Under the pieces are notes generated by a model that had not been told where the DNA came from, did not search any database, and was given only the letters and a program-made list of their open reading frames with translations. A stretch of DNA of 47,812 nt from a virus. The position numbers were made by a program, and so were the translations under genes. Below, piece by piece: positions 1 to 47,812 of the stretch (the first letter of the stretch is position 1; each line of letters opens with the position of its first letter). The stretch covers positions 1 through 47,812 of the IMG/VR virus record IMGVR_UViG_3300009285_000958. One strand, written 5' to 3'.

Positions 1-50
1 AGTTCCTTCGCGCCGATGATTGCCGCGATCTGATCTTCAGTGAAGTTCAT
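1..50 (-). CDS. 5' end of a tail-region protein (partial)
   Basis: The gene starts with ATG at 50 and runs off the left edge after about 16 codons (MNFTEDQIAAIIGAKEL). It begins directly after the stop of the tail-fibre-tip gene, so it is probably co-transcribed as the next late gene. Short phage proteins with this kind of N-terminus occur beside tail-fibre genes, but too little is visible to assign a function. Confidence 0.6.
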   Translation of the reverse strand, partial: MNFTEDQIAAIIGAKE

Positions 51-554
51 TTATGCAGTCCTTTTCCAAGCGAATATCACGAAGTACGGCATCAAGTTGT
101 TATGCGCCAATCCGCCGCCAGTAGATGCCGTGGAAATACCGGCAGCTTGAGTCCCGCTCGCGTTGGTATCAATCCCGAATTTCATCGCTCCGCCACCCGC
201 GCTTGAAGGGGCTTGCTCGACGTGGGAGTGAGCTGGAATCATCGTCTCGTCCAGAGTCACCGTTTTCGCGCCGCCGGTTTCTTCAACCGTGTCGAAGTCG
301 GTATCCCCGGAATCCAGACCTACCAGCACGCGGCCAGCGGCGATTGCGGACCAGGTTCCATAACCGAGCAATGTTGCCGGATTGGTGCTGACCACGGCGA
401 TAAAGACCGAACCTATCGGAAAGGCATTTGAGCCCCCGGGAGGGGAGGCCCACGTAAAATCATCCCGAAGGAACTTCGTTCCATCCGGGGTTCCGGTAGC
501 GATTAAGTCGTTTCCGGTCTTGTGAGAAGTGGCGTGAATCGCGTCGTGGCTCAT
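51..554 (-). CDS. Tail fibre tip / baseplate-type receptor-binding protein, 167 aa
   Basis: The product resembles the C-terminal collar-like domain of phage tail fibres. It has a PIGSVFIAVVSTNPATLLGY segment around residues 46-65, a GRVLVGLDSGDTDF strand, a PAHSH motif near residue 108 and the typical ending AHNNLMPYFVIFAWKRTA. In this family the domain forms the distal, often receptor-binding, tip of the fibre. The ATG overlaps the stop of the large fibre gene by four bases (ATGA), so the two are translationally coupled and probably build one fibre. Role is by family resemblance; receptor unknown. Confidence 0.8.
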   Translation of the reverse strand: MSHDAIHATSHKTGNDLIATGTPDGTKFLRDDFTWASPPGGSNAFPIGSVFIAVVSTNPATLLGYGTWSAIAAGRVLVGLDSGDTDFDTVEETGGAKTVTLDETMIPAHSHVEQAPSSAGGGAMKFGIDTNASGTQAAGISTASTGGGLAHNNLMPYFVIFAWKRTA

Positions 555-2440
555 GCGAGTACCACTCCAACCCAGGCTGGCGTCCCACCGTAATCGTAAA
601 TCCAGAGTTTACGCCCGGTGGTATCGTAGACCATCGGGTTGAATCCGGTCTTGACCGTTGGAACGCCGGTCGGAGTCCCGGACATAGTTGGGACTTGAGG
701 GAAGCCAATTGTTGCGGTTGTTGCCGGAGTCGCTACGCCTATGGTTACATCCCCGTCATTCCAGATAGTCATTTTCTCGACTACGCCGACCGTCCCTTGA
801 TTGGCGGTCAGGAACCGGATGACACCACCAATGCCAGAAGTAGTATCAGCAATTGTGCCGATAGAATCGTACTTGATCTGCGCGGCAAGTTCATAGGTGT
901 TCGTCGCGCCGAGATAGCCATAACCGGAGATCGTCAGGAGATCATCACCCGTGGTGATGACCGTGGGGCTGGCGGCCGTGCCGCGAGACTTGCGGGCATT
1001 GAAAAGATAGCCAACTGCATCAGCAGACCCCTTAGAGGCTTGAGCAATCCCGCCCCCAAATCGGATTTGCTCCCCTCCAGCATTGCTGGCTATACCAAAA
1101 TGTCCTGCCGCACCCTCAACCCAAAGACCGCTACCTGACCAATTGCTTGATTGAATAGCTGGAGCAGCGGCAGTTCCATCATTTAGGAACAATGTCTGCG
1201 TACTGCTCCAGCGCATGATTCTAGTGCCCGTCACGTTGGCGCTTAACTGCCCACTCGGATTGGAAAACCCCGTCCCTAAAGCAGAGGCGAAAGAATATGC
1301 GGGTGCAACATTAGTCCCATCGGTTGCCAGAATTTGCGCCGTGGTCGGACTCACGCTGAACACATGTGCCGCTCTTGAATACACAGAAAGCGGCGACATC
1401 GTTGAAGCGGCAAGTGTGGAGAACTTCGCCAGTACCTGATTCGGCACTCCGCTTGTTGAAGTCCCGCCTGTCGCAGCGGCAGATTCCCCGAGTTCAAATG
1501 CAACCTCTGAATTTGTTACCTTCGCCCAGTTCCAGCGCACGTTCCAGTCGGCATTGGCGATACCTGCTTGATCGGCAGTTGCGGCAGTGATGCCATCAAG
1601 TGTCGATGCCCCACCCGCTGGAGCGGCATAGGTACCGTCGCCCCGGAAAAACGTCGTCGTATTGTTCGGCCACTTCGGAACGAAGCCGTGCGCCGTCGCG
1701 GAAGCGTTCGCGGTCGTGATGTCTGTAAGAGAAAGCCCGCCTTCCGGCAATCCGGTTGCATTGGTCAGCGTGGCTGATGAAGGTGTTCCAAGCGCGCCAC
1801 CGGAGACAAGGTTTCCGGATGCGGTCCCTGTTAACGCCCCTGTGAAAGTGGTCGCGCCGACCGTGGTGAAAGTCGCCGCACCTGGAGTCCCGCCACCAAT
1901 CGTGCCCGGTGCTGCGAACGTTGCGCCGCCAAGCGTCGCCGCGTTGACGCCTGTAATATTGGTGCCAACCCCGGCGGAGGGCGTACCCAGGTCCCCACCG
2001 GCATAGAGCATCGTCGCGGCAGCGTCAGGGAAGGTATAGACCCGCGCAACCGTTGGACCGGCTACGGTGAAGTACGCAATCCCCGTGCCGCCATTAGCAG
2101 TCGGCAGTATCCCCGTCACCGCCGCGGACTGCGCGAGATTGACGGCTCCGAATGTCAGTGCAGTACCGCTGCGGCGAAGCACCTGATGGTCGCTCGCCGC
2201 CGCTATACTGGCGTAGTCCGCGATGGCGTTGCCGGTAACACCGAGGATACTGAGAGCGGAACCCTGCGCCAGCGCCGAGAACGCGAGATCGCCACCAGAA
2301 AAGCCAAGGTACGTCGCCAAGTACAACGGCGAAATGTAGCGATTCGTCCCGGCGCCAAACGGCGAACGTTCGACCGGAATTCTGTCCGTGGCTACGGCAG
2401 TTGCGCCGTCGGTCAGATTCGCAATGGTTGCGTCAGCCAA
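551..2440 (-). CDS. Large tail fibre protein, 629 aa
   Basis: A Gly/Ala/Thr/Ser-rich protein built of short beta-type repeats. The N-terminus (MADATIANLTDGATAVATDR) is typical of phage fibre virion-attachment regions. Repeats of the NATGLPEGGLSLTDITTANAS kind around residues 225-245 and a FFRGDGTYAAP motif near 263 are characteristic of fibre shafts. Start: an in-frame stop lies two codons upstream, and the only usable start is TTG at 2440, with GGAG about nine bases before it. It overlaps the fibre-tip gene by ATGA. Inferred to be the trimeric host-recognition fibre. No reverse transcriptase or template repeat for diversification is visible here. Confidence 0.8.
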   Translation of the reverse strand: MADATIANLTDGATAVATDRIPVERSPFGAGTNRYISPLYLATYLGFSGGDLAFSALAQGSALSILGVTGNAIADYASIAAASDHQVLRRSGTALTFGAVNLAQSAAVTGILPTANGGTGIAYFTVAGPTVARVYTFPDAAATMLYAGGDLGTPSAGVGTNITGVNAATLGGATFAAPGTIGGGTPGAATFTTVGATTFTGALTGTASGNLVSGGALGTPSSATLTNATGLPEGGLSLTDITTANASATAHGFVPKWPNNTTTFFRGDGTYAAPAGGASTLDGITAATADQAGIANADWNVRWNWAKVTNSEVAFELGESAAATGGTSTSGVPNQVLAKFSTLAASTMSPLSVYSRAAHVFSVSPTTAQILATDGTNVAPAYSFASALGTGFSNPSGQLSANVTGTRIMRWSSTQTLFLNDGTAAAPAIQSSNWSGSGLWVEGAAGHFGIASNAGGEQIRFGGGIAQASKGSADAVGYLFNARKSRGTAASPTVITTGDDLLTISGYGYLGATNTYELAAQIKYDSIGTIADTTSGIGGVIRFLTANQGTVGVVEKMTIWNDGDVTIGVATPATTATIGFPQVPTMSGTPTGVPTVKTGFNPMVYDTTGRKLWIYDYGGTPAWVGVVLA

Positions 2441-2443
2441 AAC

Positions 2444-2626
2444 TCATACTCCGTTAGTCAACGCCTGCTCGACAGACCATCCGTATGCGTCGATGCGCTG
2501 CCTGATTGTTGTGCTTCTCAATCCAGTAGCCATTGCCCACTCAGCCACGGTTTTAGTATTCCCGTGCAATGACAGTTTCCTACCGATAAATAAAGCGGAA
2601 CACGTCGCACAAATTTTGTGTGCCAT
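2444..2626 (-). CDS. Small zinc-finger/HTH protein, possible homing-endonuclease remnant, 60 aa
   Basis: The N-terminus has a CATC pair (Cys6, Cys9), then a segment around residues 22-58 (TVAEWAMATGL, TIRQRI, YGWSVEQALT). Such segments occur as DNA-binding modules in phage HNH or AP2-type homing endonucleases and also stand alone. No nuclease motif is present, so this is either a free-standing DNA-binding module or a decayed mobile nuclease lodged between fibre genes. Its start overlaps the preceding stop (TAATG). Confidence 0.55.
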   Translation of the reverse strand: MAHKICATCSALFIGRKLSLHGNTKTVAEWAMATGLRSTTIRQRIDAYGWSVEQALTNGV

Positions 2627-2760
2627 TACGGGATCAGGAGCACGCTGGCCCCGTCGCCTTGCAGAAGATTGCTGGTTCCGTCACCTAGCAGAATGTTGTC
2701 CACACCAGCACCGGCCGCCGCTCCGCCGGCGCCCAACAACAAAAGGTCTTTGCTGGCCAC
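2626..2760 (-). CDS. Short Gly-rich fibre-region peptide, 44 aa
   Basis: A 44-residue frame opening with GTG at 2760 and ending TAATG-coupled to the next gene. It contains a repeated pattern, NILLGDGTSNLL followed by LLQGDGASVLL, a beta-repeat style seen in short peptides next to phage fibre genes. It lies two bases after the stop of the preceding structural gene in an otherwise gapless run. Function unknown; a small structural adaptor is an inference from context. Confidence 0.5.
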   Translation of the reverse strand: MASKDLLLLGAGGAAAGAGVDNILLGDGTSNLLQGDGASVLLIP

Positions 2761-2762
2761 GA

Positions 2763-3092
2763 TCAGACTCCCTTATATCCGACGGCAGAGACTTTCATAG
2801 TCGTAACGCCAGCCACGGCGGCGAAGTTCAACGCCGTGTTGGCGCTCAACTTTAACGGGCTCTCCGACAAATCAACCACGGCGCCACCTGTCGCAGGCGC
2901 GGGGATAGTCAACTTGATCGTCGTGCCGTCCTTGATATCGACTTCAGTGCTGGTCCCGGACGAGTTGGACACGATCAGCGTAGTGACGTAGATCCGGACT
3001 CCGACGCCCTGGGCGGCGATGAGCGCCGTGTCGTTCGTGGTGGTCGCCGTATTGCGACCATCCAGCAACACGGATTCACGATCCGGCTGCAT
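2763..3092 (-). CDS. Minor structural protein (fibre/neck region), 109 aa
   Basis: A predicted beta-rich protein with RIYVTTLIVSNSSGTSTEVD (about residues 33-52), IKDGTTIKLTIPAP and a final NFAAVAGVTTMKVSAVGYKG. Alternating hydrophobic strands without enzymatic motifs are typical of small phage structural proteins encoded among tail genes. It sits three bases after the coiled-coil gene. Assignment as a virion component rests on this pattern and position; no specific place in the particle can be given. Confidence 0.6.
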   Translation of the reverse strand: MQPDRESVLLDGRNTATTTNDTALIAAQGVGVRIYVTTLIVSNSSGTSTEVDIKDGTTIKLTIPAPATGGAVVDLSESPLKLSANTALNFAAVAGVTTMKVSAVGYKGV

Positions 3093-3095
3093 GGA

Positions 3096-3680
3096 CTACC
3101 CCTTGATCCCGAGCTTTTCCCTCGCCTCGGCAAGCACGGCATTGATGCGATTGAGTTCGCCCTTGGCTGCGACGATGGCATCTTCCATGACCTTCAGCGC
3201 CGCGCGCTGGGTCAGGGCAGCCAAAGCCGCCTTGGCCGCTTCGGAAGCTGCTGAATCGCGCGCTGCCTGCGCTCGAGCATTGACATCGGCAAGCGCGGCT
3301 CGACCAGTCTCCGCCACCGCCATGGCCGACCGCTCGGCTTGGTCGATGATGCCCTGCGCCTTCACGGAAGCCTCGCCGGCAATGCGCTCGGCCTCCTGGT
3401 TGGCGTCCTTGATCGCCTGCTTGACCTTCGCCGCGGCTTCCTCGGCGGCTAACTTTCCGGCGGCGCGAGCCGTGGCAAGGTCGGCCAAGATACCGTCGAG
3501 CTTTGCGTGTTCCTCGGCGCACATCTTTTTCAACTCCCCCGACCGCTTTTCAGCCGCGGCCGTGTCATCCTCGATGGTCGCCATCTTCTTCAAAGCGGCC
3601 ATCATTTCAGCAAGCCCTTCGGCATCACCGGCAAGCTCAGTGAGCCGTGTGATCCTGGAAATCTGGTCTTTCATGCTCAT
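3096..3680 (-). CDS. Ala-rich coiled-coil structural protein, 194 aa
   Basis: Almost entirely helical and Ala/Glu/Lys-rich from residue 20 to 185, with heptad-like stretches (AAEEAAAKVKQAIKDANQEA near 78-97) and no cysteine-rich or catalytic motif. It begins at the TGATG junction with the preceding structural gene, with a GGAG Shine-Dalgarno. Long coiled coils among tail genes often act as adaptors or fibre stalks. No family is recognised. Confidence 0.55.
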   Translation of the reverse strand: MSMKDQISRITRLTELAGDAEGLAEMMAALKKMATIEDDTAAAEKRSGELKKMCAEEHAKLDGILADLATARAAGKLAAEEAAAKVKQAIKDANQEAERIAGEASVKAQGIIDQAERSAMAVAETGRAALADVNARAQAARDSAASEAAKAALAALTQRAALKVMEDAIVAAKGELNRINAVLAEAREKLGIKG

Positions 3681-4306
3681 CAGTGGCTCCTTGCCTGCGA
3701 GACCTGCATGGCGATCGTGGCGTCGTTCGCGTAGGAATTGACCTTCAGCCTGACCCCGCCCGTCGGTGCTGTGTAGGCCGTTGTGCCGTCCGCCGTCTGC
3801 GTCGCCAGGCCCCCGGCCACCCAGTTTGGCGTCTGTGCCGGCGTCGCCGTCAGGCGCTCAAAGCACTTCTGCACCGTGTAGTCGATGGTGCCGCTGAGAT
3901 CGACGGCAATGCTGGTGTCTGGCTCGTATAGATCAATGGCCAAGACAAAACCTATCTCGTCGGCCGCCCCGACTTCGACATCGGTGCCAACGGCGGCATC
4001 CGCAGCGATCTGCGTGACGGTCTTGAAATACTTCGTCGTCGCCACAACACCAGCGTTCACCCCGGTAATGGTGTCGGTCTGAGCTTTCCCCCACTGGTCG
4101 GTCCCGGTCACGGTGAAGATAACGGCGGCAATATCACCTGCGCTGTAAGCCTCGATCGCGTATGGATAGCCAAGAGTCACGGCGCCGCCCGAGGCAAGCG
4201 CCCCGGTGATGGTCAGGTCCGCCGCACCGGCAGTTTGCTGCGCCAGGCTGATGCCGTCTCTGTCAATCGTGGCCGGCGTTATGGCGATTCGTTTTGGTTT
4301 TTGCAT
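3680..4306 (-). CDS. Virion structural protein of unknown position, 208 aa
   Basis: A beta-rich, Ala/Thr/Gly-rich protein with a central VIFTVTGTDQWGKAQTDTIT segment (about residues 84-103) resembling immunoglobulin-like or jelly-roll strands of phage decoration and tail proteins. I chose the ATG at 4306 over 4312 because GGGAGA lies about seven bases upstream of it, whereas 4312 almost touches that box. It follows a hairpin that separates it from the tailspike gene and is coupled to the coiled-coil gene. Function inferred from context only. Confidence 0.55.
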   Translation of the reverse strand: MQKPKRIAITPATIDRDGISLAQQTAGAADLTITGALASGGAVTLGYPYAIEAYSAGDIAAVIFTVTGTDQWGKAQTDTITGVNAGVVATTKYFKTVTQIAADAAVGTDVEVGAADEIGFVLAIDLYEPDTSIAVDLSGTIDYTVQKCFERLTATPAQTPNWVAGGLATQTADGTTAYTAPTGGVRLKVNSYANDATIAMQVSQARSH

Positions 4307-4322
4307 ATCCATTCTCCCAATC

Positions 4323-4346
4323 CCTCCGGGCCGTCAAGCCCGGAGG
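4323..4346 (-). promoter_or_regulatory. Perfect intercistronic hairpin, 9-bp stem
   Basis: CCTCCGGGC and GCCCGGAGG are separated by six bases, forming a perfect 9-bp GC-rich stem between the tailspike stop and the next gene's Shine-Dalgarno. No T-run follows on either strand, so it is more likely an mRNA-stabilising or partial-attenuation hairpin than a classical terminator. Confidence 0.55.
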
Positions 4347-4366
4347 TATTACGGTTGATGGGAGGG

Positions 4367-6025
4367 TTAGGCTGCCGCCGTCACAACGGCACTCGGGCTC
4401 AACGGCTCGTAGGTCATGTACCACTTGATGACCCCGGTATTAGACGCGGACGTAAGGAAGTTGATGTTGCCGATCGGGACAATCCACTCGGCTTGAGCAG
4501 CCGTTGCGCTGCCCAAGTCAAGAATTGCCGCCCCCACGGTTACCGGCGTCAAAACACCAGTCGCCCCGACAAAGTGATACATCGTCCCCGCGGCATCGTC
4601 GACGATTGATACCGTGGTTGACAGCGCCACAGTACCGGCTGGCTCCGTCACGGTGGCCTGCAGCGTGCCGTTGGAGGCAACAGCTCCAATGACGGTCGTG
4701 ACAATGCCGATGATGCTCTTGACGCGGATCGGACCCCCGGTAATCGTGAACAATGCATCTGCCGTGCCAACCACCGTACCATCGGTTTTCTCGATGGTCC
4801 TGATGGTGCTGTTCATCAATCCCTTCACGTAGCCAACCAGCGAGCGTGTCGTGCCAACCGTCACCTGTGCGGCGTCTTCCTTGTTGCCGACAACCTCGTT
4901 GATCTGCGCGTTTGCCGTGGCATCCGCAGCCGGTACATCGTGAAACTCATCCACAACGGCCAACTCCGTCACCAATTGCTTGGCATAGGCCATGACAGAT
5001 TCGGTTGCGCTGACGGCACCAGCGGCGGCGGCATCGGTCTTGCGGCCAATGACATCGCGCATCGTGGTATCGGCGGTTCCATCCACGGTCGGAACATCGA
5101 AGTAGCCGTCGATGACATCAATCTTGGCTTCGACATCGCCGGCCAGTTGCGTGCCGATCTTCTCACCAGCCGTCGCATCGGTTCCTGAGCCGTAGCACTC
5201 GAAGAACTCCATGTCGTTGTTGGCGGTCAGGTAGGTCGTACCCGAGGCGACACGGATATGGACATTGCGCATCGAGCCAGTCGAAGTCGCGGAAAGGAAA
5301 ATCCCGACCGTCGGTGAGGCGCTGGTATTGTTGATCCTGACGTTCTCCACCAAGGCATTGACCCAGGCCGTGCCGTTCTCGATAGGCCCTGTGGCGAAGT
5401 CACCGAAGATGTCGATGTTGCGCAGGACCACGTCGTTGGCGGCAGCGACTTGAATCTGCGACTGCTTCTGCGTGCCGGTGGTTGACGGAACGAAACGCCA
5501 GCCGTCGATCGTCATACGATCCGCGGCGGCATCGGCCACGATGCAGTCGATCGTCCCCATTGCTGGGGCGTCACGCCATTCTCCGTTGATGATGGTGAAG
5601 TCCGCGGCATTGACATCAATCGGCCCCGTCAGGGCGTCGATACCGGCCACGAAGAGCGGGTTGACGAGCGTGATACCCGCCGCGTCGATGTCCATGTCGG
5701 CACCGGCTGCGGTCGTGAAAGTGATCTGCGCGCGATTCGCGCCGTTCCCGTGGAAGTAAATGGTAACGCCAGCCACGTCCAGGTCGAGCCCGGCAATAGC
5801 CGCCACGGTTTCAACGTGCCCTGCCTTGCAGTGAATTTGGTCGCCGGCTACGACCTTTCCGCTGTTGGTTGCGATCTCGATGGAATCCCAGGGACGCTTG
5901 AACGTGCCGTCGCCCTGGTTCGAGCCCTCGCTGTCAACCCACCAGGCGCTCTTGCTGTACGTGTTGAGAACCGGGAGGCCGGCGACAACGAGGTCTTTGA
6001 TGCGATTTGGATACGTGCTTGACAT
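4367..6025 (-). CDS. Right-handed beta-helix tailspike-like protein, 552 aa
   Basis: The N-terminal half shows a parallel beta-helix pattern: a GDQIHCKAGHVETVAA segment near residues 61-76, then rungs such as GVTIYFHGNGANRAQITF and DRMTIDGWRF, with short Asp/Asn-rich turns through about residue 260. The C-terminal half has repeated linkers (DVIGRKTDAAAAG near 325; EVVGNKEDAAQVT near 378), then a beta-rich tail. Phage proteins of this type are tailspikes or capsid-surface fibres, some degrading polysaccharide. No catalytic residues can be named from sequence alone. A strong AAAAGGAG box precedes the ATG. It is the first gene after the post-capsid terminator region. Confidence 0.65.
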   Translation of the reverse strand: MSSTYPNRIKDLVVAGLPVLNTYSKSAWWVDSEGSNQGDGTFKRPWDSIEIATNSGKVVAGDQIHCKAGHVETVAAIAGLDLDVAGVTIYFHGNGANRAQITFTTAAGADMDIDAAGITLVNPLFVAGIDALTGPIDVNAADFTIINGEWRDAPAMGTIDCIVADAAADRMTIDGWRFVPSTTGTQKQSQIQVAAANDVVLRNIDIFGDFATGPIENGTAWVNALVENVRINNTSASPTVGIFLSATSTGSMRNVHIRVASGTTYLTANNDMEFFECYGSGTDATAGEKIGTQLAGDVEAKIDVIDGYFDVPTVDGTADTTMRDVIGRKTDAAAAGAVSATESVMAYAKQLVTELAVVDEFHDVPAADATANAQINEVVGNKEDAAQVTVGTTRSLVGYVKGLMNSTIRTIEKTDGTVVGTADALFTITGGPIRVKSIIGIVTTVIGAVASNGTLQATVTEPAGTVALSTTVSIVDDAAGTMYHFVGATGVLTPVTVGAAILDLGSATAAQAEWIVPIGNINFLTSASNTGVIKWYMTYEPLSPSAVVTAAA

Positions 6026-6266
6026 TTGAATCTCCTTTTAGAACCCGGCTAGGGTCGTTATTACACGAAACGTCTAAATCGTTCGCTTCTCACAACAAGA
6101 ACCCCCTCGATTGCATAAAACTTATCGGATCGAGAGCGTGCTTTTTTTGATTGAAGGTCACTTGCAATCGAGATGCAGTCCTACATACTTCGTGTTGCAT
6201 AAGCCGCCCAAGCGGAAGGTAAAAACGGGAACCCCATTGCTGAGATTCCCGTTTAATTACAGTTGC
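6026..6266. other. Noncoding, fold-back-rich spacer between capsid and tailspike genes
   Basis: A 241-base AT-richer gap without a credible gene. It contains the capsid terminator (6221-6254), a 10-bp perfect inverted repeat CTCGATTGCA (6106-6115) / TGCAATCGAG (6163-6172) and a 7-bp outer pair ACACGAA (near 6063) / TTCGTGT (near 6189). A T7 run lies at 6142-6148. Transcription must restart or be antiterminated here for the tail genes. I see no strong promoter match. Confidence 0.6.
6221..6254 (-). terminator. Rho-independent terminator after the major capsid gene
   Basis: On the minus strand, AAACGGGAA pairs perfectly with TTCCCGTTT across a 14-base loop, and the 3' arm runs into TTTTT. The stem starts 12 bases beyond the capsid stop codon. 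This is the clearest intrinsic terminator in the window and probably raises capsid transcript level relative to the tail genes. Confidence 0.85.
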
Positions 6267-7181
6267 TTACCCGCCTCCTTCGCTTCCGAAGGCACCAAAA
6301 GCGTCCGACCAACCGTTGATGTACCTTTCTCTGGATCTGTAACGCATATTGCCGCTCTCGAAGTCACCCTCGACCTTGGAGCTAATCGTCTTGCGGACGA
6401 TGTGCTTCAGGCCATCGGGGCAGTCCGTGATGACGAACCACGCATCGGCGTCGGTCAGGTTGCGATCGACGCAGATCCCTTGCGGGAACATGCCGAGGTC
6501 CTTCATGGCGTTGAGGTCGTTCTCCGCGGAGTCCGAGCGCAGGTCGCTGTACATCGTGCGTTGCGCGACGAACTTGTTGGCGGGCGCCACGACGACGCAT
6601 TTTTCCGTCAGCGGCATCGGGAGACCCCGATAGTCTTCCGCCTGGGAAATCTGAATCGACAGGTCCTCGAGCGACGTTTCCGAGAAATCGGCAGGCGTCG
6701 CCAGCGTGTTCGAGCGTGAAGCCCCACCAAACCCGGGGTGCGCCGTCGAGAAGAGCGCGACGCCATCGCCGCCGAGGAAACTGGCGGAAAACCCGTTGTT
6801 GAGGACGTTCGCGCACTTGATGGCCTTGGTCTGCTTCATTGACCTGGCTTGGGCGCGCGAGAGCTTGCGGCCAATCGAGCCGTAGAGATTGTCTTCTTCG
6901 GCTTCCTCGGTGATCGCAAAGGCAAGCGCGATCGTCTCGAAGAGGTAGCGCGCCGTGTAGACTTCGGACGCCGAGTCGTAGTTCACCGCCTGACCCTCGC
7001 CCTTCACCGACGCCAACCCGAACCCGGACATCATCACGTCCTCGACGTAAGCCTTCTGGCTTTCCGTCTCGACCGTGAGATACTTCCGCCAGGGTTCCGC
7101 GATGCCCTTGTACTCCAGACCAAAGACCGCGTTCAGACCTTCCTGAAGCTGCTTCTTGAATTGTGCTCTGTTCATGGCCAT
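6267..7181 (-). CDS. Major capsid protein (Mu gpT-like HK97 fold), 304 aa
   Basis: The length and motif order match the Mu gpT-like major head protein family. Visible features are LFSTAHPGFGG near residue 142, FSETSLEDLSIQISQAEDYR near 164-183, LTEKCVVVAPANKFVAQR, ITDCPDGLKHIVR near 260 and the hallmark C-terminus RYRSRERYINGWSDAFGAFG. Such proteins form the icosahedral shell. It is preceded by decoration and scaffold genes in the usual order and followed by a strong terminator. I keep ATG 7181; an ATG two codons in is an alternative. Confidence 0.92.
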   Translation of the reverse strand: MAMNRAQFKKQLQEGLNAVFGLEYKGIAEPWRKYLTVETESQKAYVEDVMMSGFGLASVKGEGQAVNYDSASEVYTARYLFETIALAFAITEEAEEDNLYGSIGRKLSRAQARSMKQTKAIKCANVLNNGFSASFLGGDGVALFSTAHPGFGGASRSNTLATPADFSETSLEDLSIQISQAEDYRGLPMPLTEKCVVVAPANKFVAQRTMYSDLRSDSAENDLNAMKDLGMFPQGICVDRNLTDADAWFVITDCPDGLKHIVRKTISSKVEGDFESGNMRYRSRERYINGWSDAFGAFGSEGGG

Positions 7182-7183
7182 GG

Positions 7184-7741
7184 TCAGATCCCCTGTACCA
7201 GTGAGATCGCCATCTTTGCTTCAACCTTGGCGTTCACACCTACCGCGTTGCCCGGAATATCGACGAGTCCGAGAACCATCCACACACCAGAGGTCGTGTC
7301 GCTCAGATCGAGTTCCATGCCCGACTGACCCGTGGTCGTGTTGCCCGAGTGGTCCAGCTCGATGTCGTAGGCAACCCCGTGATTGGTCGCTTCGACGTAA
7401 GCCGTGCCAGTGTCGGTCTGGACGCTGTAGACAATCCCAGCGTCGTCGTAAACCCAGCACACCGGATCCATGTCACCGAGCGTCGCCTGCGACGCCGGGT
7501 AGTGCCTGCTGAAAACAACTGAGCCATCGGACGCGAGGTATTGACACCCCGCGAAGACCCCCAGGATCACGGCATCACCATCAGCAGCCTGTGTGACGTA
7601 TCCCGAAGCAAAGGTCACTGCATCGCCGGTGAAGATTCCCGTGCTGTACCCGTTGTCGATCTTGTACGGGTTCGCGCGGATCACACCACCGCCGGAGTGT
7701 CGCAGGGGCGTAAATCCTGACGGTCTGTCAGCATTTGCCAT
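7184..7741 (-). CDS. Putative capsid decoration/cement protein, 185 aa
   Basis: The N-terminus MANADRPSGFTPLRH belongs to a widespread phage family encoded immediately upstream of major capsid genes. The body is beta-rich (GIFTGDAVTFASGYVTQAAD near 36-55, VILGVFAGCQYLA near 58), consistent with a jelly-roll cement protein. AAGGAG precedes the ATG, and the stop is two bases from the capsid start. Cementing on the shell is inferred from position and related phages; the sequence itself shows only the family pattern. Confidence 0.7.
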   Translation of the reverse strand: MANADRPSGFTPLRHSGGGVIRANPYKIDNGYSTGIFTGDAVTFASGYVTQAADGDAVILGVFAGCQYLASDGSVVFSRHYPASQATLGDMDPVCWVYDDAGIVYSVQTDTGTAYVEATNHGVAYDIELDHSGNTTTGQSGMELDLSDTTSGVWMVLGLVDIPGNAVGVNAKVEAKMAISLVQGI

Positions 7742-7961
7742 TGGACTTCTCCTTCAAAAGCGTTTGGGATCGCGCGCAAACTGCGCCCGGCAGAAATGCC
7801 GGGCAGTGTTCTCGTATTGCGCTTTTGCTCCGAATGGAGCCGCCCTCGCGCCGACCGGCCGAGGTGATGTCGGGCTGTTACCCCGCCCGCACGGGTTACA
7901 GAAACTTCGCTTGCGACCCGGAGCGTATCACACTTCCGGGCCTTGACGCAAGCGCTTTATT
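7742..7961 (-). promoter_or_regulatory. Noncoding leader of the capsid genes with a strong hairpin
   Basis: A 220-base gap between the scaffold-associated gene and the decoration gene, without a credible ORF. GCCCGGC (7785-7791) and GCCGGGC (7798-7804) form a perfect 7-bp stem with a six-base loop, 43 bases before the decoration start. No T-run follows, so an mRNA-processing or stabilising hairpin is more likely than a terminator. I found no convincing -35/-10 pair. Confidence 0.5.
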
Positions 7962-8549
7962 TCAGTCCGCTTTCGCCCCCTCTTCCTGCTGGACCCTGAC
8001 CTCCCTGACCGGGATGGTCCGCGAGGACTTCTGGATCTCTCCAAAGCCGGGCCCCTGATTGGCCTTGTTGGCCCGCTGCAGGTCGGCGTCGATCGCCTTC
8101 ACCTTCTTGTCGGTCTGCTCGCGGATGAACCGCTTGCGCTGGTCGTTGTTCTTCACCGGCAACTCGCAAAGCAGCATGCCCTCGACCCCAATGAACCCGG
8201 CGAACCTGCCGTGCCCGATCTTGGCCGTCTGGTAACTCGATGGCACCGTGTCCGCCGCTCTTGGCTGCCAGCCCTCGCGGAACTTGCGGGAAATGTTGAC
8301 CGCATCGTCCTTGCCCTTGACGCCCATCCGAATCCAGCGCTGCACATAGCCGGGTCGCGGCTTGGGCGCCACCAGAGACCCCCCCTGAACCCACGGCGTA
8401 CTTTCGGTGTCGTGGACCACTGCGGTCCCCCGCTGACCCTGCGCCCTGGTTTCGTGCGCGTTGACCACCCCACGGCGCGCAGCCCCCATTTCCCGCAGCC
8501 GCTGGTCGTTCGCCAACTGCTTCGCGGTCCTGCCCGTTGATTTATTCAT
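7962..8549 (-). CDS. Conserved head-region phage protein, 195 aa
   Basis: A basic protein with a conserved central PGYVQRWIRMGVKGKDDAVN segment (about residues 66-85), then FREGWQPR near 91 and a FAGFIGVEGMLLCELP strand near 118. The C-terminus is helical and charged. Proteins with this PGYVQRW signature are encoded between scaffold and capsid genes in other phages, with unknown function. Start ATG 8549 overlaps the scaffold stop by eight bases. A head-assembly role is inferred from position. Confidence 0.65.
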   Translation of the reverse strand: MNKSTGRTAKQLANDQRLREMGAARRGVVNAHETRAQGQRGTAVVHDTESTPWVQGGSLVAPKPRPGYVQRWIRMGVKGKDDAVNISRKFREGWQPRAADTVPSSYQTAKIGHGRFAGFIGVEGMLLCELPVKNNDQRKRFIREQTDKKVKAIDADLQRANKANQGPGFGEIQKSSRTIPVREVRVQQEEGAKAD

Positions 8550-9594
8550 TTACCGCTACTCCTTGTTTGCTGCGCGCGTATTCCTGCAGATGGACCTTGT
8601 TGTTCGGGTCCATTCCGAAGCTGCGCATGTTTTGAAGATCCGATCCGGTCAGCGTGACCTTGTTCGGTGAAGTCCCGCGAGCCGGCGCCTGCCTTGCCGG
8701 CGCCACTATGGTTCCGGGTCCGGGTCGGTTGGCCTGTCTTGGAGCATCCGCCCTCAAGCGAGTCCGAAGGCTCGGCAATTCCTGGTGCAGCCTGCGGTCC
8801 AGTTCCGTGTAGTGCTTGGGGTCGTCCGGGCTGATGCCCTCGCGCTCCAACTGCGCACTCAACGTCTTCACGGCGCCCGTGGCGACGGCGTGCTTCTCGG
8901 TGCCGAACCACTTGTTGCGCTCCATCCAGGCTTGCGTGATGGGCCGCAGTTTCGGCGCCCCTCCGGCGGCGGGAGCTGTTTTCGCCCTCTCCACCCTGGC
9001 CTCGATGTCGGTTTGCAGGCCCTCGATCTCGCGCAGCCTGTTCTGCAGCGCGTTCAACTTCTCCTGTGCATCGACTTCCTTGGTCGTCTCGCCGGCCTCC
9101 TTCGCCGCAATCAACTCGGCTTTCACCTCCTTGATGTCGGCCTTCAGGGTCTTGTCGGCCATCTTCGCCGTGGTCAGTTCCAGACTGAGCATGCGGTTTT
9201 CCGCCGCCTGCCTGGCCGTGGCCTCCACCTGCGCCCGGGCGTCTGCCGCTTCGACCATGCGCTTGCGTACCGCTCTCTCGCGCATGATGCGAGCCTGCAC
9301 GTTCTTGGAGAGTTTCAGGTCTTCGCCGGAAAGGGCTTCTTCGCCGTCTTCCTGTGTCTCAACATCGGCCTCGGTTTCGGTCTCCGGTTTGGCCTCTTCC
9401 TTGACCTCGCCCTTGCCTGCATCGGGCTCGTCATCGACAACCACGACTTCGAGGTCGTCTGCTGCGGCTGCTACCGTTTCTGCGGCGTCATCGCCGCCTT
9501 CCGGTTCGGCCTCACCACCGTCCTTGCCGTCCTTCGGGTCATCCGTCTTGTCCAAGCCCAAGGGCTCGTCGTCCAAATCGTCTTTCTTTTCCAT
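8542..9594 (-). CDS. Capsid scaffolding protein, 350 aa
   Basis: The first about 110 residues are extremely acidic (runs of Asp/Glu such as DDLDDEPLGLDKTDDPKDGK). A helical coiled-coil region follows (about 115-215, with KMADKTLKADIKEVKAELIA), then a basic C-terminus. An acidic N-terminus, coiled coil and basic capsid-binding tail is the standard internal scaffold architecture, and the gene is two positions upstream of the capsid gene. It should direct procapsid assembly and leave or be cleaved. No protease motif is visible in it or its neighbours. Confidence 0.75.
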   Translation of the reverse strand: MEKKDDLDDEPLGLDKTDDPKDGKDGGEAEPEGGDDAAETVAAAADDLEVVVVDDEPDAGKGEVKEEAKPETETEADVETQEDGEEALSGEDLKLSKNVQARIMRERAVRKRMVEAADARAQVEATARQAAENRMLSLELTTAKMADKTLKADIKEVKAELIAAKEAGETTKEVDAQEKLNALQNRLREIEGLQTDIEARVERAKTAPAAGGAPKLRPITQAWMERNKWFGTEKHAVATGAVKTLSAQLEREGISPDDPKHYTELDRRLHQELPSLRTRLRADAPRQANRPGPGTIVAPARQAPARGTSPNKVTLTGSDLQNMRSFGMDPNNKVHLQEYARSKQGVAVNE

Positions 9595-9794
9595 AAAAGG
9601 TGAATCTCCGTTTGTTACCGCGGCGATCCGCCCTCATCAGGAAACAGCCCCTCGGCGCCTGGAACCGGGTGGCAACGGGTATTAGGTTTACTCGACGCTA
9701 CATACCGTCGCTTCAATTTCCATTGTTTGTTCTTGGGTAATGCGGCACTTCACGCACTGGCCAGAGTGGTAATCGAAGATGCCATGAGATAATC

Positions 9795-10022
9795 ATTGGT
9801 CGCACTCCAGACAGATCACGAGCTCTAGTCCGTTTCGAGTTTGCCGTTTCCAGCCGCACCAAACCCATTGAGTTCGAGCTTTCCTTGAAAGGTTCGATGG
9901 AGTTGCTAAAGGGGCTCCGAATGTTCCAAGCCGCGCACGGTATCCCCATTTCCCCCAACCCCGGCCAGCGGGGCGCTCGTCCAAAACTTTCCGTCGTGAA
10001 ATTGAAGAAGAAGACCCAATGA
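9795..10022 (+). CDS. Small moron protein with noncanonical start, about 75 aa
   Basis: This frame is open from 9741 (after a TAA at 9738) to a TGA at 10020, but has no ATG, GTG or TTG before codon 35. The readable protein is clearly protein-like: VRFEFAV near residue 12, IEFELSLKGSMELLKGLRMF, then HGIPISPNPGQRGARPKLSV and a Lys-rich end. A hydrophobic helix followed by 'IPIP...GRP' recalls short bacterial/phage proteins of unknown function. I placed the start at ATT 9795; ATA or ATC just before are alternatives, and a frameshifted true start is possible. It is opposite to all surrounding late genes and in the same frame as the next gene. Confidence 0.5.
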   Translation: MGRTPDRSRALVRFEFAVSSRTKPIEFELSLKGSMELLKGLRMFQAAHGIPISPNPGQRGARPKLSVVKLKKKTQ

Positions 10023-10052
10023 CTACATCCATTCTCAACGCTCCCCATTTAT

Positions 10053-10520
10053 ATGATCCCAGAATTGCTCGGCGCAGCACAAAGCGTTCAATCTCTATTC
10101 TCCCTTCTTAAGGCGGCGAATGGCCTCGCCAATTACAACGAAATTGTTGCCGCAGTCTCTGAGGTGAACACCAAGCTGATGCAAGCCAACGCCGTCGCTC
10201 TCGCCGCTCAAGAAAAACAATCTTCTCTGTCTGCGAAAGTACACGAACTCGAAAAGGAGTGTGTGCGCCTTAAAGATTGGGGCGCAGAAAAAGAGAAGTA
10301 CGAACGTCGCCAAGTCGCCCTCGGTGTATTTGCTCAACTTGAAAAGAATTTTGTGGGTGAAATGGAATCCGCACATAAGTTGTGCTGCAACTGCTTCGAC
10401 AAATCTACGCCATCCACATTGCAGTCCAACCAAATTGTCGATCCCAAGATTGGTCGTATGGTCAAGTTGGTTTGCCCCAACGGGTGTCCGCCAATTGTAT
10501 TTCGCCATTACCATTTCTAA
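10053..10520 (+). CDS. Moron protein: coiled coil plus Cys zinc-ribbon, 155 aa
   Basis: Residues 1-80 are helical with a coiled coil (SSLSAKVHELEKECVRLKDW). Residues 80-101 match a recurrent bacterial/prophage pattern in which an 'EKEKYERRQVALGVFAQ' type strand precedes a ribbon of CCNCFDK and VCPNGC pairs, probably binding zinc. Family members are common in bacterial genomes and prophages with no assigned function. The gene points against the late operon, and 33 bases separate it from the upstream small ORF, so the pair looks like an independently expressed moron. No clear promoter seen. Confidence 0.75.
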   Translation: MIPELLGAAQSVQSLFSLLKAANGLANYNEIVAAVSEVNTKLMQANAVALAAQEKQSSLSAKVHELEKECVRLKDWGAEKEKYERRQVALGVFAQLEKNFVGEMESAHKLCCNCFDKSTPSTLQSNQIVDPKIGRMVKLVCPNGCPPIVFRHYHF

Positions 10521-10649
10521 TTACTCCCAACAGACGCAATTCCATCGTTCACGCAGTCTGGCAAATCCCGCGGGCAGGATCAGGGATCATCAGCAGCCGA
10601 CAGTACGTCGATCCAACAACCACCGGCATAGCAGAGGCTGATGGGTTCC

Positions 10650-10970
10650 CTAAACGCGGGACCGAATGGATAAGGCGCGTCGCCTGGTCGCCGAAGCAGA
10701 TGCGCTTGGTTGCGGCCATGACAGAAAAATCTCGGCTAATGCTGCTCGAAATTCACATGAGGACGCCGCCAGAATCTCAAAAAGAATCTCGCGCGCAACA
10801 ACGTCTTCGTCAGTCCAACCTTCGACGTATTGGCTTAATGCTTCACACCCTGCCGAATCCATATCGGAAGTAATCAGGGGGGTTAGACGGGCGCGTAGAT
10901 CGGCTCCGATCTCCACCCCCTGAACAAGGGCCTTGCTTTCCCCCTGCTGTTCCTGATACTGTATATCCAT
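10650..10970 (-). CDS. Small acidic helical protein, 106 aa, unknown function
   Basis: The start ATG 10970 has AAAGGAA six bases upstream. The protein is acidic and helical (EGWTDEDVVAREILFEILAA near residues 50-69) with a low-complexity basic C-terminus. I recognise no family. A TATACT sequence on the minus strand near 11006-11011 could be a -10 box about 35 bases upstream, but no good -35 accompanies it. It lies between the moron and the co-chaperonin and may be another accessory gene. Confidence 0.6.
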   Translation of the reverse strand: MDIQYQEQQGESKALVQGVEIGADLRARLTPLITSDMDSAGCEALSQYVEGWTDEDVVAREILFEILAASSCEFRAALAEIFLSWPQPSASASATRRRALSIRSRV

Positions 10971-11127
10971 ACAGTTCCTTTCGGCGCCCTACTTAGGGTG
11001 CGTTAAGTATATAACCTGCCCAAGATGTGCGTGCACGGCTTCGCATGGACAGCGGCGTTGAATAGTCGCCCATCCTCGTAGTTTCTGCGCGCCCTGCGGC
11101 GCATGTCCTCGGTGTTGAAGTCGTGGT

Positions 11128-11595
11128 TCACGCGGCGTACACGCGAAACGACTTGATCGAGTCCACCACCGCCAGAATTTCATCATCATTTACGGTGAGT
11201 AATTTAACGCCCTTCCACTCCATGCGCTGCCCGGCATATCGGCCGTAGACCACGATGTCGCCTTCCTTCACGGACCACAGGTAGCGAAGCCTTACGTCCA
11301 ATCCGGCGCGAGGGTCTTTGTTCTCGCTGTCTCGCCACTCACGCCAGTCCGGATTCAGAAACTTCTCGCTCTTGCCGGCGAGCGGCCCCATGCTCACGAC
11401 ACGCCCGATATAGTTCAGGTGCTCTTCGGCGTCCTGCGCCGCATCGGGAAGGACAATGCCGCCTTTGCTCAACTTCCTCGGCTGTACCGGGCAAATCAGC
11501 ACCCGCCAGAGCAGCGGCTTGATCGCCTTTCGGATTGCGGCCAGATCAATTTCGGTGTCGTCGGTGTTCGCAAAGCCTTCATGGCCCTCACTCAT
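11128..11595 (-). CDS. GroES-like co-chaperonin (Cpn10 fold), 155 aa
   Basis: The core of Cpn10 is recognisable. PLLWRVLICPVQP (about residues 28-40) corresponds to the first beta strand, SKGGIVLPDAAQD (44-56) to the mobile-loop flank, IGRVVSMGPLAG to the next strand, GDIVVYGRYAGQRMEWKG (about 116-133) to the roof strand, and DEILAVVD to the last. It is longer than GroES (about 97 aa), with a 25-residue N-extension and an insert near 75-105. Phage Cpn10 proteins such as T4 gp31 help the host GroEL fold the capsid protein; a similar role is inferred from its position in the head operon. Confidence 0.88.
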   Translation of the reverse strand: MSEGHEGFANTDDTEIDLAAIRKAIKPLLWRVLICPVQPRKLSKGGIVLPDAAQDAEEHLNYIGRVVSMGPLAGKSEKFLNPDWREWRDSENKDPRAGLDVRLRYLWSVKEGDIVVYGRYAGQRMEWKGVKLLTVNDDEILAVVDSIKSFRVYAA

Positions 11596-11773
11596 CGTCC
11601 AGACCTGCCTTTCTTTTCACGTCGTTGATTACATTGATTGCTCTTTCGAGCCCTTGAATAAACCCCTGCCTGCGCTTGTAGTCTGCCCAGTCCGTAGCGC
11701 CAAGACTGTTGTCCCTGACCGCTTTCTCGCTTTCGGCTTCAAGGGCCTTGACGATGTTGCCGACCGCGCTCAC
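11588..11773 (-). CDS. Small helical head-region protein, 61 aa
   Basis: A short, mostly helical and charged protein (SAVGNIVKALEAESEKAVRD at the N-terminus; GFIQGLERAINVINDVKRK near residues 37-55). It is coupled at both ends: ATGA with the lysozyme-like gene and an 8-base overlap with the co-chaperonin. Similar short helical proteins accompany portal or scaffold genes in other phages, with no assigned role. Confidence 0.65.
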   Translation of the reverse strand: MSAVGNIVKALEAESEKAVRDNSLGATDWADYKRRQGFIQGLERAINVINDVKRKAGLDDE

Positions 11774-12456
11774 TCAAAGGCCCCCTTGTAGGAAGAATTG
11801 AAGTAGTCGAGCAACAGCTTGTTCTTCGGGTGCGCCAGCATTTCGCGCGCCTGCTTGACCTTGGAAAGGTACGCATCAACGTCGGCCCGCTGCTTCACGC
11901 CATCCACATCCTCGATCGCCCGCCCCTTGCCGTTGTAGCGCTTCACCGCTGCATCGGTGTCGCCTTTGGGCACCAACGCAGCCTTCTCACCCATGATTGC
12001 CGCCATGATCCTGGCGTAGACATCTGAGTTCCCGGCCTGGAACCCGGACGGGCCGATGTGCTTGCCCTTGCCAGGAATGTCCTGAAAGGCGAGCGGGGCA
12101 AACGCGCCATCGGTCTCAAGGCCCATCTTCTTGAATCTGTCAACGGTCGCAGGTTTGGCGTAGAAGGCTGAGTTCTGCAAAATCCCGTAGTTCCCGCCGC
12201 GTCCCTCCGTAATGGCCATGGGCAACATGTTCTCGGCCAAGTCTGGAGCCAACACGCCGGTTTGTTCCGCCTGCCTGCGCGCTCTTCCCAACGCTTCGAT
12301 GTCCCTGAAGCGCAGTTTTTTCTCCGGCGCCCAGTTCTTCTCGATGTAGCGTTGCGACGGATAAACCGGAACCCCAGCATCGGGTGGCGGCGGCATTGGG
12401 TACTTCGCACCGCTCGGATCGACCAGCCTCAGTAGCCGGTCTACCACTTCGCTCAC
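11770..12456 (-). CDS. Virion-associated lysozyme/transglycosylase-like protein, 228 aa
   Basis: Residues 75-98 (ENMLPMAITEGRGGNYGILQ) carry a Glu followed by a Gly-Asn-Tyr-Gly segment like the catalytic Glu region of lysozyme-fold lytic transglycosylases. Near residue 169 a KRYNGKGRA motif is followed by a DAYLSKVKQARE helix, matching the 'YN-G-G...Y-x-x-KV' ending of those enzymes. It has no signal peptide and is encoded directly after the portal, so a virion-borne enzyme that opens peptidoglycan during DNA entry is the best inference. GTG start with GTGA overlap to the portal stop. Confidence 0.5.
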   Translation of the reverse strand: MSEVVDRLLRLVDPSGAKYPMPPPPDAGVPVYPSQRYIEKNWAPEKKLRFRDIEALGRARRQAEQTGVLAPDLAENMLPMAITEGRGGNYGILQNSAFYAKPATVDRFKKMGLETDGAFAPLAFQDIPGKGKHIGPSGFQAGNSDVYARIMAAIMGEKAALVPKGDTDAAVKRYNGKGRAIEDVDGVKQRADVDAYLSKVKQAREMLAHPKNKLLLDYFNSSYKGAFE

Positions 12457-15125
12457 GTCGGCCTGCCGCTATCCCGGCGCGTCATCGCCGACGGCCCCAT
12501 GCCCTGACCTTCCTTCTCCATGAACATGATGGCTTTCACCACGTCGTCGAAGGACTTGCCAAGCGCCCGTGATGTAACCGACAGTGCTCGCGGTGAAATC
12601 TTCTGATCCAGGCCCCTTTGCTGCAGGTACTGCTGGGCACCCTTCACGCTCGCCGGGTCGAGACCGGCTTTGGCGTCGTCACGATCGACTTGAGCATGCA
12701 GCGCGATGTCCTTTCTGCGCTGTTCGGCTGCAGCGGCGGCGTCCTTTCGCTTGATCTCGCCGCCGGTGGCTGCATCGTCCTGTTCCTCGCCCTGCGCATG
12801 GTCTTTTGCCGACTGCTCGCGCTCCTGCGCGCCGTCTGCCGCGGCACCGCCTTCCCCGCCGGTCGCCGCCTGTTGTGCCTGCGCGAGCTGCTGGAGAAGC
12901 TGCTGCATGACCCCGGCCGCCTTCACCGCAATCTGGTTCTCGACCTCGGGCGGCAGTTCGACGACTTCTTCCTCGTCGTCCCCGGGCTGGGCGTAGAGAT
13001 TGACTGGCGGCAACTGCATGCCCATGGCCTGCATCATCTTCAGACGCATCGCCATGGCTTCGTGTTCGGCAATGTGGGGAAGGATGACCTGCTGGAACAT
13101 TTGGGCAGAGGGAGATCCCTGCGCCACCATGATTTTCAGGTCTCCAAGGTGGACGGCGTTGTGGGCGTCGTGGTTCTGGTCCTGGAAGACCTTGAGCGGA
13201 TGCCCCGTCATTGCCAATGCGTTCTCCGTCACCGGGTCGCAGCGGTGGAGCCTCGCCTTGTCCGGCAACAGGCTCTCTGGATCTTCGACGCGCAGGGCCC
13301 GCAACATCCGAAGGTGCGCCTCCCTGCGGTTGTAGAGGTCAGGAGCAGAGTCCGCGAGTTGCAATTCGGCCTGCGCCATGGCGATGCGTTGTGTCGATGA
13401 GAAGATGTTGGGGTCCGAGACTGGCGAGACATCGACCTTGTCGCTGAAATCCGATTTTAGGACCTGCTTTGAGTCTCCCACCACGTCGTAGGGATAGCCT
13501 TCCTCGGGCGTGTACTCGCCGTTCAGATCGGCAAGGAGCCGCAGTTCGTAGCCCAATGCGATGTGGCAGCGCTTGTGAATGCCGGTTGCGACCTTCGAGC
13601 CCTGCTCGATCAGGGCGAGGGTAGTTCCAACCGGCCCCGTGTTCTTGGCATCCCCCACCATGGCCTCGGTAGTGCTGGCAAAGCGCTGGGCGAGTTCCTG
13701 AATCAGGCCCAAGACTCTGAACAGCGACTCGCCGGGCTCCTTGAAGTTCGGTGTCCAGAAAACCTTCGCCAGTTCCTCGGCCGTTAGATCGACTTCCTTG
13801 TACTCCCCGAATTCCAGCGTGAAGTTTGTCGGCAATCCGCGCCCCGACCTTGTCTTGGCGCCACCCTGCATGCCGGCGAAGCCGGCCGAAGCCACGATGA
13901 GCCGCAGTAACGCCGTTGCCGCATTGGACAGGCCGCCGATGGTGTGGAGAAGCCCGAATCCGTAGAACCCGGTGCCGGGCAGATACTTGTAGTGGGAGAA
14001 CCAAACCCGTTTTGTTTTCTCCTGGTCGGTTTCCTTCCAATTCCTGAAAACCGCCCGGACCTTCTGCGTCTCCTTATCGACCAGCACGACGTAGGGCAGC
14101 GCTACCCCGCTTGGCTTGCCCTCGAAGTCCAGATCCTCGAAGCCCTTGATGTCGCGGTCGGTGTGGCACTCGTAGGTCGTGTACTCGGCATCCTCGTCCC
14201 TGAGTTCGGGCTGCTTGCCCTCGGCTTCATCCTTCGCCACGGTGAGCGTCGCGCGATCGGCGCCGGCGTCGGTCGGCGGTTCCAGGGGATCGGCCTTGTA
14301 ATACTGCGCCTTCATCCGCTTCAGGACATCGTTCTTCGTTTCCTTGAGGATGTGAGTGTAGCGCGTCGCCGTCTCGAAGCTGGTTGCCGAGTATGGGACG
14401 ACGAAGTTCTCGGCCCTCACCCATCGGGCGACGTTCCTCTTGAGCAGCGGATCCTGATAGACCTTCCTGAATTGACTGCCTTCTAACCCCAACATGAACA
14501 AAAGCTGATCCGATTCCTCGTAATATGGCCGGTCCTGCAACGTGGTCTGGTAGTTGAGAAAATTCTCAACCCGTTGCGCCTGCTCTTCCAGTTCCTTGGT
14601 GCGCTTGCCAAGCGCTGTTGCTTTGGCCGGCCCGCCCGGTGGGAAAAGTTCAGCGTAGGCCCGGGCCTGAAACTGCACCAGCGCCTCGGCAAGTAAGGGG
14701 TGGTGAATGGCCTTGGCGACCTTGAGGACACCCATATCGGCGTCCGACGGGATCGTGATGCCTAGGACTTCAAGACCTTTGGCAAGACGCTGGTTCCACT
14801 CGTCGCGTGACTTGATGTCGGCCTCAACCCCTTCGCAGATGTCGGCGCCGAGATTGGCAAGCTCTGTCGGGTCGATGTACTCGGCCAGGTTGGCGTAGTG
14901 GTCGCTGGTGTCTCCACCTTCAGACACCGCCTCGCTGGGCGCGAAGTCGATGACGATCCCGCCGTCCGGCCCCGGCGTGATGTTGACCCCGCCATCCATA
15001 CCGAAGGCGCCGGGCTCCTGCCCCATTTCGACCTCGGCCATGTCGGGCACGGGCATACCGGAGTCCAGAGCGGTGTCCTGCATGCCGCGCATGTTGCGGA
15101 TGTCGTAGGGCAGGATGGCGCTCAT
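12453..15125 (-). CDS. Portal protein, 890 aa
   Basis: The core resembles long portal proteins of podovirus-like phages. RDEWNQRLAKGLEVLGI lies near residue 107, AEALVQFQARAYAELFPPGG near 150, then FGLLHTIGGLSNAATALLRL near 393, FWTPNFKEPGE and a STTEAMVGDAKNTGPVGTTL motif near 489-508. The C-terminal 170 residues are low-complexity Gln/Ala/Glu-rich, probably the barrel region facing the capsid interior. It is ATGA-coupled to the terminase gene, as is usual. The portal forms the dodecameric DNA channel and packaging-motor dock. Confidence 0.9.
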   Translation of the reverse strand: MSAILPYDIRNMRGMQDTALDSGMPVPDMAEVEMGQEPGAFGMDGGVNITPGPDGGIVIDFAPSEAVSEGGDTSDHYANLAEYIDPTELANLGADICEGVEADIKSRDEWNQRLAKGLEVLGITIPSDADMGVLKVAKAIHHPLLAEALVQFQARAYAELFPPGGPAKATALGKRTKELEEQAQRVENFLNYQTTLQDRPYYEESDQLLFMLGLEGSQFRKVYQDPLLKRNVARWVRAENFVVPYSATSFETATRYTHILKETKNDVLKRMKAQYYKADPLEPPTDAGADRATLTVAKDEAEGKQPELRDEDAEYTTYECHTDRDIKGFEDLDFEGKPSGVALPYVVLVDKETQKVRAVFRNWKETDQEKTKRVWFSHYKYLPGTGFYGFGLLHTIGGLSNAATALLRLIVASAGFAGMQGGAKTRSGRGLPTNFTLEFGEYKEVDLTAEELAKVFWTPNFKEPGESLFRVLGLIQELAQRFASTTEAMVGDAKNTGPVGTTLALIEQGSKVATGIHKRCHIALGYELRLLADLNGEYTPEEGYPYDVVGDSKQVLKSDFSDKVDVSPVSDPNIFSSTQRIAMAQAELQLADSAPDLYNRREAHLRMLRALRVEDPESLLPDKARLHRCDPVTENALAMTGHPLKVFQDQNHDAHNAVHLGDLKIMVAQGSPSAQMFQQVILPHIAEHEAMAMRLKMMQAMGMQLPPVNLYAQPGDDEEEVVELPPEVENQIAVKAAGVMQQLLQQLAQAQQAATGGEGGAAADGAQEREQSAKDHAQGEEQDDAATGGEIKRKDAAAAAEQRRKDIALHAQVDRDDAKAGLDPASVKGAQQYLQQRGLDQKISPRALSVTSRALGKSFDDVVKAIMFMEKEGQGMGPSAMTRRDSGRPT

Positions 15126-16768
15126 CCTAGCGGCCTCGGCCTCGGTGCTTGCGGTTGATCGTCGTCTTCATTCTCACCTTTCATTTCAAGCCTGAAGTTG
15201 TTGCGAAGGTGCAGCCAGGCGTAGACGCAGGTATCTCCCAAGTCATTACCCGGACTGCCTTTCTGGAACGTCGCGCTGGCGCAGTCATCAATCACGTCCT
15301 GCGCCCAATCCAATATCTGCCCGTGCCGGTTGCACATCACGAACACGCAGCCGTCCTCCAACACCGGGCTCGCGGCATGGGCCCTGGCCAGCTTCGATGC
15401 GTCTGCCTTCAATGCCGCCACCGGCACTTGGTTGCGCCTGAGTTCTTGCAACAGGCTATGGCCGCTCGATTTTTTCTCGATCAGCACCCGATCCGGCCGG
15501 AACTCGTCGTAGTGCTGCTTCGCCAGTCTCCTAAGTTCAGGAAATTCAACCCGGTCCTTGAAGCGCTCAAGCAGGACAGCGCAATAACGTCCAGGCGGCA
15601 ACGGCTTCCTGTACGGCTCTCCTGGCTTTCGCGGAGCCACGGGCTCTGTTGGCGGATCTTCGTGGTAGAAAATTCCCCACGTCGTTCGCGCCGTGAAATC
15701 GTTTTCCTCGCCCTCCTCAAAAGCCGTGTCGTAGACGCTGATGACGTACTCGCACTTCGGGGGCTTCGGTGAAGGCCACTTGCGCCAGTGCTGCTTCTTC
15801 AAGATCGCGCCTTCGTCTGGCCTTGGCTTTTGCTGGTAGAGGGAATTCCAGTTCCTGCTGCCTTGCGTCCTCTTGACCTGCTCGAAGTGGCCTTCCGGAA
15901 ACCACTCCGGCCAAATCCGCTCGCCAATCTTGCGACCTAGCGGATCGTTGCGTTCTTCCTCCGGCGTCTCTATGACCGCCGTCAAACATAGGACGTACCA
16001 CTTCTCGCCGTCCTTCGCCGTGAACCATCCGGACTTCCCAAGGGCCTCTTTTGGCAGGATTCTCCCGGCTGGGTCGTCCTCATGCCAGCGGGTAGCCACG
16101 TACACGATCCAGCCCGGCCTGCCGGTGTCCGTCGCCTTTTCCAGGCGGGTCCATACATCACCGATGTACTTGTCCCAAGTGCTCGCCCTGACTGTCTCTG
16201 AATCCGCTTCTGCCCGACCGGCTATAAGATCGTCCAAAATCGCACCGTTCGCCGGCCTGCCAGTTATCCCGGCGCTCATGCCGAACGCGCGGTACTCCCC
16301 GCCTTGGTCGGTTTCCCAACTCCCAGCCGCCCGAGAGTCACGCGCCAACTCGACATTGAATACGGCGCGATGAACATCTGACGCGAACGCCCGGCGAGCC
16401 ATCTTGCCGAATCTGGATGCCAAATCGTCGTTGTAGGAACCTTGGACGATGTGCTGCCGAGGATGTTTCCCTAAGTACCAGGCCGGGTACAGCGAACTAC
16501 AGTAGGTAGATTTCCCTGCCCTTGGCGGCATAAACACCATCAGGCGCGTAATATCACCGCGCTCAACCGCTTCCAGCTTCTCGATCAGCAGCCTGTGGTG
16601 CGCCGCCGGGATGTAGCGGGCCGGCAAGGTGAGCTTGTGCAACCCGGGTAGGTCGTCGTTCTCGACCTCGGCCGGGATGTGGAGGCCGGCGTAGACGGCA
16701 AGGCTTGACCTCGCTCGGCGGCGCTCAAGCTCTTCGAGCAGCGCCTTGGCACGGCCTACTTCGGCCAT
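15122..16768 (-). CDS. terL: Terminase large subunit, 548 aa
   Basis: An ATPase-nuclease of DNA packaging. The Walker A motif PPRAGKST lies near residue 80, a Walker B with a catalytic acidic residue (GAILDDLIAG) near 161-170, and an ATR coupling motif in VYVATRWHEDDP near 212. The RNase H-like nuclease shows ISVYDTAFEEGEENDF near 341, RVLIEKKSSGHS near 435 and NDLGDTCVYAW near 509. Length is normal. It overlaps TerS and portal genes. No inteins or breaks are seen. Confidence 0.95.
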   Translation of the reverse strand: MAEVGRAKALLEELERRRARSSLAVYAGLHIPAEVENDDLPGLHKLTLPARYIPAAHHRLLIEKLEAVERGDITRLMVFMPPRAGKSTYCSSLYPAWYLGKHPRQHIVQGSYNDDLASRFGKMARRAFASDVHRAVFNVELARDSRAAGSWETDQGGEYRAFGMSAGITGRPANGAILDDLIAGRAEADSETVRASTWDKYIGDVWTRLEKATDTGRPGWIVYVATRWHEDDPAGRILPKEALGKSGWFTAKDGEKWYVLCLTAVIETPEEERNDPLGRKIGERIWPEWFPEGHFEQVKRTQGSRNWNSLYQQKPRPDEGAILKKQHWRKWPSPKPPKCEYVISVYDTAFEEGEENDFTARTTWGIFYHEDPPTEPVAPRKPGEPYRKPLPPGRYCAVLLERFKDRVEFPELRRLAKQHYDEFRPDRVLIEKKSSGHSLLQELRRNQVPVAALKADASKLARAHAASPVLEDGCVFVMCNRHGQILDWAQDVIDDCASATFQKGSPGNDLGDTCVYAWLHLRNNFRLEMKGENEDDDQPQAPRPRPLG

Positions 16769-17394
16769 GCCGACTCCTGTTTAGGCCCAGACTTGACGAG
16801 TTTGAGCTTCCCCATCTTCACGGCGAGGGTGACGGCCTCCGTCGCCTGCTGCTCGACCTCGGCGTCAGACAAGGAGGCGAACTCTCCGGGCTTGCCGACC
16901 TCCCTGAGATCAACCAACATCTTCTTCCACTGTGCCAGAAGGCGCAGGGCCTCAATTTTCGGAACGTGCTTGTACTTCTTGACGTGCCCGATGTGCTTTC
17001 GATCCTTTCCCTTGCCCTCGTACAACTCTTCGATGTCCATGCCGTTCAGGGCGCGGCGCGTGTCGTCGGGTAGGTCCTGAAGTGGCACCGCGTTGCCGTC
17101 GTCATCGACCAACTCACCCATATCGAAGAAGGCGATGCGCGCGGCCTCCAGCGCGATGCGCTCGATCGAGACGGACAGTTTCGATTCCGCGATCTTCCGG
17201 TAGTGCTCGACCCGGAGTGCTATCGAGGGGTTATCCAGCAACCGCCTGCCTTCGACGCGCGCCACTGCGTAACTGGTCGTTTTGTAGGCTTGCTGGTACG
17301 CGATTCCAGGGCGCCCGGAAGTGATGTACTTATAGGCAAAGCGTTCCTGCTGCGGCGTCACACCAGTTACAGGGTCCTTTGCCGCCTTTGCCAT
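16756..17394 (-). CDS. terS: Terminase small subunit, 212 aa
   Basis: The N-terminus contains the helix-turn-helix pattern of the Terminase_2 family (TPQQERFAYKYI, AYQQAYKTTSYAVARVEGRR, LLDNPSIALRV across residues 13-61). A SIERIALEAARIAFFDMGEL segment near 77 and a helical oligomerisation part follow. It recognises phage DNA and feeds it to TerL. The stop overlaps TerL's start by 13 bases and the ATG is TGATG-coupled to the gene before. Confidence 0.88.
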   Translation of the reverse strand: MAKAAKDPVTGVTPQQERFAYKYITSGRPGIAYQQAYKTTSYAVARVEGRRLLDNPSIALRVEHYRKIAESKLSVSIERIALEAARIAFFDMGELVDDDGNAVPLQDLPDDTRRALNGMDIEELYEGKGKDRKHIGHVKKYKHVPKIEALRLLAQWKKMLVDLREVGKPGEFASLSDAEVEQQATEAVTLAVKMGKLKLVKSGPKQESAWPK

Positions 17395-17573
17395 CAGAAC
17401 CCCATCCGCCTCACCGGCCGCGGCATGGGCTTGCGCGAGACTTCCTCGGCAACCTTGCGCACGCGCTCGGCTGGGCTGTCTTCGGGCTTCTCGCCACTTA
17501 CGCTGTGAGCGCTGCCGCTGAAGATCTGCGGGTCAGGGGCCTGGTCGTCAGGTGGATACCAGAAGCCGCTCAT
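17394..17573 (-). CDS. Small basic protein before TerS, 59 aa
   Basis: It starts with ATG 17573 inside an ATGA junction with the Tat-signal gene (MSGFWYPPDDQAPDPQIF). It has a Pro-rich N-terminus and a basic C-terminus (RKVAEEVSRKPMPRPVRRMG). A longer frame exists upstream, but coupling favours this start. The Pro/Arg-rich end resembles short linear-motif proteins. Function unknown. Confidence 0.6.
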   Translation of the reverse strand: MSGFWYPPDDQAPDPQIFSGSAHSVSGEKPEDSPAERVRKVAEEVSRKPMPRPVRRMGF

Positions 17574-17992
17574 CGGCACCCCGGCGAGTAGAAACAGCGG
17601 CCATTGTCGGCAACCAACCCCCACTCGTAGCAATCCGTCATGGACGAGTCAACGCGCAGTTCGATCAACGGCACATGCACACTCGCCAAACACCCATTCG
17701 AGCGCAGCCTGTTGATTTCGTCGATCATCCGAACGGCATACAGATTCTGGAACTCGCTTACAACGAGCGCGAATCGCGCGGGCGATTCCAGCAACCCCCT
17801 TTCGTTCCTAAACCGCATGATTGCAACCAGCGCCTCTTCAAGAGAAGTTTCGGAAAGGTTTGCCGCCACCGACACACGCAATGCCCCATCTTTAGAAAAC
17901 TCTGAAATTGGCATCTTGATTGCCGAAACCGCAGGCGCAACCGCCACCCCGGCAAGGCCTGCCAGCGTCTTGAGGAATCCGCGGCGCTTCAC
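17570..17992 (-). CDS. Twin-arginine-signal protein with a capsid-like segment, 140 aa
   Basis: The N-terminus MKRRGFLKTLAGLAGVAVAP has a twin-arginine (RRxFLK) motif and a hydrophobic stretch ending before AVSA, a standard Tat signal. A segment near residues 45-68 (LSETSLEEALVAIMRFRNER) strongly resembles residues 164-183 of the capsid protein in this window (FSETSLEDLSIQISQAEDYR), and VVSEFQNLYAVR follows where the capsid has VVAPANKFVAQR. This suggests descent from, or mimicry of, part of the capsid fold. The expected product would be folded before export to the periplasm. Role unknown. Confidence 0.7.
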   Translation of the reverse strand: MKRRGFLKTLAGLAGVAVAPAVSAIKMPISEFSKDGALRVSVAANLSETSLEEALVAIMRFRNERGLLESPARFALVVSEFQNLYAVRMIDEINRLRSNGCLASVHVPLIELRVDSSMTDCYEWGLVADNGRCFYSPGCR

Positions 17993-18240
17993 AGCGACCC
18001 CCGGAAACCATTGGCGCGGTCATCCAGCCACTCGTCCACCATCTTGTGAACGCGAGCGCGGCTCATGTTCTTCGGTATCAGTAATTCCATGTAGTCAGGG
18101 CCGCGCTTCACAGCAGCACGAAGTTCCGCTGCCGTTGTCTTGTGCGACTTCCCGGTCTTGAAGTTGTGGGTGTAGCCCTCGCGCTTCACCACCGCAAGTC
18201 CGAACCCGACGCCAGGAGACTCCAACGTGCGCCCGGTCAT
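17989..18240 (-). CDS. Hypothetical basic protein, 83 aa
   Basis: A compact basic protein with GFGLAVVKREGYTHNFKTGK near residues 12-31 and a C-terminal helix (SRARVHKMVDEWLDD). ATGA-coupled on both sides. I recognise no family; it may bind nucleic acid given its charge. Confidence 0.6.
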   Translation of the reverse strand: MTGRTLESPGVGFGLAVVKREGYTHNFKTGKSHKTTAAELRAAVKRGPDYMELLIPKNMSRARVHKMVDEWLDDRANGFRGSL

Positions 18241-18542
18241 GGCGCGGCCACCTGAAGGACTTCGTTCGCCTCGGCCACCGCGGCAAGACGGGCCTGCTCC
18301 TGCTTTACCTCAGCCACCACCACAGCATCGGCCAGAATCTTCGCCGCGTTCTGCCCGACAGCCTTGGCAATACTGTTCGCCAAGCCCTTGCTGACCGGGA
18401 ACGCGAAGACGATCTGCACACCAGCCTGCATGCCGCCATCAACCATGGCACTGACCTCCACCTTCGGGTTTGCCCCAGTAAGGGCCGCCCTGACGGCAAT
18501 CGCATCTTCCTTGGCGGCGAGATACCTCTCGATCTTGGTCAT
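18237..18542 (-). CDS. Hypothetical helical protein, 101 aa
   Basis: Read from ATG 18542 (MTKIERYLAAKEDAIAVRAA), which sits in an ATGA overlap with the gene before; the longer upstream frame is Arg/Gly-rich and not protein-like. The middle is hydrophobic (GVQIVFAFPVSKGLANSIAK near 45-64), the rest Ala-rich helix. No transmembrane helix is certain. Unknown function. Confidence 0.6.
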   Translation of the reverse strand: MTKIERYLAAKEDAIAVRAALTGANPKVEVSAMVDGGMQAGVQIVFAFPVSKGLANSIAKAVGQNAAKILADAVVVAEVKQEQARLAAVAEANEVLQVAAP

Positions 18543-18751
18543 GCCGCATCCTGTGGGTTGTGGACCAGGCTGAGCACGGCACCGGCTGCGGCACCGACCA
18601 CCGGCCGGACTACAGGGCCCGCCTTGTGGTCCCTGACAATATCGAACCCGACGTGCAGTAACCCGTAGCACAGCACCTTGTTCTGCAGCGGTCCCTCAAC
18701 ACTGGCCCCGCCCTGCTCGTCAATGATGACGCTGATCTTCATGCCTGCCAT
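18539..18751 (-). CDS. Hypothetical small protein with Gly/Ala segment, 70 aa
   Basis: The start (MAGMKISVIIDEQGGASVEG) is preceded by GGAAAGGA. The C-terminus has a short amphiphilic Gly/Ala stretch (VVRPVVGAAAGAVLSLVHNP near 47-66). ATGA-coupled to the next gene. No recognised family. Confidence 0.6.
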   Translation of the reverse strand: MAGMKISVIIDEQGGASVEGPLQNKVLCYGLLHVGFDIVRDHKAGPVVRPVVGAAAGAVLSLVHNPQDAA

Positions 18752-18817
18752 TGGTTTTCCTTTCCGCGCGCCATTAACTTCTCCCGCCGGGCACGGCGCT
18801 GAGGCGCCCGGAAGTGG

Positions 18818-19063
18818 TTATTCGGTTGTTCCCGTGTTCAGTTCGGCTTGCATGCGGCGCTCGGCTGCCTCGGCCTGGACCTCGGTATGCACCGTCACGA
18901 TCTTGCCGCTGGCGCCGTAGCCCATGAGTTCGATACCGACTTCCTTTGCCAGGCGTTCCTCGCCCCTCTCCAGGCGTATCGACAGAATCGGCAGTATTGT
19001 ACGGCCAAACGCCAAGGCAACAGCATAATCCAACTTCCTCGGGATCAGCGATAGGACCTTCAT
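18818..19063 (-). CDS. Hypothetical protein downstream of the holin, 81 aa
   Basis: Starts ATG 19063, overlapping the holin stop by one base. The first about 30 residues are mildly hydrophobic (LDYAVALAFGRTILPILSIR) and the rest charged (EVQAEAAERRMQAELN). A GC-rich 6-bp stem (CCGGGC/GCCCGG at 18787-18811) lies between its stop and the next gene. Unknown function; a membrane-associated lysis accessory cannot be excluded. Confidence 0.6.
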   Translation of the reverse strand: MKVLSLIPRKLDYAVALAFGRTILPILSIRLERGEERLAKEVGIELMGYGASGKIVTVHTEVQAEAAERRMQAELNTGTTE

Positions 19064-19500
19064 TAACGCTCGTCGCCAGGATAGCCGACATTTTTCTCGG
19101 CCACCCGCGCGCTCTTCTGCTGTCCGAATTTCGCGTCCAGAAACTTCTCAAACATGAACAGAGCCCGGCTTCCCATGTGCCCCGCAATGCCTATAAAAGC
19201 AGCCGCCAACCATTCGTTCACGTCCGCTGATCTGCACATCCAATAGGTCAGAAGGCCGGCGACGGAGCTTGTGACAAGCTCCCCTATCAACTCCGTCACA
19301 TTGATCCACCGCGCCTGGCCGGACTTCACGCGCCGATGAAACGAGGCGACGCCACCAAGAGCGGCAATCGCCGTCACCCACACGTAGGTTCCGAGCAACG
19401 CCAAATCGAACGGCCCACCGGACCTTGCCTGAGCCTGTGCAAAAGCCTCGAACGCAGCGAGACCGAAAGCGACCGCGATGACTACGGCGAGAAACATCAT
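19063..19500 (-). CDS. Phage holin, LydA/holin-3 type, 145 aa
   Basis: From ATG 19500 (ATGA overlap with DUF1353) the protein has an N-terminal membrane helix (MMFLAVVIAVAFGLAAFEAF), a second near residue 33-52 (LALLGTYVWVTAIAALGGVA), and a C-terminal part with ASFHRRVKSG and ELIGELVTSSVAGLLTYWMC plus AAAFIGIAGHMGSRA. This order matches the LydA-like phage holin family. It would form lethal inner-membrane lesions that release or activate the endolysin. Lysis neighbours support it. Confidence 0.82.
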   Translation of the reverse strand: MMFLAVVIAVAFGLAAFEAFAQAQARSGGPFDLALLGTYVWVTAIAALGGVASFHRRVKSGQARWINVTELIGELVTSSVAGLLTYWMCRSADVNEWLAAAFIGIAGHMGSRALFMFEKFLDAKFGQQKSARVAEKNVGYPGDER

Positions 19501-19898
19501 GGCGCCTCCAGAACCGGGCGTTCGTTTTTCGGGCTCGCGGCGAAGGCGGCAAGTCTCTTCAAGCCAACGTAGCGCCACCATGCCCGCACCCTCCACATCC
19601 CCTTCTCAACGCAAATGCGCTGGTAATCGCGGTCTGCTATGTTACGATCTTCGGGCGGCAGCAGCCCAAGACGAAACAGTTGATAGGCCGCATCGTGCAT
19701 CGCGGACGCCTCCATTGATTCCGGAGTGTCTTCCACGCCCGTTGAGCCGTCCCACGGATACCCATATGCGAGGTACATCATGCCGTCCACGTCGAGCCTG
19801 ATCCACGGCGCCACGATGACTTCCTTTGGGCGCAGCGAGGTCTGGATCACCGCGCTTTCTTCAAGTCGGTAGCGGTATCCGTCGCTGTATCTGATCAT
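19497..19898 (-). CDS. DUF1353 family protein, 133 aa
   Basis: YLAYGYPWDGSTGVEDTPES (about residues 43-62) followed by a conserved HDAAYQLFR motif near 69 are the signature of DUF1353, a phage family often encoded near lysis genes. A C-terminal basic helix region (WRVRAWWRYVGLKRLA) follows. The ATG at 19898 forms an ATGA overlap; a GTG four codons upstream is the alternative start. No experimental role is known to me. Confidence 0.75.
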   Translation of the reverse strand: MIRYSDGYRYRLEESAVIQTSLRPKEVIVAPWIRLDVDGMMYLAYGYPWDGSTGVEDTPESMEASAMHDAAYQLFRLGLLPPEDRNIADRDYQRICVEKGMWRVRAWWRYVGLKRLAAFAASPKNERPVLEAP

Positions 19899-20308
19899 GC
19901 GTGCTTCCACTTAATCCACTCGTGCGACCCGCCCACCGCCTGAATCGACTCCAGCGTGTAGCCGTTGCCGATCAGGTGGAACACGGGCACGATGACCGCA
20001 AAGCGGTTGTCAAGAACATAGTGGTCATCCGGCACGTCGATCACCAGCACCGCATGGGCCTCGCCTCGATCTCGCGGGCCAGTGCCGCCGACAAAACAGG
20101 TGGCTAAACGCAGGCGTTCAATTGGGAACCCGGCCGCTAACAGCCGTCGCAATTTGCCAATGGCGTAATTGTCGCAATCCCCGCCATCAGGGCCGATGTC
20201 GGCCCAATCATCGACGCCGGGTATATCCGCCTTATACGGTATGGCATTCACGTCCGCGTTCACGCGCTCCGCAGTCTCCCGCCAGTTCTTTGGCAGGCCG
20301 GGCATCAT
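19895..20308 (-). CDS. BTLCP: bacterial transglutaminase-like cysteine peptidase, 137 aa
   Basis: The protein shows the papain/transglutaminase-like triad expected for the BTLCP (C93) family. These are Cys in GDCDNYAIGKLRRLL near residue 45, His in GEAHAVLVIDVPD near 85 and Asp in YVLDNRFAVI near 99. Chosen start ATG 20308 sits in an ATGA overlap with the lipoprotein gene. Family members act in periplasmic proteolysis in proteobacteria, and phage copies lie beside lysis genes. No signal peptide is seen, so timing with the holin may matter. Confidence 0.82.
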   Translation of the reverse strand: MMPGLPKNWRETAERVNADVNAIPYKADIPGVDDWADIGPDGGDCDNYAIGKLRRLLAAGFPIERLRLATCFVGGTGPRDRGEAHAVLVIDVPDDHYVLDNRFAVIVPVFHLIGNGYTLESIQAVGGSHEWIKWKHA

Positions 20309-20442
20309 TTCGTGCCACCGCATTCCTGACGGTCCTGGTGGCGGGCGCAGTAATCCCTATACCCGGCCGGCGATAGGTCGGTGGCGCAACCGGCGAGCAA
20401 TATCACGCAGATAATCAGCGCCGCGAAACTGCGTGGCTTCAT
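20305..20442 (-). CDS. Small lipoprotein, candidate outer-membrane spanin, 45 aa
   Basis: MKPRSFAALIICVILLAGCA has a classic lipoprotein signal with lipobox LAGC (Cys at 19), leaving a 27-residue mature peptide (TDLSPAGYRDYCARHQDRQE). Its size and place directly beside the endolysin fit an Rz1-like o-spanin, although the usual Pro-richness is missing. The gene before encodes a single-span membrane protein that could be its inner-membrane partner. Spanin function is inference. Confidence 0.65.
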   Translation of the reverse strand: MKPRSFAALIICVILLAGCATDLSPAGYRDYCARHQDRQECGGTK

Positions 20443-20618
20443 CGTCCCACCACCACGCCGGCCAGGAACGCGGCAAGCAAACAACCGCAGACGATCGCCA
20501 GCGACCACCGGCTATTCACCAGCGACAGCAGAAGGCGGTCCATGAACGGCTCGGTCTTGGCGTAGCGCCGCATGTACCTGTTCGGTTGCGTTTCTTCTTC
20601 GCCGCCCGGATGGCTCAT
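20439..20618 (-). CDS. Small single-span membrane protein in lysis cassette, 59 aa
   Basis: From ATG 20618 the protein has a polar N-terminus (MSHPGGEEETQPNRYMRRYA) and a C-terminal transmembrane helix (WSLAIVCGCLLAAFLAGVVV). It is ATGA-coupled to the endolysin upstream and the lipoprotein downstream. The topology suggests an inner-membrane protein with its N-terminus in the cytoplasm. It could be an antiholin, pinholin-type protein or lipoprotein partner; it lacks the long periplasmic coiled coil of true i-spanins. Confidence 0.65.
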   Translation of the reverse strand: MSHPGGEEETQPNRYMRRYAKTEPFMDRLLLSLVNSRWSLAIVCGCLLAAFLAGVVVGR

Positions 20619-21199
20619 TGCACGTCCCCTAGTATTCGCTGCGCCCGCTCAAAGTAGTATTTCCTGCCAGTCAGTCCATTCAGGCTGCCATTGACGGCGA
20701 GTGTTACGCCCTCGAAATCACCGGCATCGGCAACATCGTTCAGATTGCAGCCGGCGATGATTCCGTGCTCTAGCGCGCGCCGCGATAGCCTGAGGCCGGC
20801 CCCGGCGGTCCAGAACCAGCCAGCAGACCGGCAAGCGCTTTCAGGTTGTTCAAGTAGAGAAGGTTCCAGCAGGAGATCCAGCCCTAGAGCATCGCCGCAG
20901 GCGCGATAGTTATCGCGGCCAGTAACTTGAATGAGTCCCCGGCCCCTGAATCGAACTCCGTCTCCCGGCTCCGTGTTTCCAAGATCCTGCCTGCCTTCGT
21001 AGGCGGAACCAGACGCAATCTCGAGCGTGTACCGCAACTCACCGGATTCATGTGCCACCTGTGCGAGAAAATGACATTGGCGCGGAACCGCCACGGCAAT
21101 CTCGAATTCGTCCATCGCGGCGTTCAGCGGGCCAAGGAACGCCTCTGCCCGGCGCAACGAATTCGGCATGATCTGCCGAAGCTCAAGCAGTGTGACCAC
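20615..21199 (-). CDS. Endolysin, GH19 chitinase-like, 194 aa
   Basis: FLAQVAHESGELRYTLE (about residues 44-60) contains the catalytic Glu of glycoside hydrolase family 19, and FRGRGLIQVTGRDNYRACG (about 84-102) is the family signature, with NLNDVADAGDFEGVTLAVNG near 152. GH19 endolysins cleave the glycan of peptidoglycan. There is no signal peptide, so release depends on the holin. GTG start at 21199, three bases after the stop of the preceding gene. Confidence 0.9.
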   Translation of the reverse strand: MVTLLELRQIMPNSLRRAEAFLGPLNAAMDEFEIAVAVPRQCHFLAQVAHESGELRYTLEIASGSAYEGRQDLGNTEPGDGVRFRGRGLIQVTGRDNYRACGDALGLDLLLEPSLLEQPESACRSAGWFWTAGAGLRLSRRALEHGIIAGCNLNDVADAGDFEGVTLAVNGSLNGLTGRKYYFERAQRILGDVQ

Positions 21200-21202
21200 G
21201 CC

Positions 21203-21556
21203 CTACACCGAGCCCTCACGGAACGCCGACCTCGGCAAGGGCTGCAGCGGTACTCCCTCAGCGTCCATCGAGTAGACCATGCCACCAATTTCGATCCAGC
21301 AACTCGCCCACACCTTGCCCTCCCACAGCAGGCGGGCGTCCTTGAATTTGTTCAGCAATTCCGGCTTCACCTGGCCGAGCAGATGCTTGAGGACAACCGC
21401 GTTGCTGCACTGTGTCTCGAGCAGCGTCAGTGATACGGCACCGCCACTGCGGTCCTGCGTCTTGAATACAGGAGCGGCAACAACCATCGGAGTGACGACG
21501 AACAGCGCCACCAACAGGGCAAACAGCGCCCATACCACGCACATGCGGTTCTTCAT
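21203..21556 (-). CDS. Exported hypothetical protein, 117 aa
   Basis: The N-terminus (MKNRMCVVWALFALLVALFV) is a strong signal peptide or anchor, probably cleaved after VVAA near residue 28. The mature part has paired cysteines (ETQCSNAVV and WASCWIEIGG) that could form a disulfide in the periplasm, and ends MDAEGVPLQPLP. It precedes the endolysin by three bases. A lysis or envelope role is possible; no family recognised. Confidence 0.65.
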   Translation of the reverse strand: MKNRMCVVWALFALLVALFVVTPMVVAAPVFKTQDRSGGAVSLTLLETQCSNAVVLKHLLGQVKPELLNKFKDARLLWEGKVWASCWIEIGGMVYSMDAEGVPLQPLPRSAFREGSV

Positions 21557-21571
21557 CGTCGTCTCCTTGCG

Positions 21572-21916
21572 TTATTCGGGCAGCGGCCCGAAGGTCTCTA
21601 CTGCGATCTCGCGTTCGTACTTGTCCTGCGCTTCAATCTCCAACTGCAGCAGCGCGAGGGCGCGCCAGGCCAGCTTGGCCGAGTGCAGCACGCCGTCTGT
21701 GTCGGTGGTGCCGCGCTCTATCAGGTGTCGTCCGATGCAGTCGGCGTGGTCAGCAGACTTTTCGCGCGACCACCGCAACGGCTGTCCGGGGTTATGCTGG
21801 TCGTTACCCGCCTTAGAGCAGGCCGCTACAGCAGCGATGGCCAAGGGAAAGTAATCAAGGACGCCCGTTACAACCGGCAGGTTCTTGCGCGCCCGGGCGT
21901 TGACCGGCAGACCCAT
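21572..21916 (-). CDS. dATP/dGTP diphosphohydrolase N-terminal-type domain (DUF5664), 114 aa
   Basis: KNLPVVTGVLDYFPLAIAAV (residues 12-31), SKAGNDQHNPGQPLRWSREK, then DHADCIGRHLIERGTTDTDG and KLAWRALALLQLEIE match a widespread phage family annotated as a dATP/dGTP diphosphohydrolase N-terminal domain. His and Asp residues in DHADCIGRH could bind metal in an all-alpha pyrophosphohydrolase fold. AAGGAG precedes the ATG. It is coupled to the DUF1937 gene, suggesting joint work on the dNTP pool. Activity is inferred from the family name. Confidence 0.72.
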   Translation of the reverse strand: MGLPVNARARKNLPVVTGVLDYFPLAIAAVAACSKAGNDQHNPGQPLRWSREKSADHADCIGRHLIERGTTDTDGVLHSAKLAWRALALLQLEIEAQDKYEREIAVETFGPLPE

Positions 21917-22248
21917 TAAGGCGTCTCGTACCCAACCGGAATTCCGATGACCCGCGCAAAAGCTATTTCCTCAGCGACACCCTTTGATTCACTCCACCCC
22001 GGAAGTAACAGGACTACGAGCTTGTCGCAATGCCGCAAAATTGCCCTGTCCTGCGACAACCAAAAATCGTGGTCAACTGCATCGCCCAATATCAAACCGA
22101 TTTCATGCGTGTGAGAGATTGGGCTAAAGACGTTGTTGCCGGCCTTCATCAACTCAGCCGCCTTCTTCACCGCCGCCCAATAGCGCGCGAGCCTGACTTC
22201 CGGATCTGGATGCGAGTATGGACTGGCGACGTATAAAAGTGGTTTCAC
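21916..22248 (-). CDS. DUF1937, nucleoside 2-deoxyribosyltransferase-like, 110 aa
   Basis: YVASPYSHPDPEVRLARYW (from residue 6), NNVFSPISHTHEIG near 39, DHDFWLSQDRAILRHCDKLV near 58 and PGWSESKGVAEEIAFARVIG near 82 are the DUF1937 pattern. The family shares the fold of nucleoside 2-deoxyribosyltransferases, enzymes that exchange bases or cleave the glycosidic bond of (deoxy)nucleosides or nucleotides. I chose GTG 22248, inside a GTGA overlap; a longer upstream frame lacks family support. Confidence 0.78.
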   Translation of the reverse strand: MKPLLYVASPYSHPDPEVRLARYWAAVKKAAELMKAGNNVFSPISHTHEIGLILGDAVDHDFWLSQDRAILRHCDKLVVLLLPGWSESKGVAEEIAFARVIGIPVGYETP

Positions 22249-22391
22249 GAAGACGCTACCAGCCCAACATTGGCCAAGGCGTAGCAACCGAGCGCCAGCG
22301 CGTAGCCCTTATTTCCTTCCGCGGCGTAGGCAATCGCGGCGGCAACGTAACCCACGGACATCGTGAGCAGGAACCAGTCGCCCCACTTCAC
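22245..22391 (-). CDS. Tiny two-helix membrane protein, 48 aa
   Basis: Starts at GTG 22391 in a GTGA overlap with the phosphoesterase stop and ends in a GTGA overlap with DUF1937. The sequence (WFLLTMSVGYVAAAIAYAAE, then KGYALALGCYALANVGLVAS) forms a hairpin of two hydrophobic helices. Small phage membrane proteins with an 'EGN...ALAxxxYALANVG' pattern recur in other phages without assigned function. Confidence 0.65.
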   Translation of the reverse strand: MKWGDWFLLTMSVGYVAAAIAYAAEGNKGYALALGCYALANVGLVASS

Positions 22392-23842
22392 AGCCGAAAC
22401 TTGCCGTCAATGATGAAGATCAGTTGTCTTTTTCCATCGGCGTGAAGCGCGCAATGACAATTCAGCCAGGAGCTCGGGCCGTGAACGTACTCAAGCTGGA
22501 GTCTTGTCGAAGTCCCGGTCTGATACGCCCCTTCGTCAATTCCCGGGGTGTGCGCGTGGCCAAAAATGCTCTTGACGCCGATGCGCCGCAGATTGTGGAT
22601 ACTGCCCCGCGCTCCGTTCGGCCCCTGGTCGCCGTGCATACCAAGTTCGACACCGCCCAGCATGAAGTCCTCGTCCAGATCCAGCACGCGAGTATTCGGC
22701 ACCTTCGCCTGCCTGAACCAGTGCGCGAATGGGTCCGGGTACTCAGTGCCCTTGCCGGTGAGTTTCGTGCCGCGCACCATCGCAAGGGCGGTCTCAAGAT
22801 AGAACTCGGCGTTCACCGGATCGCGCCGCCAGTCGTTTGACACCACCCAGCGCCTCAGCATGTCGTTGTGATTGCTGCCAACCACCACTGATTCTCTGTC
22901 CTTCGTCGTGCGCTTCGCCACAAACTCGATGGCTCTCTGTACCTCTGCCCTGGCATCATCGGTTCCTGTTTGCCGTTTAGCCACGGCATTGAACGGGTTG
23001 CCGGCGTGGTGTGGATTCACGCTGTAGGAATCCAGAAGATCATGCCAGATCAAGTGTTGCGGGTTCAGGGTCTCAACAATCCCGCCCAGACCGAACGTCG
23101 CGCGCTCAACCAGCGGGCAGATCGCATCGACGTGGGTATCGCCCATCACCAAAGCCAAGGGTCTCGGCGCCCGGTCCGCCCCCCTCACCGTGTAGCGCGT
23201 CTCCAAGTCGGTGCAACTCTGCGTCTTGGCGTCGAAATGAACGGGTCTCAGGTGGAAGCGCTTGCCGTCAACCTCGACCAGGACCGCACTCAGGGAATGG
23301 TGAAACTCCCCAATCCTGCCGGCGCGCGAGTCCGTGTAATTCGGTTCCGTGCAAACTCCGGTCGTAGTCAAGAGCTTCGCCATGCGCCCCGGGGCCGTTG
23401 GAATCGAACGCAACTGCAATTTGGTGTGGCCGATGATACCGGAGCTTTCCAGCGACACCGCCTCGGCGCCAGACAGCGGGCTCGACATCGTGGGCTGCAC
23501 CTTCAGGTCGGCCAGTACGGTCAGATTCGCATTCAGCGGATACCGCACGTTCCACATGAACGGACGGACTTCTGTCGCCCAATACTCGGCGTTCCGCTGG
23601 CTTCCAGACCATTGACTCGTCGGGTTCTTGTAGCGCAGTGGGATCACCAACAACTCGGCCCCGAGCTTCTTCGTCATCGTCCGCAATACCCGCCACCAGG
23701 TCTTATGGACTGGCGTCGCGTTCTGTGCCGCCGTAATCAGGAACCGCTTGGCCGGCTTCAACTCGCGGCCGTAAATGACGGTGGGCGCGAGTATCTTGTA
23801 GGTCGGGTCGTGCGCTTCCTTGAACTCTCCCAGGGTCTTCAC
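22388..23842 (-). CDS. Calcineurin-like metallophosphoesterase, 484 aa
   Basis: Metal-binding motifs of the calcineurin superfamily appear in order: VMGDTHVDA (D-x-H) near residue 252, VVVGSNHNDMLRRW (N-H) near 326, a lone His in GMHGDQGPNGARGS near 420, and FGHAHTPGIDEGAY (H-x-H) near 441. The N-terminal 230 residues are family-specific (WWRVLRTMTKKLGAELLVIP). Long phage phosphoesterases of this sort recall T5 A1-like proteins, but substrate (DNA or nucleotide) is unknown. I chose GTG 23842 (GTGA overlap) over the upstream ATG 23893. Confidence 0.75.
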   Translation of the reverse strand: MKTLGEFKEAHDPTYKILAPTVIYGRELKPAKRFLITAAQNATPVHKTWWRVLRTMTKKLGAELLVIPLRYKNPTSQWSGSQRNAEYWATEVRPFMWNVRYPLNANLTVLADLKVQPTMSSPLSGAEAVSLESSGIIGHTKLQLRSIPTAPGRMAKLLTTTGVCTEPNYTDSRAGRIGEFHHSLSAVLVEVDGKRFHLRPVHFDAKTQSCTDLETRYTVRGADRAPRPLALVMGDTHVDAICPLVERATFGLGGIVETLNPQHLIWHDLLDSYSVNPHHAGNPFNAVAKRQTGTDDARAEVQRAIEFVAKRTTKDRESVVVGSNHNDMLRRWVVSNDWRRDPVNAEFYLETALAMVRGTKLTGKGTEYPDPFAHWFRQAKVPNTRVLDLDEDFMLGGVELGMHGDQGPNGARGSIHNLRRIGVKSIFGHAHTPGIDEGAYQTGTSTRLQLEYVHGPSSWLNCHCALHADGKRQLIFIIDGKFRL

Positions 23843-24303
23843 GAACTCACCATCGCCCGCATCTTCGCTGCCATTGCAGGAGACCCAGCCCAAGCCCGCT
23901 TGCCGTCGCGTTGCACGGCGACGACGTAATCCGCGAACAGCTCGCGGTAATTCGCAAGGTCGGCAAGACCAACCCCAGCCAATCGCGCGAACAGCGCCTC
24001 ATACTCCCACCCGGAGGCACCGAGTACCTTCAGGGCTTCGCGCAACCGTTTGGGCACAATGTAGTCCTTGTCGTGCTGCCCACGGAACTCTTCCAGGCTG
24101 CGCCCCTTGCCATTCACTGTGGGCTCGGACGATGCCACTTGATCTATAGACCCGAATCTCCCGCGGGCCTGCTGCAATCTTTTCCGCATGGACGACTCGT
24201 TGATGCCCAACTCCTTCGCGGCCACGACCGTTTTGCGGCCGGAGTTTTCCCACGCCACCACAGTCGCCTTCAACGCCTCATCGCTCATTTTCGGTGTTGG
24301 CAT
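23839..24303 (-). CDS. Helix-turn-helix protein, partner of the phosphoesterase, 154 aa
   Basis: From ATG 24303 (MPTPKMSDEALKATVVAWEN) a helix-turn-helix occupies residues 8-45 (VVAAKELGINESSMRKRLQQ). A conserved EEFRGQHDKDYIVPKRL segment lies near 70, then a C-terminal domain with RELFADYVVAVQRDGKRAWA. The next gene opens with EFKEAHDPTYKIL, a near-copy of the HDKDYIV segment. I believe homologues in other phages carry the HTH and phosphoesterase parts in one protein, so this is a split version. Confidence 0.65.
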   Translation of the reverse strand: MPTPKMSDEALKATVVAWENSGRKTVVAAKELGINESSMRKRLQQARGRFGSIDQVASSEPTVNGKGRSLEEFRGQHDKDYIVPKRLREALKVLGASGWEYEALFARLAGVGLADLANYRELFADYVVAVQRDGKRAWAGSPAMAAKMRAMVSS

Positions 24304-24314
24304 ATTTCCTTTCG

Positions 24315-24740
24315 TCAGTCGAGGATAATCCCGCGTCCAGCAGCCACGCCTTGCAGGAAGTCTGGAGAGAAACGGGCGTATTTGCGCAGTAGGTAGAAGT
24401 AGAGCCGAACGAACTTGGGTCCATGAACACCCGGCCCAAGCGCGTGCGTCAATTCGTGCAAGAGGACCAGCACCGTGCGCTGGCCACGCGCCAACACGAT
24501 CTCCGTGTAGCCCATGCAGTAGGAAAGCCAGGCGCCGGTGTACCACAAACCCTTGCCAGCCTCGATACTCGGAAGCCTGCGGCCGGGCGGGGCTTCTGAG
24601 TCCCAAACCCGCTTCGCAAGCCTATTCAGGCGTTTCATGGAAACCGTGCGGTTGGCGTAGTCGTTCGTCGTGTGCAGGAACTCGCGCTCAATTCGATACA
24701 GCCACCGCGTCTCAGCGGCACGGCGATTCTTCACTTTCAT
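24315..24740 (-). CDS. SprT-like zinc metallopeptidase, 141 aa
   Basis: A zinc-peptidase motif VLLHELTHALGPGVHGPKFV lies near residues 92-111: HExxH, followed by a third ligand candidate His in the HGPKF segment typical of SprT-like/Spartan proteins. KSLWYTG-like and YTEIVLARGQRT strands precede it. The ATG at 24740 has a perfect GGAGG. Proteins of this type act on DNA-bound proteins or as minigluzincins. In a phage, cleavage of DNA-protein crosslinks or host targets is possible but unproven. Confidence 0.72.
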   Translation of the reverse strand: MKVKNRRAAETRWLYRIEREFLHTTNDYANRTVSMKRLNRLAKRVWDSEAPPGRRLPSIEAGKGLWYTGAWLSYCMGYTEIVLARGQRTVLVLLHELTHALGPGVHGPKFVRLYFYLLRKYARFSPDFLQGVAAGRGIILD

Positions 24741-24750
24741 GCGGCCTCCG

Positions 24751-24924
24751 TCAGTGGAAAACTTCTGCCCGCGGATTGAACACGACCAGGGCGAACACGC
24801 CGGCAATGACAATCACGCGGCCATCGTCAAGGTCAAAGTGCATGCCGTCGTCCTGCATCGACCAGCCGGTAAGCGAACAACCGATGACGCCGTTCATCAC
24901 GATCTCGTTGATGTTGTTCGTCAT
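24751..24924 (-). CDS. First late small protein after the tRNA, 57 aa
   Basis: Read from ATG 24924 (MTNNINEIVMNGVIGCSLTG), ending VIVIAGVFALVVFNPRAEVF with a hydrophobic C-terminal stretch. Its start is 13 bases downstream of the tRNA 3' end, so it may be translated from the processed tRNA-mRNA precursor. Function unknown. Confidence 0.6.
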   Translation of the reverse strand: MTNNINEIVMNGVIGCSLTGWSMQDDGMHFDLDDGRVIVIAGVFALVVFNPRAEVFH

Positions 24925-24936
24925 TGTGACCTCGTT

Positions 24937-25011
24937 TGGTTGCGCCTGGTGGACTCGCACCACCGACCTCAAGCTTATGGGGCTTGCGAGCTGCTTCTGC
25001 TCCAAGGCGCG
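24937..25011 (-). tRNA. tRNA-Met (anticodon CAT), CCA encoded
   Basis: A 75-base cloverleaf folds on the minus strand. The acceptor has CGCGCCT against AGGCGCA with a C1-A72 mismatch; the D arm is GAGC/GCTC with a 7-base loop lacking the usual GG. The anticodon arm is CAAGC/GCTTG with loop CCCATAA. The T arm is GGTGG/CCACC with loop TGCGAGT, then ACCA. C1-A72 is a hallmark of initiator tRNA, but the three G-C pairs of true tRNA-fMet are absent from the anticodon stem. C33 replaces the near-universal T33 and the T-loop is not TTC. The CAT anticodon could also be an Ile2-type after lysidine modification. Confidence 0.85.
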
Positions 25012-25257
25012 ATTGTTTGTCCGGCGTTGTCGCACACCGGGGCGACCTCTTGCGGCCCCTTTGTCTGGCAAAGAGTGTGGGCCTCTGAGGGTTTGGACAT
25101 TGCGCGTATCGCAGCGCGAGCGGCCTGCAAGGAGGCGACATAGCGGCCGGGTAGGCCGAAACGAAAAGGGCCGATCCGTTTCCCGGCAGGCCCCTGTGTT
25201 TCTTCCGGCGAAGCGACTGCCTCCGAAGTCGGAAGCAGTCTCGCTTTCGCGGTAGGA
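25012..25257 (-). promoter_or_regulatory. Structured noncoding leader between Q-like gene and tRNA
   Basis: Together with the tRNA this makes a 333-base gene-free stretch. A long imperfect hairpin spans 25208-25250 (GACTGCCTCCGA paired to TCGGAAGCAGTC with one mismatch, plus flanking GCGAAGCGA/TCGCTTTCGC). A second fold lies near 25157-25188 (GCCGAAACG against CGTTTCCCGGC). Its position directly after a Q-like gene matches where lambdoid phages place the late promoter and qut/pause region. I see no good -35/-10 pair, so the regulatory role is inferred from location. Confidence 0.45.
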
Positions 25258-25707
25258 TCAAATTATCCAACCACATATACACCCCTTTTCATTCCGGCGC
25301 AACTTGAGCTTTTTTCTCATCAAATTCAGCACCATATCCCGGCATGTCGCCATCAATTCCGGGAACGCCGCCCAACGCAACGCCAGCGCCCGGCACAAAG
25401 CCCTTGGATCTCGCCTCTCGACATAGAACATCTTCACGGCTTTGCGGTGCCGCTCCGGCAGTCTCAGGACCGCTCGATCAACGGCTAGGTTATATAGGTT
25501 CGGAACCTGCGGCAGGGACGCCCTGGGCGGTTCGTACTCCCATACCTCACCCTGGGGCCTGCGCGGCAGATAACGGCCTTCAGCAGACCCGCAGGCCATC
25601 CTGGTGCGCCTCTCTCTTGACCAGCGGCCCCAAGATTCTAAATCTTCGTGGATTTGGCGATGCTTCTCCGATACGCGGTCCATCGGAACAAAGCGTGGAT
25701 GGCTCAT
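25258..25707 (-). CDS. Q-like late antitermination / sigma-like regulator, 149 aa
   Basis: The N-terminal LESWGRWSRERRTRMACGSA (about residues 24-43), a central AVDRAVLRLPERHRKAVKMF (77-96), FYVERRDPRALCRALALRW and a C-terminal helix (MATCRDMVLNLMRKKLKLRR) match phage antiterminator Q-like proteins of the kind with an N-terminal WGRW box. Such proteins modify RNA polymerase at the late promoter. It is the last early minus-strand gene and is followed by a structured leader and all late genes, supporting the call. Its RBS AAGGAGAG is about 13 bases from the ATG, longer than usual. Confidence 0.62.
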   Translation of the reverse strand: MSHPRFVPMDRVSEKHRQIHEDLESWGRWSRERRTRMACGSAEGRYLPRRPQGEVWEYEPPRASLPQVPNLYNLAVDRAVLRLPERHRKAVKMFYVERRDPRALCRALALRWAAFPELMATCRDMVLNLMRKKLKLRRNEKGCICGWII

Positions 25708-25787
25708 AATAATTATGGCTCTCCTTAACTTTTTCTGGATTATTTGCTTTCCATATTAAGAGGCTTGCCTTTGCACGCGCCCTACAG

Positions 25788-26173
25788 TTACGCCCGCCAA
25801 ATAAAGCGCCGCACTTCTCGGAACACCGCGATCATCTTCTCGACGTACTCAGCGGGCGTTGACTCGAGGCCGAGCTGTGCGTCGATTCGGCGGGCGCCGC
25901 ACTTTGAACAGGTCTGCCCCATCGGCTCGCGGTCATCGGCGTTCTTCACGTCGGAGTAGCCGGCGCCCCAGTTCTCATTCAGCTTTGATTTCGTCCTGAA
26001 CGGAACGCCAAGATGGTCACACCCCTTGTCTCCGCCATCCCACGTCGCCGTCCCGTAATCCCGTAGTCCCGTAGTCCCCAATACGGCGGCGACGTGACGA
26101 CGCAATGCACAGACTTGGCAGGCAGCGTTTTCAGCACGTCGCGGCAGTCGCCTTGGAGAATGCGAACGCTCAC
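25788..26173 (-). pseudogene. Truncated, frameshifted DNA methyltransferase remnant
   Basis: From GTG 26173 (GTGA overlap with the DUF1064 gene) the frame reads VSVRILQGDCRDVLKTLPAK and VVTSPPYWGLRDYG, the motif IV region of amino-methyltransferases. It then loses frame. The continuation (ATWDGGDKGCDHLG, TCSKCGARRID, LGLESTPAEYVEKMIAVFRE) lies in another frame and stops at 25788. Removing one 8-bp unit of the tandem repeat at 26052-26075 restores one 125-codon frame. Even then the protein ends after VFREVRRF, where intact relatives continue with the rest of the catalytic domain, so it is a remnant. Confidence 0.78.
26052..26075. repeat. 8-bp tandem repeat x3 inside methyltransferase motif IV
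   Basis: CCCGTAAT, CCCGTAGT and CCCGTAGT lie in tandem on the plus strand. On the coding strand two units encode the conserved WGLRDYG; the third shifts the frame. Slipped-strand change of one unit would switch the frame. Confidence 0.85.
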
Positions 26174-26640
26174 AGTTCCACCATGGAAATGCCGTGGCAC
26201 ATGAGCATCAACTTCTTCGTCCTCGGCCACTCGCGCAACTTGGCCGTGAAACGGCTTTTGACATCGGCAACCACCAGTTTCCCGCCCTCCTTCCAAACGA
26301 AGTCCGACGTGTAGCGGCCCAACAATTCACCGCGGCAGTTATCGCCGGGATCGAATAGGGCGAAGCGCACCTGAAGTCTCAACCCTTCGATCTCCCCGGC
26401 TTTCTCGCGTAATTTCAACGACTGGTAGGCGCAGTATTCCTTTTTGCTGGAGAACCTATGGCCGTCGGCGTAAAGGGGTTGGGCGCGGTATTTATTGCGC
26501 AGGAAATCGGCGTGACCAACCTCCGGCTGCTGTGCTCGCAAAGCCTCGGCCTGCGCTTGAAGTTCCGGCCCGGCGACAAGTTTCATCCGGTGTTGGTGCG
26601 CGGTGACCTCTGCTTCCGTCATGCGAAGGATGGCGCTCAT
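26170..26640 (-). CDS. DUF1064 nuclease-like protein, 156 aa
   Basis: From ATG 26640 (ATGA overlap) the protein contains NKYRAQPLYADGHRFSSKKE near residues 48-67, a GRYTSDFVWKEGGKLVVADV segment near 113-132 and SRFTAKLREWPRTKKLML. This is the DUF1064 pattern, a PD-(D/E)XK-like phage family thought to be Holliday-junction or branch nucleases; Asp in TSDFVW and Asp-Val-Lys in VADVKS fit the active site. Placed among early recombination and regulatory genes. Confidence 0.78.
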   Translation of the reverse strand: MSAILRMTEAEVTAHQHRMKLVAGPELQAQAEALRAQQPEVGHADFLRNKYRAQPLYADGHRFSSKKEYCAYQSLKLREKAGEIEGLRLQVRFALFDPGDNCRGELLGRYTSDFVWKEGGKLVVADVKSRFTAKLREWPRTKKLMLMCHGISMVEL

Positions 26641-26834
26641 GGTTTCGTCCTCAGTAATTCCGGCACCTTCTCGGCAATGCACTTCAACTCGTGCTCGGAT
26701 GGGTAGTGCCGCAGCAACGCCGAGACAAGACGCCGCAGCTCGCGCTTCGACACCGGCCCCTTGGTCCAGCACATTTCAAGTAGGCGCCCGCGCACCTGAA
26801 TCAAAGCTCTGAGGCGTTCGTCTGGTAACGTCAA
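26637..26834 (-). CDS. Small helical protein before DUF1064, 65 aa
   Basis: I placed the start at TTG 26834, in a TTGA overlap with the HNH gene stop; an ATG at 26894 would give 20 more residues but overlaps the HNH gene by 64 bases. Helical, basic (VSKRELRRLVSALLRHYPSE near 28-47). No family recognised. Confidence 0.55.
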   Translation of the reverse strand: MTLPDERLRALIQVRGRLLEMCWTKGPVSKRELRRLVSALLRHYPSEHELKCIAEKVPELLRTKP

Positions 26835-27106
26835 GTGATTTTCGCAAGTTCGCGGTTCGTCCACGCCAAAAGAAGAATGTCCGTCGCCTTCCATGTGCGC
26901 TCGAAAGCGCGGCGGTGCAGGCCGTGAATGCCAGTCGCTCCCCGGTGGTGTTCTTTACAAAGGCTTGCCGTTGCGAAATCGTCCCGGTCCTCTCCGGTTC
27001 CGACATGGTGGGCATCACATGGAGACGTGTTCACGCCAAGCCGATGCAGGCAAATCACGCAGCGACAGTTCTTCACGCGCTCGATGTGGGCTTCGGTTTT
27101 GGTCAT
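26831..27106 (-). CDS. HNH-type nuclease, Ref/DUF968-like, 91 aa
   Basis: Zinc and HNH residues are visible: CRCVICLHR (Cys14, Cys16, Cys19), SPCDAHHVGTGEDRDDFATA with the His pair near 34, LCKEHHRGATGIHGLHRRAF near 49-68. This order matches small phage recombination nucleases of the P1 Ref/DUF968 kind. Probably nicks or cuts DNA during recombination. ATGA-coupled to the gene before. Confidence 0.75.
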   Translation of the reverse strand: MTKTEAHIERVKNCRCVICLHRLGVNTSPCDAHHVGTGEDRDDFATASLCKEHHRGATGIHGLHRRAFERTWKATDILLLAWTNRELAKIT

Positions 27107-27363
27107 TCACGCTCTCCGCTGTTTCGCGCTACCGCCAGCAAGCCACCGACGCGCGCTGAAATTCCTTCCAGTTCGCCAAGCATTTCCTTCGATACAACTG
27201 GCGGGCGCTTGCCATTTCGCCACAGCAAAAGTTCCGCCCCAATGAGGGCGCATCGTTTTTTAAGACGGTCCCTATGGCCGCAGATGGTGCTCAAGGCCGA
27301 TTGACTTGCTGCGAATTTGGAAGTCTGTTTCCAATACTTCTGCTGCAATTCTTCGTAGGTCAT
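27103..27363 (-). CDS. Hypothetical helical protein, 86 aa
   Basis: Start ATG 27363 (MTYEELQQKYWKQTSKFAAS), ATGA-coupled on both sides. Helical throughout, with a basic middle (GHRDRLKKRCALIGAELLLW) and KEMLGELEGISARVGGLLAV at the end. No recognised family. Confidence 0.6.
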   Translation of the reverse strand: MTYEELQQKYWKQTSKFAASQSALSTICGHRDRLKKRCALIGAELLLWRNGKRPPVVSKEMLGELEGISARVGGLLAVARNSGERE

Positions 27364-27458
27364 GTCCGCTCCCGCAAAGCCTTGGCGATGCAGGCGGGAA
27401 TCCACCAGACGAGCTTGGTGCGGTAGGGGCCGTCGAGGATTACGTAGTAACGGATCAT
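27360..27458 (-). CDS. Micro-ORF, 32 aa, coupled to DUF1367
   Basis: ATG 27458 lies in the ATGA junction with the DUF1367 stop and the stop overlaps the next start (ATGA). It encodes MIRYYVILDGPYRTKLVWWI plus a short basic tail. Aromatic-rich and possibly membrane-interacting. The double coupling is the main evidence that it is translated. Confidence 0.5.
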   Translation of the reverse strand: MIRYYVILDGPYRTKLVWWIPACIAKALRERT

Positions 27459-27982
27459 TGCGACTCGAACTCGCGCAAGATTGTTTCCGCCATATCTGAC
27501 CTCTTCGATGCGTCCAAGCGCCGCCACAGAGTTTTCTGCGCGTGCTCTGTACGCAGGAACTTCACGATGTCGTCGTGTACCTTCTCCATGTCGTCTTGCT
27601 CCAACTTGGCATAGCTGATCGACCGCGGCACCGGGATGACCCCGCCTTTGGGGCCGGCCAGCCACACTACGAACCCGGCCCCAACCTTCAGCCACAACCG
27701 GAACTGCTCGAAGTTGTCGAATTTTTCCTGCGCGTCGAAAACCGCCTGCTCCATTGCCATGTGCTTGCGGTGAAACCAGCCAAGGCGCTCTCGGTGCGTT
27801 CGGATCTCCACCATTTCGCCGGGCTCGGCTTTCTTCAAAAACCAATTCCAAAGCCGACGCCAGCTTTTCTTGTGGGCGTGGCTCAATCCGTCGATCTGGC
27901 CGAACAACACCTTGCGCGCTGCCGCCGCATCCTCCTTGCTGACGGGAAGCGTGTCGGTACGGACAAGGACAATCTCGGTCAT
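27455..27982 (-). CDS. DUF1367-like phage protein, 175 aa
   Basis: ERLGWFHRKHMAMEQAVFDA (about residues 65-84), FRLWLKVGAGFVVWLAG near 93, and a VPRSISYAKLEQDDMEKVHD segment near 118-137 match DUF1367, an early-region family of lambdoid and related phages with nuclease-associated neighbours. Biochemical role unknown to me. ATGA-coupled on both sides. Confidence 0.65.
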   Translation of the reverse strand: MTEIVLVRTDTLPVSKEDAAAARKVLFGQIDGLSHAHKKSWRRLWNWFLKKAEPGEMVEIRTHRERLGWFHRKHMAMEQAVFDAQEKFDNFEQFRLWLKVGAGFVVWLAGPKGGVIPVPRSISYAKLEQDDMEKVHDDIVKFLRTEHAQKTLWRRLDASKRSDMAETILREFESQ

Positions 27983-28158
27983 CCCCGCCCCAACGCCAGG
28001 TCGTCATGCTCCCGGCAAAGACGGGCGTTCTCGCGAAAATCCCTGCGCTTCACCGCGGCACGGGCATCGAAAGCGAGAAGATGAAGCCGCTTGCGGTTCG
28101 TGGCGTAGATCAACCGCCAGACGATATTGTTTTTCCCCATGACGGCGCGAAAGATCAT
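27979..28158 (-). CDS. Small basic protein, 59 aa
   Basis: Start ATG 28158 (MIFRAVMGKNNIVWRLIYAT), ATGA-coupled on both sides; the C-terminus is rich in Arg and Asp (RRDFRENARLCREHDDLALG). High positive charge suggests nucleic-acid contact. No family recognised. Confidence 0.55.
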   Translation of the reverse strand: MIFRAVMGKNNIVWRLIYATNRKRLHLLAFDARAAVKRRDFRENARLCREHDDLALGRG

Positions 28159-28481
28159 GCCGTGTACTCCGGCACGATCGCGCAATGCCTGTTAGCGTCC
28201 TGCGTGAATCCGACCTTGCGGATAACGCCCTCGCGTATGGCGCGGTTGATCGGACCGCCCCAACTTTTCTCCGTGGCCGGCGACACCAACCCGTAGGCTT
28301 TCGCTGCCTGGGTAATGTTGCGCCCAATGAACCTCATGTCCTTGTGCTGAAGCGCGAACAAGCGGACGTACTCGAATGCGATGCTCGACCACTTCGGCAC
28401 GCGACCATTGGCAGCATCGACAGCGCGGGACATGGCTTCGTCCCTTTCAGCGCGGGCGTAATTGATGCCGAGCTGCTGCAT
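28155..28481 (-). CDS. Hypothetical winged-helix-like early protein, 108 aa
   Basis: From ATG 28481 (MQQLGINYARAERDEAMSRA) the body has KWSSIAFEYVRLFALQHKDM near residues 29-48 and INRAIREGVIRKVGF near 81, a helix-strand arrangement like winged-helix domains of phage early proteins. No DNA contact residues can be assigned. Coupled to neighbours. Confidence 0.55.
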   Translation of the reverse strand: MQQLGINYARAERDEAMSRAVDAANGRVPKWSSIAFEYVRLFALQHKDMRFIGRNITQAAKAYGLVSPATEKSWGGPINRAIREGVIRKVGFTQDANRHCAIVPEYTA

Positions 28482-28894
28482 CACGCGATCCCCTTCAGGG
28501 CTTCCTTGGTCTTTTTCTTCGAGCTGTTGAGGTACTTGAACTTGGCGTACTTCAGCGCCGCGTCCAAACCCTCGACCGTCAGCGCCTTCCAAGGAAACTC
28601 CCTCAACTCCTTAACCAACAGCCTTTCAACGCACGTCTCGCGCGAGACTTCGTGAGGTTCGACTATGAAGCGGCAACTCGAATACTTCTCGTCGCAATGA
28701 CCTTTATCCGTATAGGTGCGGCCATCGTCAACACTGATCCCGCCAGCGTCTACCGCAGTCACCATTTGTTCGTTCAGGACAAAAACCTTGAGTTCCGCGA
28801 TTGCCACCGGAGACCCAGGCGAAAGACTGCCCGCATAGGCTTCATGCGCGGCACTCTTCGCAAGCAGACCGACGATTCGCTTAATGGCTTTCAT
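28481..28894 (-). CDS. Hypothetical early protein, 137 aa
   Basis: N-terminal helix with possible membrane affinity (KAIKRIVGLLAKSAAHEAYA), a beta-rich middle (VAIAELKVFVLNEQMVTAVD, then DEKYSSCRFIVEPHEVSRET) and a C-terminal Lys-rich helix (YAKFKYLNSSKKKTKEALKG). No recognised family. Confidence 0.55.
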   Translation of the reverse strand: MKAIKRIVGLLAKSAAHEAYAGSLSPGSPVAIAELKVFVLNEQMVTAVDAGGISVDDGRTYTDKGHCDEKYSSCRFIVEPHEVSRETCVERLLVKELREFPWKALTVEGLDAALKYAKFKYLNSSKKKTKEALKGIA

Positions 28895-29058
28895 TTATTC
28901 CTCCGCGCCTGCATGATTTTCTCAAATTTCTTCTCACTCTCGGCTTCGCGCTTCGGATCGACTGCACCGGGGAATACCCGTTTACCGGCACGCTTGAGCA
29001 CGGCTTCGAGTTTGTCGTCAGGAACGTCTGGCGGGGGGTGAAATCTAACTTGAATCAT
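28891..29058 (-). CDS. Small charged protein, 55 aa
   Basis: ATG 29058 to TGA 28891 encodes MIQVRFHPPPDVPDDKLEAV, then a basic/charged helix (DPKREAESEKKFEKIMQARR). ATGA-coupled at both ends. No family recognised. Confidence 0.55.
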   Translation of the reverse strand: MIQVRFHPPPDVPDDKLEAVLKRAGKRVFPGAVDPKREAESEKKFEKIMQARRNK

Positions 29059-29195
29059 GCTGGCGAAACCTCGATTCTGACGTCCTGGCCGTAGATGCGC
29101 TGCCAGTTCGCTAGTCGCAAATCAGCTGCCTCGTCGTCCAGTGGTTGCGTCTTGATTGCGAGTACGCCGTTGATGTAGAGCAGAAGTATTTTCAT
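29055..29195 (-). CDS. Small protein, 46 aa
   Basis: ATG 29195 to an ATGA junction at 29055; GGGGATG-like Shine-Dalgarno upstream. The sequence begins MKILLLYINGVLAIKTQPLD and ends WQRIYGQDVRIEVSPA, a compact alpha/beta pattern. No family recognised. Confidence 0.55.
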   Translation of the reverse strand: MKILLLYINGVLAIKTQPLDDEAADLRLANWQRIYGQDVRIEVSPA

Positions 29196-29203
29196 CGCAT
29201 CCC

Positions 29204-29647
29204 CTACGGTTGTGCGGCATCTAGGAATGCCTGCTCGAGAGAATCTCGCTCGATTCCCAGCGGAAGACCCACAGCGTCAGGAGCGGCCGGGATTTGGCGT
29301 GCTTGGGCGTCCTGTGAGGGAACTGAGCCACGCTCTATGCTCGCGTCAACGGGCTGGCTACCTCCGTCCTGCGCTGCGGATTCTTCGTCGTCGCTGCCGG
29401 GCTCGCGCATGGCACTCATCGCCTCGCGGACTGCGCCTATACCAGCATCCGAGCGGCGGGCCTGGCTCTTCGCGTAAGCCTCACGGACAGCTTCCATGTG
29501 GGGATTCGACTGCCATCCCTTCCGTGGCCCGGGCCGAAGATCGGGGGCGCGTGTCGGATCAGGCTGCAGGTGTGGTGGAACCTTCCAGCCGCAACGCGAG
29601 CACTGCGTAGCGCCCTTGAGGGAAGCAGAGCAGTCGCCGCAGATCAC
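29204..29647 (-). CDS. Zinc-ribbon early protein, 147 aa
   Basis: GTG 29647 lies in a GTGA overlap with the replication-like gene. A zinc ribbon opens the protein (CGDCSASLKGATQCSRCGW, two CxxC pairs at residues 3-6 and 17-20), followed by a long Pro/Ser/Asp-rich low-complexity region. Such ribbons in phage replication regions often bind DNA or partners. Function unknown. Confidence 0.6.
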   Translation of the reverse strand: MICGDCSASLKGATQCSRCGWKVPPHLQPDPTRAPDLRPGPRKGWQSNPHMEAVREAYAKSQARRSDAGIGAVREAMSAMREPGSDDEESAAQDGGSQPVDASIERGSVPSQDAQARQIPAAPDAVGLPLGIERDSLEQAFLDAAQP

Positions 29648-30474
29648 GCCGCAGCCCTCTCCGGCCAAGCCCCACCCATGTAGCTGCGGTAACAGGGGTC
29701 GCAGACCTTGCCCTTCGGGGACTGCGACCAGCCGCCCGTAATCGGATGGCCGCAGTTGCCGCACTTCCTCACCGCCGGCGATGATGGCTGTCCTGACCCA
29801 TTGCCGCGCTTCGCGTCGGGGGCCTGGAGTCCCTGCCAGCCGCCGGCCAAGGCCGTAGCGACGATCTCGTTTGCGTCATGACCATCGGCCTTCCACTGCT
29901 CCAGTTTTTTAAGGGACGCCTGCAATGACCCCGGCGTGTTGGATTTTTTCTTCCTGACCTTGAGCCATTCGTTCCAAGTTTCTGCGTCAAGCCAAACCGG
30001 GAGCGGCAAAGCCGCGACCCTCTTAACTCCCTTCCCTTCCTTTACTCCATTCCCTTCCACTTCCTGCGCGGGAAGGTGCTTCCCCGGTGCTTCCCCGTTG
30101 CTTCCCCGTTGTTTCCCCGTTGCTTCCCTCGGCGGGGATGGGTACTTCACCGGCTCTTGGGCTTCTTTCCCGCCAAGGCGCTGATGTTCCAAAAACGTAG
30201 AAATAACAGCGTATTGCTTTCCGTTGGCCGGGTACATCCTGAGAAATCCTGCTTGTTCAAGGATGGCGATGGTCTCGGCCATGTCGAACGGCAGGAACGG
30301 CAGGATGTCGAGCTTCAACTGCCGTGTGTCGCACTCGAATACCCCGGCGCGGTCGCAGTGCCCCCAAAGACCGGCGAACACCAACATACAATGCTTGCCG
30401 GGGTGGGCAACCTCAAGATCTTGTAGTGCGCCGTGCCGGAAAAAACTAGGTTTTACCGTCCGAATCCTCGCCAC
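29644..30474 (-). CDS. Replication-initiation-like protein, 276 aa
   Basis: ARIRTVKPSFFRHGALQDLE at the N-terminus starts a winged-helix-like domain (through QYAVISTFLEHQRLGG near residue 100) like phage replisome-organiser proteins. A disordered linker follows, then a helical WNEWLKVRKKKSNTPGSLQA region near 166 and a C-terminal zinc ribbon (KCGNCGHPITGG and KVCDPCYRSY, near 239-268). A lambda O-like origin-binding role is plausible. Runs of TTCCCCGTTG on the plus strand within it (30083-30127) form GC-rich iterons-like repeats that also encode the linker. Confidence 0.6.
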   Translation of the reverse strand: MARIRTVKPSFFRHGALQDLEVAHPGKHCMLVFAGLWGHCDRAGVFECDTRQLKLDILPFLPFDMAETIAILEQAGFLRMYPANGKQYAVISTFLEHQRLGGKEAQEPVKYPSPPREATGKQRGSNGEAPGKHLPAQEVEGNGVKEGKGVKRVAALPLPVWLDAETWNEWLKVRKKKSNTPGSLQASLKKLEQWKADGHDANEIVATALAGGWQGLQAPDAKRGNGSGQPSSPAVRKCGNCGHPITGGWSQSPKGKVCDPCYRSYMGGAWPERAAA

Positions 30475-30711
30475 CTAAGAATCTCCCCGTTGCTTCCCCG
30501 TTGCTTCCCCGCCTTTTGTGCAGCGCGTTACTAAAGCCGCCTCATGGATACGCGCCTCCGCCCACTCGCCAGCAATATCGACCAGGACTTCGATGCGCGA
30601 ACTCTTCTTGGGGCCGCGTGCCATTGCAACGGCATCCAGAACATTGACGATCCAACGGGGCGCGAAGCCGCAGAGCTCTACGGGAGTTTCGTCAAACTCC
30701 GGCCGGTTCAT
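30475..30711 (-). CDS. Small early protein, possible ribbon-helix-helix, 78 aa
   Basis: ATG 30711 to a stop adjacent to the replication gene start. The middle RWIVNVLDAVAMARGPKKSS, SRIEVLVDIAGEWAEARIHE has a strand-helix-helix feel like small RHH regulators, but this is weak. Between it and the repressor gene is a 73-base gap. Confidence 0.5.
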   Translation of the reverse strand: MNRPEFDETPVELCGFAPRWIVNVLDAVAMARGPKKSSRIEVLVDIAGEWAEARIHEAALVTRCTKGGEATGKQRGDS

Positions 30712-30784
30712 TCAGCGGTGCCTGCGGTAGGTCTTCGGCCCATTTCTTTTTGGTTGTTGGTGGGGCTGGTGAGTTGGCGCGGAA

Positions 30785-30973
30785 TCAGGCGGCGCGGGCT
30801 TCCTTGGGCCGACCAAACGTCTTTGGAAACGCCAGCATCAATTCCAGCTCGCGCTCGCGCGGGATTGCCCCGTCTTCAGGCCACTGGTAGACGGCTTGGA
30901 CGCTGATGGCGAAATAATCGGCAACGCCCTCAATGGTCTTGAAATGCTGAATGGTTTGCGCGCGGCTGATCAT
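30785..30973 (-). CDS. Cro-like repressor, 62 aa
   Basis: MISRAQTIQHFKTIEGVADY begins a compact helix-turn-helix protein; the HTH is EGVADYFAISVQAVYQWPED (residues 15-34), the AVYQW ending being typical of Cro/YdaS-like regulators of phages, and GAIPRERELEL follows. It is the first gene of the leftward transcript and lies next to three operator palindromes. It should control both divergent early promoters. No CI-type repressor is visible in the window. Confidence 0.85.
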   Translation of the reverse strand: MISRAQTIQHFKTIEGVADYFAISVQAVYQWPEDGAIPRERELELMLAFPKTFGRPKEARAA

Positions 30974-30985
30974 GGTTTGACGTGG

Positions 30986-31067
30986 ATTCAAGCATACTTG
31001 AGGCCTCCCGTCAAATACCTCAAAGTTCAAACATACTTGACAATCACGGTTAAAGCATGCTTGAATA
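30986..31067. promoter_or_regulatory. Divergent early control region: three operators, two promoters
   Basis: Three 14-bp palindromes related to TCAAGCATACTTGA lie at 30988-31001, 31027-31040 and 31051-31064 (TCAAG-CATA-CTTGA, TCAAA-CATA-CTTGA, TAAAG-CATG-CTTGA). Rightward promoter: TTGACA at 31037-31042, 18-base spacer, TTGAAT at 31061-31066. Leftward promoter: TTGACG (complement of 31009-31014), 17-base spacer, TTGAAT (complement of 30986-30991), firing into the Cro-like gene with a very short leader. Operators cover both -10 boxes and the rightward -35, so Cro-like binding should repress both. Confidence 0.85.
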
Positions 31068-31096
31068 CGTCCATGAATCCCACCAAGGAGCCGGGT

Positions 31097-31354
31097 ATGG
31101 ACAAGCAAGACGCCCTTGACGGCGTTGCGTTTATCGAGGGGCGGCGCGCAGGTCTTGGCCTCGTTCCGGTCTCGCTGAATCCTCATACCCCCGGTTCTGC
31201 CGAGCATCTTCAATGGCAGCAGGGCCACATGAGCACCACGTTCACGGTTGACCGGAAGTGCATCGCGCCCGGACATAAATGTCCGCTTGCCGATGGCCAG
31301 TGCCGGGATAGTTGTTACTTGGCGGATTGCGAACCGAAACAGGAGGCTGCTTGA
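31097..31354 (+). CDS. RMF-like/Cys-rich first rightward early protein, 85 aa
   Basis: Perfect AAGGAG precedes ATG 31097. The N-terminal half (AFIEGRRAGLGLVPVSLNPH ... LQWQQGH) resembles ribosome-modulation-factor-like segments (EGxxAGL...NP...WQxGH). The C-terminus has clustered Cys/His (CIAPGHKCPLADGQCRDSCY) that could bind zinc. First gene of the rightward operon; binding to host ribosomes is only a similarity-based guess. Confidence 0.6.
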   Translation: MDKQDALDGVAFIEGRRAGLGLVPVSLNPHTPGSAEHLQWQQGHMSTTFTVDRKCIAPGHKCPLADGQCRDSCYLADCEPKQEAA

Positions 31355-31521
31355 ACACCGAAAGCAACCTGAACATGGACGCGCAGGAGATCGCGCGAAA
31401 ACTCGGGCGCGCAGAAGTGGCGCAGGAAGTCGTCGCGTGGGTTCACCGGCACGCGCATCAACTCGGTGGCGTGCCGGTCGAGACGCTGCTCGCGCTGTGC
31501 AACAGGGAGGCGAAATCGTGA
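31351..31521 (+). CDS. Small early protein, 56 aa
   Basis: Start TTG 31351 in a TTGA overlap, or ATG 31375 as alternative. Helical MDAQEIARKLGRAEVAQEVV and WVHRHAHQLGGVPVETLLAL segments. Function unknown. Confidence 0.5.
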   Translation: MNTESNLNMDAQEIARKLGRAEVAQEVVAWVHRHAHQLGGVPVETLLALCNREAKS

Positions 31522-31787
31522 ACGTCGAAATCTTCCGCGACCAGAACTCCAAGGCGCTGATCGTGTTCAAGCGCGGCACGAAGATGCTGCACTGCCTGAT
31601 GATCGCGCCGCCCGTCCGGGTGGTGAAGTTGGAGAAGATCGAGGAACGCCACTTCACGCCGCTGCTTCGCAAAGGCGAACCGTACCCGTTGCGGCGAGCC
31701 CTACGCCAGTTCAAGGCCGCCGGTAAGGGGTTCGGCATAACGGACACCGCAAGGCAAGTCTTGCGCGAACTCAAAGGGACGCTGTGA
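31518..31787 (+). CDS. Hypothetical early protein, 89 aa
   Basis: GTG 31518 in a GTGA overlap. Beta-rich N-terminal half (NVEIFRDQNSKALIVFKRGT, MLHCLMIAPPVRVVKLEKI) and basic C-terminal half (GKGFGITDTARQVLRELKG). ATGA-like coupling continues downstream. No family recognised. Confidence 0.55.
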   Translation: MNVEIFRDQNSKALIVFKRGTKMLHCLMIAPPVRVVKLEKIEERHFTPLLRKGEPYPLRRALRQFKAAGKGFGITDTARQVLRELKGTL

Positions 31788-31900
31788 CCCCAGCCGACAA
31801 CAGCGACGACATCGACGCCGCCATCGTCATCGGCTGCGTTGCGGTCCTTATTTTTTTCGTCATGCCAGAGATTGTCAACGCGATTGCGAGGTTCCTGTGA
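31784..31900 (+). CDS. Tiny membrane protein, 38 aa
   Basis: GTG 31784 (GTGA overlap) to TGA 31900. Acidic N-terminus then one hydrophobic helix (AAIVIGCVAVLIFFVMPEIV). The next gene starts at GTG 31897, overlapping by GTGA. Function unknown. Confidence 0.55.
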   Translation: MTPADNSDDIDAAIVIGCVAVLIFFVMPEIVNAIARFL

Positions 31901-32097
31901 TCCGCTTTCTCACCCTGATACGTCTGAAGTTCCGCGCCTACATGCTCCATGCCCAGGCCGAACACGCGGAAGCATTGATGGCCGACCATGAGCGACGGTA
32001 CGAAATACTGTTGATGGAGTTGCGTAAGGTGAAGGGCCGCATCGCCACCCTGGAAAAGCCGGAAGTCCTGCTGCGGCAGGCGTTGAAGAGGACATAG
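31897..32097 (+). CDS. Small coiled-coil protein, 66 aa
   Basis: GTG 31897 in a GTGA overlap. Helical and charged (RRYEILLMELRKVKGRIATL near residues 33-52). Possibly a membrane-edge helix at the N-terminus (IRFLTLIRLKFRAYM). Unknown function. Confidence 0.55.
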   Translation: MIRFLTLIRLKFRAYMLHAQAEHAEALMADHERRYEILLMELRKVKGRIATLEKPEVLLRQALKRT

Positions 32098-32100
32098 ACA

Positions 32101-32304
32101 ATGGGCATCCACGACCTCAGCAAGATCCTCTGCTGGCTGCTGCGTAACCACAAGTGGCGGCGGCTGCACAAAGACGAATGGGCGAGAGGCGTGCCGATTT
32201 GTTTTGAACCGGGACAGGACGGGCAAGTGCGTATCTGCAGACGGTGCCAAAACTACCGCTTCGCCAAGAAACGTAATCACAAACAGAAGGAGCAATCAGT
32301 ATGA
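32101..32304 (+). CDS. DUF1660-like zinc-finger protein, 67 aa
   Basis: HKWRRLHKDEW near residue 17 and a CRRCQNYR pair near 46 resemble short phage DUF1660-type zinc proteins, although the first ligand pair is degenerate (a lone C at 11). The upstream context is CATAGACAATG, part of the recurring A-rich start pattern. ATGA-coupled to RecT. Confidence 0.5.
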   Translation: MGIHDLSKILCWLLRNHKWRRLHKDEWARGVPICFEPGQDGQVRICRRCQNYRFAKKRNHKQKEQSV

Positions 32305-33374
32305 GCGCGCAACCATCCACCGCCGTCCAATCGTGGGCCAAGGCCATCGCCGAGGCCGAGCGAAAGTTCACCGAGATCGCCGTGCCGGATGGAAACCTCG
32401 TCACGTTCCAGCGCGAGGCCATGTTCGCCATGCAGCGCATCGGCGCCGACGCGACGATGCAGAAGTGCGAGTACAACTCCGTCAGGAATTCACTCATCAA
32501 CGTGGCGGCGGTCGGCCTCACGCTCAACCCGGCCATGCGGCTCGCCTACCTAGTCCCGAGAAATGACCGCGAGAAGGGAATGCTGTGCTGCCTCGACATC
32601 AGCTACATCGGGCTCGTCAAGATCGCCACCGACTCGGGTGGTGTGCGGGCCGTGTCGGCAACCATCGTGCGCAAGAACGATCCGTTCGTGTTCCGTGGCG
32701 CCTTCGCGGCGCCAGACCACGCCTACGACCCTTTCGCCACAGCCGCACAGCGCGGCGAGATCATTGGCGTCTATTCAACGGCCCTGCTGCCAAGCGGAGT
32801 TACGCAGATCGACGCCATCGGCATGGAGGAAATAAATAAAATTCGCTCGATGTCCAAGGCGAAGTCGGGGCCGTGGTTCGATTGGGAAGAGGAAATGATC
32901 AAGAAGTCTGTGCTGAAGCGCGCCTCGAAGCTCTGGCCGCGCACCGAGCGCCTTTCCAAAGCCGAAGAAGTCCTGAACGAACACCAGGGCAACGAAGCGA
33001 CGATCGACGGCGCGACAGGTGAAGTCATCCCGATGCCGCAGTCGAAGTCCAAGCCCGCCGCGACGATCGACAACGAGACCGGGGAGATCATCAACAAGGA
33101 ATCCGCGCCAGCCGCCACGGGTACGCCTTCGCCAGCGACCACCACGGGCGGCGCGGCGCCGGATGCCTCTGCCGGGGCCGGCAAACCGATGTCGCCATCG
33201 CAGGGAAAACTGATCTACGCCAAGCTGAAAAACGCGGGCCTGACGATGGTGGACCTCGAAGCGAGATATCCCGGCAAGTGCATCAATATGGAACTGGCGA
33301 AGGAAGGCCAGAGCCTCTTTTCGATGTCGGAAATAAACGGGGTGATCGCCTGGATTGAAGAAGCCAAGGATTGA
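32301..33374 (+). CDS. RecT-family single-strand annealing protein, 357 aa
   Basis: KCEYNSVRNSLINVAAVGLT (about residues 55-74), NPAMRLAYLVPRND, then LDISYIGLVKIATDSGGV and YDPF segments identify the RecT/Redbeta-type annealing core (residues 10-215). A low-complexity linker (Ala/Pro/Gly) leads to a C-terminal SPSQGKLIYAKLKNAGL helical module. It pairs homologous strands during phage recombination with the neighbouring exonuclease. ATGA overlap at the start. Confidence 0.88.
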   Translation: MSAQPSTAVQSWAKAIAEAERKFTEIAVPDGNLVTFQREAMFAMQRIGADATMQKCEYNSVRNSLINVAAVGLTLNPAMRLAYLVPRNDREKGMLCCLDISYIGLVKIATDSGGVRAVSATIVRKNDPFVFRGAFAAPDHAYDPFATAAQRGEIIGVYSTALLPSGVTQIDAIGMEEINKIRSMSKAKSGPWFDWEEEMIKKSVLKRASKLWPRTERLSKAEEVLNEHQGNEATIDGATGEVIPMPQSKSKPAATIDNETGEIINKESAPAATGTPSPATTTGGAAPDASAGAGKPMSPSQGKLIYAKLKNAGLTMVDLEARYPGKCINMELAKEGQSLFSMSEINGVIAWIEEAKD

Positions 33375-33375
33375 C

Positions 33376-33981
33376 GTGTTCCGCTTTGACGCTGCGACGC
33401 ACACCTATACGCTTGGCGAGCAAGTCTTGCCATCAGTAACGCAGATCCTGCAGCCGTTGCAGGACTTCTCCATGATCGCGCCGGCCGTGCTGGAACACGC
33501 GCGCAGTCGTGGGGTGGCAGTCCACAAGTGCGTGCAGCTCGACATCAACAACGACTTGGACGAGGCTAGTGTGGCGCCGGAAATCGCTGGCTATCTCAAG
33601 GCGTGGCGCGCGTTTCGTGCCGATTGCCGGATTACTGCGGCCGACTTCGGGGAACCAGAGCGGCCCCTGTTCCATCCGACGCTGCGCTTTGCCGGGACAC
33701 CAGATATTCCGCTTTGCATGGACAAACGATGGGCGATCCTCGACATCAAGACCGCCGATGCGCTCAGTCCTGTTTGGGCTTTGCAAACCGCCGGATACCG
33801 CGAGCTTATCAACGTGAACACGATGAAGAGTGCCCACCTGATAGAGGACCGCTACTCGCTGCGGCTGCGCGAGAACCGAACCTACAAGCTCGACCAGTTC
33901 AAGGACCGCAACGACTGGACTACGTTTTTAGCCATGCTCACCGCTTGGCGGTGGCGTGCGGCAAATCTCCAAGGAGAATGA
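33376..33981 (+). CDS. Phage exonuclease, PD-(D/E)XK/Cas4-like, 201 aa
   Basis: The chosen start is GTG 33376 with AAGGA five bases upstream; TTG 33355 would extend it into RecT. Nuclease elements: LPSVTQIL near residue 20, VAVHKCVQLD near 45 (RecB-type H), FAGTPDIPLC (catalytic Asp) near 110 and WAILDIKTADA (D-x-K) near 122, QTAGYREL near 138. It should resect double-strand ends for RecT, as in lambda Exo/Beta-type pairs. Confidence 0.83.
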   Translation: MFRFDAATHTYTLGEQVLPSVTQILQPLQDFSMIAPAVLEHARSRGVAVHKCVQLDINNDLDEASVAPEIAGYLKAWRAFRADCRITAADFGEPERPLFHPTLRFAGTPDIPLCMDKRWAILDIKTADALSPVWALQTAGYRELINVNTMKSAHLIEDRYSLRLRENRTYKLDQFKDRNDWTTFLAMLTAWRWRAANLQGE

Positions 33982-33983
33982 AA

Positions 33984-34955
33984 ATGTCCGCAGTGCTGCA
34001 GGACCGTATCACCGAGACCGACTCCGAGGAACTGCGCGCAACGATGCAGTTGACGCCGGATGCCAAGCGTGAACTCGCCGCCAACAACGCCCTCACGCTC
34101 GCCAAGTCCTACGAAGTGGACTGCGCCGAGCAGGCGCAAGCCCTCGCCAATGACCGCACGGTATGGGCTAAGGAAATCGACCGCATCAAGACGATGCAGG
34201 CCGAGGCGCTGGCGCCGGCCAAGAAAATGCTTGAGGACATGAAGGGGTGGGCGGCAAAGTGGTTCGGTCCCGCCCTAGCCGACAGGGAAGCGGCGCGCGA
34301 ACTCGCTGGCCAGAAGCTGCTGGTATGGGACCAAGCCGAGAAAGCCCGCCTCGCCCGTGAAGCCGCCGAACATGAAGCTCTCGCCCGCCGGTTGAGACAG
34401 GAAGCCGATTCCAAAGCCGCCGCGGAACGCGCAAGGGCCGAGGAAGTAGGGCGTGTGGCGCGTCAAGCAGCCGCCGCAGCGGAGGAGGTTAAGCGTCGCG
34501 CCCAACAAGAAGCCGAGGCCGCGCGTCAGGCTGGCGGTCGCAAGGCAGCCGCCATCGCCGAACGAGTTGCGAAGGAAGCCGCAGCAGAGGTCGCCCGGCA
34601 GACCGAGAAGGCACAGGCAGCGGTAGAGAACGGCGAGGCAAAAGCGCAACAGGCCCAACTGGAAGCCGCTGCCCAAGTTCAGGCGGCGCCGGTAGCCGAA
34701 GTGGTGAAAATTTCCGGGCAAAGTTTGAAAGACCAGTGGGGGCCGGAACTCAAGCCCGGTATGGACATCGAGCAGGCGAAGTTCCTGATCTGCGAGGCGA
34801 TCGTTGCCGGCCGCAAAGACCTTCTGGCTCACATGAATCTGGACATGGCGCCGCGTGGGTCCATGTTCAAAATGGCCGCGGCCTTGAAGGGCGCTTTCAA
34901 CGTGCCCGGATTCATCGCCGTCAATAAACCGCAGATCGCCGGGAGCCGGAAATGA
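33984..34955 (+). CDS. Long coiled-coil recombination-associated protein, 323 aa
   Basis: CAAGGAG seven bases before ATG 33984 decides the start over the ATG at 33978. The N-terminal TLAKSYEVDCAEQAQALAND (about residues 36-55) and KTMQAEALAPAKKMLEDMKG belong to a phage family encoded beside RecT/exonuclease genes. A 150-residue Ala/Arg/Glu coiled coil follows. The C-terminus (DQWGPELKPGMDIEQAKFLI) is a small folded domain. Gam-like end protection or ssDNA handling is possible; unproven. Confidence 0.65.
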   Translation: MSAVLQDRITETDSEELRATMQLTPDAKRELAANNALTLAKSYEVDCAEQAQALANDRTVWAKEIDRIKTMQAEALAPAKKMLEDMKGWAAKWFGPALADREAARELAGQKLLVWDQAEKARLAREAAEHEALARRLRQEADSKAAAERARAEEVGRVARQAAAAAEEVKRRAQQEAEAARQAGGRKAAAIAERVAKEAAAEVARQTEKAQAAVENGEAKAQQAQLEAAAQVQAAPVAEVVKISGQSLKDQWGPELKPGMDIEQAKFLICEAIVAGRKDLLAHMNLDMAPRGSMFKMAAALKGAFNVPGFIAVNKPQIAGSRK

Positions 34956-35239
34956 AACCCATCGCCCTCACGCCCTGTTCGAGCAGTCGCATAGCGGCGC
35001 ACGGCCATTGCCCGGACACGAACCGCTTGGCCCTGCAATTCTTCAAGAAGGGTCCAGACGGCACGCGGGTTCCGGGCGCTGTCTACGAGTACGCTGGCTT
35101 TCCGGTTGAGCAGTACGAAGCCCTGAAGTCCGCCGAGTCCATCGGCAAGTTCTTCGGCCAGGTCGTGAACGCGAAGGACGAAGAAGGGAAGCTGCTGTAC
35201 CCCTACACCAAGATTGAAGTCGAGGAACCAGCCGCATGA
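34952..35239 (+). CDS. KTSC-domain protein, 95 aa
   Basis: Serine cluster then an aromatic strand (SSSRIAAHGHCPDTNRLALQ, residues 10-29), VYEYAGFPVEQYEALKSAES near 44 and IGKFFGQVVN match the KTSC domain, a small RNA/DNA- or protein-binding domain of phages and bacteria with unknown role. ATGA-coupled. Confidence 0.72.
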   Translation: MKPIALTPCSSSRIAAHGHCPDTNRLALQFFKKGPDGTRVPGAVYEYAGFPVEQYEALKSAESIGKFFGQVVNAKDEEGKLLYPYTKIEVEEPAA

Positions 35240-35307
35240 ACTCCCGCTCCCGCGACCGCAGCACGGGGGCCGGTGGTCGGCCTTCAACGCGACGGGTCGG
35301 GATCTAG
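35236..35307 (+). CDS. Possible micro-ORF, 23 aa
   Basis: ATG 35236 overlaps the KTSC stop (ATGA) and runs to TAG 35307. The product is highly basic (MNSRSRDRSTGAGGRPSTRR). Only the coupling supports it; composition could equally be noise. Confidence 0.25.
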   Translation: MNSRSRDRSTGAGGRPSTRRVGI

Positions 35308-35351
35308 GGCATCGAGTGCCAAGAACAGCAAGACAACCAAGGAGAAATTAA

Positions 35352-35675
35352 ATGGAACAAATCGTAAGGCAGGGTGATGTGATGCTGTTCAAGGTGGCCG
35401 CGCTTCCCAAGGACGCGGTCGTGGTCAAAACGAAGGGCGACGTGATTCTCGCTTACGGCGAAATAACCGGCCACGCGCATCGGATCAAGCGCGAGCAGAC
35501 CGAGAGGCCATCGGCACGGCTGTTCGATGTCGGCGCAGAACGCTATCTGCAAATCGCGGAGCGCGTGGCGCTAACGCATGAGGAGCACAGCTCTATTTTT
35601 CTGGAAGCAGGCGTGTATCGACAGGTATTCCAGTTCGAGGAAAGGCGCGCCAAGATTCAGCGGGTCGCTGATTAG
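35352..35675 (+). CDS. Conserved 'GEITGHAH' protein, DUF6745 partner, 107 aa
   Basis: RQGDVMLFKVAALP near residue 6, LAYGEITGHAHRIK near 33, LTHEEHSSIFLEAGVYRQVF near 74-93 form a compact beta protein of a widespread, functionally uncharacterised phage/bacterial family. AAGGAG lies upstream. Only two bases separate its stop from the DUF6745 gene, and to my recollection homologues of both are often neighbours. His residues in TGHAH and HEEH could bind a metal. Confidence 0.65.
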   Translation: MEQIVRQGDVMLFKVAALPKDAVVVKTKGDVILAYGEITGHAHRIKREQTERPSARLFDVGAERYLQIAERVALTHEEHSSIFLEAGVYRQVFQFEERRAKIQRVAD

Positions 35676-35677
35676 TC

Positions 35678-36688
35678 ATGAAGATCACGCCTGCACAGCA
35701 CGCGGAAGCCTGCAACTACCCCGGTCGTTTGGATGAAGCCGAGGTAGAACTACAACTTACGAAATACCTTATTGCGCTTGGGGTAACGCGCAAGATAGAG
35801 CGCCTAGCGCAAGGATGGCGTCTTGAGGACCACCCATCCCTAGAGAAATATGCCAAAGCGGTTCTGGACGACTGGGTAAAGCGCAACCCCGCCGTTAGGG
35901 TCGCTGCCCGCGATGCCCGCGATGCCCTCGATGCCCTCGATGCCCTCGCTGCCCGCGATGCCCTCGATGCCATTACATCACTTCAACGGTTCGCGGCGTG
36001 GTGTATTCAATCGAACGGATGGGGCTGGTGGCGTTTTGATATTTCGTGGGTTTCGGTTACTGCGTTCGGCGCTACCACGAAAGCAGTTAAAGCATGGTCT
36101 GAACCACTGCTTGAGGCGTTCGTGGCTGGCTGCTGGATGCTGCACTGGACAGAGGACACGCTGTATTGGGTCTCTAAGCCGACCGTTCACAAGGAAACAA
36201 TCCCAGGGGGTCGCAGACTGCACAACGACAAATACGCCGCCCTCGAATCAGACGTTGAAAACCTCTACTTCTGGCACGGAGTTTTGGTCCCGGCGTTCGT
36301 TGTGGTGCGGCCTGACTGGATCACGATCAAGCACATTGAAACTGAGGCAAACGCCGAAGTTCGGCGCGTCATGGTCGAACGCTATGGTGAGGCGCGCTAT
36401 ATCTCTGACAGTGGACTTAAACCGGTTGCCCACGATTCATTCGGAGAACTGTTCCGCAAGAACTTCACTGGTGATATGCCGCTCGTCTACGTGAAGGTGA
36501 TGAACTCCACGCCAGAGCCGGATGGCTCAATCAAGCCGTATTTCTTGAGCGTGAATCCGCAGCACTACGGCGGCGAGGCGGGGAAGAAACCACATGCCGC
36601 TATTGCCTCCACATGGCGCACGGCGAAGGATGGGAAGGAACTGTTTTTCAAGCGGTACGAAGAATACCGCCCCGGAATTGAAACGTAG
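35678..36688 (+). CDS. DUF6745-like protein with 9-bp coding repeat, 336 aa
   Basis: The C-terminal two thirds match DUF6745: RRLHNDKYAALESDVENLYF, WHGVLVPAFVVVRPDWITIK near 207-226, EANAEVRRVMVERYGEARYI near 231, and NSTPEPDGSIKPYFLSVNP near 285. The N-terminal part is helical and holds an acidic/basic triplet repeat (ARDALDALDALAARDALDA near 78-97) encoded by the 9-bp tandem repeat at 35902. The function of the family is not known to me; mention of a role in translation or defence would be speculation. Confidence 0.7.
   Translation: MKITPAQHAEACNYPGRLDEAEVELQLTKYLIALGVTRKIERLAQGWRLEDHPSLEKYAKAVLDDWVKRNPAVRVAARDARDALDALDALAARDALDAITSLQRFAAWCIQSNGWGWWRFDISWVSVTAFGATTKAVKAWSEPLLEAFVAGCWMLHWTEDTLYWVSKPTVHKETIPGGRRLHNDKYAALESDVENLYFWHGVLVPAFVVVRPDWITIKHIETEANAEVRRVMVERYGEARYISDSGLKPVAHDSFGELFRKNFTGDMPLVYVKVMNSTPEPDGSIKPYFLSVNPQHYGGEAGKKPHAAIASTWRTAKDGKELFFKRYEEYRPGIET
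35902..35973 (+). repeat. 9-bp tandem repeat, 8 units, in frame
   Basis: Eight consecutive units of the type CGATGCCCT (variants CGCTGCCCG, CGATGCCCG, CGATGCCAT) lie within the DUF6745-like gene. Being a multiple of three, changes in copy number would lengthen or shorten a helical linker without breaking the frame. Confidence 0.9.
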
Positions 36689-36712
36689 CTCTTAGGCATC
36701 GGGGAGAGACAA

Positions 36713-36895
36713 ATGCTGTTCGTGGTCATACAGGAACCGAAGGCGAAGTATCGGCACGCCTACTGCATCAACTTGAATTTTGTCGAGGCCGAGAAAAAGT
36801 CCGACGCGCTGAAGCAGGTTGAGCGGATAGCGGATACCGCTTTCAAGGCTCCGGCAGCATTCCCTGTCCACGCTGGCCTATGCCTCAGAACATGA
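36713..36895 (+). CDS. Small protein before C5 methyltransferase, 60 aa
   Basis: The start ATG 36713 follows GAGAGACAA, the recurring non-SD start context. LNFVEAEKKSDALKQVERIA near residue 22 recalls a small phage DNA-metabolism family. The stop overlaps the methyltransferase ATG (ATGA). No function assigned. Confidence 0.6.
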   Translation: MLFVVIQEPKAKYRHAYCINLNFVEAEKKSDALKQVERIADTAFKAPAAFPVHAGLCLRT

Positions 36896-37755
36896 ACGCA
36901 GCTTCCTTCGATAGATGCGCAGCACCGCTGGCAATCGACCTGTTCTGCGGCCTGGGCGGCTGGACTGAGGGGCTGCTTGCGGAGGGCTATCGCGTGATCG
37001 GCTTCGACATCGAGCGCCACGAATACGGCGATGCCAAATACCCGGCGCAGATGGTCATTCAGGACGTGCTGACGCTGCACGGCAAGCAGTTCAAGGATGC
37101 AGCCCTGATCGTCGCCAGTCCGCCATGCCAGGAGTTCAGCTACATGGCGATGCCTTGGTCGCTGGCGAAGCAGAAGCGGGCGGAATACCTCGACGGCACG
37201 CGGGACAGGAAAGACCTGACCGCGTTGTTCGACGCCTGTTTCCGCATTCAGCGCGAGGCAAGCGAAGCGGCCGGTAGGCATATCCCTCTAGTGGTGGAGA
37301 ACGTCCGCGGCGCCTGCGAGTGGGTCGGGCGCTCGCGCTGGAACTTCGGCAGCTTCCACTTGTGGGGCGACGTGCCGGCATTGATGCCAGCCACTGTGCG
37401 GCGCCAAGTAATGAAGGCTGGTATTACTCACCGCCATGACGGCAGCACCAATTTCCACGGCAGCAAAGTGCCAGGTTTTCGCTTCGACGGCAGCGGCAAG
37501 TCGTTCCAGACCGCGAGCGTGGAAGGCTTAAAAGGAATCCCGCATCGCCCGACTGGACATTGGACAAATTCCGAAGAAAACGGCTCGAAGAACGGTGGTG
37601 ACTGGTTCGGCAGCGGCGACAACTGTTCTCTACAGCGCCGCGCCAGCAGCAAAGGATCGGCCAGGAAGAGGGCATCCGCACTCATCGCCAAAATCCCGCT
37701 GCTGTTGTCGCAGCACATTGCGCGGTCGTGGTATCCGCTTGGTGCGCCTCGATGA
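36892..37755 (+). CDS. DNA (cytosine-5) methyltransferase, 287 aa
   Basis: Motif I AIDLFCGLGGWTEGL near residue 16, motif IV ASPPCQEFSYM near 75 with the catalytic Cys, motif VI LVVENVRGA near 131, and KIPLLLSQHIARSW (motif X) near 268 identify a phage C5-MTase. The region between VI and X is short, so target recognition is compact. The start is ATG 36892 in an ATGA overlap. Orphan (no cognate endonuclease nearby), so self-protection against host restriction is the likely role. Confidence 0.9.
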   Translation: MNAASFDRCAAPLAIDLFCGLGGWTEGLLAEGYRVIGFDIERHEYGDAKYPAQMVIQDVLTLHGKQFKDAALIVASPPCQEFSYMAMPWSLAKQKRAEYLDGTRDRKDLTALFDACFRIQREASEAAGRHIPLVVENVRGACEWVGRSRWNFGSFHLWGDVPALMPATVRRQVMKAGITHRHDGSTNFHGSKVPGFRFDGSGKSFQTASVEGLKGIPHRPTGHWTNSEENGSKNGGDWFGSGDNCSLQRRASSKGSARKRASALIAKIPLLLSQHIARSWYPLGAPR

Positions 37756-37940
37756 CTGACTGGACCGCAGAGTATCGGACGCTGATCGAGGACTGCCGCA
37801 AGCGCGAGCAGCACTTGTCAGCGTGGGGCGCGGACTTTCTCGACTCCATCGAATCGCGCCTTGACGACAAAAAGCCGCTCACGCCCAAGCAGGTTGAGTG
37901 CTTAGACGGAATTTGGGAACGGGCCACGAAGAAAGGATGA
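37752..37940 (+). CDS. Small charged protein, 62 aa
   Basis: ATG 37752 in an ATGA overlap; MTDWTAEYRTLIEDCRKREQ, then AWGADFLDSIESRLDDKKPL and PKQVECLDGIWERATKKG, a compact helical protein of the kind found repeatedly in phage early operons. Function unknown. Confidence 0.6.
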   Translation: MTDWTAEYRTLIEDCRKREQHLSAWGADFLDSIESRLDDKKPLTPKQVECLDGIWERATKKG

Positions 37941-38119
37941 CCATGAAACCGAAGGCATCGAGCACGGACCGAGCGAAGGCTGAACTCTGCAAGTGCGGAA
38001 AGAATCCCGCTACTCCGCAGCCGCATCGGTGCCCATATCAATACGAGATTAACGACGACGCGAGTGAATCTTGCAACTGCTGCGGCGAATGCTCTTACGA
38101 ATGCGCGATGGATACATGA
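37937..38119 (+). CDS. Cys-rich zinc-binding protein, 60 aa
   Basis: CKCGKNPATPQPHRCPY and SCNCCGECSYECAMD provide eight cysteines and a His (residues about 18-58), ending in the ECAMD pattern common to a family of tiny phage zinc proteins. ATGA-coupled on both sides. Function unknown. Confidence 0.7.
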   Translation: MTMKPKASSTDRAKAELCKCGKNPATPQPHRCPYQYEINDDASESCNCCGECSYECAMDT

Positions 38120-38295
38120 ACGCCACCAACAGCCAGAGCAGCAAGGCAAAGGTGCTGAAGAAGTTCCCGGCAGCGTATTACTCAAAGAACCCTGTGACCG
38201 AGCAGCACGTCATTTTCAGGGGCGCACGGGGCACCGTAATGGCTACCTCTTGGATTGGAGCTGTAGACGCATGGAAAGAAGCCGCGAGGAGATAG
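38116..38295 (+). CDS. Small early protein, 59 aa
   Basis: ATG 38116 overlaps the previous stop (ATGA). Basic N-terminus (SQSSKAKVLKKFPAAYYSKN), then beta-rich TEQHVIFRGARGTVMATSWI. Ends with WIGAVDAWKEAARR. No family recognised. Confidence 0.55.
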   Translation: MNATNSQSSKAKVLKKFPAAYYSKNPVTEQHVIFRGARGTVMATSWIGAVDAWKEAARR

Positions 38296-38297
38296 AC

Positions 38298-39278
38298 ATG
38301 ACCGCACGCACCGATGAACAGGAAGATGCCGCCAGGATGCGCGCCGGGTTCGGCGAAGCACTGGCATTGACGGAGGAAGCAATGACCCTAGACCGGAATA
38401 CGCTGCTTGAGTCGGCGAAGAAGTACCGCAAGAAGCCTATAGTGATCGAGGCTTTATGCTGGACTGGAACGAATTTACGCGAAGTCATCGACTTCACCGG
38501 GCTGCACCCATCCGCAAACAAGTGGACGTGGGAGGAATATGAAGCCGTGGTAGCGAAAGACGGTTTCAAGATATTCACGCTCGAAGGCGCACACTTGGTT
38601 TCAGTTGGTGATTACGTCATCCGAGGCGTAAAGGGCGAGTTCTACGCTTGCAAGCCAGACATCTTCGCTATGACCTATGAGAACGCCCTCGCCGCGCAGC
38701 AGCCGGAGAGCAACAGGGATGCGGTGCTGGAGACTAACGCTTTTGCGCTATCTGGCGCGTATTGGCGGCTAGAGAAATACGGATTTGTTTGCAGCCACAA
38801 TGCCGATGATCCTGAGCACGAAGCGGAAGCGGATCACTGGCGAGATATTGCGAATCAGGCGTCGGAAATAATCCGCGCCTTCAAGAACGCGGACGGGCAG
38901 GTTACATCCACACGACTAGGGGATAAGCCTAGAAGTCGGACTTCCGAGTGGATCGGGGGCCGAGCCTGTTCCGCCCGCACCAGATGCCGCAGAGTTGTCG
39001 CAGGTTGCCGAAAGCACGATTGGGGCTATATCGGCTACAGCTTCGGCCCCCGGAAGCGAACCTGCGGCAGCGGCAACTCCCATGCCAATACATCGGGTTC
39101 CAGGGGATGGTTCCGTTCTCTGGCCTGCGCGGACCTCGGAAGCTTCTCCGAAGAGCAGCGAGGATTTGTGGGCGGCATTCGTAGAACAGGTCAGGATCGA
39201 AGATGGTCTGAACAATGCGCCAGTAAACTTTCTTGGAGGCGTCGAACGTTACAAGAACATCTTCCTGCGTATCGCTGA
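38298..39278 (+). CDS. PGDYG-like protein, probable frameshift in 3' third, 326 aa as read
   Basis: From ATG 38298 (GAGGAGATAGAC upstream). KYRKKPIVIEALCWTGTNLR, FKIFTLEGAHLVSVGDYVIR and GVKGEFYACKPDIFAMTYEN (residues about 38-137) match the PGDYG-like domain of phage proteins. After residue about 207 the reading frame turns Arg/Ser-rich and unnatural, while the +1 frame from 38920 is protein-like and ends at 39300. A single extra G in the GGGG at 38919-38922 would account for this; total length 1003 nt is one base over a multiple of three. Confidence 0.65.
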   Translation: MTARTDEQEDAARMRAGFGEALALTEEAMTLDRNTLLESAKKYRKKPIVIEALCWTGTNLREVIDFTGLHPSANKWTWEEYEAVVAKDGFKIFTLEGAHLVSVGDYVIRGVKGEFYACKPDIFAMTYENALAAQQPESNRDAVLETNAFALSGAYWRLEKYGFVCSHNADDPEHEAEADHWRDIANQASEIIRAFKNADGQVTSTRLGDKPRSRTSEWIGGRACSARTRCRRVVAGCRKHDWGYIGYSFGPRKRTCGSGNSHANTSGSRGWFRSLACADLGSFSEEQRGFVGGIRRTGQDRRWSEQCASKLSWRRRTLQEHLPAYR

Positions 39279-39300
39279 GAGGCTGAGGAAAGACAAATGA
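38995..39300 (+). CDS. Downstream frame of the PGDYG-like gene, about 101 aa
   Basis: Open in frame from 38920 after a TAG, with the first ordinary start TTG 38995. PMPIHRVPGDGSVLWPARTS near residue 28 and SEDLWAAFVEQVRIEDGLNN near 54, then GGVERYKNIFLRIAERLRK, are clearly coding. Its Ala/Pro-rich start looks like an inter-domain linker, supporting the view that it is the C-terminal domain of the preceding gene. It is ATGA-coupled to the next gene. Confidence 0.6.
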   Translation: MSQVAESTIGAISATASAPGSEPAAAATPMPIHRVPGDGSVLWPARTSEASPKSSEDLWAAFVEQVRIEDGLNNAPVNFLGGVERYKNIFLRIAERLRKDK

Positions 39301-39521
39301 TCTGGCGTAGCCGATTCGACCTTTGGTATCGGGTCAAGGGAAAGCCATTGCGCGAGATATTTTGGTGCTTGGTCGAAGCGCCCGACTCGGAAACCGCCAT
39401 CGCGAAAGCGCAAGCATTCGCTGAACACAACGGCAGGATGGACTTAAAACTGCTCTGCGTCGAGCATCGCCAAACCGGGAGTGTGCGGTTCCCGCAAAAA
39501 CTACCAGTGAGGATCGAATGA
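39297..39521 (+). CDS. Hypothetical early protein, 74 aa
   Basis: ATG 39297 overlaps the previous stop; the context GGAAAGACAAATG is the recurring start pattern. YRVKGKPLREIFWCLVEAPD near residue 11 and SETAIAKAQAFAEHNG suggest a small alpha/beta protein. No family. Confidence 0.55.
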   Translation: MIWRSRFDLWYRVKGKPLREIFWCLVEAPDSETAIAKAQAFAEHNGRMDLKLLCVEHRQTGSVRFPQKLPVRIE

Positions 39522-40042
39522 CCGAACAGACCAGTGATAAGAAGTGCTTATACTGCGGCGAGTCACACGACGTTGACATAAGTTGCCAGCAGATGTTCGC
39601 TGCTCATGCAAGCCCGTTCGTGCGTCTGAATCAGACAAACCCTACGCCTCGGCCCTCACCACCAACCAGCGGAGAAACGCCAAGACCAGGAAAGCCCCTG
39701 CCGCAGTGGGTTACATCATGGCCAGATTGGTTCGGTATCTTCGGCAACGTGACGGTCATTCCGAAAGAGGACTACGACCGACTTGAGCGCGAGCTTGCTG
39801 AGGCGAATAAGCGCGCAGAAATATGGGCAGCGAGAGCCGCTGGTAATGAGATTGCGCAGCTGTCCGCAACAGATGCCGCAGACGCTCGCCGGTATCATTT
39901 TCTGCAACGGATTACTTGTGGCAATACGGCTGGCGGCAAAGGCTCAGATAAGGAATGCTACCTATCCCTGAATCCAAGCGACATGGATGCAGCGATTGAC
40001 TCAAATCTGAACACCTCGACTGACGACGGGAGCAAGACGTGA
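39518..40042 (+). CDS. Modular early protein with CxxC N-terminus, 174 aa
   Basis: CLYCGESHDVDISC (residues 10-23) is a probable zinc knuckle. A Pro-rich linker, then a RLERELAEANKRAEIWAARA helix and a final ARRYHFLQRITCGNTAGG segment follow. The LERELAEAN block also appears (as LERELAGAN) in the 43.9-kb protein, both after Pro/Ser-rich PTSGETPR/PASGDTPR linkers, implying shared modules. Function unknown. Confidence 0.6.
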   Translation: MTEQTSDKKCLYCGESHDVDISCQQMFAAHASPFVRLNQTNPTPRPSPPTSGETPRPGKPLPQWVTSWPDWFGIFGNVTVIPKEDYDRLERELAEANKRAEIWAARAAGNEIAQLSATDAADARRYHFLQRITCGNTAGGKGSDKECYLSLNPSDMDAAIDSNLNTSTDDGSKT

Positions 40043-40524
40043 GGACCATTTCACTTTGGCAACCGTGGGCGACCGCCATTGCAATCGGCTTGAAGTCCAT
40101 CGAGACACGGCACTGGTGCCCGAAGTATCGCGGGCCGCTGGCAATCCACGCCGCGCGTAGATGGGACTCTAGCCAGAAGGAATTTGCCATGGTGGAGCGT
40201 GGCCTGGGGCGGCTACCCGCTCGCCTGCCATTCGGCGCGGTGATCGCCGTGTGCGACCTGGTGGACGTGCGGCCCGCGGCAGAGCTTGTCCTGAGCATCA
40301 AGCCCATCGAGAAGCTGTACGGCAACTACACCGCCGGCCGCTTTGGCTGGCTGCTGGAGAACGTAGTCGAATTGTCGGAGCCAGTGCCGTTCAAGGGCCA
40401 TCAGAGTTTCTTCGACGTGCCGGACGACCTGCTGCCGTTGACGGCGGGCCAGCAGTACGACAACCGAGCGAAGTACGGTCACTTCGGCCAGGGCAGCGGC
40501 GACGGCGACCTGTTCGGATCGTGA
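40039..40524 (+). CDS. ASCH-domain protein, 161 aa
   Basis: GTG 40039 in a GTGA overlap. SLWQPWATAIAIGLKSIETR (residues 5-24), RGPLAIHAARRWD near 31, and GAVIAVCDLVDVRPA near 66 match the ASCH fold, an RNA/modified-nucleoside-binding beta barrel related to PUA and YTH-like readers. In phage genomes such proteins might read or process modified bases. Here it lies between the C5-MTase and helicase-MTase genes. Confidence 0.75.
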   Translation: MRTISLWQPWATAIAIGLKSIETRHWCPKYRGPLAIHAARRWDSSQKEFAMVERGLGRLPARLPFGAVIAVCDLVDVRPAAELVLSIKPIEKLYGNYTAGRFGWLLENVVELSEPVPFKGHQSFFDVPDDLLPLTAGQQYDNRAKYGHFGQGSGDGDLFGS

Positions 40525-40634
40525 TGAACAGACCTCTAGATAGAACTAACCAGCGCATCGACGACATCTACAGGGTCACGCGCAATCACATCTATCAAAT
40601 CCACGCGGGCAACAACTGGAAGCGCACACCATGA
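40524..40634 (+). CDS. Micro-ORF, 36 aa
   Basis: ATG 40524 in a TGATG junction with the ASCH stop; the stop overlaps the next start (ATGA). The peptide (MNRPLDRTNQRIDDIYRVTR, then NHIYQIHAGNN) is basic. Double coupling is the evidence. Confidence 0.5.
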   Translation: MNRPLDRTNQRIDDIYRVTRNHIYQIHAGNNWKRTP

Positions 40635-41077
40635 GCGATGCCGACAAAACCGCAAACGAGTTGGTCGAGAATGCCGCGAACGAACTTGATCAATTGTTCC
40701 GGCAGCGCCACATGCACATATACGTGGTGCATTTGCTCAATAAGTTGGTCAGCGAAACGAGCGGCCTTCTGAAGCATCGCACGGAAGCCGAGCCGAGCGA
40801 AGCGCAGGTGGAAGTGAAGGATCGCATCCTTGCCGAGCGCGACAAGGGAAACATTGCGGTGTTGGGCATCGAGGGCCTGATGACCATGCCCATCGAGGAG
40901 TTCGTAAAGCAGCCGGTAGACGGGATGCTCTACGACCTGAACCGTGGCGATGAGGTCAGCCTTACTTTCATTCACGAGCGCAAATGGGTAAACGATTTCG
41001 CCGTCGCACTGGTGATCCGAAAGCTGGTGGAGCAACGTGATGCTTCGCTCTCTGTGAACAAACAGCAAGACAAATGA
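40631..41077 (+). CDS. Hypothetical protein before helicase-MTase, 148 aa
   Basis: Helical, acidic N-terminus (ADKTANELVENAANELDQLF), then LNKLVSETSGLLKHRTEAEP and a mixed IPA-type IEGLMTMPIEEFVKQPVDGM near 80. ATGA at both ends. The spot directly before the fusion protein suggests a partner subunit. No family recognised. Confidence 0.6.
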   Translation: MSDADKTANELVENAANELDQLFRQRHMHIYVVHLLNKLVSETSGLLKHRTEAEPSEAQVEVKDRILAERDKGNIAVLGIEGLMTMPIEEFVKQPVDGMLYDLNRGDEVSLTFIHERKWVNDFAVALVIRKLVEQRDASLSVNKQQDK

Positions 41078-43266
41078 AGCCCTACGAAGCGTTCCTTGCC
41101 CGCAAGGCGATAACCGACCCGGCTACCGGGCTGGCGATCGTCCCTGCACTGAACGCGGCCCTGTTCGACTTCCAGCGAGACATTACCGCCTGGGCGTTGC
41201 GCAGGGGCCGTGCAGCCGTGTTCGCCGACTGCGGCATGGGTAAGACCCCGATACAGCTTGAATGGGCTAGGCACGTACCTGGCAACGTCCTGATCTTGGC
41301 CCCGCTTGCGGTATCGGCGCAGACAGTGCGCGAGGGTAAGAAGTTCGGCATCACGGTCAGGCAGGCCCGCAAGCAGGCTGACGTGAAACCCGGCATCACG
41401 GTAGCGAACTACGAAATGCTTGAGCACTTCGACCCGGCCTACTTCGCCGGGATCGTGCTGGACGAATCCAGCATCCTCAAGTCCTACGATGGCAAGACGC
41501 GCACGGCGATCATTGACGCCTTCGCGCAAACGCCGTTCAAGCTCGCTTGCACCGCTACGCCTGCACCTAACGACTACATGGAGCTAGGCAACCACGCCGA
41601 GTTCCTAGGCGTAATGACCCGCGTCGAAATGCTGTCCATGTTCTTCGTCCACGATGGCGGGGAAACGCAACAATGGCGGCTGAAGGGGCACGCGGAGTCC
41701 GAGTTCTGGAAGTGGCTCGCATCCTGGGCCGTGTGTATCCGCAAGCCCTCAGACCTTGGATACCCTGATGGCGACTTCACGCTGCCGGAACTGGTCATGC
41801 ACGAAATAGTCGTCAAGGTGGATACGCCGACCGATGGTTTCCTTTTCCCGGTTGAAGCCAAGACGCTGCAAGAGCGCCTGCACAGCCGCCGCGACACGAT
41901 AGCCGAGCGCGTAGCCGATGCCGCTGCGGTAGCCAATGCGACGGACGAACCTTTCCTCGTATGGTGCAACCTGAACGACGAAAGCGCGCAGCTAAAAGCC
42001 GCGATCAATGGTGCGATCGAGGTCAAGGGAGCAGACACTAACGAGCACAAGGAAAAGGCCATGCTCGGATTCACTGCCGGCGACGTGCGCTGTCTCGTTA
42101 CAAAGCCTTCCATCGCCGGATTCGGGATGAATTGGCAGCACTGCAACAACATGGCATTCGTCGGCCTCTCAGATTCCTATGAGCAGTTCTACCAAGCCGT
42201 GCGCCGCTGCTGGCGGTTCGGCCAGAAGAAACCCGTCAACGTCTACGTCATCACCGCAGAAACGGAAGGTGCCGTAGTCGCCAACATCAAACGCAAAGAG
42301 GCTGACGCCTTGAAAATGGTCGAGAACATGGTGGAGCACATGAAAGACCTGAACGCCGAAGCCGTGCGCGGTATGCGCAGAGAGAAAGCCGGATATGCCC
42401 GCGAGATCGCTACGGGGAACGGCTGGACGCTCAACCTTGCCGATTGCGTCGAGGTCGCGCAGGAACTTCCAGAGAACAGCCTGCACTACACGATCTACTC
42501 GCCGCCGTTCGCAAGCCTCTACACCTATTCAAACAGCGACCGCGACATGGGGAACTGCAAGGATGGCGACGAGTTCATGGGGCAGTACAAATTCCTGATC
42601 CGCGAACTGTACCGCGCCACCATGCCTGGGCGCCTTGTTTCCTTCCACTGCATGAATCTTCCATCCTCCAAGGTGCGCGATGGCGTGATCGGCCTGAAGG
42701 ACTTTCGCGGCCAGTTGATCGCGGCGCATGAGGCCGAGGGCTGGATCTTCCATAGCGAAGTCTGCATCTGGAAAGACCCGGTTACGGCGATGCAGCGCAC
42801 GAAGGCGCTTGGCCTCTTGTGGAAGCAGATCAAGAAGGACTCCTGCATGAGCAGGCAGGGAATACCGGACTACCTAGTGACGATGCGCAAGCCCGGAACG
42901 AACCCGGAGAACGTCAGCCACACGGCGACGGATTTCCCGGTCAAGCTTTGGCAGAACTATGCATCGCCGGTCTGGATGGACATAAACCCGTCCGACACCC
43001 TGAGCTACAGAGAGGCCCGCGAGAACGACGACGAACGCCATATCTGCGCCCTACAGCTTCAGGTGATCGAGCGCGGCATCAAACTGTGGAGCAATCCGGG
43101 GGATACCGTTTTCAGCCCGTTCGCCGGCATCGGTTCAGAGGGCTACATGGCGCTCAAGATGGGGCGCAAGTTTCTCGGGGCCGAACTGAAACGCAGCTAT
43201 TGGGAGCAGGCTTGCAAGAACTTGAAGCAGGCCAAGCATGAGCAAGACGGCCTCTTTGCCGCATGA
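41074..43266 (+). CDS. SNF2-like helicase fused to N6/N4 DNA methyltransferase, 730 aa
   Basis: Helicase: Walker A ADCGMGKTPIQLEWA near residue 51, DESS box near 130, TATPAPND (motif III) near 154, NWQHCNNMAFVGLSDSYEQF near 351 and QAVRRCWRFGQ (motif VI) near 371. MTase: motif IV YSPPFASLYTY near 473 and the AdoMet region FSPFAGIGSEGYMALKMGRK near 689-708, GAELKRSYWEQA. Domains are helicase (1-420) then MTase (440-730). Start context AAGACAAATG, ATGA overlap. A translocating modification enzyme for phage self-protection is the best guess; no endonuclease or specificity subunit is encoded near it. Confidence 0.85.
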   Translation: MKPYEAFLARKAITDPATGLAIVPALNAALFDFQRDITAWALRRGRAAVFADCGMGKTPIQLEWARHVPGNVLILAPLAVSAQTVREGKKFGITVRQARKQADVKPGITVANYEMLEHFDPAYFAGIVLDESSILKSYDGKTRTAIIDAFAQTPFKLACTATPAPNDYMELGNHAEFLGVMTRVEMLSMFFVHDGGETQQWRLKGHAESEFWKWLASWAVCIRKPSDLGYPDGDFTLPELVMHEIVVKVDTPTDGFLFPVEAKTLQERLHSRRDTIAERVADAAAVANATDEPFLVWCNLNDESAQLKAAINGAIEVKGADTNEHKEKAMLGFTAGDVRCLVTKPSIAGFGMNWQHCNNMAFVGLSDSYEQFYQAVRRCWRFGQKKPVNVYVITAETEGAVVANIKRKEADALKMVENMVEHMKDLNAEAVRGMRREKAGYAREIATGNGWTLNLADCVEVAQELPENSLHYTIYSPPFASLYTYSNSDRDMGNCKDGDEFMGQYKFLIRELYRATMPGRLVSFHCMNLPSSKVRDGVIGLKDFRGQLIAAHEAEGWIFHSEVCIWKDPVTAMQRTKALGLLWKQIKKDSCMSRQGIPDYLVTMRKPGTNPENVSHTATDFPVKLWQNYASPVWMDINPSDTLSYREARENDDERHICALQLQVIERGIKLWSNPGDTVFSPFAGIGSEGYMALKMGRKFLGAELKRSYWEQACKNLKQAKHEQDGLFAA

Positions 43267-43303
43267 CCTCTAGCTGTTTACCTCAACCGAGACAAGGCAA
43301 ATG
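43261..43303 (+). repeat. Direct repeat copy A around stop and start codons
   Basis: A 43-base sequence from the last Ala codon of the helicase-MTase (GCATGACCTCTAGCTGTTTA...) to the next ATG. Copy B at 45220-45262 differs at three positions. Contains GAGACAAGGCAAATG, the start context. Confidence 0.9.
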
Positions 43304-43915
43304 ATTTGCGGCGAAAGCATAAGGGTAGTGCATCCGTTGTTCCCAACGGAGGGAGGCGGTTCGACTCCGACCTCGCCGCTCCAGTTTCATTTTGGCCGTA
43401 TCTCCGCAGAATTAGCAGCCACACTAAACTCAGAATGGCATAGCGTGTTGCCTTATATTCCAATTTTCCACATTGAAATTGCATTCGCCGCAATCTTTTC
43501 CAATGTGTTTTATGCGGTAGCAATGTTTGGAAGGCCGGTGGCTAGGACAATTTGTGATTCTGGAATTTTGGAACTTCGGCGCATGGCTATCGCTCCTGAC
43601 GCTCCAAAAAACACCGCCTCAAGAATGATTGCATGGATGGTTAAGGAGGTAGCAAAGATGCGGCCAGATATTCGCAAACTTATTTCTTACCAGGACACAT
43701 CAATTCATAGAGGAACGATCTATAAGGCCCAAGGTTGGATTCCAGTTGATATGTCATCCAGTCCGGTGAATTGGGGTGGTGCAGCGCAAACCAAGACCCC
43801 GCCTAGCAGAACAAGAAACGGGAAGGTTCTTAAAGCGCCCAAGATTCGATGGGAAAGAACACTACGCCACTCTGCCGCAGAGCAACCAGACCGAACAAGG
43901 CTGAGAGCATGCTGA
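43301..43915 (+). CDS. GNAT-fold Mom-like protein, 204 aa
   Basis: Residues about 44-58 (LNSEWHSVLPYIP) and 88-131 (ILELRRMAIAPDAPKNTASR, then LISYQDTSIHRGTIYKAQGW) match a phage GNAT-like family similar to Mu Mom (L-x-R-x-x-x-APD-x-PKN). Mom-type enzymes alter adenine in DNA. The ATG 43301 lies in repeat copy A; codons 3-28 are the tRNA-like element read through, so the natural N-terminus probably begins after it. This gene is distinctly AT-richer than its neighbours, a sign of recent acquisition. The last about 20 residues overlap the next gene. Confidence 0.72.
   Translation: MICGESIRVVHPLFPTEGGGSTPTSPLQFHFGRISAELAATLNSEWHSVLPYIPIFHIEIAFAAIFSNVFYAVAMFGRPVARTICDSGILELRRMAIAPDAPKNTASRMIAWMVKEVAKMRPDIRKLISYQDTSIHRGTIYKAQGWIPVDMSSSPVNWGGAAQTKTPPSRTRNGKVLKAPKIRWERTLRHSAAEQPDRTRLRAC
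43308..43383 (+). tRNA. Degenerate tRNA-Gly-like element, CCA encoded
   Basis: A 76-base element with a perfect acceptor (GCGGCGA/TCGCCGC), discriminator T and CCA (as in tRNA-Gly), and a D arm GCAT-AAGGGTA-GTGC containing GG. T-loop TTCGACT is normal, but the T stem needs a bulged A. The anticodon arm is TCCGT/ACGGA with an 8-base loop (TGTTCCCA), or 6 bp with a 6-base loop, instead of the standard 7. The anticodon is best read as Gly UCC/CCC. Base 8 is A, not T. It may be a pseudo-tRNA. Confidence 0.6.
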
Positions 43916-44529
43916 TTGAGGACGTCATTCGCGGACTGCTGGAGGATGAGGATTTCATTGCCGCGTTCGTGGCGCACCGTGCGCCTCGCCCCTCACTGGC
44001 AGCGCAGGAAGTGGACGAACTTCGAGCGTGGCGCGAGCATGGCAAATTATTCAGATTTGTAGCGGGGCGATTCTTTCAAGATGGTAATTGCTACATCTTC
44101 CAAGAAGATGATGCTGCGCTTCCACCCTCCCCTCCACCAGCCAGCGGAGATACGCCGAGGACGGAATATGACATTTGCAACTATCCGGCCCGTCCATGCC
44201 GTCCCACAGAGGAAAAAGAGAAAGTCTGTGCTTACGTTCAGGATTTGGAGCGCGAGCTTGCGGGGGCGAACGATCAGCGCGAGGTATCCCGCAAGATGAT
44301 CGACGGGCTGTGCGAGTTGCGCGACGAACTGAAGGCGCAGCTTAAGGCGGCGCAGGACGAAGTGTGGTGCGTATCTAACAAGACTTCGAGCCTACTGTTC
44401 AAGTCGAAGGAAATGGCTCACGCCTACATTGCGCAGTTCGGCGCGTCGATTGGCGGTGGTATGAGCATCACGAATATGCCGGTGTTAAGATTTCCTAGCG
44501 CATCGACTGACGACAGAGGAGCAGGGTGA
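43849..44529 (+). CDS. Modular helical early protein, 226 aa
   Basis: The start is either ATG 43849 (MGKNTTPLCRR) or ATG 43909 (MLIEDVIRGLLEDEDFIAAF, overlapping the GNAT stop). The body has FRFVAGRFFQDGNCYIFQED near residue 67 (from 43849), a PASGDTPRTEYD linker, a LERELAGANDQREVSRKMID coiled coil and a GGGMSITNMPVLRFP end. Shares the LERELAxAN module with the 39.5-kb protein. Function unknown. Confidence 0.6.
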   Translation: MGKNTTPLCRRATRPNKAESMLIEDVIRGLLEDEDFIAAFVAHRAPRPSLAAQEVDELRAWREHGKLFRFVAGRFFQDGNCYIFQEDDAALPPSPPPASGDTPRTEYDICNYPARPCRPTEEKEKVCAYVQDLERELAGANDQREVSRKMIDGLCELRDELKAQLKAAQDEVWCVSNKTSSLLFKSKEMAHAYIAQFGASIGGGMSITNMPVLRFPSASTDDRGAG

Positions 44530-44840
44530 GCCGCCACAGCGTATCGGTCACGCACGATGGGGAAGCCACCGAACAATCCAGGCGCTTGAGCGATTTCCTG
44601 TTCAAACGATGCCCAGGCCATGTGGCAGAGTTTGCAGTGGTGGATTTCCTGCGCCGCTGTGCCGATCAGCACCGGCGGTTCCCCTGGACGAAGGCAAGCG
44701 CACTACCTGAGATTGAGCGCGCGATCGAGGCAGTGATGAACGCCACAATAGATAGGAGCAGCAAGACAAATGAGCCTCCGCATCATCCCGGTCACGCTGG
44801 AACAGGCCAACGACTTTGTGCGCCGCCTGCATCGGCATAA
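44526..44840 (+). CDS. Hypothetical early protein, 104 aa
   Basis: GTG 44526 in a GTGA overlap. Protein-like up to residue about 80 (RLSDFLFKRCPGHVAEFAVV, FLRRCADQHRRFPWTKASAL), then it overlaps the next gene by 70 bases and turns Pro-rich. No family recognised. Confidence 0.5.
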   Translation: MSRHSVSVTHDGEATEQSRRLSDFLFKRCPGHVAEFAVVDFLRRCADQHRRFPWTKASALPEIERAIEAVMNATIDRSSKTNEPPHHPGHAGTGQRLCAPPASA

Positions 44841-45225
44841 CAAGCCGGTGGTCGGCAGCAAGTTCCAGATTGGCGCGTCGAAGGGTAAGCAGCTTGTCGG
44901 GGTTGCCATCACAGGCAGGCCCGTAGCTCCGGCCCTAGACGACGGGCTCACAGTCGAGATAACGCGGGTATGTACCGACGGGACCAAGAACGCGGCCTCG
45001 ATGCTCTACGGCGCTTGTAGGAAGGCGGCGAGGGCGATGGGATATGACCGTATCTTCACTTACACGCTGCCCGAGGAAGGCGGCGCAAGCCTGCGGGCGG
45101 CAGGATTCAAACTTGACAAATCCGACGCGGGCGGCAGCGCGGCGATGTGGCACAACCGAGACGGGCGCACCGTGGAGCCGGTCGGCAATGACCTGATCGG
45201 CGGCAAGTGGCGGTGGGCCGCATGA
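44770..45225 (+). CDS. GNAT-like XF1762-family protein, 151 aa
   Basis: FVRRLHRHNKPVVGSKFQIG (residues 16-35), GRPVAPALDDGLTVEITRVC near 51, TKNAASMLYGACRKAARAMG near 73 and YTLPEEGGASLRAAGFK near 98 match the XF1762-type phage acyltransferase-like family. The fold resembles GNAT enzymes and distantly Mom. AAGACAAATG precedes it. Substrate unknown; DNA-base or tRNA acylation is possible. The stop lies in repeat copy B. Confidence 0.75.
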   Translation: MSLRIIPVTLEQANDFVRRLHRHNKPVVGSKFQIGASKGKQLVGVAITGRPVAPALDDGLTVEITRVCTDGTKNAASMLYGACRKAARAMGYDRIFTYTLPEEGGASLRAAGFKLDKSDAGGSAAMWHNRDGRTVEPVGNDLIGGKWRWAA

Positions 45226-45262
45226 CCTCTAGCTGTTTCCCTGAACCGAGACAAGACAAATG
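45220..45262 (+). repeat. Direct repeat copy B around stop and start codons
   Basis: Matches copy A at 40 of 43 positions, again spanning the GCCGCATGA end of an upstream gene to the ATG of a downstream one. Contains GAGACAAGACAAATG. Both copies lie after genes ending Ala-Ala-stop. Confidence 0.9.
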
Positions 45263-45379
45263 GCTGAAACGAGAACCGTTAAGTGCGATGGCTGCGGTGG
45301 CGACATCACCTACACCGGAACGGTAGCGGTGCGCCTAAATTATACTGGAATTCATGGACAGATTGCGAGAAATAGTTAA
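45260..45379 (+). CDS. Truncated zinc-knuckle peptide, 39 aa
   Basis: ATG 45260 in repeat copy B. TVKCDGCGGDITYTGTVAVR shows one CxxC knuckle typical of longer small phage zinc proteins, then the frame ends at TAA 45377. It looks like a truncated N-terminal part. Overlaps the next gene start by 26 bases. Confidence 0.5.
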   Translation: MAETRTVKCDGCGGDITYTGTVAVRLNYTGIHGQIARNS

Positions 45380-45536
45380 CGGGATTGGAATTTGGAAAGG
45401 GCTCGCCCTGTTCTGCGCGCTCTCCGTGGCCGTGTTCCTGATCGGTCTACTGCTCGGCGTGTTCGATCACAATCCGTCCGACGAAGGCGGCGTTCGCATC
45501 ATCTACGTGGCGCCTATTGGCGAGCGCCGGTTCTGA
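45354..45536 (+). CDS. Small single-span membrane protein, 60 aa
   Basis: A short amphipathic N-terminus (DRLREIVNGIGIWKG), one transmembrane helix (LALFCALSVAVFLIGLLLGV) and a polar tail. TATACT at 45340 could be a -10, but no -35 is visible. It ends inside the 3' end of the convergent virion gene (23-base overlap), with no terminator between. Confidence 0.6.
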   Translation: MDRLREIVNGIGIWKGLALFCALSVAVFLIGLLLGVFDHNPSDEGGVRIIYVAPIGERRF

Positions 45537-47812
45537 GGTTCGGATGTACCTGAGATTCTTGCGCGTACTTCATCAGGTCCTTCGTTCGCTTCTGGATTAG
45601 CTTCCTATACTCAGCTCTGATCTCCTGCCGCTCCTCCGCATCCAGGTTTCGGTCGCGCAACTGCGTCGTCATCCGCCTTTTCTCGGCCTGAATCTCGAAG
45701 CGCATGCGCTTGATGTTTTCGGCCCTGGCCAGTTCTGGGTTAATCGGATAGAGGTTGACGCCGAACAGTCTGAGCATCGCCTGGCCCTCGGTGTCCTTGA
45801 TCTGGCCGTGCTTATCCACGGTATCGTTCAGGGCACCGTACATGTGGCCCGCGAAGCCGTAGTTCGTCAGCCACGTTGGCATCGCCATGCTGTAGATGTA
45901 GCCCATGAGCGCCGCTGCCTGCCTTGCCGGCGGGTCAAACTCGTTGACGATTTCCTTCTTCGAGAACGGATCTTTGTTCGTTTTGATCGCGGCGATAATA
46001 TCTGGAAGCGGACCACCCAAGAGCCCGGACCCTTGCATGGCATCGCCGAATTCGCCCTTGGCGAGATTGCTCCCGATCTCTGTCCACATCGTCCACGGCA
46101 GGAAGTATCCGAAATCCATCGCCATCCACCGGCCTTTGTCGTCCTTGGCCGGCAAGAAGTAGGCATGACCGCGCTCCTGCATCCACTTAGGCAGGGCTTT
46201 CTTCAGTTTGTCCACGTCGTCATCGTCAACATCCGCCATGCCGGCCACCATCGCCGTCAATATGAACGGCAGGGCAACGTAGGGCGCAAAACGCAGCGGG
46301 TGATGCGTGGCGACTTCCAGCATTCTCGGCAGCGCCTTAAAATAAAACGTGATAAACGGCGCTCCAATCGGGGCGTTTCTCAGGTAGCGCATGCTCGGCG
46401 TGACCAGGCTGTAATCGAACAGCCACTTCTGCGCTTCCATGATCGCTTTTTCTTCGGTCGCCCCTTTCTTCATGGAGTCGATGATCTTGGCCGTCTTGAA
46501 AAGGGCTTCCGAGAACTGGTACACGTCGCCGGTGAACGACATGACCTTGGCCCCTAGATTCTTTGCCGTTGCAAGGCTGAACGCATCGGCACCTCTAGCC
46601 TGAAGGTCAAGGAACTCGCGCTCGACCCTGAACAACTCTTGCGACGAGAACGTGCTTTCCGTGACGCCGTATTTCTTGGCGATCTGCCAGTATTGCCCGT
46701 TGGTCCTGATGTCCTTGACCGCCTCGATGATGCGCGGCAAAATCATGTGGAACCGAACCCCGGACAGATGAAGCAAAATGCCGTTGCTGATGACGTTGCG
46801 AATCTGTGCCGGCGGGTTGGCTGCCACCTTTGACCACTTCCACAATTGCGTCATTTTGGTGGCGAGCCCGCCGTTCCCCAATACCTTCTCGGCCAGGCTG
46901 GCATCCGTGAGGGATATTCTCGCGCTGCCCACGATGTCATCGAAGATTTCCCGGCGAACGATGAGGCCGCGCATTTCCCCGTAGCGCGGCGCGTCCGGGA
47001 TCTGCTGCCAGTCGTTCGGAACTCCTGAATAGTTTTCAAGGGCAACGTCAGCGGTCTCGTCCATGCGATCGGCAATGGCTTGCGCAGCTACCCGGTTCTC
47101 TGCGGTGTAGTGCAGGGCTTGGCGTCGAATGCTTTTGGCGGTTTGCTTCAGGTAGAACGGGGTGACTTGGCGCCCTTCCCATTCCACCATCGACATCGGC
47201 AGTACCCAATCTTGTACCGTGGAGATTTCCTTCAGCCAGTCCAAAAGCACCACGTCGCGCATCTGCGTTCCGTAGGATTTACTGACCAGATAGGCGGGGT
47301 CCGTGATCTCGCCCAGGATCAACTTGCGCACGTCCTCGGGGATGTCTTTGCGGGCCTTCAGGTAGCCCATGTTGCTCGGCTTCTTCCCTGACCCAAGGGC
47401 GGAAATGGCGTCGTCGTCCAGCAAGTGCTTGAGGTAGATCCTCGGCAGGTATTCGCCCTTGTGGGCCTCGAACACTTCCCGCGCCAGGAGCCCGCGCTCG
47501 ACCAGCTTTTCGCCTACAGCCATCAAGGTATTCTTGGCGGCAACCGCCTTCTCACGCAGGGCCGCGTCCTTGATGATCTCCGGGCTGGCGTCCTTGGTCG
47601 TCAGAAAGGCGTACACGTCCGGGGCTGCGTCACCGGCGTCCTTGAAGGCTGTGTATAGGGCGTGCGTTTCCTCGCCCACTGAGGCCAGTTTGCCGAGCGC
47701 TAGGTAGCGTTTCGTGAGGTAGTCTTCCTGATTCGGCAGCGTGCCAAGCGGCGACATGGCATCCAGCTTGTTGACGATGGCCTTTGTCCAGCCAACTGCG
47801 CGTTCGGGCAGG
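45514..47812 (-). CDS. C-terminal part of a very large polyvalent/internal virion protein (partial)
   Basis: The frame is open through the right edge (at least 766 codons; MSPLG at 47757 is only an internal Met). The middle has WKWSKVAANPPAQIRNVISN and GILLHLSGVRFHM, matching large polyvalent protein-associated domains (LPD38-like) in DarB-type phage proteins. A membrane-like SLRFAPYVALPF/ILTAMVAGMADVD segment and GAPFITFYFKALPRMLEVAT follow. The C-terminus is a basic coiled coil (KRMRFEIQAEKRRMTTQLRD). Such proteins are injected with the DNA and include antirestriction modules. It converges with the early plus-strand operon. Confidence 0.75.
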   Translation of the reverse strand, partial: LPERAVGWTKAIVNKLDAMSPLGTLPNQEDYLTKRYLALGKLASVGEETHALYTAFKDAGDAAPDVYAFLTTKDASPEIIKDAALREKAVAAKNTLMAVGEKLVERGLLAREVFEAHKGEYLPRIYLKHLLDDDAISALGSGKKPSNMGYLKARKDIPEDVRKLILGEITDPAYLVSKSYGTQMRDVVLLDWLKEISTVQDWVLPMSMVEWEGRQVTPFYLKQTAKSIRRQALHYTAENRVAAQAIADRMDETADVALENYSGVPNDWQQIPDAPRYGEMRGLIVRREIFDDIVGSARISLTDASLAEKVLGNGGLATKMTQLWKWSKVAANPPAQIRNVISNGILLHLSGVRFHMILPRIIEAVKDIRTNGQYWQIAKKYGVTESTFSSQELFRVEREFLDLQARGADAFSLATAKNLGAKVMSFTGDVYQFSEALFKTAKIIDSMKKGATEEKAIMEAQKWLFDYSLVTPSMRYLRNAPIGAPFITFYFKALPRMLEVATHHPLRFAPYVALPFILTAMVAGMADVDDDDVDKLKKALPKWMQERGHAYFLPAKDDKGRWMAMDFGYFLPWTMWTEIGSNLAKGEFGDAMQGSGLLGGPLPDIIAAIKTNKDPFSKKEIVNEFDPPARQAAALMGYIYSMAMPTWLTNYGFAGHMYGALNDTVDKHGQIKDTEGQAMLRLFGVNLYPINPELARAENIKRMRFEIQAEKRRMTTQLRDRNLDAEERQEIRAEYRKLIQKRTKDLMKYAQESQVHPNLRTGARQ

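Follow-up and report, generated by a model that had tools for sequence, protein, structure and literature searches.

Where does Mom obtain the glycine-like group that it places on DNA? The group that makes up the Mom mark derives from glycine. Its donor is an open question in a chemistry that has been studied since phage Mu, and one review has suggested an acyl-CoA "such as glycyl coA" (PMC7824862). The question is raised by a viral stretch of 47,812 nt (IMG/VR record IMGVR_UViG_3300009285_000958, here called the window), in which the first ~25 codons of a mom gene, mom1, double as a complete tRNA-Gly-like RNA (Table 1). The reading favoured here, at a probability of roughly 0.55, is that mom1 is tied to its own glycine-type tRNA, which would serve Mom, probably as a glycyl donor.

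Table 1. Features of the window discussed in the text; positions are counted from the first nucleotide of the window.
Feature	Position	Strand	Evidence or remark
C5-cytosine DNA methyltransferase	36880..37755	+	profile matches
ASCH-like protein (phrog_3193)	40039..40524	+	PHROG match
Helicase-N4/N6 methyltransferase fusion, common in phages	41074..43266	+	338 phage records with a match
46-nt direct repeat, left copy	43258..43303	+	covers the end of the helicase-methyltransferase ORF plus the mom1 leader and ATG
mom1, Mom-family (PF25680) GNAT enzyme, 204 aa	43301..43915	+	Pfam, PHROG, AlphaFold, Foldseek
tRNA-Gly-like RNA, 76 nt	43308..43383	+	covariance model R2, covariation in relatives
ORF between the two mom genes	43909..44529	+	no Pfam match at cut-off
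Small ORF upstream of mom2	44526..44840	+	no Pfam match
mom2, second Mom-family protein (XF1762 family), RNA at neither end	44770..45225	+	profile matches
46-nt direct repeat, right copy	45217..45262	+	covers the end of mom2 plus leader and ATG of the small ORF that follows

The surrounding 8.4 kb had been described in a sequence-only reading as a possible island for DNA modification and counter-defence. The genes listed there all sit on the + strand, most of them coupled, as it had said, and its enzymes are recognisable: the C5-cytosine methyltransferase matches PF00145 (33 bits, N-terminal motifs only) and phrog_363, the SNF2 helicase-methyltransferase fusion combines Helicase_C with N6_N4_Mtase (phrog_16 at 244 bits), and both GNAT/Mom-like proteins are true members of the Mom family (PF25680, phrog_1384). 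Other labels hold in part: the ASCH-like protein matches phrog_3193, a group of unknown function, and stays below the Pfam cut-off (18.8 versus 21.2 bits); the ORF called PGDYG-like (38298-39278) is present, its PHROG matches being all of unknown function bar one weak match to a nucleotide pyrophosphohydrolase; and the putative zinc protein (37937-38119) is indeed a Cys-rich ORF, which matches nothing in profile searches. The searches gave neither the ASCH nor the PGDYG protein a role as a reader of modified bases, and PADLOC returned only methyltransferase-type and weak helicase matches.

The link to DNA modification is supported by the two Mom enzymes with their conserved active-site serine, the C5 methyltransferase and the helicase-methyltransferase. 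A conserved 8.4-kb island was rejected: neighbouring genes rarely co-occur in relatives' loci, which show scattered, unlinked homologues, the outcome that the earlier reading had itself named as speaking against it. Among 80 viral loci of helicase-methyltransferase relatives, a C5-methyltransferase relative lies nearby in five and a Mom gene in none, and within about 4 kb of the first Mom gene a helicase/methyltransferase relative occurs in 10 of 80 loci, a C5 methyltransferase in two and an ASCH protein in none. With helicase-methyltransferase relatives occurring widely and the block itself not conserved, the latter is an ordinary mosaic, whose phrog_16 protein and orphan C5 methyltransferase are of common phage kinds with nothing unusual about them. 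The phage collection holds no close relatives of the window. The two copies of the 46-nt repeat (93% identity) bracket the two-Mom segment; the earlier reading had missed both this repeat and the RNA within mom1.

The mom1 and mom2 proteins belong to the Mom family. PF25680 scores are 51.7 bits for mom1 and 27.5 bits for mom2 (cut-off 27.1), with 40-179 bits in relatives; phrog_1384 ("Mom-like") gives 72.5 and 126.6 bits, respectively, and mom2 additionally matches NF045478 at 176.9 bits. The residues H58, E108, R111, S124, G156 and A161 (Mu Mom numbering) are invariant in ten Mom proteins including mom1 and mom2; S124, whose alanine mutant is termed inactive in entry 8bv8, is S107 in mom1 and has a conserved equivalent in mom2. 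Family, fold and active-site residues are thus common to mom1 and Mu Mom (PF25680; 8bv8; N6-carbamoylmethyladenine), which ranks first among PDB matches both by sequence (E 1.2e-10) and for the mom1 model (Foldseek E 6e-11; VIA Z 17.2 over 169 residues). The GNAT core of mom1 spans approximately residues 28-190 and is modelled by AlphaFold with high pLDDT, while the RNA supplies the codons for residues 3-28; pLDDT is below 50 at residues 1-15 and 18-24, and the RNA-coded N-terminal peptide is predicted to be disordered.

GNAT toxins are known to target Gly-tRNA, some of them by acetylating glycyl-tRNA. Given the GNAT fold and an RNA that always adjoins the enzyme gene, the Mom-like proteins might act on glycyl-tRNA and not on DNA, with the RNA serving as bait or antidote; with Mu Mom as the nearest protein in both sequence and fold (PF25680 up to 179 bits, 8bv8 as top match) and an invariant active-site S124, however, this is quite unlikely.

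The ATG of mom1 (43301) stands 7 nt 5' of the RNA, which consists of an acceptor stem (43308-43314/43373-43379), a D arm (43317-43331), an anticodon arm (43333-43350) with the loop UGUUCCCA (8 nt, or 6 nt if a UA pair forms; UUCC is followed by C, not A), a T arm (43355-43372) with a one-nucleotide bulge at 43370, and a 3' end with U73 at 43380 and an encoded CCA at 43381-43383. Between the RNA and GTG 43445, mom1 has no in-frame start codon. ARAGORN misses the RNA at default settings, and its RF00005 score is 24.1 bits against a gathering cut-off of 29. Relaxed to 80%, ARAGORN gave 50 matches in the window and was useless, and motif shuffles and covariance models were therefore used. The combination of acceptor stem, T-loop and CCA appeared in none of 60 shuffles, and R2, a covariance model derived exclusively from the 3' copies found in another Mom subfamily, retrieves from the window only the copy at 43308 (72 bits, E 4.9e-19) and an ordinary tRNA-Met (23.8 bits). 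The exact 3' end of the RNA has no copy in the viral contigs searched. A first idea, in which a tRNA had decayed upstream of a truncated mom, was ruled out by conservation in relatives.

A scan of viral contigs with the mom1 sequence alone yielded nothing and an alignment-based scan 394 matches; in bacterial genomes, the Mom alignment gave five weak matches. Among 80 viral relatives of mom1, fetched by protein similarity, 52 carry the nested RNA and 28, a few of them truncated, lack it. Forty-four distinct embedded copies align without gaps, and from them RNAalifold unaided predicts a cloverleaf in which 98.9% of cells are paired and 12 pairs show double changes, with 155 compensatory cells versus 45.5 in shuffled and 6-16 in slid alignments. 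All four tRNA helices covary, including four of four pairs in the D helix, which played no part in choosing the copies, and the T-stem reaches five of five pairs only when the bulge is allowed (0-3 otherwise). All 26 matches of an RNA-only pattern scan continue in frame into a Mom ORF, and the cores of these ORFs are of several types. The first codon of the element encodes Arg, Cys, Ser or Gly, yet reads NGC in 45 of 46 cases, and Phe is always TTC, which indicates that the RNA, not the peptide, is constrained. The peptide may in itself be useful to some degree, because some element-free loci retain a similar N-terminal peptide; in two element-free loci, L126 and L167, a degenerate copy stands apart upstream.

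The joining of the same RNA to different Mom cores, the common occurrence of att sites in tRNA genes and the repeat bracketing the window segment would also suit a DNA-level relic, namely what is left of a site of integration or recombination where mom cassettes were exchanged. Compensatory changes in four stems and a conserved bulge, however, need selection on RNA structure, and the copies differ from host tRNA-Gly, making such a relic highly improbable.

In a second Mom subfamily, whose loci were retrieved by protein only, 17 of 18 loci carry the RNA at the mom 3' end; the last one is a contig fragment. The RNA is found 14-17 nt past the stop codon (in one case with a terminator), across the stop, within the C-terminal codons or antisense, and the compensatory count is 61 versus 17 shuffled. 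R2 recovers each of the 23 embedded relatives on which it was tried and matches none of 16 helicase-only control loci; a match in the helicase control contig G049 has, by eye, the appearance of an ordinary tRNA. The RNA is coupled to Mom genes in several arrangements, and this varied placement fits a trans-acting RNA and not a cis leader or a peptide.

The same placements bear on cis-regulation, in which a tRNA-Gly mimic at the start of the mom message would never function as a tRNA, and the transcript would be repressed or processed by Mom or by a host factor (glycyl-tRNA synthetase (GlyRS), RNase P, CCA enzyme). In first-subfamily genes, a few nucleotides separate the start codon from the RNA 3' of it, which translation must cross, and Com tightly controls translation of Mu mom at a stem-loop (PMC6483171). 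RNAs of the second subfamily that lie past the stop, in the C-terminus or antisense cannot control initiation, and they retain the same glycine identity bases; cis-regulation is therefore considered unlikely. Whereas Mu mom is regulated through Com, no com-like gene was recognised beside mom1 in general profile searches. The E. coli thrS mRNA carries a tRNA-like translational operator in its 5' part, resembling mom1 in fold and position; unlike that operator, the Mom-linked RNA is also found downstream of the gene, within its 3' end or on its antisense strand.

At the sequence level, the glycine identity bases are conserved: G1-C72, C2-G71, U73, C35 and C36, which form the GlyRS identity set of E. 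coli, are fixed in all 44 embedded copies and in nearly all 3' copies, while pairs 4-69 and 5-68 are free to vary. When five bacterial genomes were searched with the RNA model, the best-scoring match in every one was a tRNA-Gly. With canonical bacterial tRNA-Gly(UCC) the RNA shares the cloverleaf, G1-C72, C2-G71, U73, the anticodon UCC and usually CCA; it differs in its bulged T-stem, in the anticodon loop of most copies, in being nested in or overlapping a protein gene and, for the window copy, in scoring below the Rfam cut-off. Since tRNA genes are frequent in phages, eleven relatives' copies pass the RF00005 cut-off, ARAGORN calls several copies tRNA-Gly(tcc), and one subset has a standard 7-nt UCC loop (in part with A73), the RNA could be an ordinary phage tRNA that supplies translation and overlaps mom by accident. 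However, the anticodon loop has 8 (or 6) nt in most copies and the T-stem is bulged in nearly all, features unfit for decoding, because of which the RNA is not classed as an ordinary decoding tRNA; it also always adjoins mom (26/26) and forms a tandem, D-arm-poor pair in Psychrobacter phage Y8A. An accidental overlap is thus very unlikely. The normal-loop subset with its partial A73, the CCA left unencoded in some copies (TTCA or CTCAA instead) and the T-loop consensus lost in a few are counterpoints to a uniform tRNA-Gly.

For the favoured reading, a tRNA-Gly serving Mom, we infer transcription, processing, charging, escape from translation and a donor role. The location of the RNA 5' in mom here and 3' of mom in the other subfamily suggests that it would most likely work in trans. 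It would probably be excised from the transcript and charged with glycine by host GlyRS, whose identity elements are retained; the bulged T-stem and non-standard anticodon loop would probably exclude it from EF-Tu and the ribosome; and Mom, a GNAT-fold enzyme, would take the glycyl group from it, the predicted end product being N6-carbamoylmethyl-(glycinamide)-adenine in phage DNA, which would block restriction enzymes. A counterpoint to an embedded tRNA is that cutting it out ruins that mom transcript. In Staphylococcus, a dedicated non-translating tRNA-Gly supplies cell-wall synthesis by FemXAB, with a lipid-linked peptide as acceptor. By analogy, the Mom-linked RNA is a tRNA-Gly apparently outside translation that would feed a GNAT-type enzyme; unlike in the FemXAB system, that enzyme, Mom, modifies DNA, and the genes for RNA and enzyme are joined. 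That Mom enzymes draw glycine from a dedicated non-translating tRNA-Gly encoded within or beside their own gene is given even odds.

Among named phages, the cultured Psychrobacter phage Y8A carries its two such RNAs immediately 3' of mom, and its description reports zero tRNA genes (PMC10434257). By the RNA model, the element is absent from Mu, in contrast to the window with its RNA within mom1, and from 13 other named mom phages, so that Mom chemistry does not always need one. Matches in Kapi1 and Melnitz were set aside as tRNA-Thr and tRNA-Trp, and those in DSL-LC03 lie far from its mom.

To our knowledge, no DNA-modification system carrying a tRNA is known, and neither such a system nor a Mom-tRNA link was found in the open-access literature searched. 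The element slips past routine annotation, as with default ARAGORN on the window and in the Y8A paper, and it offers a rare example in which a structured tRNA-like gene sits inside a protein-coding frame. A conserved tRNA-Gly joined to mom amounts to a direct, testable proposal for the donor. If true, it would mean that a single stretch of DNA codes for a protein as well as for the tRNA supplying it, and it would establish aminoacyl-tRNA-dependent DNA modification and provide the missing donor for base modification by Mom.

The 5′ end of mom1 (43301-43915), the first of two Mom-family (PF25680) genes in the window, an entire IMG/VR virus record of 47,812 bases, holds a tRNA-like RNA with a perfect 7-bp acceptor stem (GCGGCGA/TCGCCGC), an anticodon arm with UUCC and the T-arm loop TTCGACT. 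The Rfam tRNA model gives it 24.1 bits, just below the cut-off of 29, and its acceptor pairing, T-loop consensus and CCA in combination occurred in none of 60 dinucleotide shuffles of the window. Because the mom1 ATG (43301) lies 7 nt 5′ of the RNA, the reading frame passes through it and no in-frame start codon follows before GTG 43445, itself within the conserved Mom domain, the same bases encode the RNA and the N-terminus of the protein. The direct repeat flanking the two mom genes may mark how the cassette came in.

Positions of the tRNA-like RNAs and associated features (window positions unless a locus is named)
Feature	Position or loci	Strand	Description
tRNA-like RNA within 5′ end of mom1	43308-43383	+	acceptor, D, anticodon and T arms, U73, encoded CCA
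46-nt direct repeat	43258-43303; 45217-45262		93% identical; flanks mom1-mom2 segment; each copy = end of one of two unrelated genes, leader and ATG
Very short ORF	45260-45379		CxxC motif; begins at right repeat copy
Ordinary tRNA-Met gene	24937-25011	-	only default ARAGORN match in window
77-nt RNA copy	L136:3914-3990		extra base in A run disrupts frame into mom
RNA copy antisense to mom	L275:628-701	-	across 3′ end of mom
Two tandem Mom genes	L276:2501-3747		followed by one RNA copy
Psychrobacter phage RNA, first	L279:1856-1923 (phage 7786-7853)		68 nt; almost no D arm
Psychrobacter phage RNA, second	L279:1928-1996 (phage 7858-7926)		69 nt; almost no D arm
Mom gene of Synechococcus phage DSL-LC03	L280:675-1845		overlaps annotated type II restriction endonuclease gene
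Copies with longer D loop and 7-nt UCC anticodon loop	L131, L147, L152-L156, L158, L160, L161, L166, L170		several with A73, not U73
RNA-free mom1 relatives	L168, L169, L178, L182, L183, L128, L145, L146, L148		N-terminal peptide with PLF, partly SPLQ

An alignment-based scan picked out 394 viral contigs with mom1 relatives, and among the 80 of these fetched by protein similarity, 52 carry the same RNA at the same place, mostly with the start codon a few nucleotides upstream. Its length is 76 nt with a single 77-nt exception, in which the extra base is either a sequencing error or a sign that mom is expressed another way. Forty-four distinct copies, some of them 5′ copies fused to Mom cores of other kinds, form a gap-free alignment, from which RNAalifold predicted the cloverleaf with no structure supplied. 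On this structure 98.9% of cells are paired, 12/21 pairs have changed on both sides, and compensatory cells number 155, versus 45.5 in shuffled and 6-16 in slid controls, although the copies are related, so that cell counts are not independent events, and the controls serve as guides rather than probabilities. Since copies were chosen on acceptor, T and anticodon pairing, the D helix is the unbiased test, and each of its four pairs covaries; the T stem reaches 5/5 only with one 3′ nucleotide bulged (0-3/5 unbulged). Run across 2.9 million viral contigs, an RNA-only pattern matched 26 times, each time continuing in frame into a Mom ORF; these ORFs include WHYLGG- and WHYSRR-kind cores unlike mom1 (PF25680 at 40-112 bits in the four of the 26 proteins that were scanned).

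The element appears to be kept as RNA rather than as peptide: its first codon specifies Arg, Cys, Ser or Gly, yet is NGC in 45/46, and the anticodon-loop Phe codon is TTC in 44/44. The AlphaFold model of mom1 has pLDDT below 50 at residues 1-15 and 18-24, with a confident GNAT core from residue 28. The N-terminal peptide that RNA-free relatives retain may be useful in itself, or may be left over from an RNA since lost.

In each of five bacterial genomes, the sequence that scores highest with R1, an RNA model of the element, is a tRNA-Gly, and ARAGORN names several copies tRNA-Gly(tcc). G1-C72, C2-G71, U73, C35 and C36, the GlyRS identity elements, are fixed, while the remaining acceptor stem varies; A73 in the longer-D-loop subset perhaps reflects a different host glycyl-tRNA synthetase. 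With its T-stem bulge at the site of EF-Tu binding and, in the majority of copies, an 8- or 6-nt anticodon loop, the RNA seems able to be charged yet ill suited to translation.

In a scan of phages of the mom2 type (mom2 is the second Mom gene of the window), R1 detected a copy standing on its own in contig G028. It lies 17 nt 3′ of another kind of Mom gene, which scores 179 bits with PF25680, and ahead of a terminator. When relatives of this Mom were gathered by protein only, 17 of the 18 loci had the RNA at the 3′ end, and the one without it is a contig fragment; three of the 17 copies are weak (21-31 bits). Covariation extends to 16/21 pairs, with 61 compensatory cells versus 17 shuffled, in an alignment that leans towards the R1 structure because the copies were aligned with R1. 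R2, built from these 3′ copies alone, scores the window copy at 72 bits (E 4.9e-19; window tRNA-Met 23.8), recovers 23/23 embedded relatives tested and matches 0/16 helicase-only control loci. The chief rival roles for the RNA are cis-control and a decoy. The main argument for action in trans is its varied position: copies lie 14-17 nt past the stop, across it, in frame in C-terminal codons, 137 nt past, or antisense. The cultured Psychrobacter phage vB_PmaS_Y8A has two tandem tRNA-Gly-like RNAs directly 3′ of its mom stop; its published genome lists no tRNA genes and names a different Mom, ORF69 (PMC10434257).

A PDB search with the subfamily profile gave one significant match, Mu Mom (8bv8, E 1.2e-10), also ranked first by Foldseek (E 6e-11) and VIA (Z 17.2). 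H58, E108, R111, S124, G156 and A161 are invariant in ten Mom proteins, including both from the window, and the 8bv8 entry title terms S124A inactive. The sequence-only reading had placed these genes in a possible DNA-modification/counter-defence island (36892-45262). All its named genes are present. The analysis confirmed both Mom-like proteins, the C5 methyltransferase and the helicase-methyltransferase fusion as what they had been called; the ASCH, PGDYG and zinc labels, though their ORFs exist, are weak or rest on unknown-function families. Gene neighbourhoods show that the block is not a conserved unit: among 80 viral loci with the fusion, itself common (338 named phage records), a C5-methyltransferase relative is nearby in 5 and Mom in none, and among 80 mom1-relative loci a helicase or methyltransferase relative occurs in 10 and the C5 enzyme in 2.

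Mom marks DNA with N6-carbamoylmethyladenine, in which adenine bears a glycinamide. For its formation, a review predicts that the acyl group comes from a donor "such as glycyl coA" (PMC7824862). Mu and most named mom phages are without the RNA, which is thus not universal among mom phages. Where present, a private Gly-tRNA adjoining mom suggests, from gene arrangement, glycyl-tRNA as the donor: the glycyl group would pass from this RNA to adenine, giving an N6-glycyl first product that, by chemical reasoning, would rearrange to the carbamoylmethyl form.
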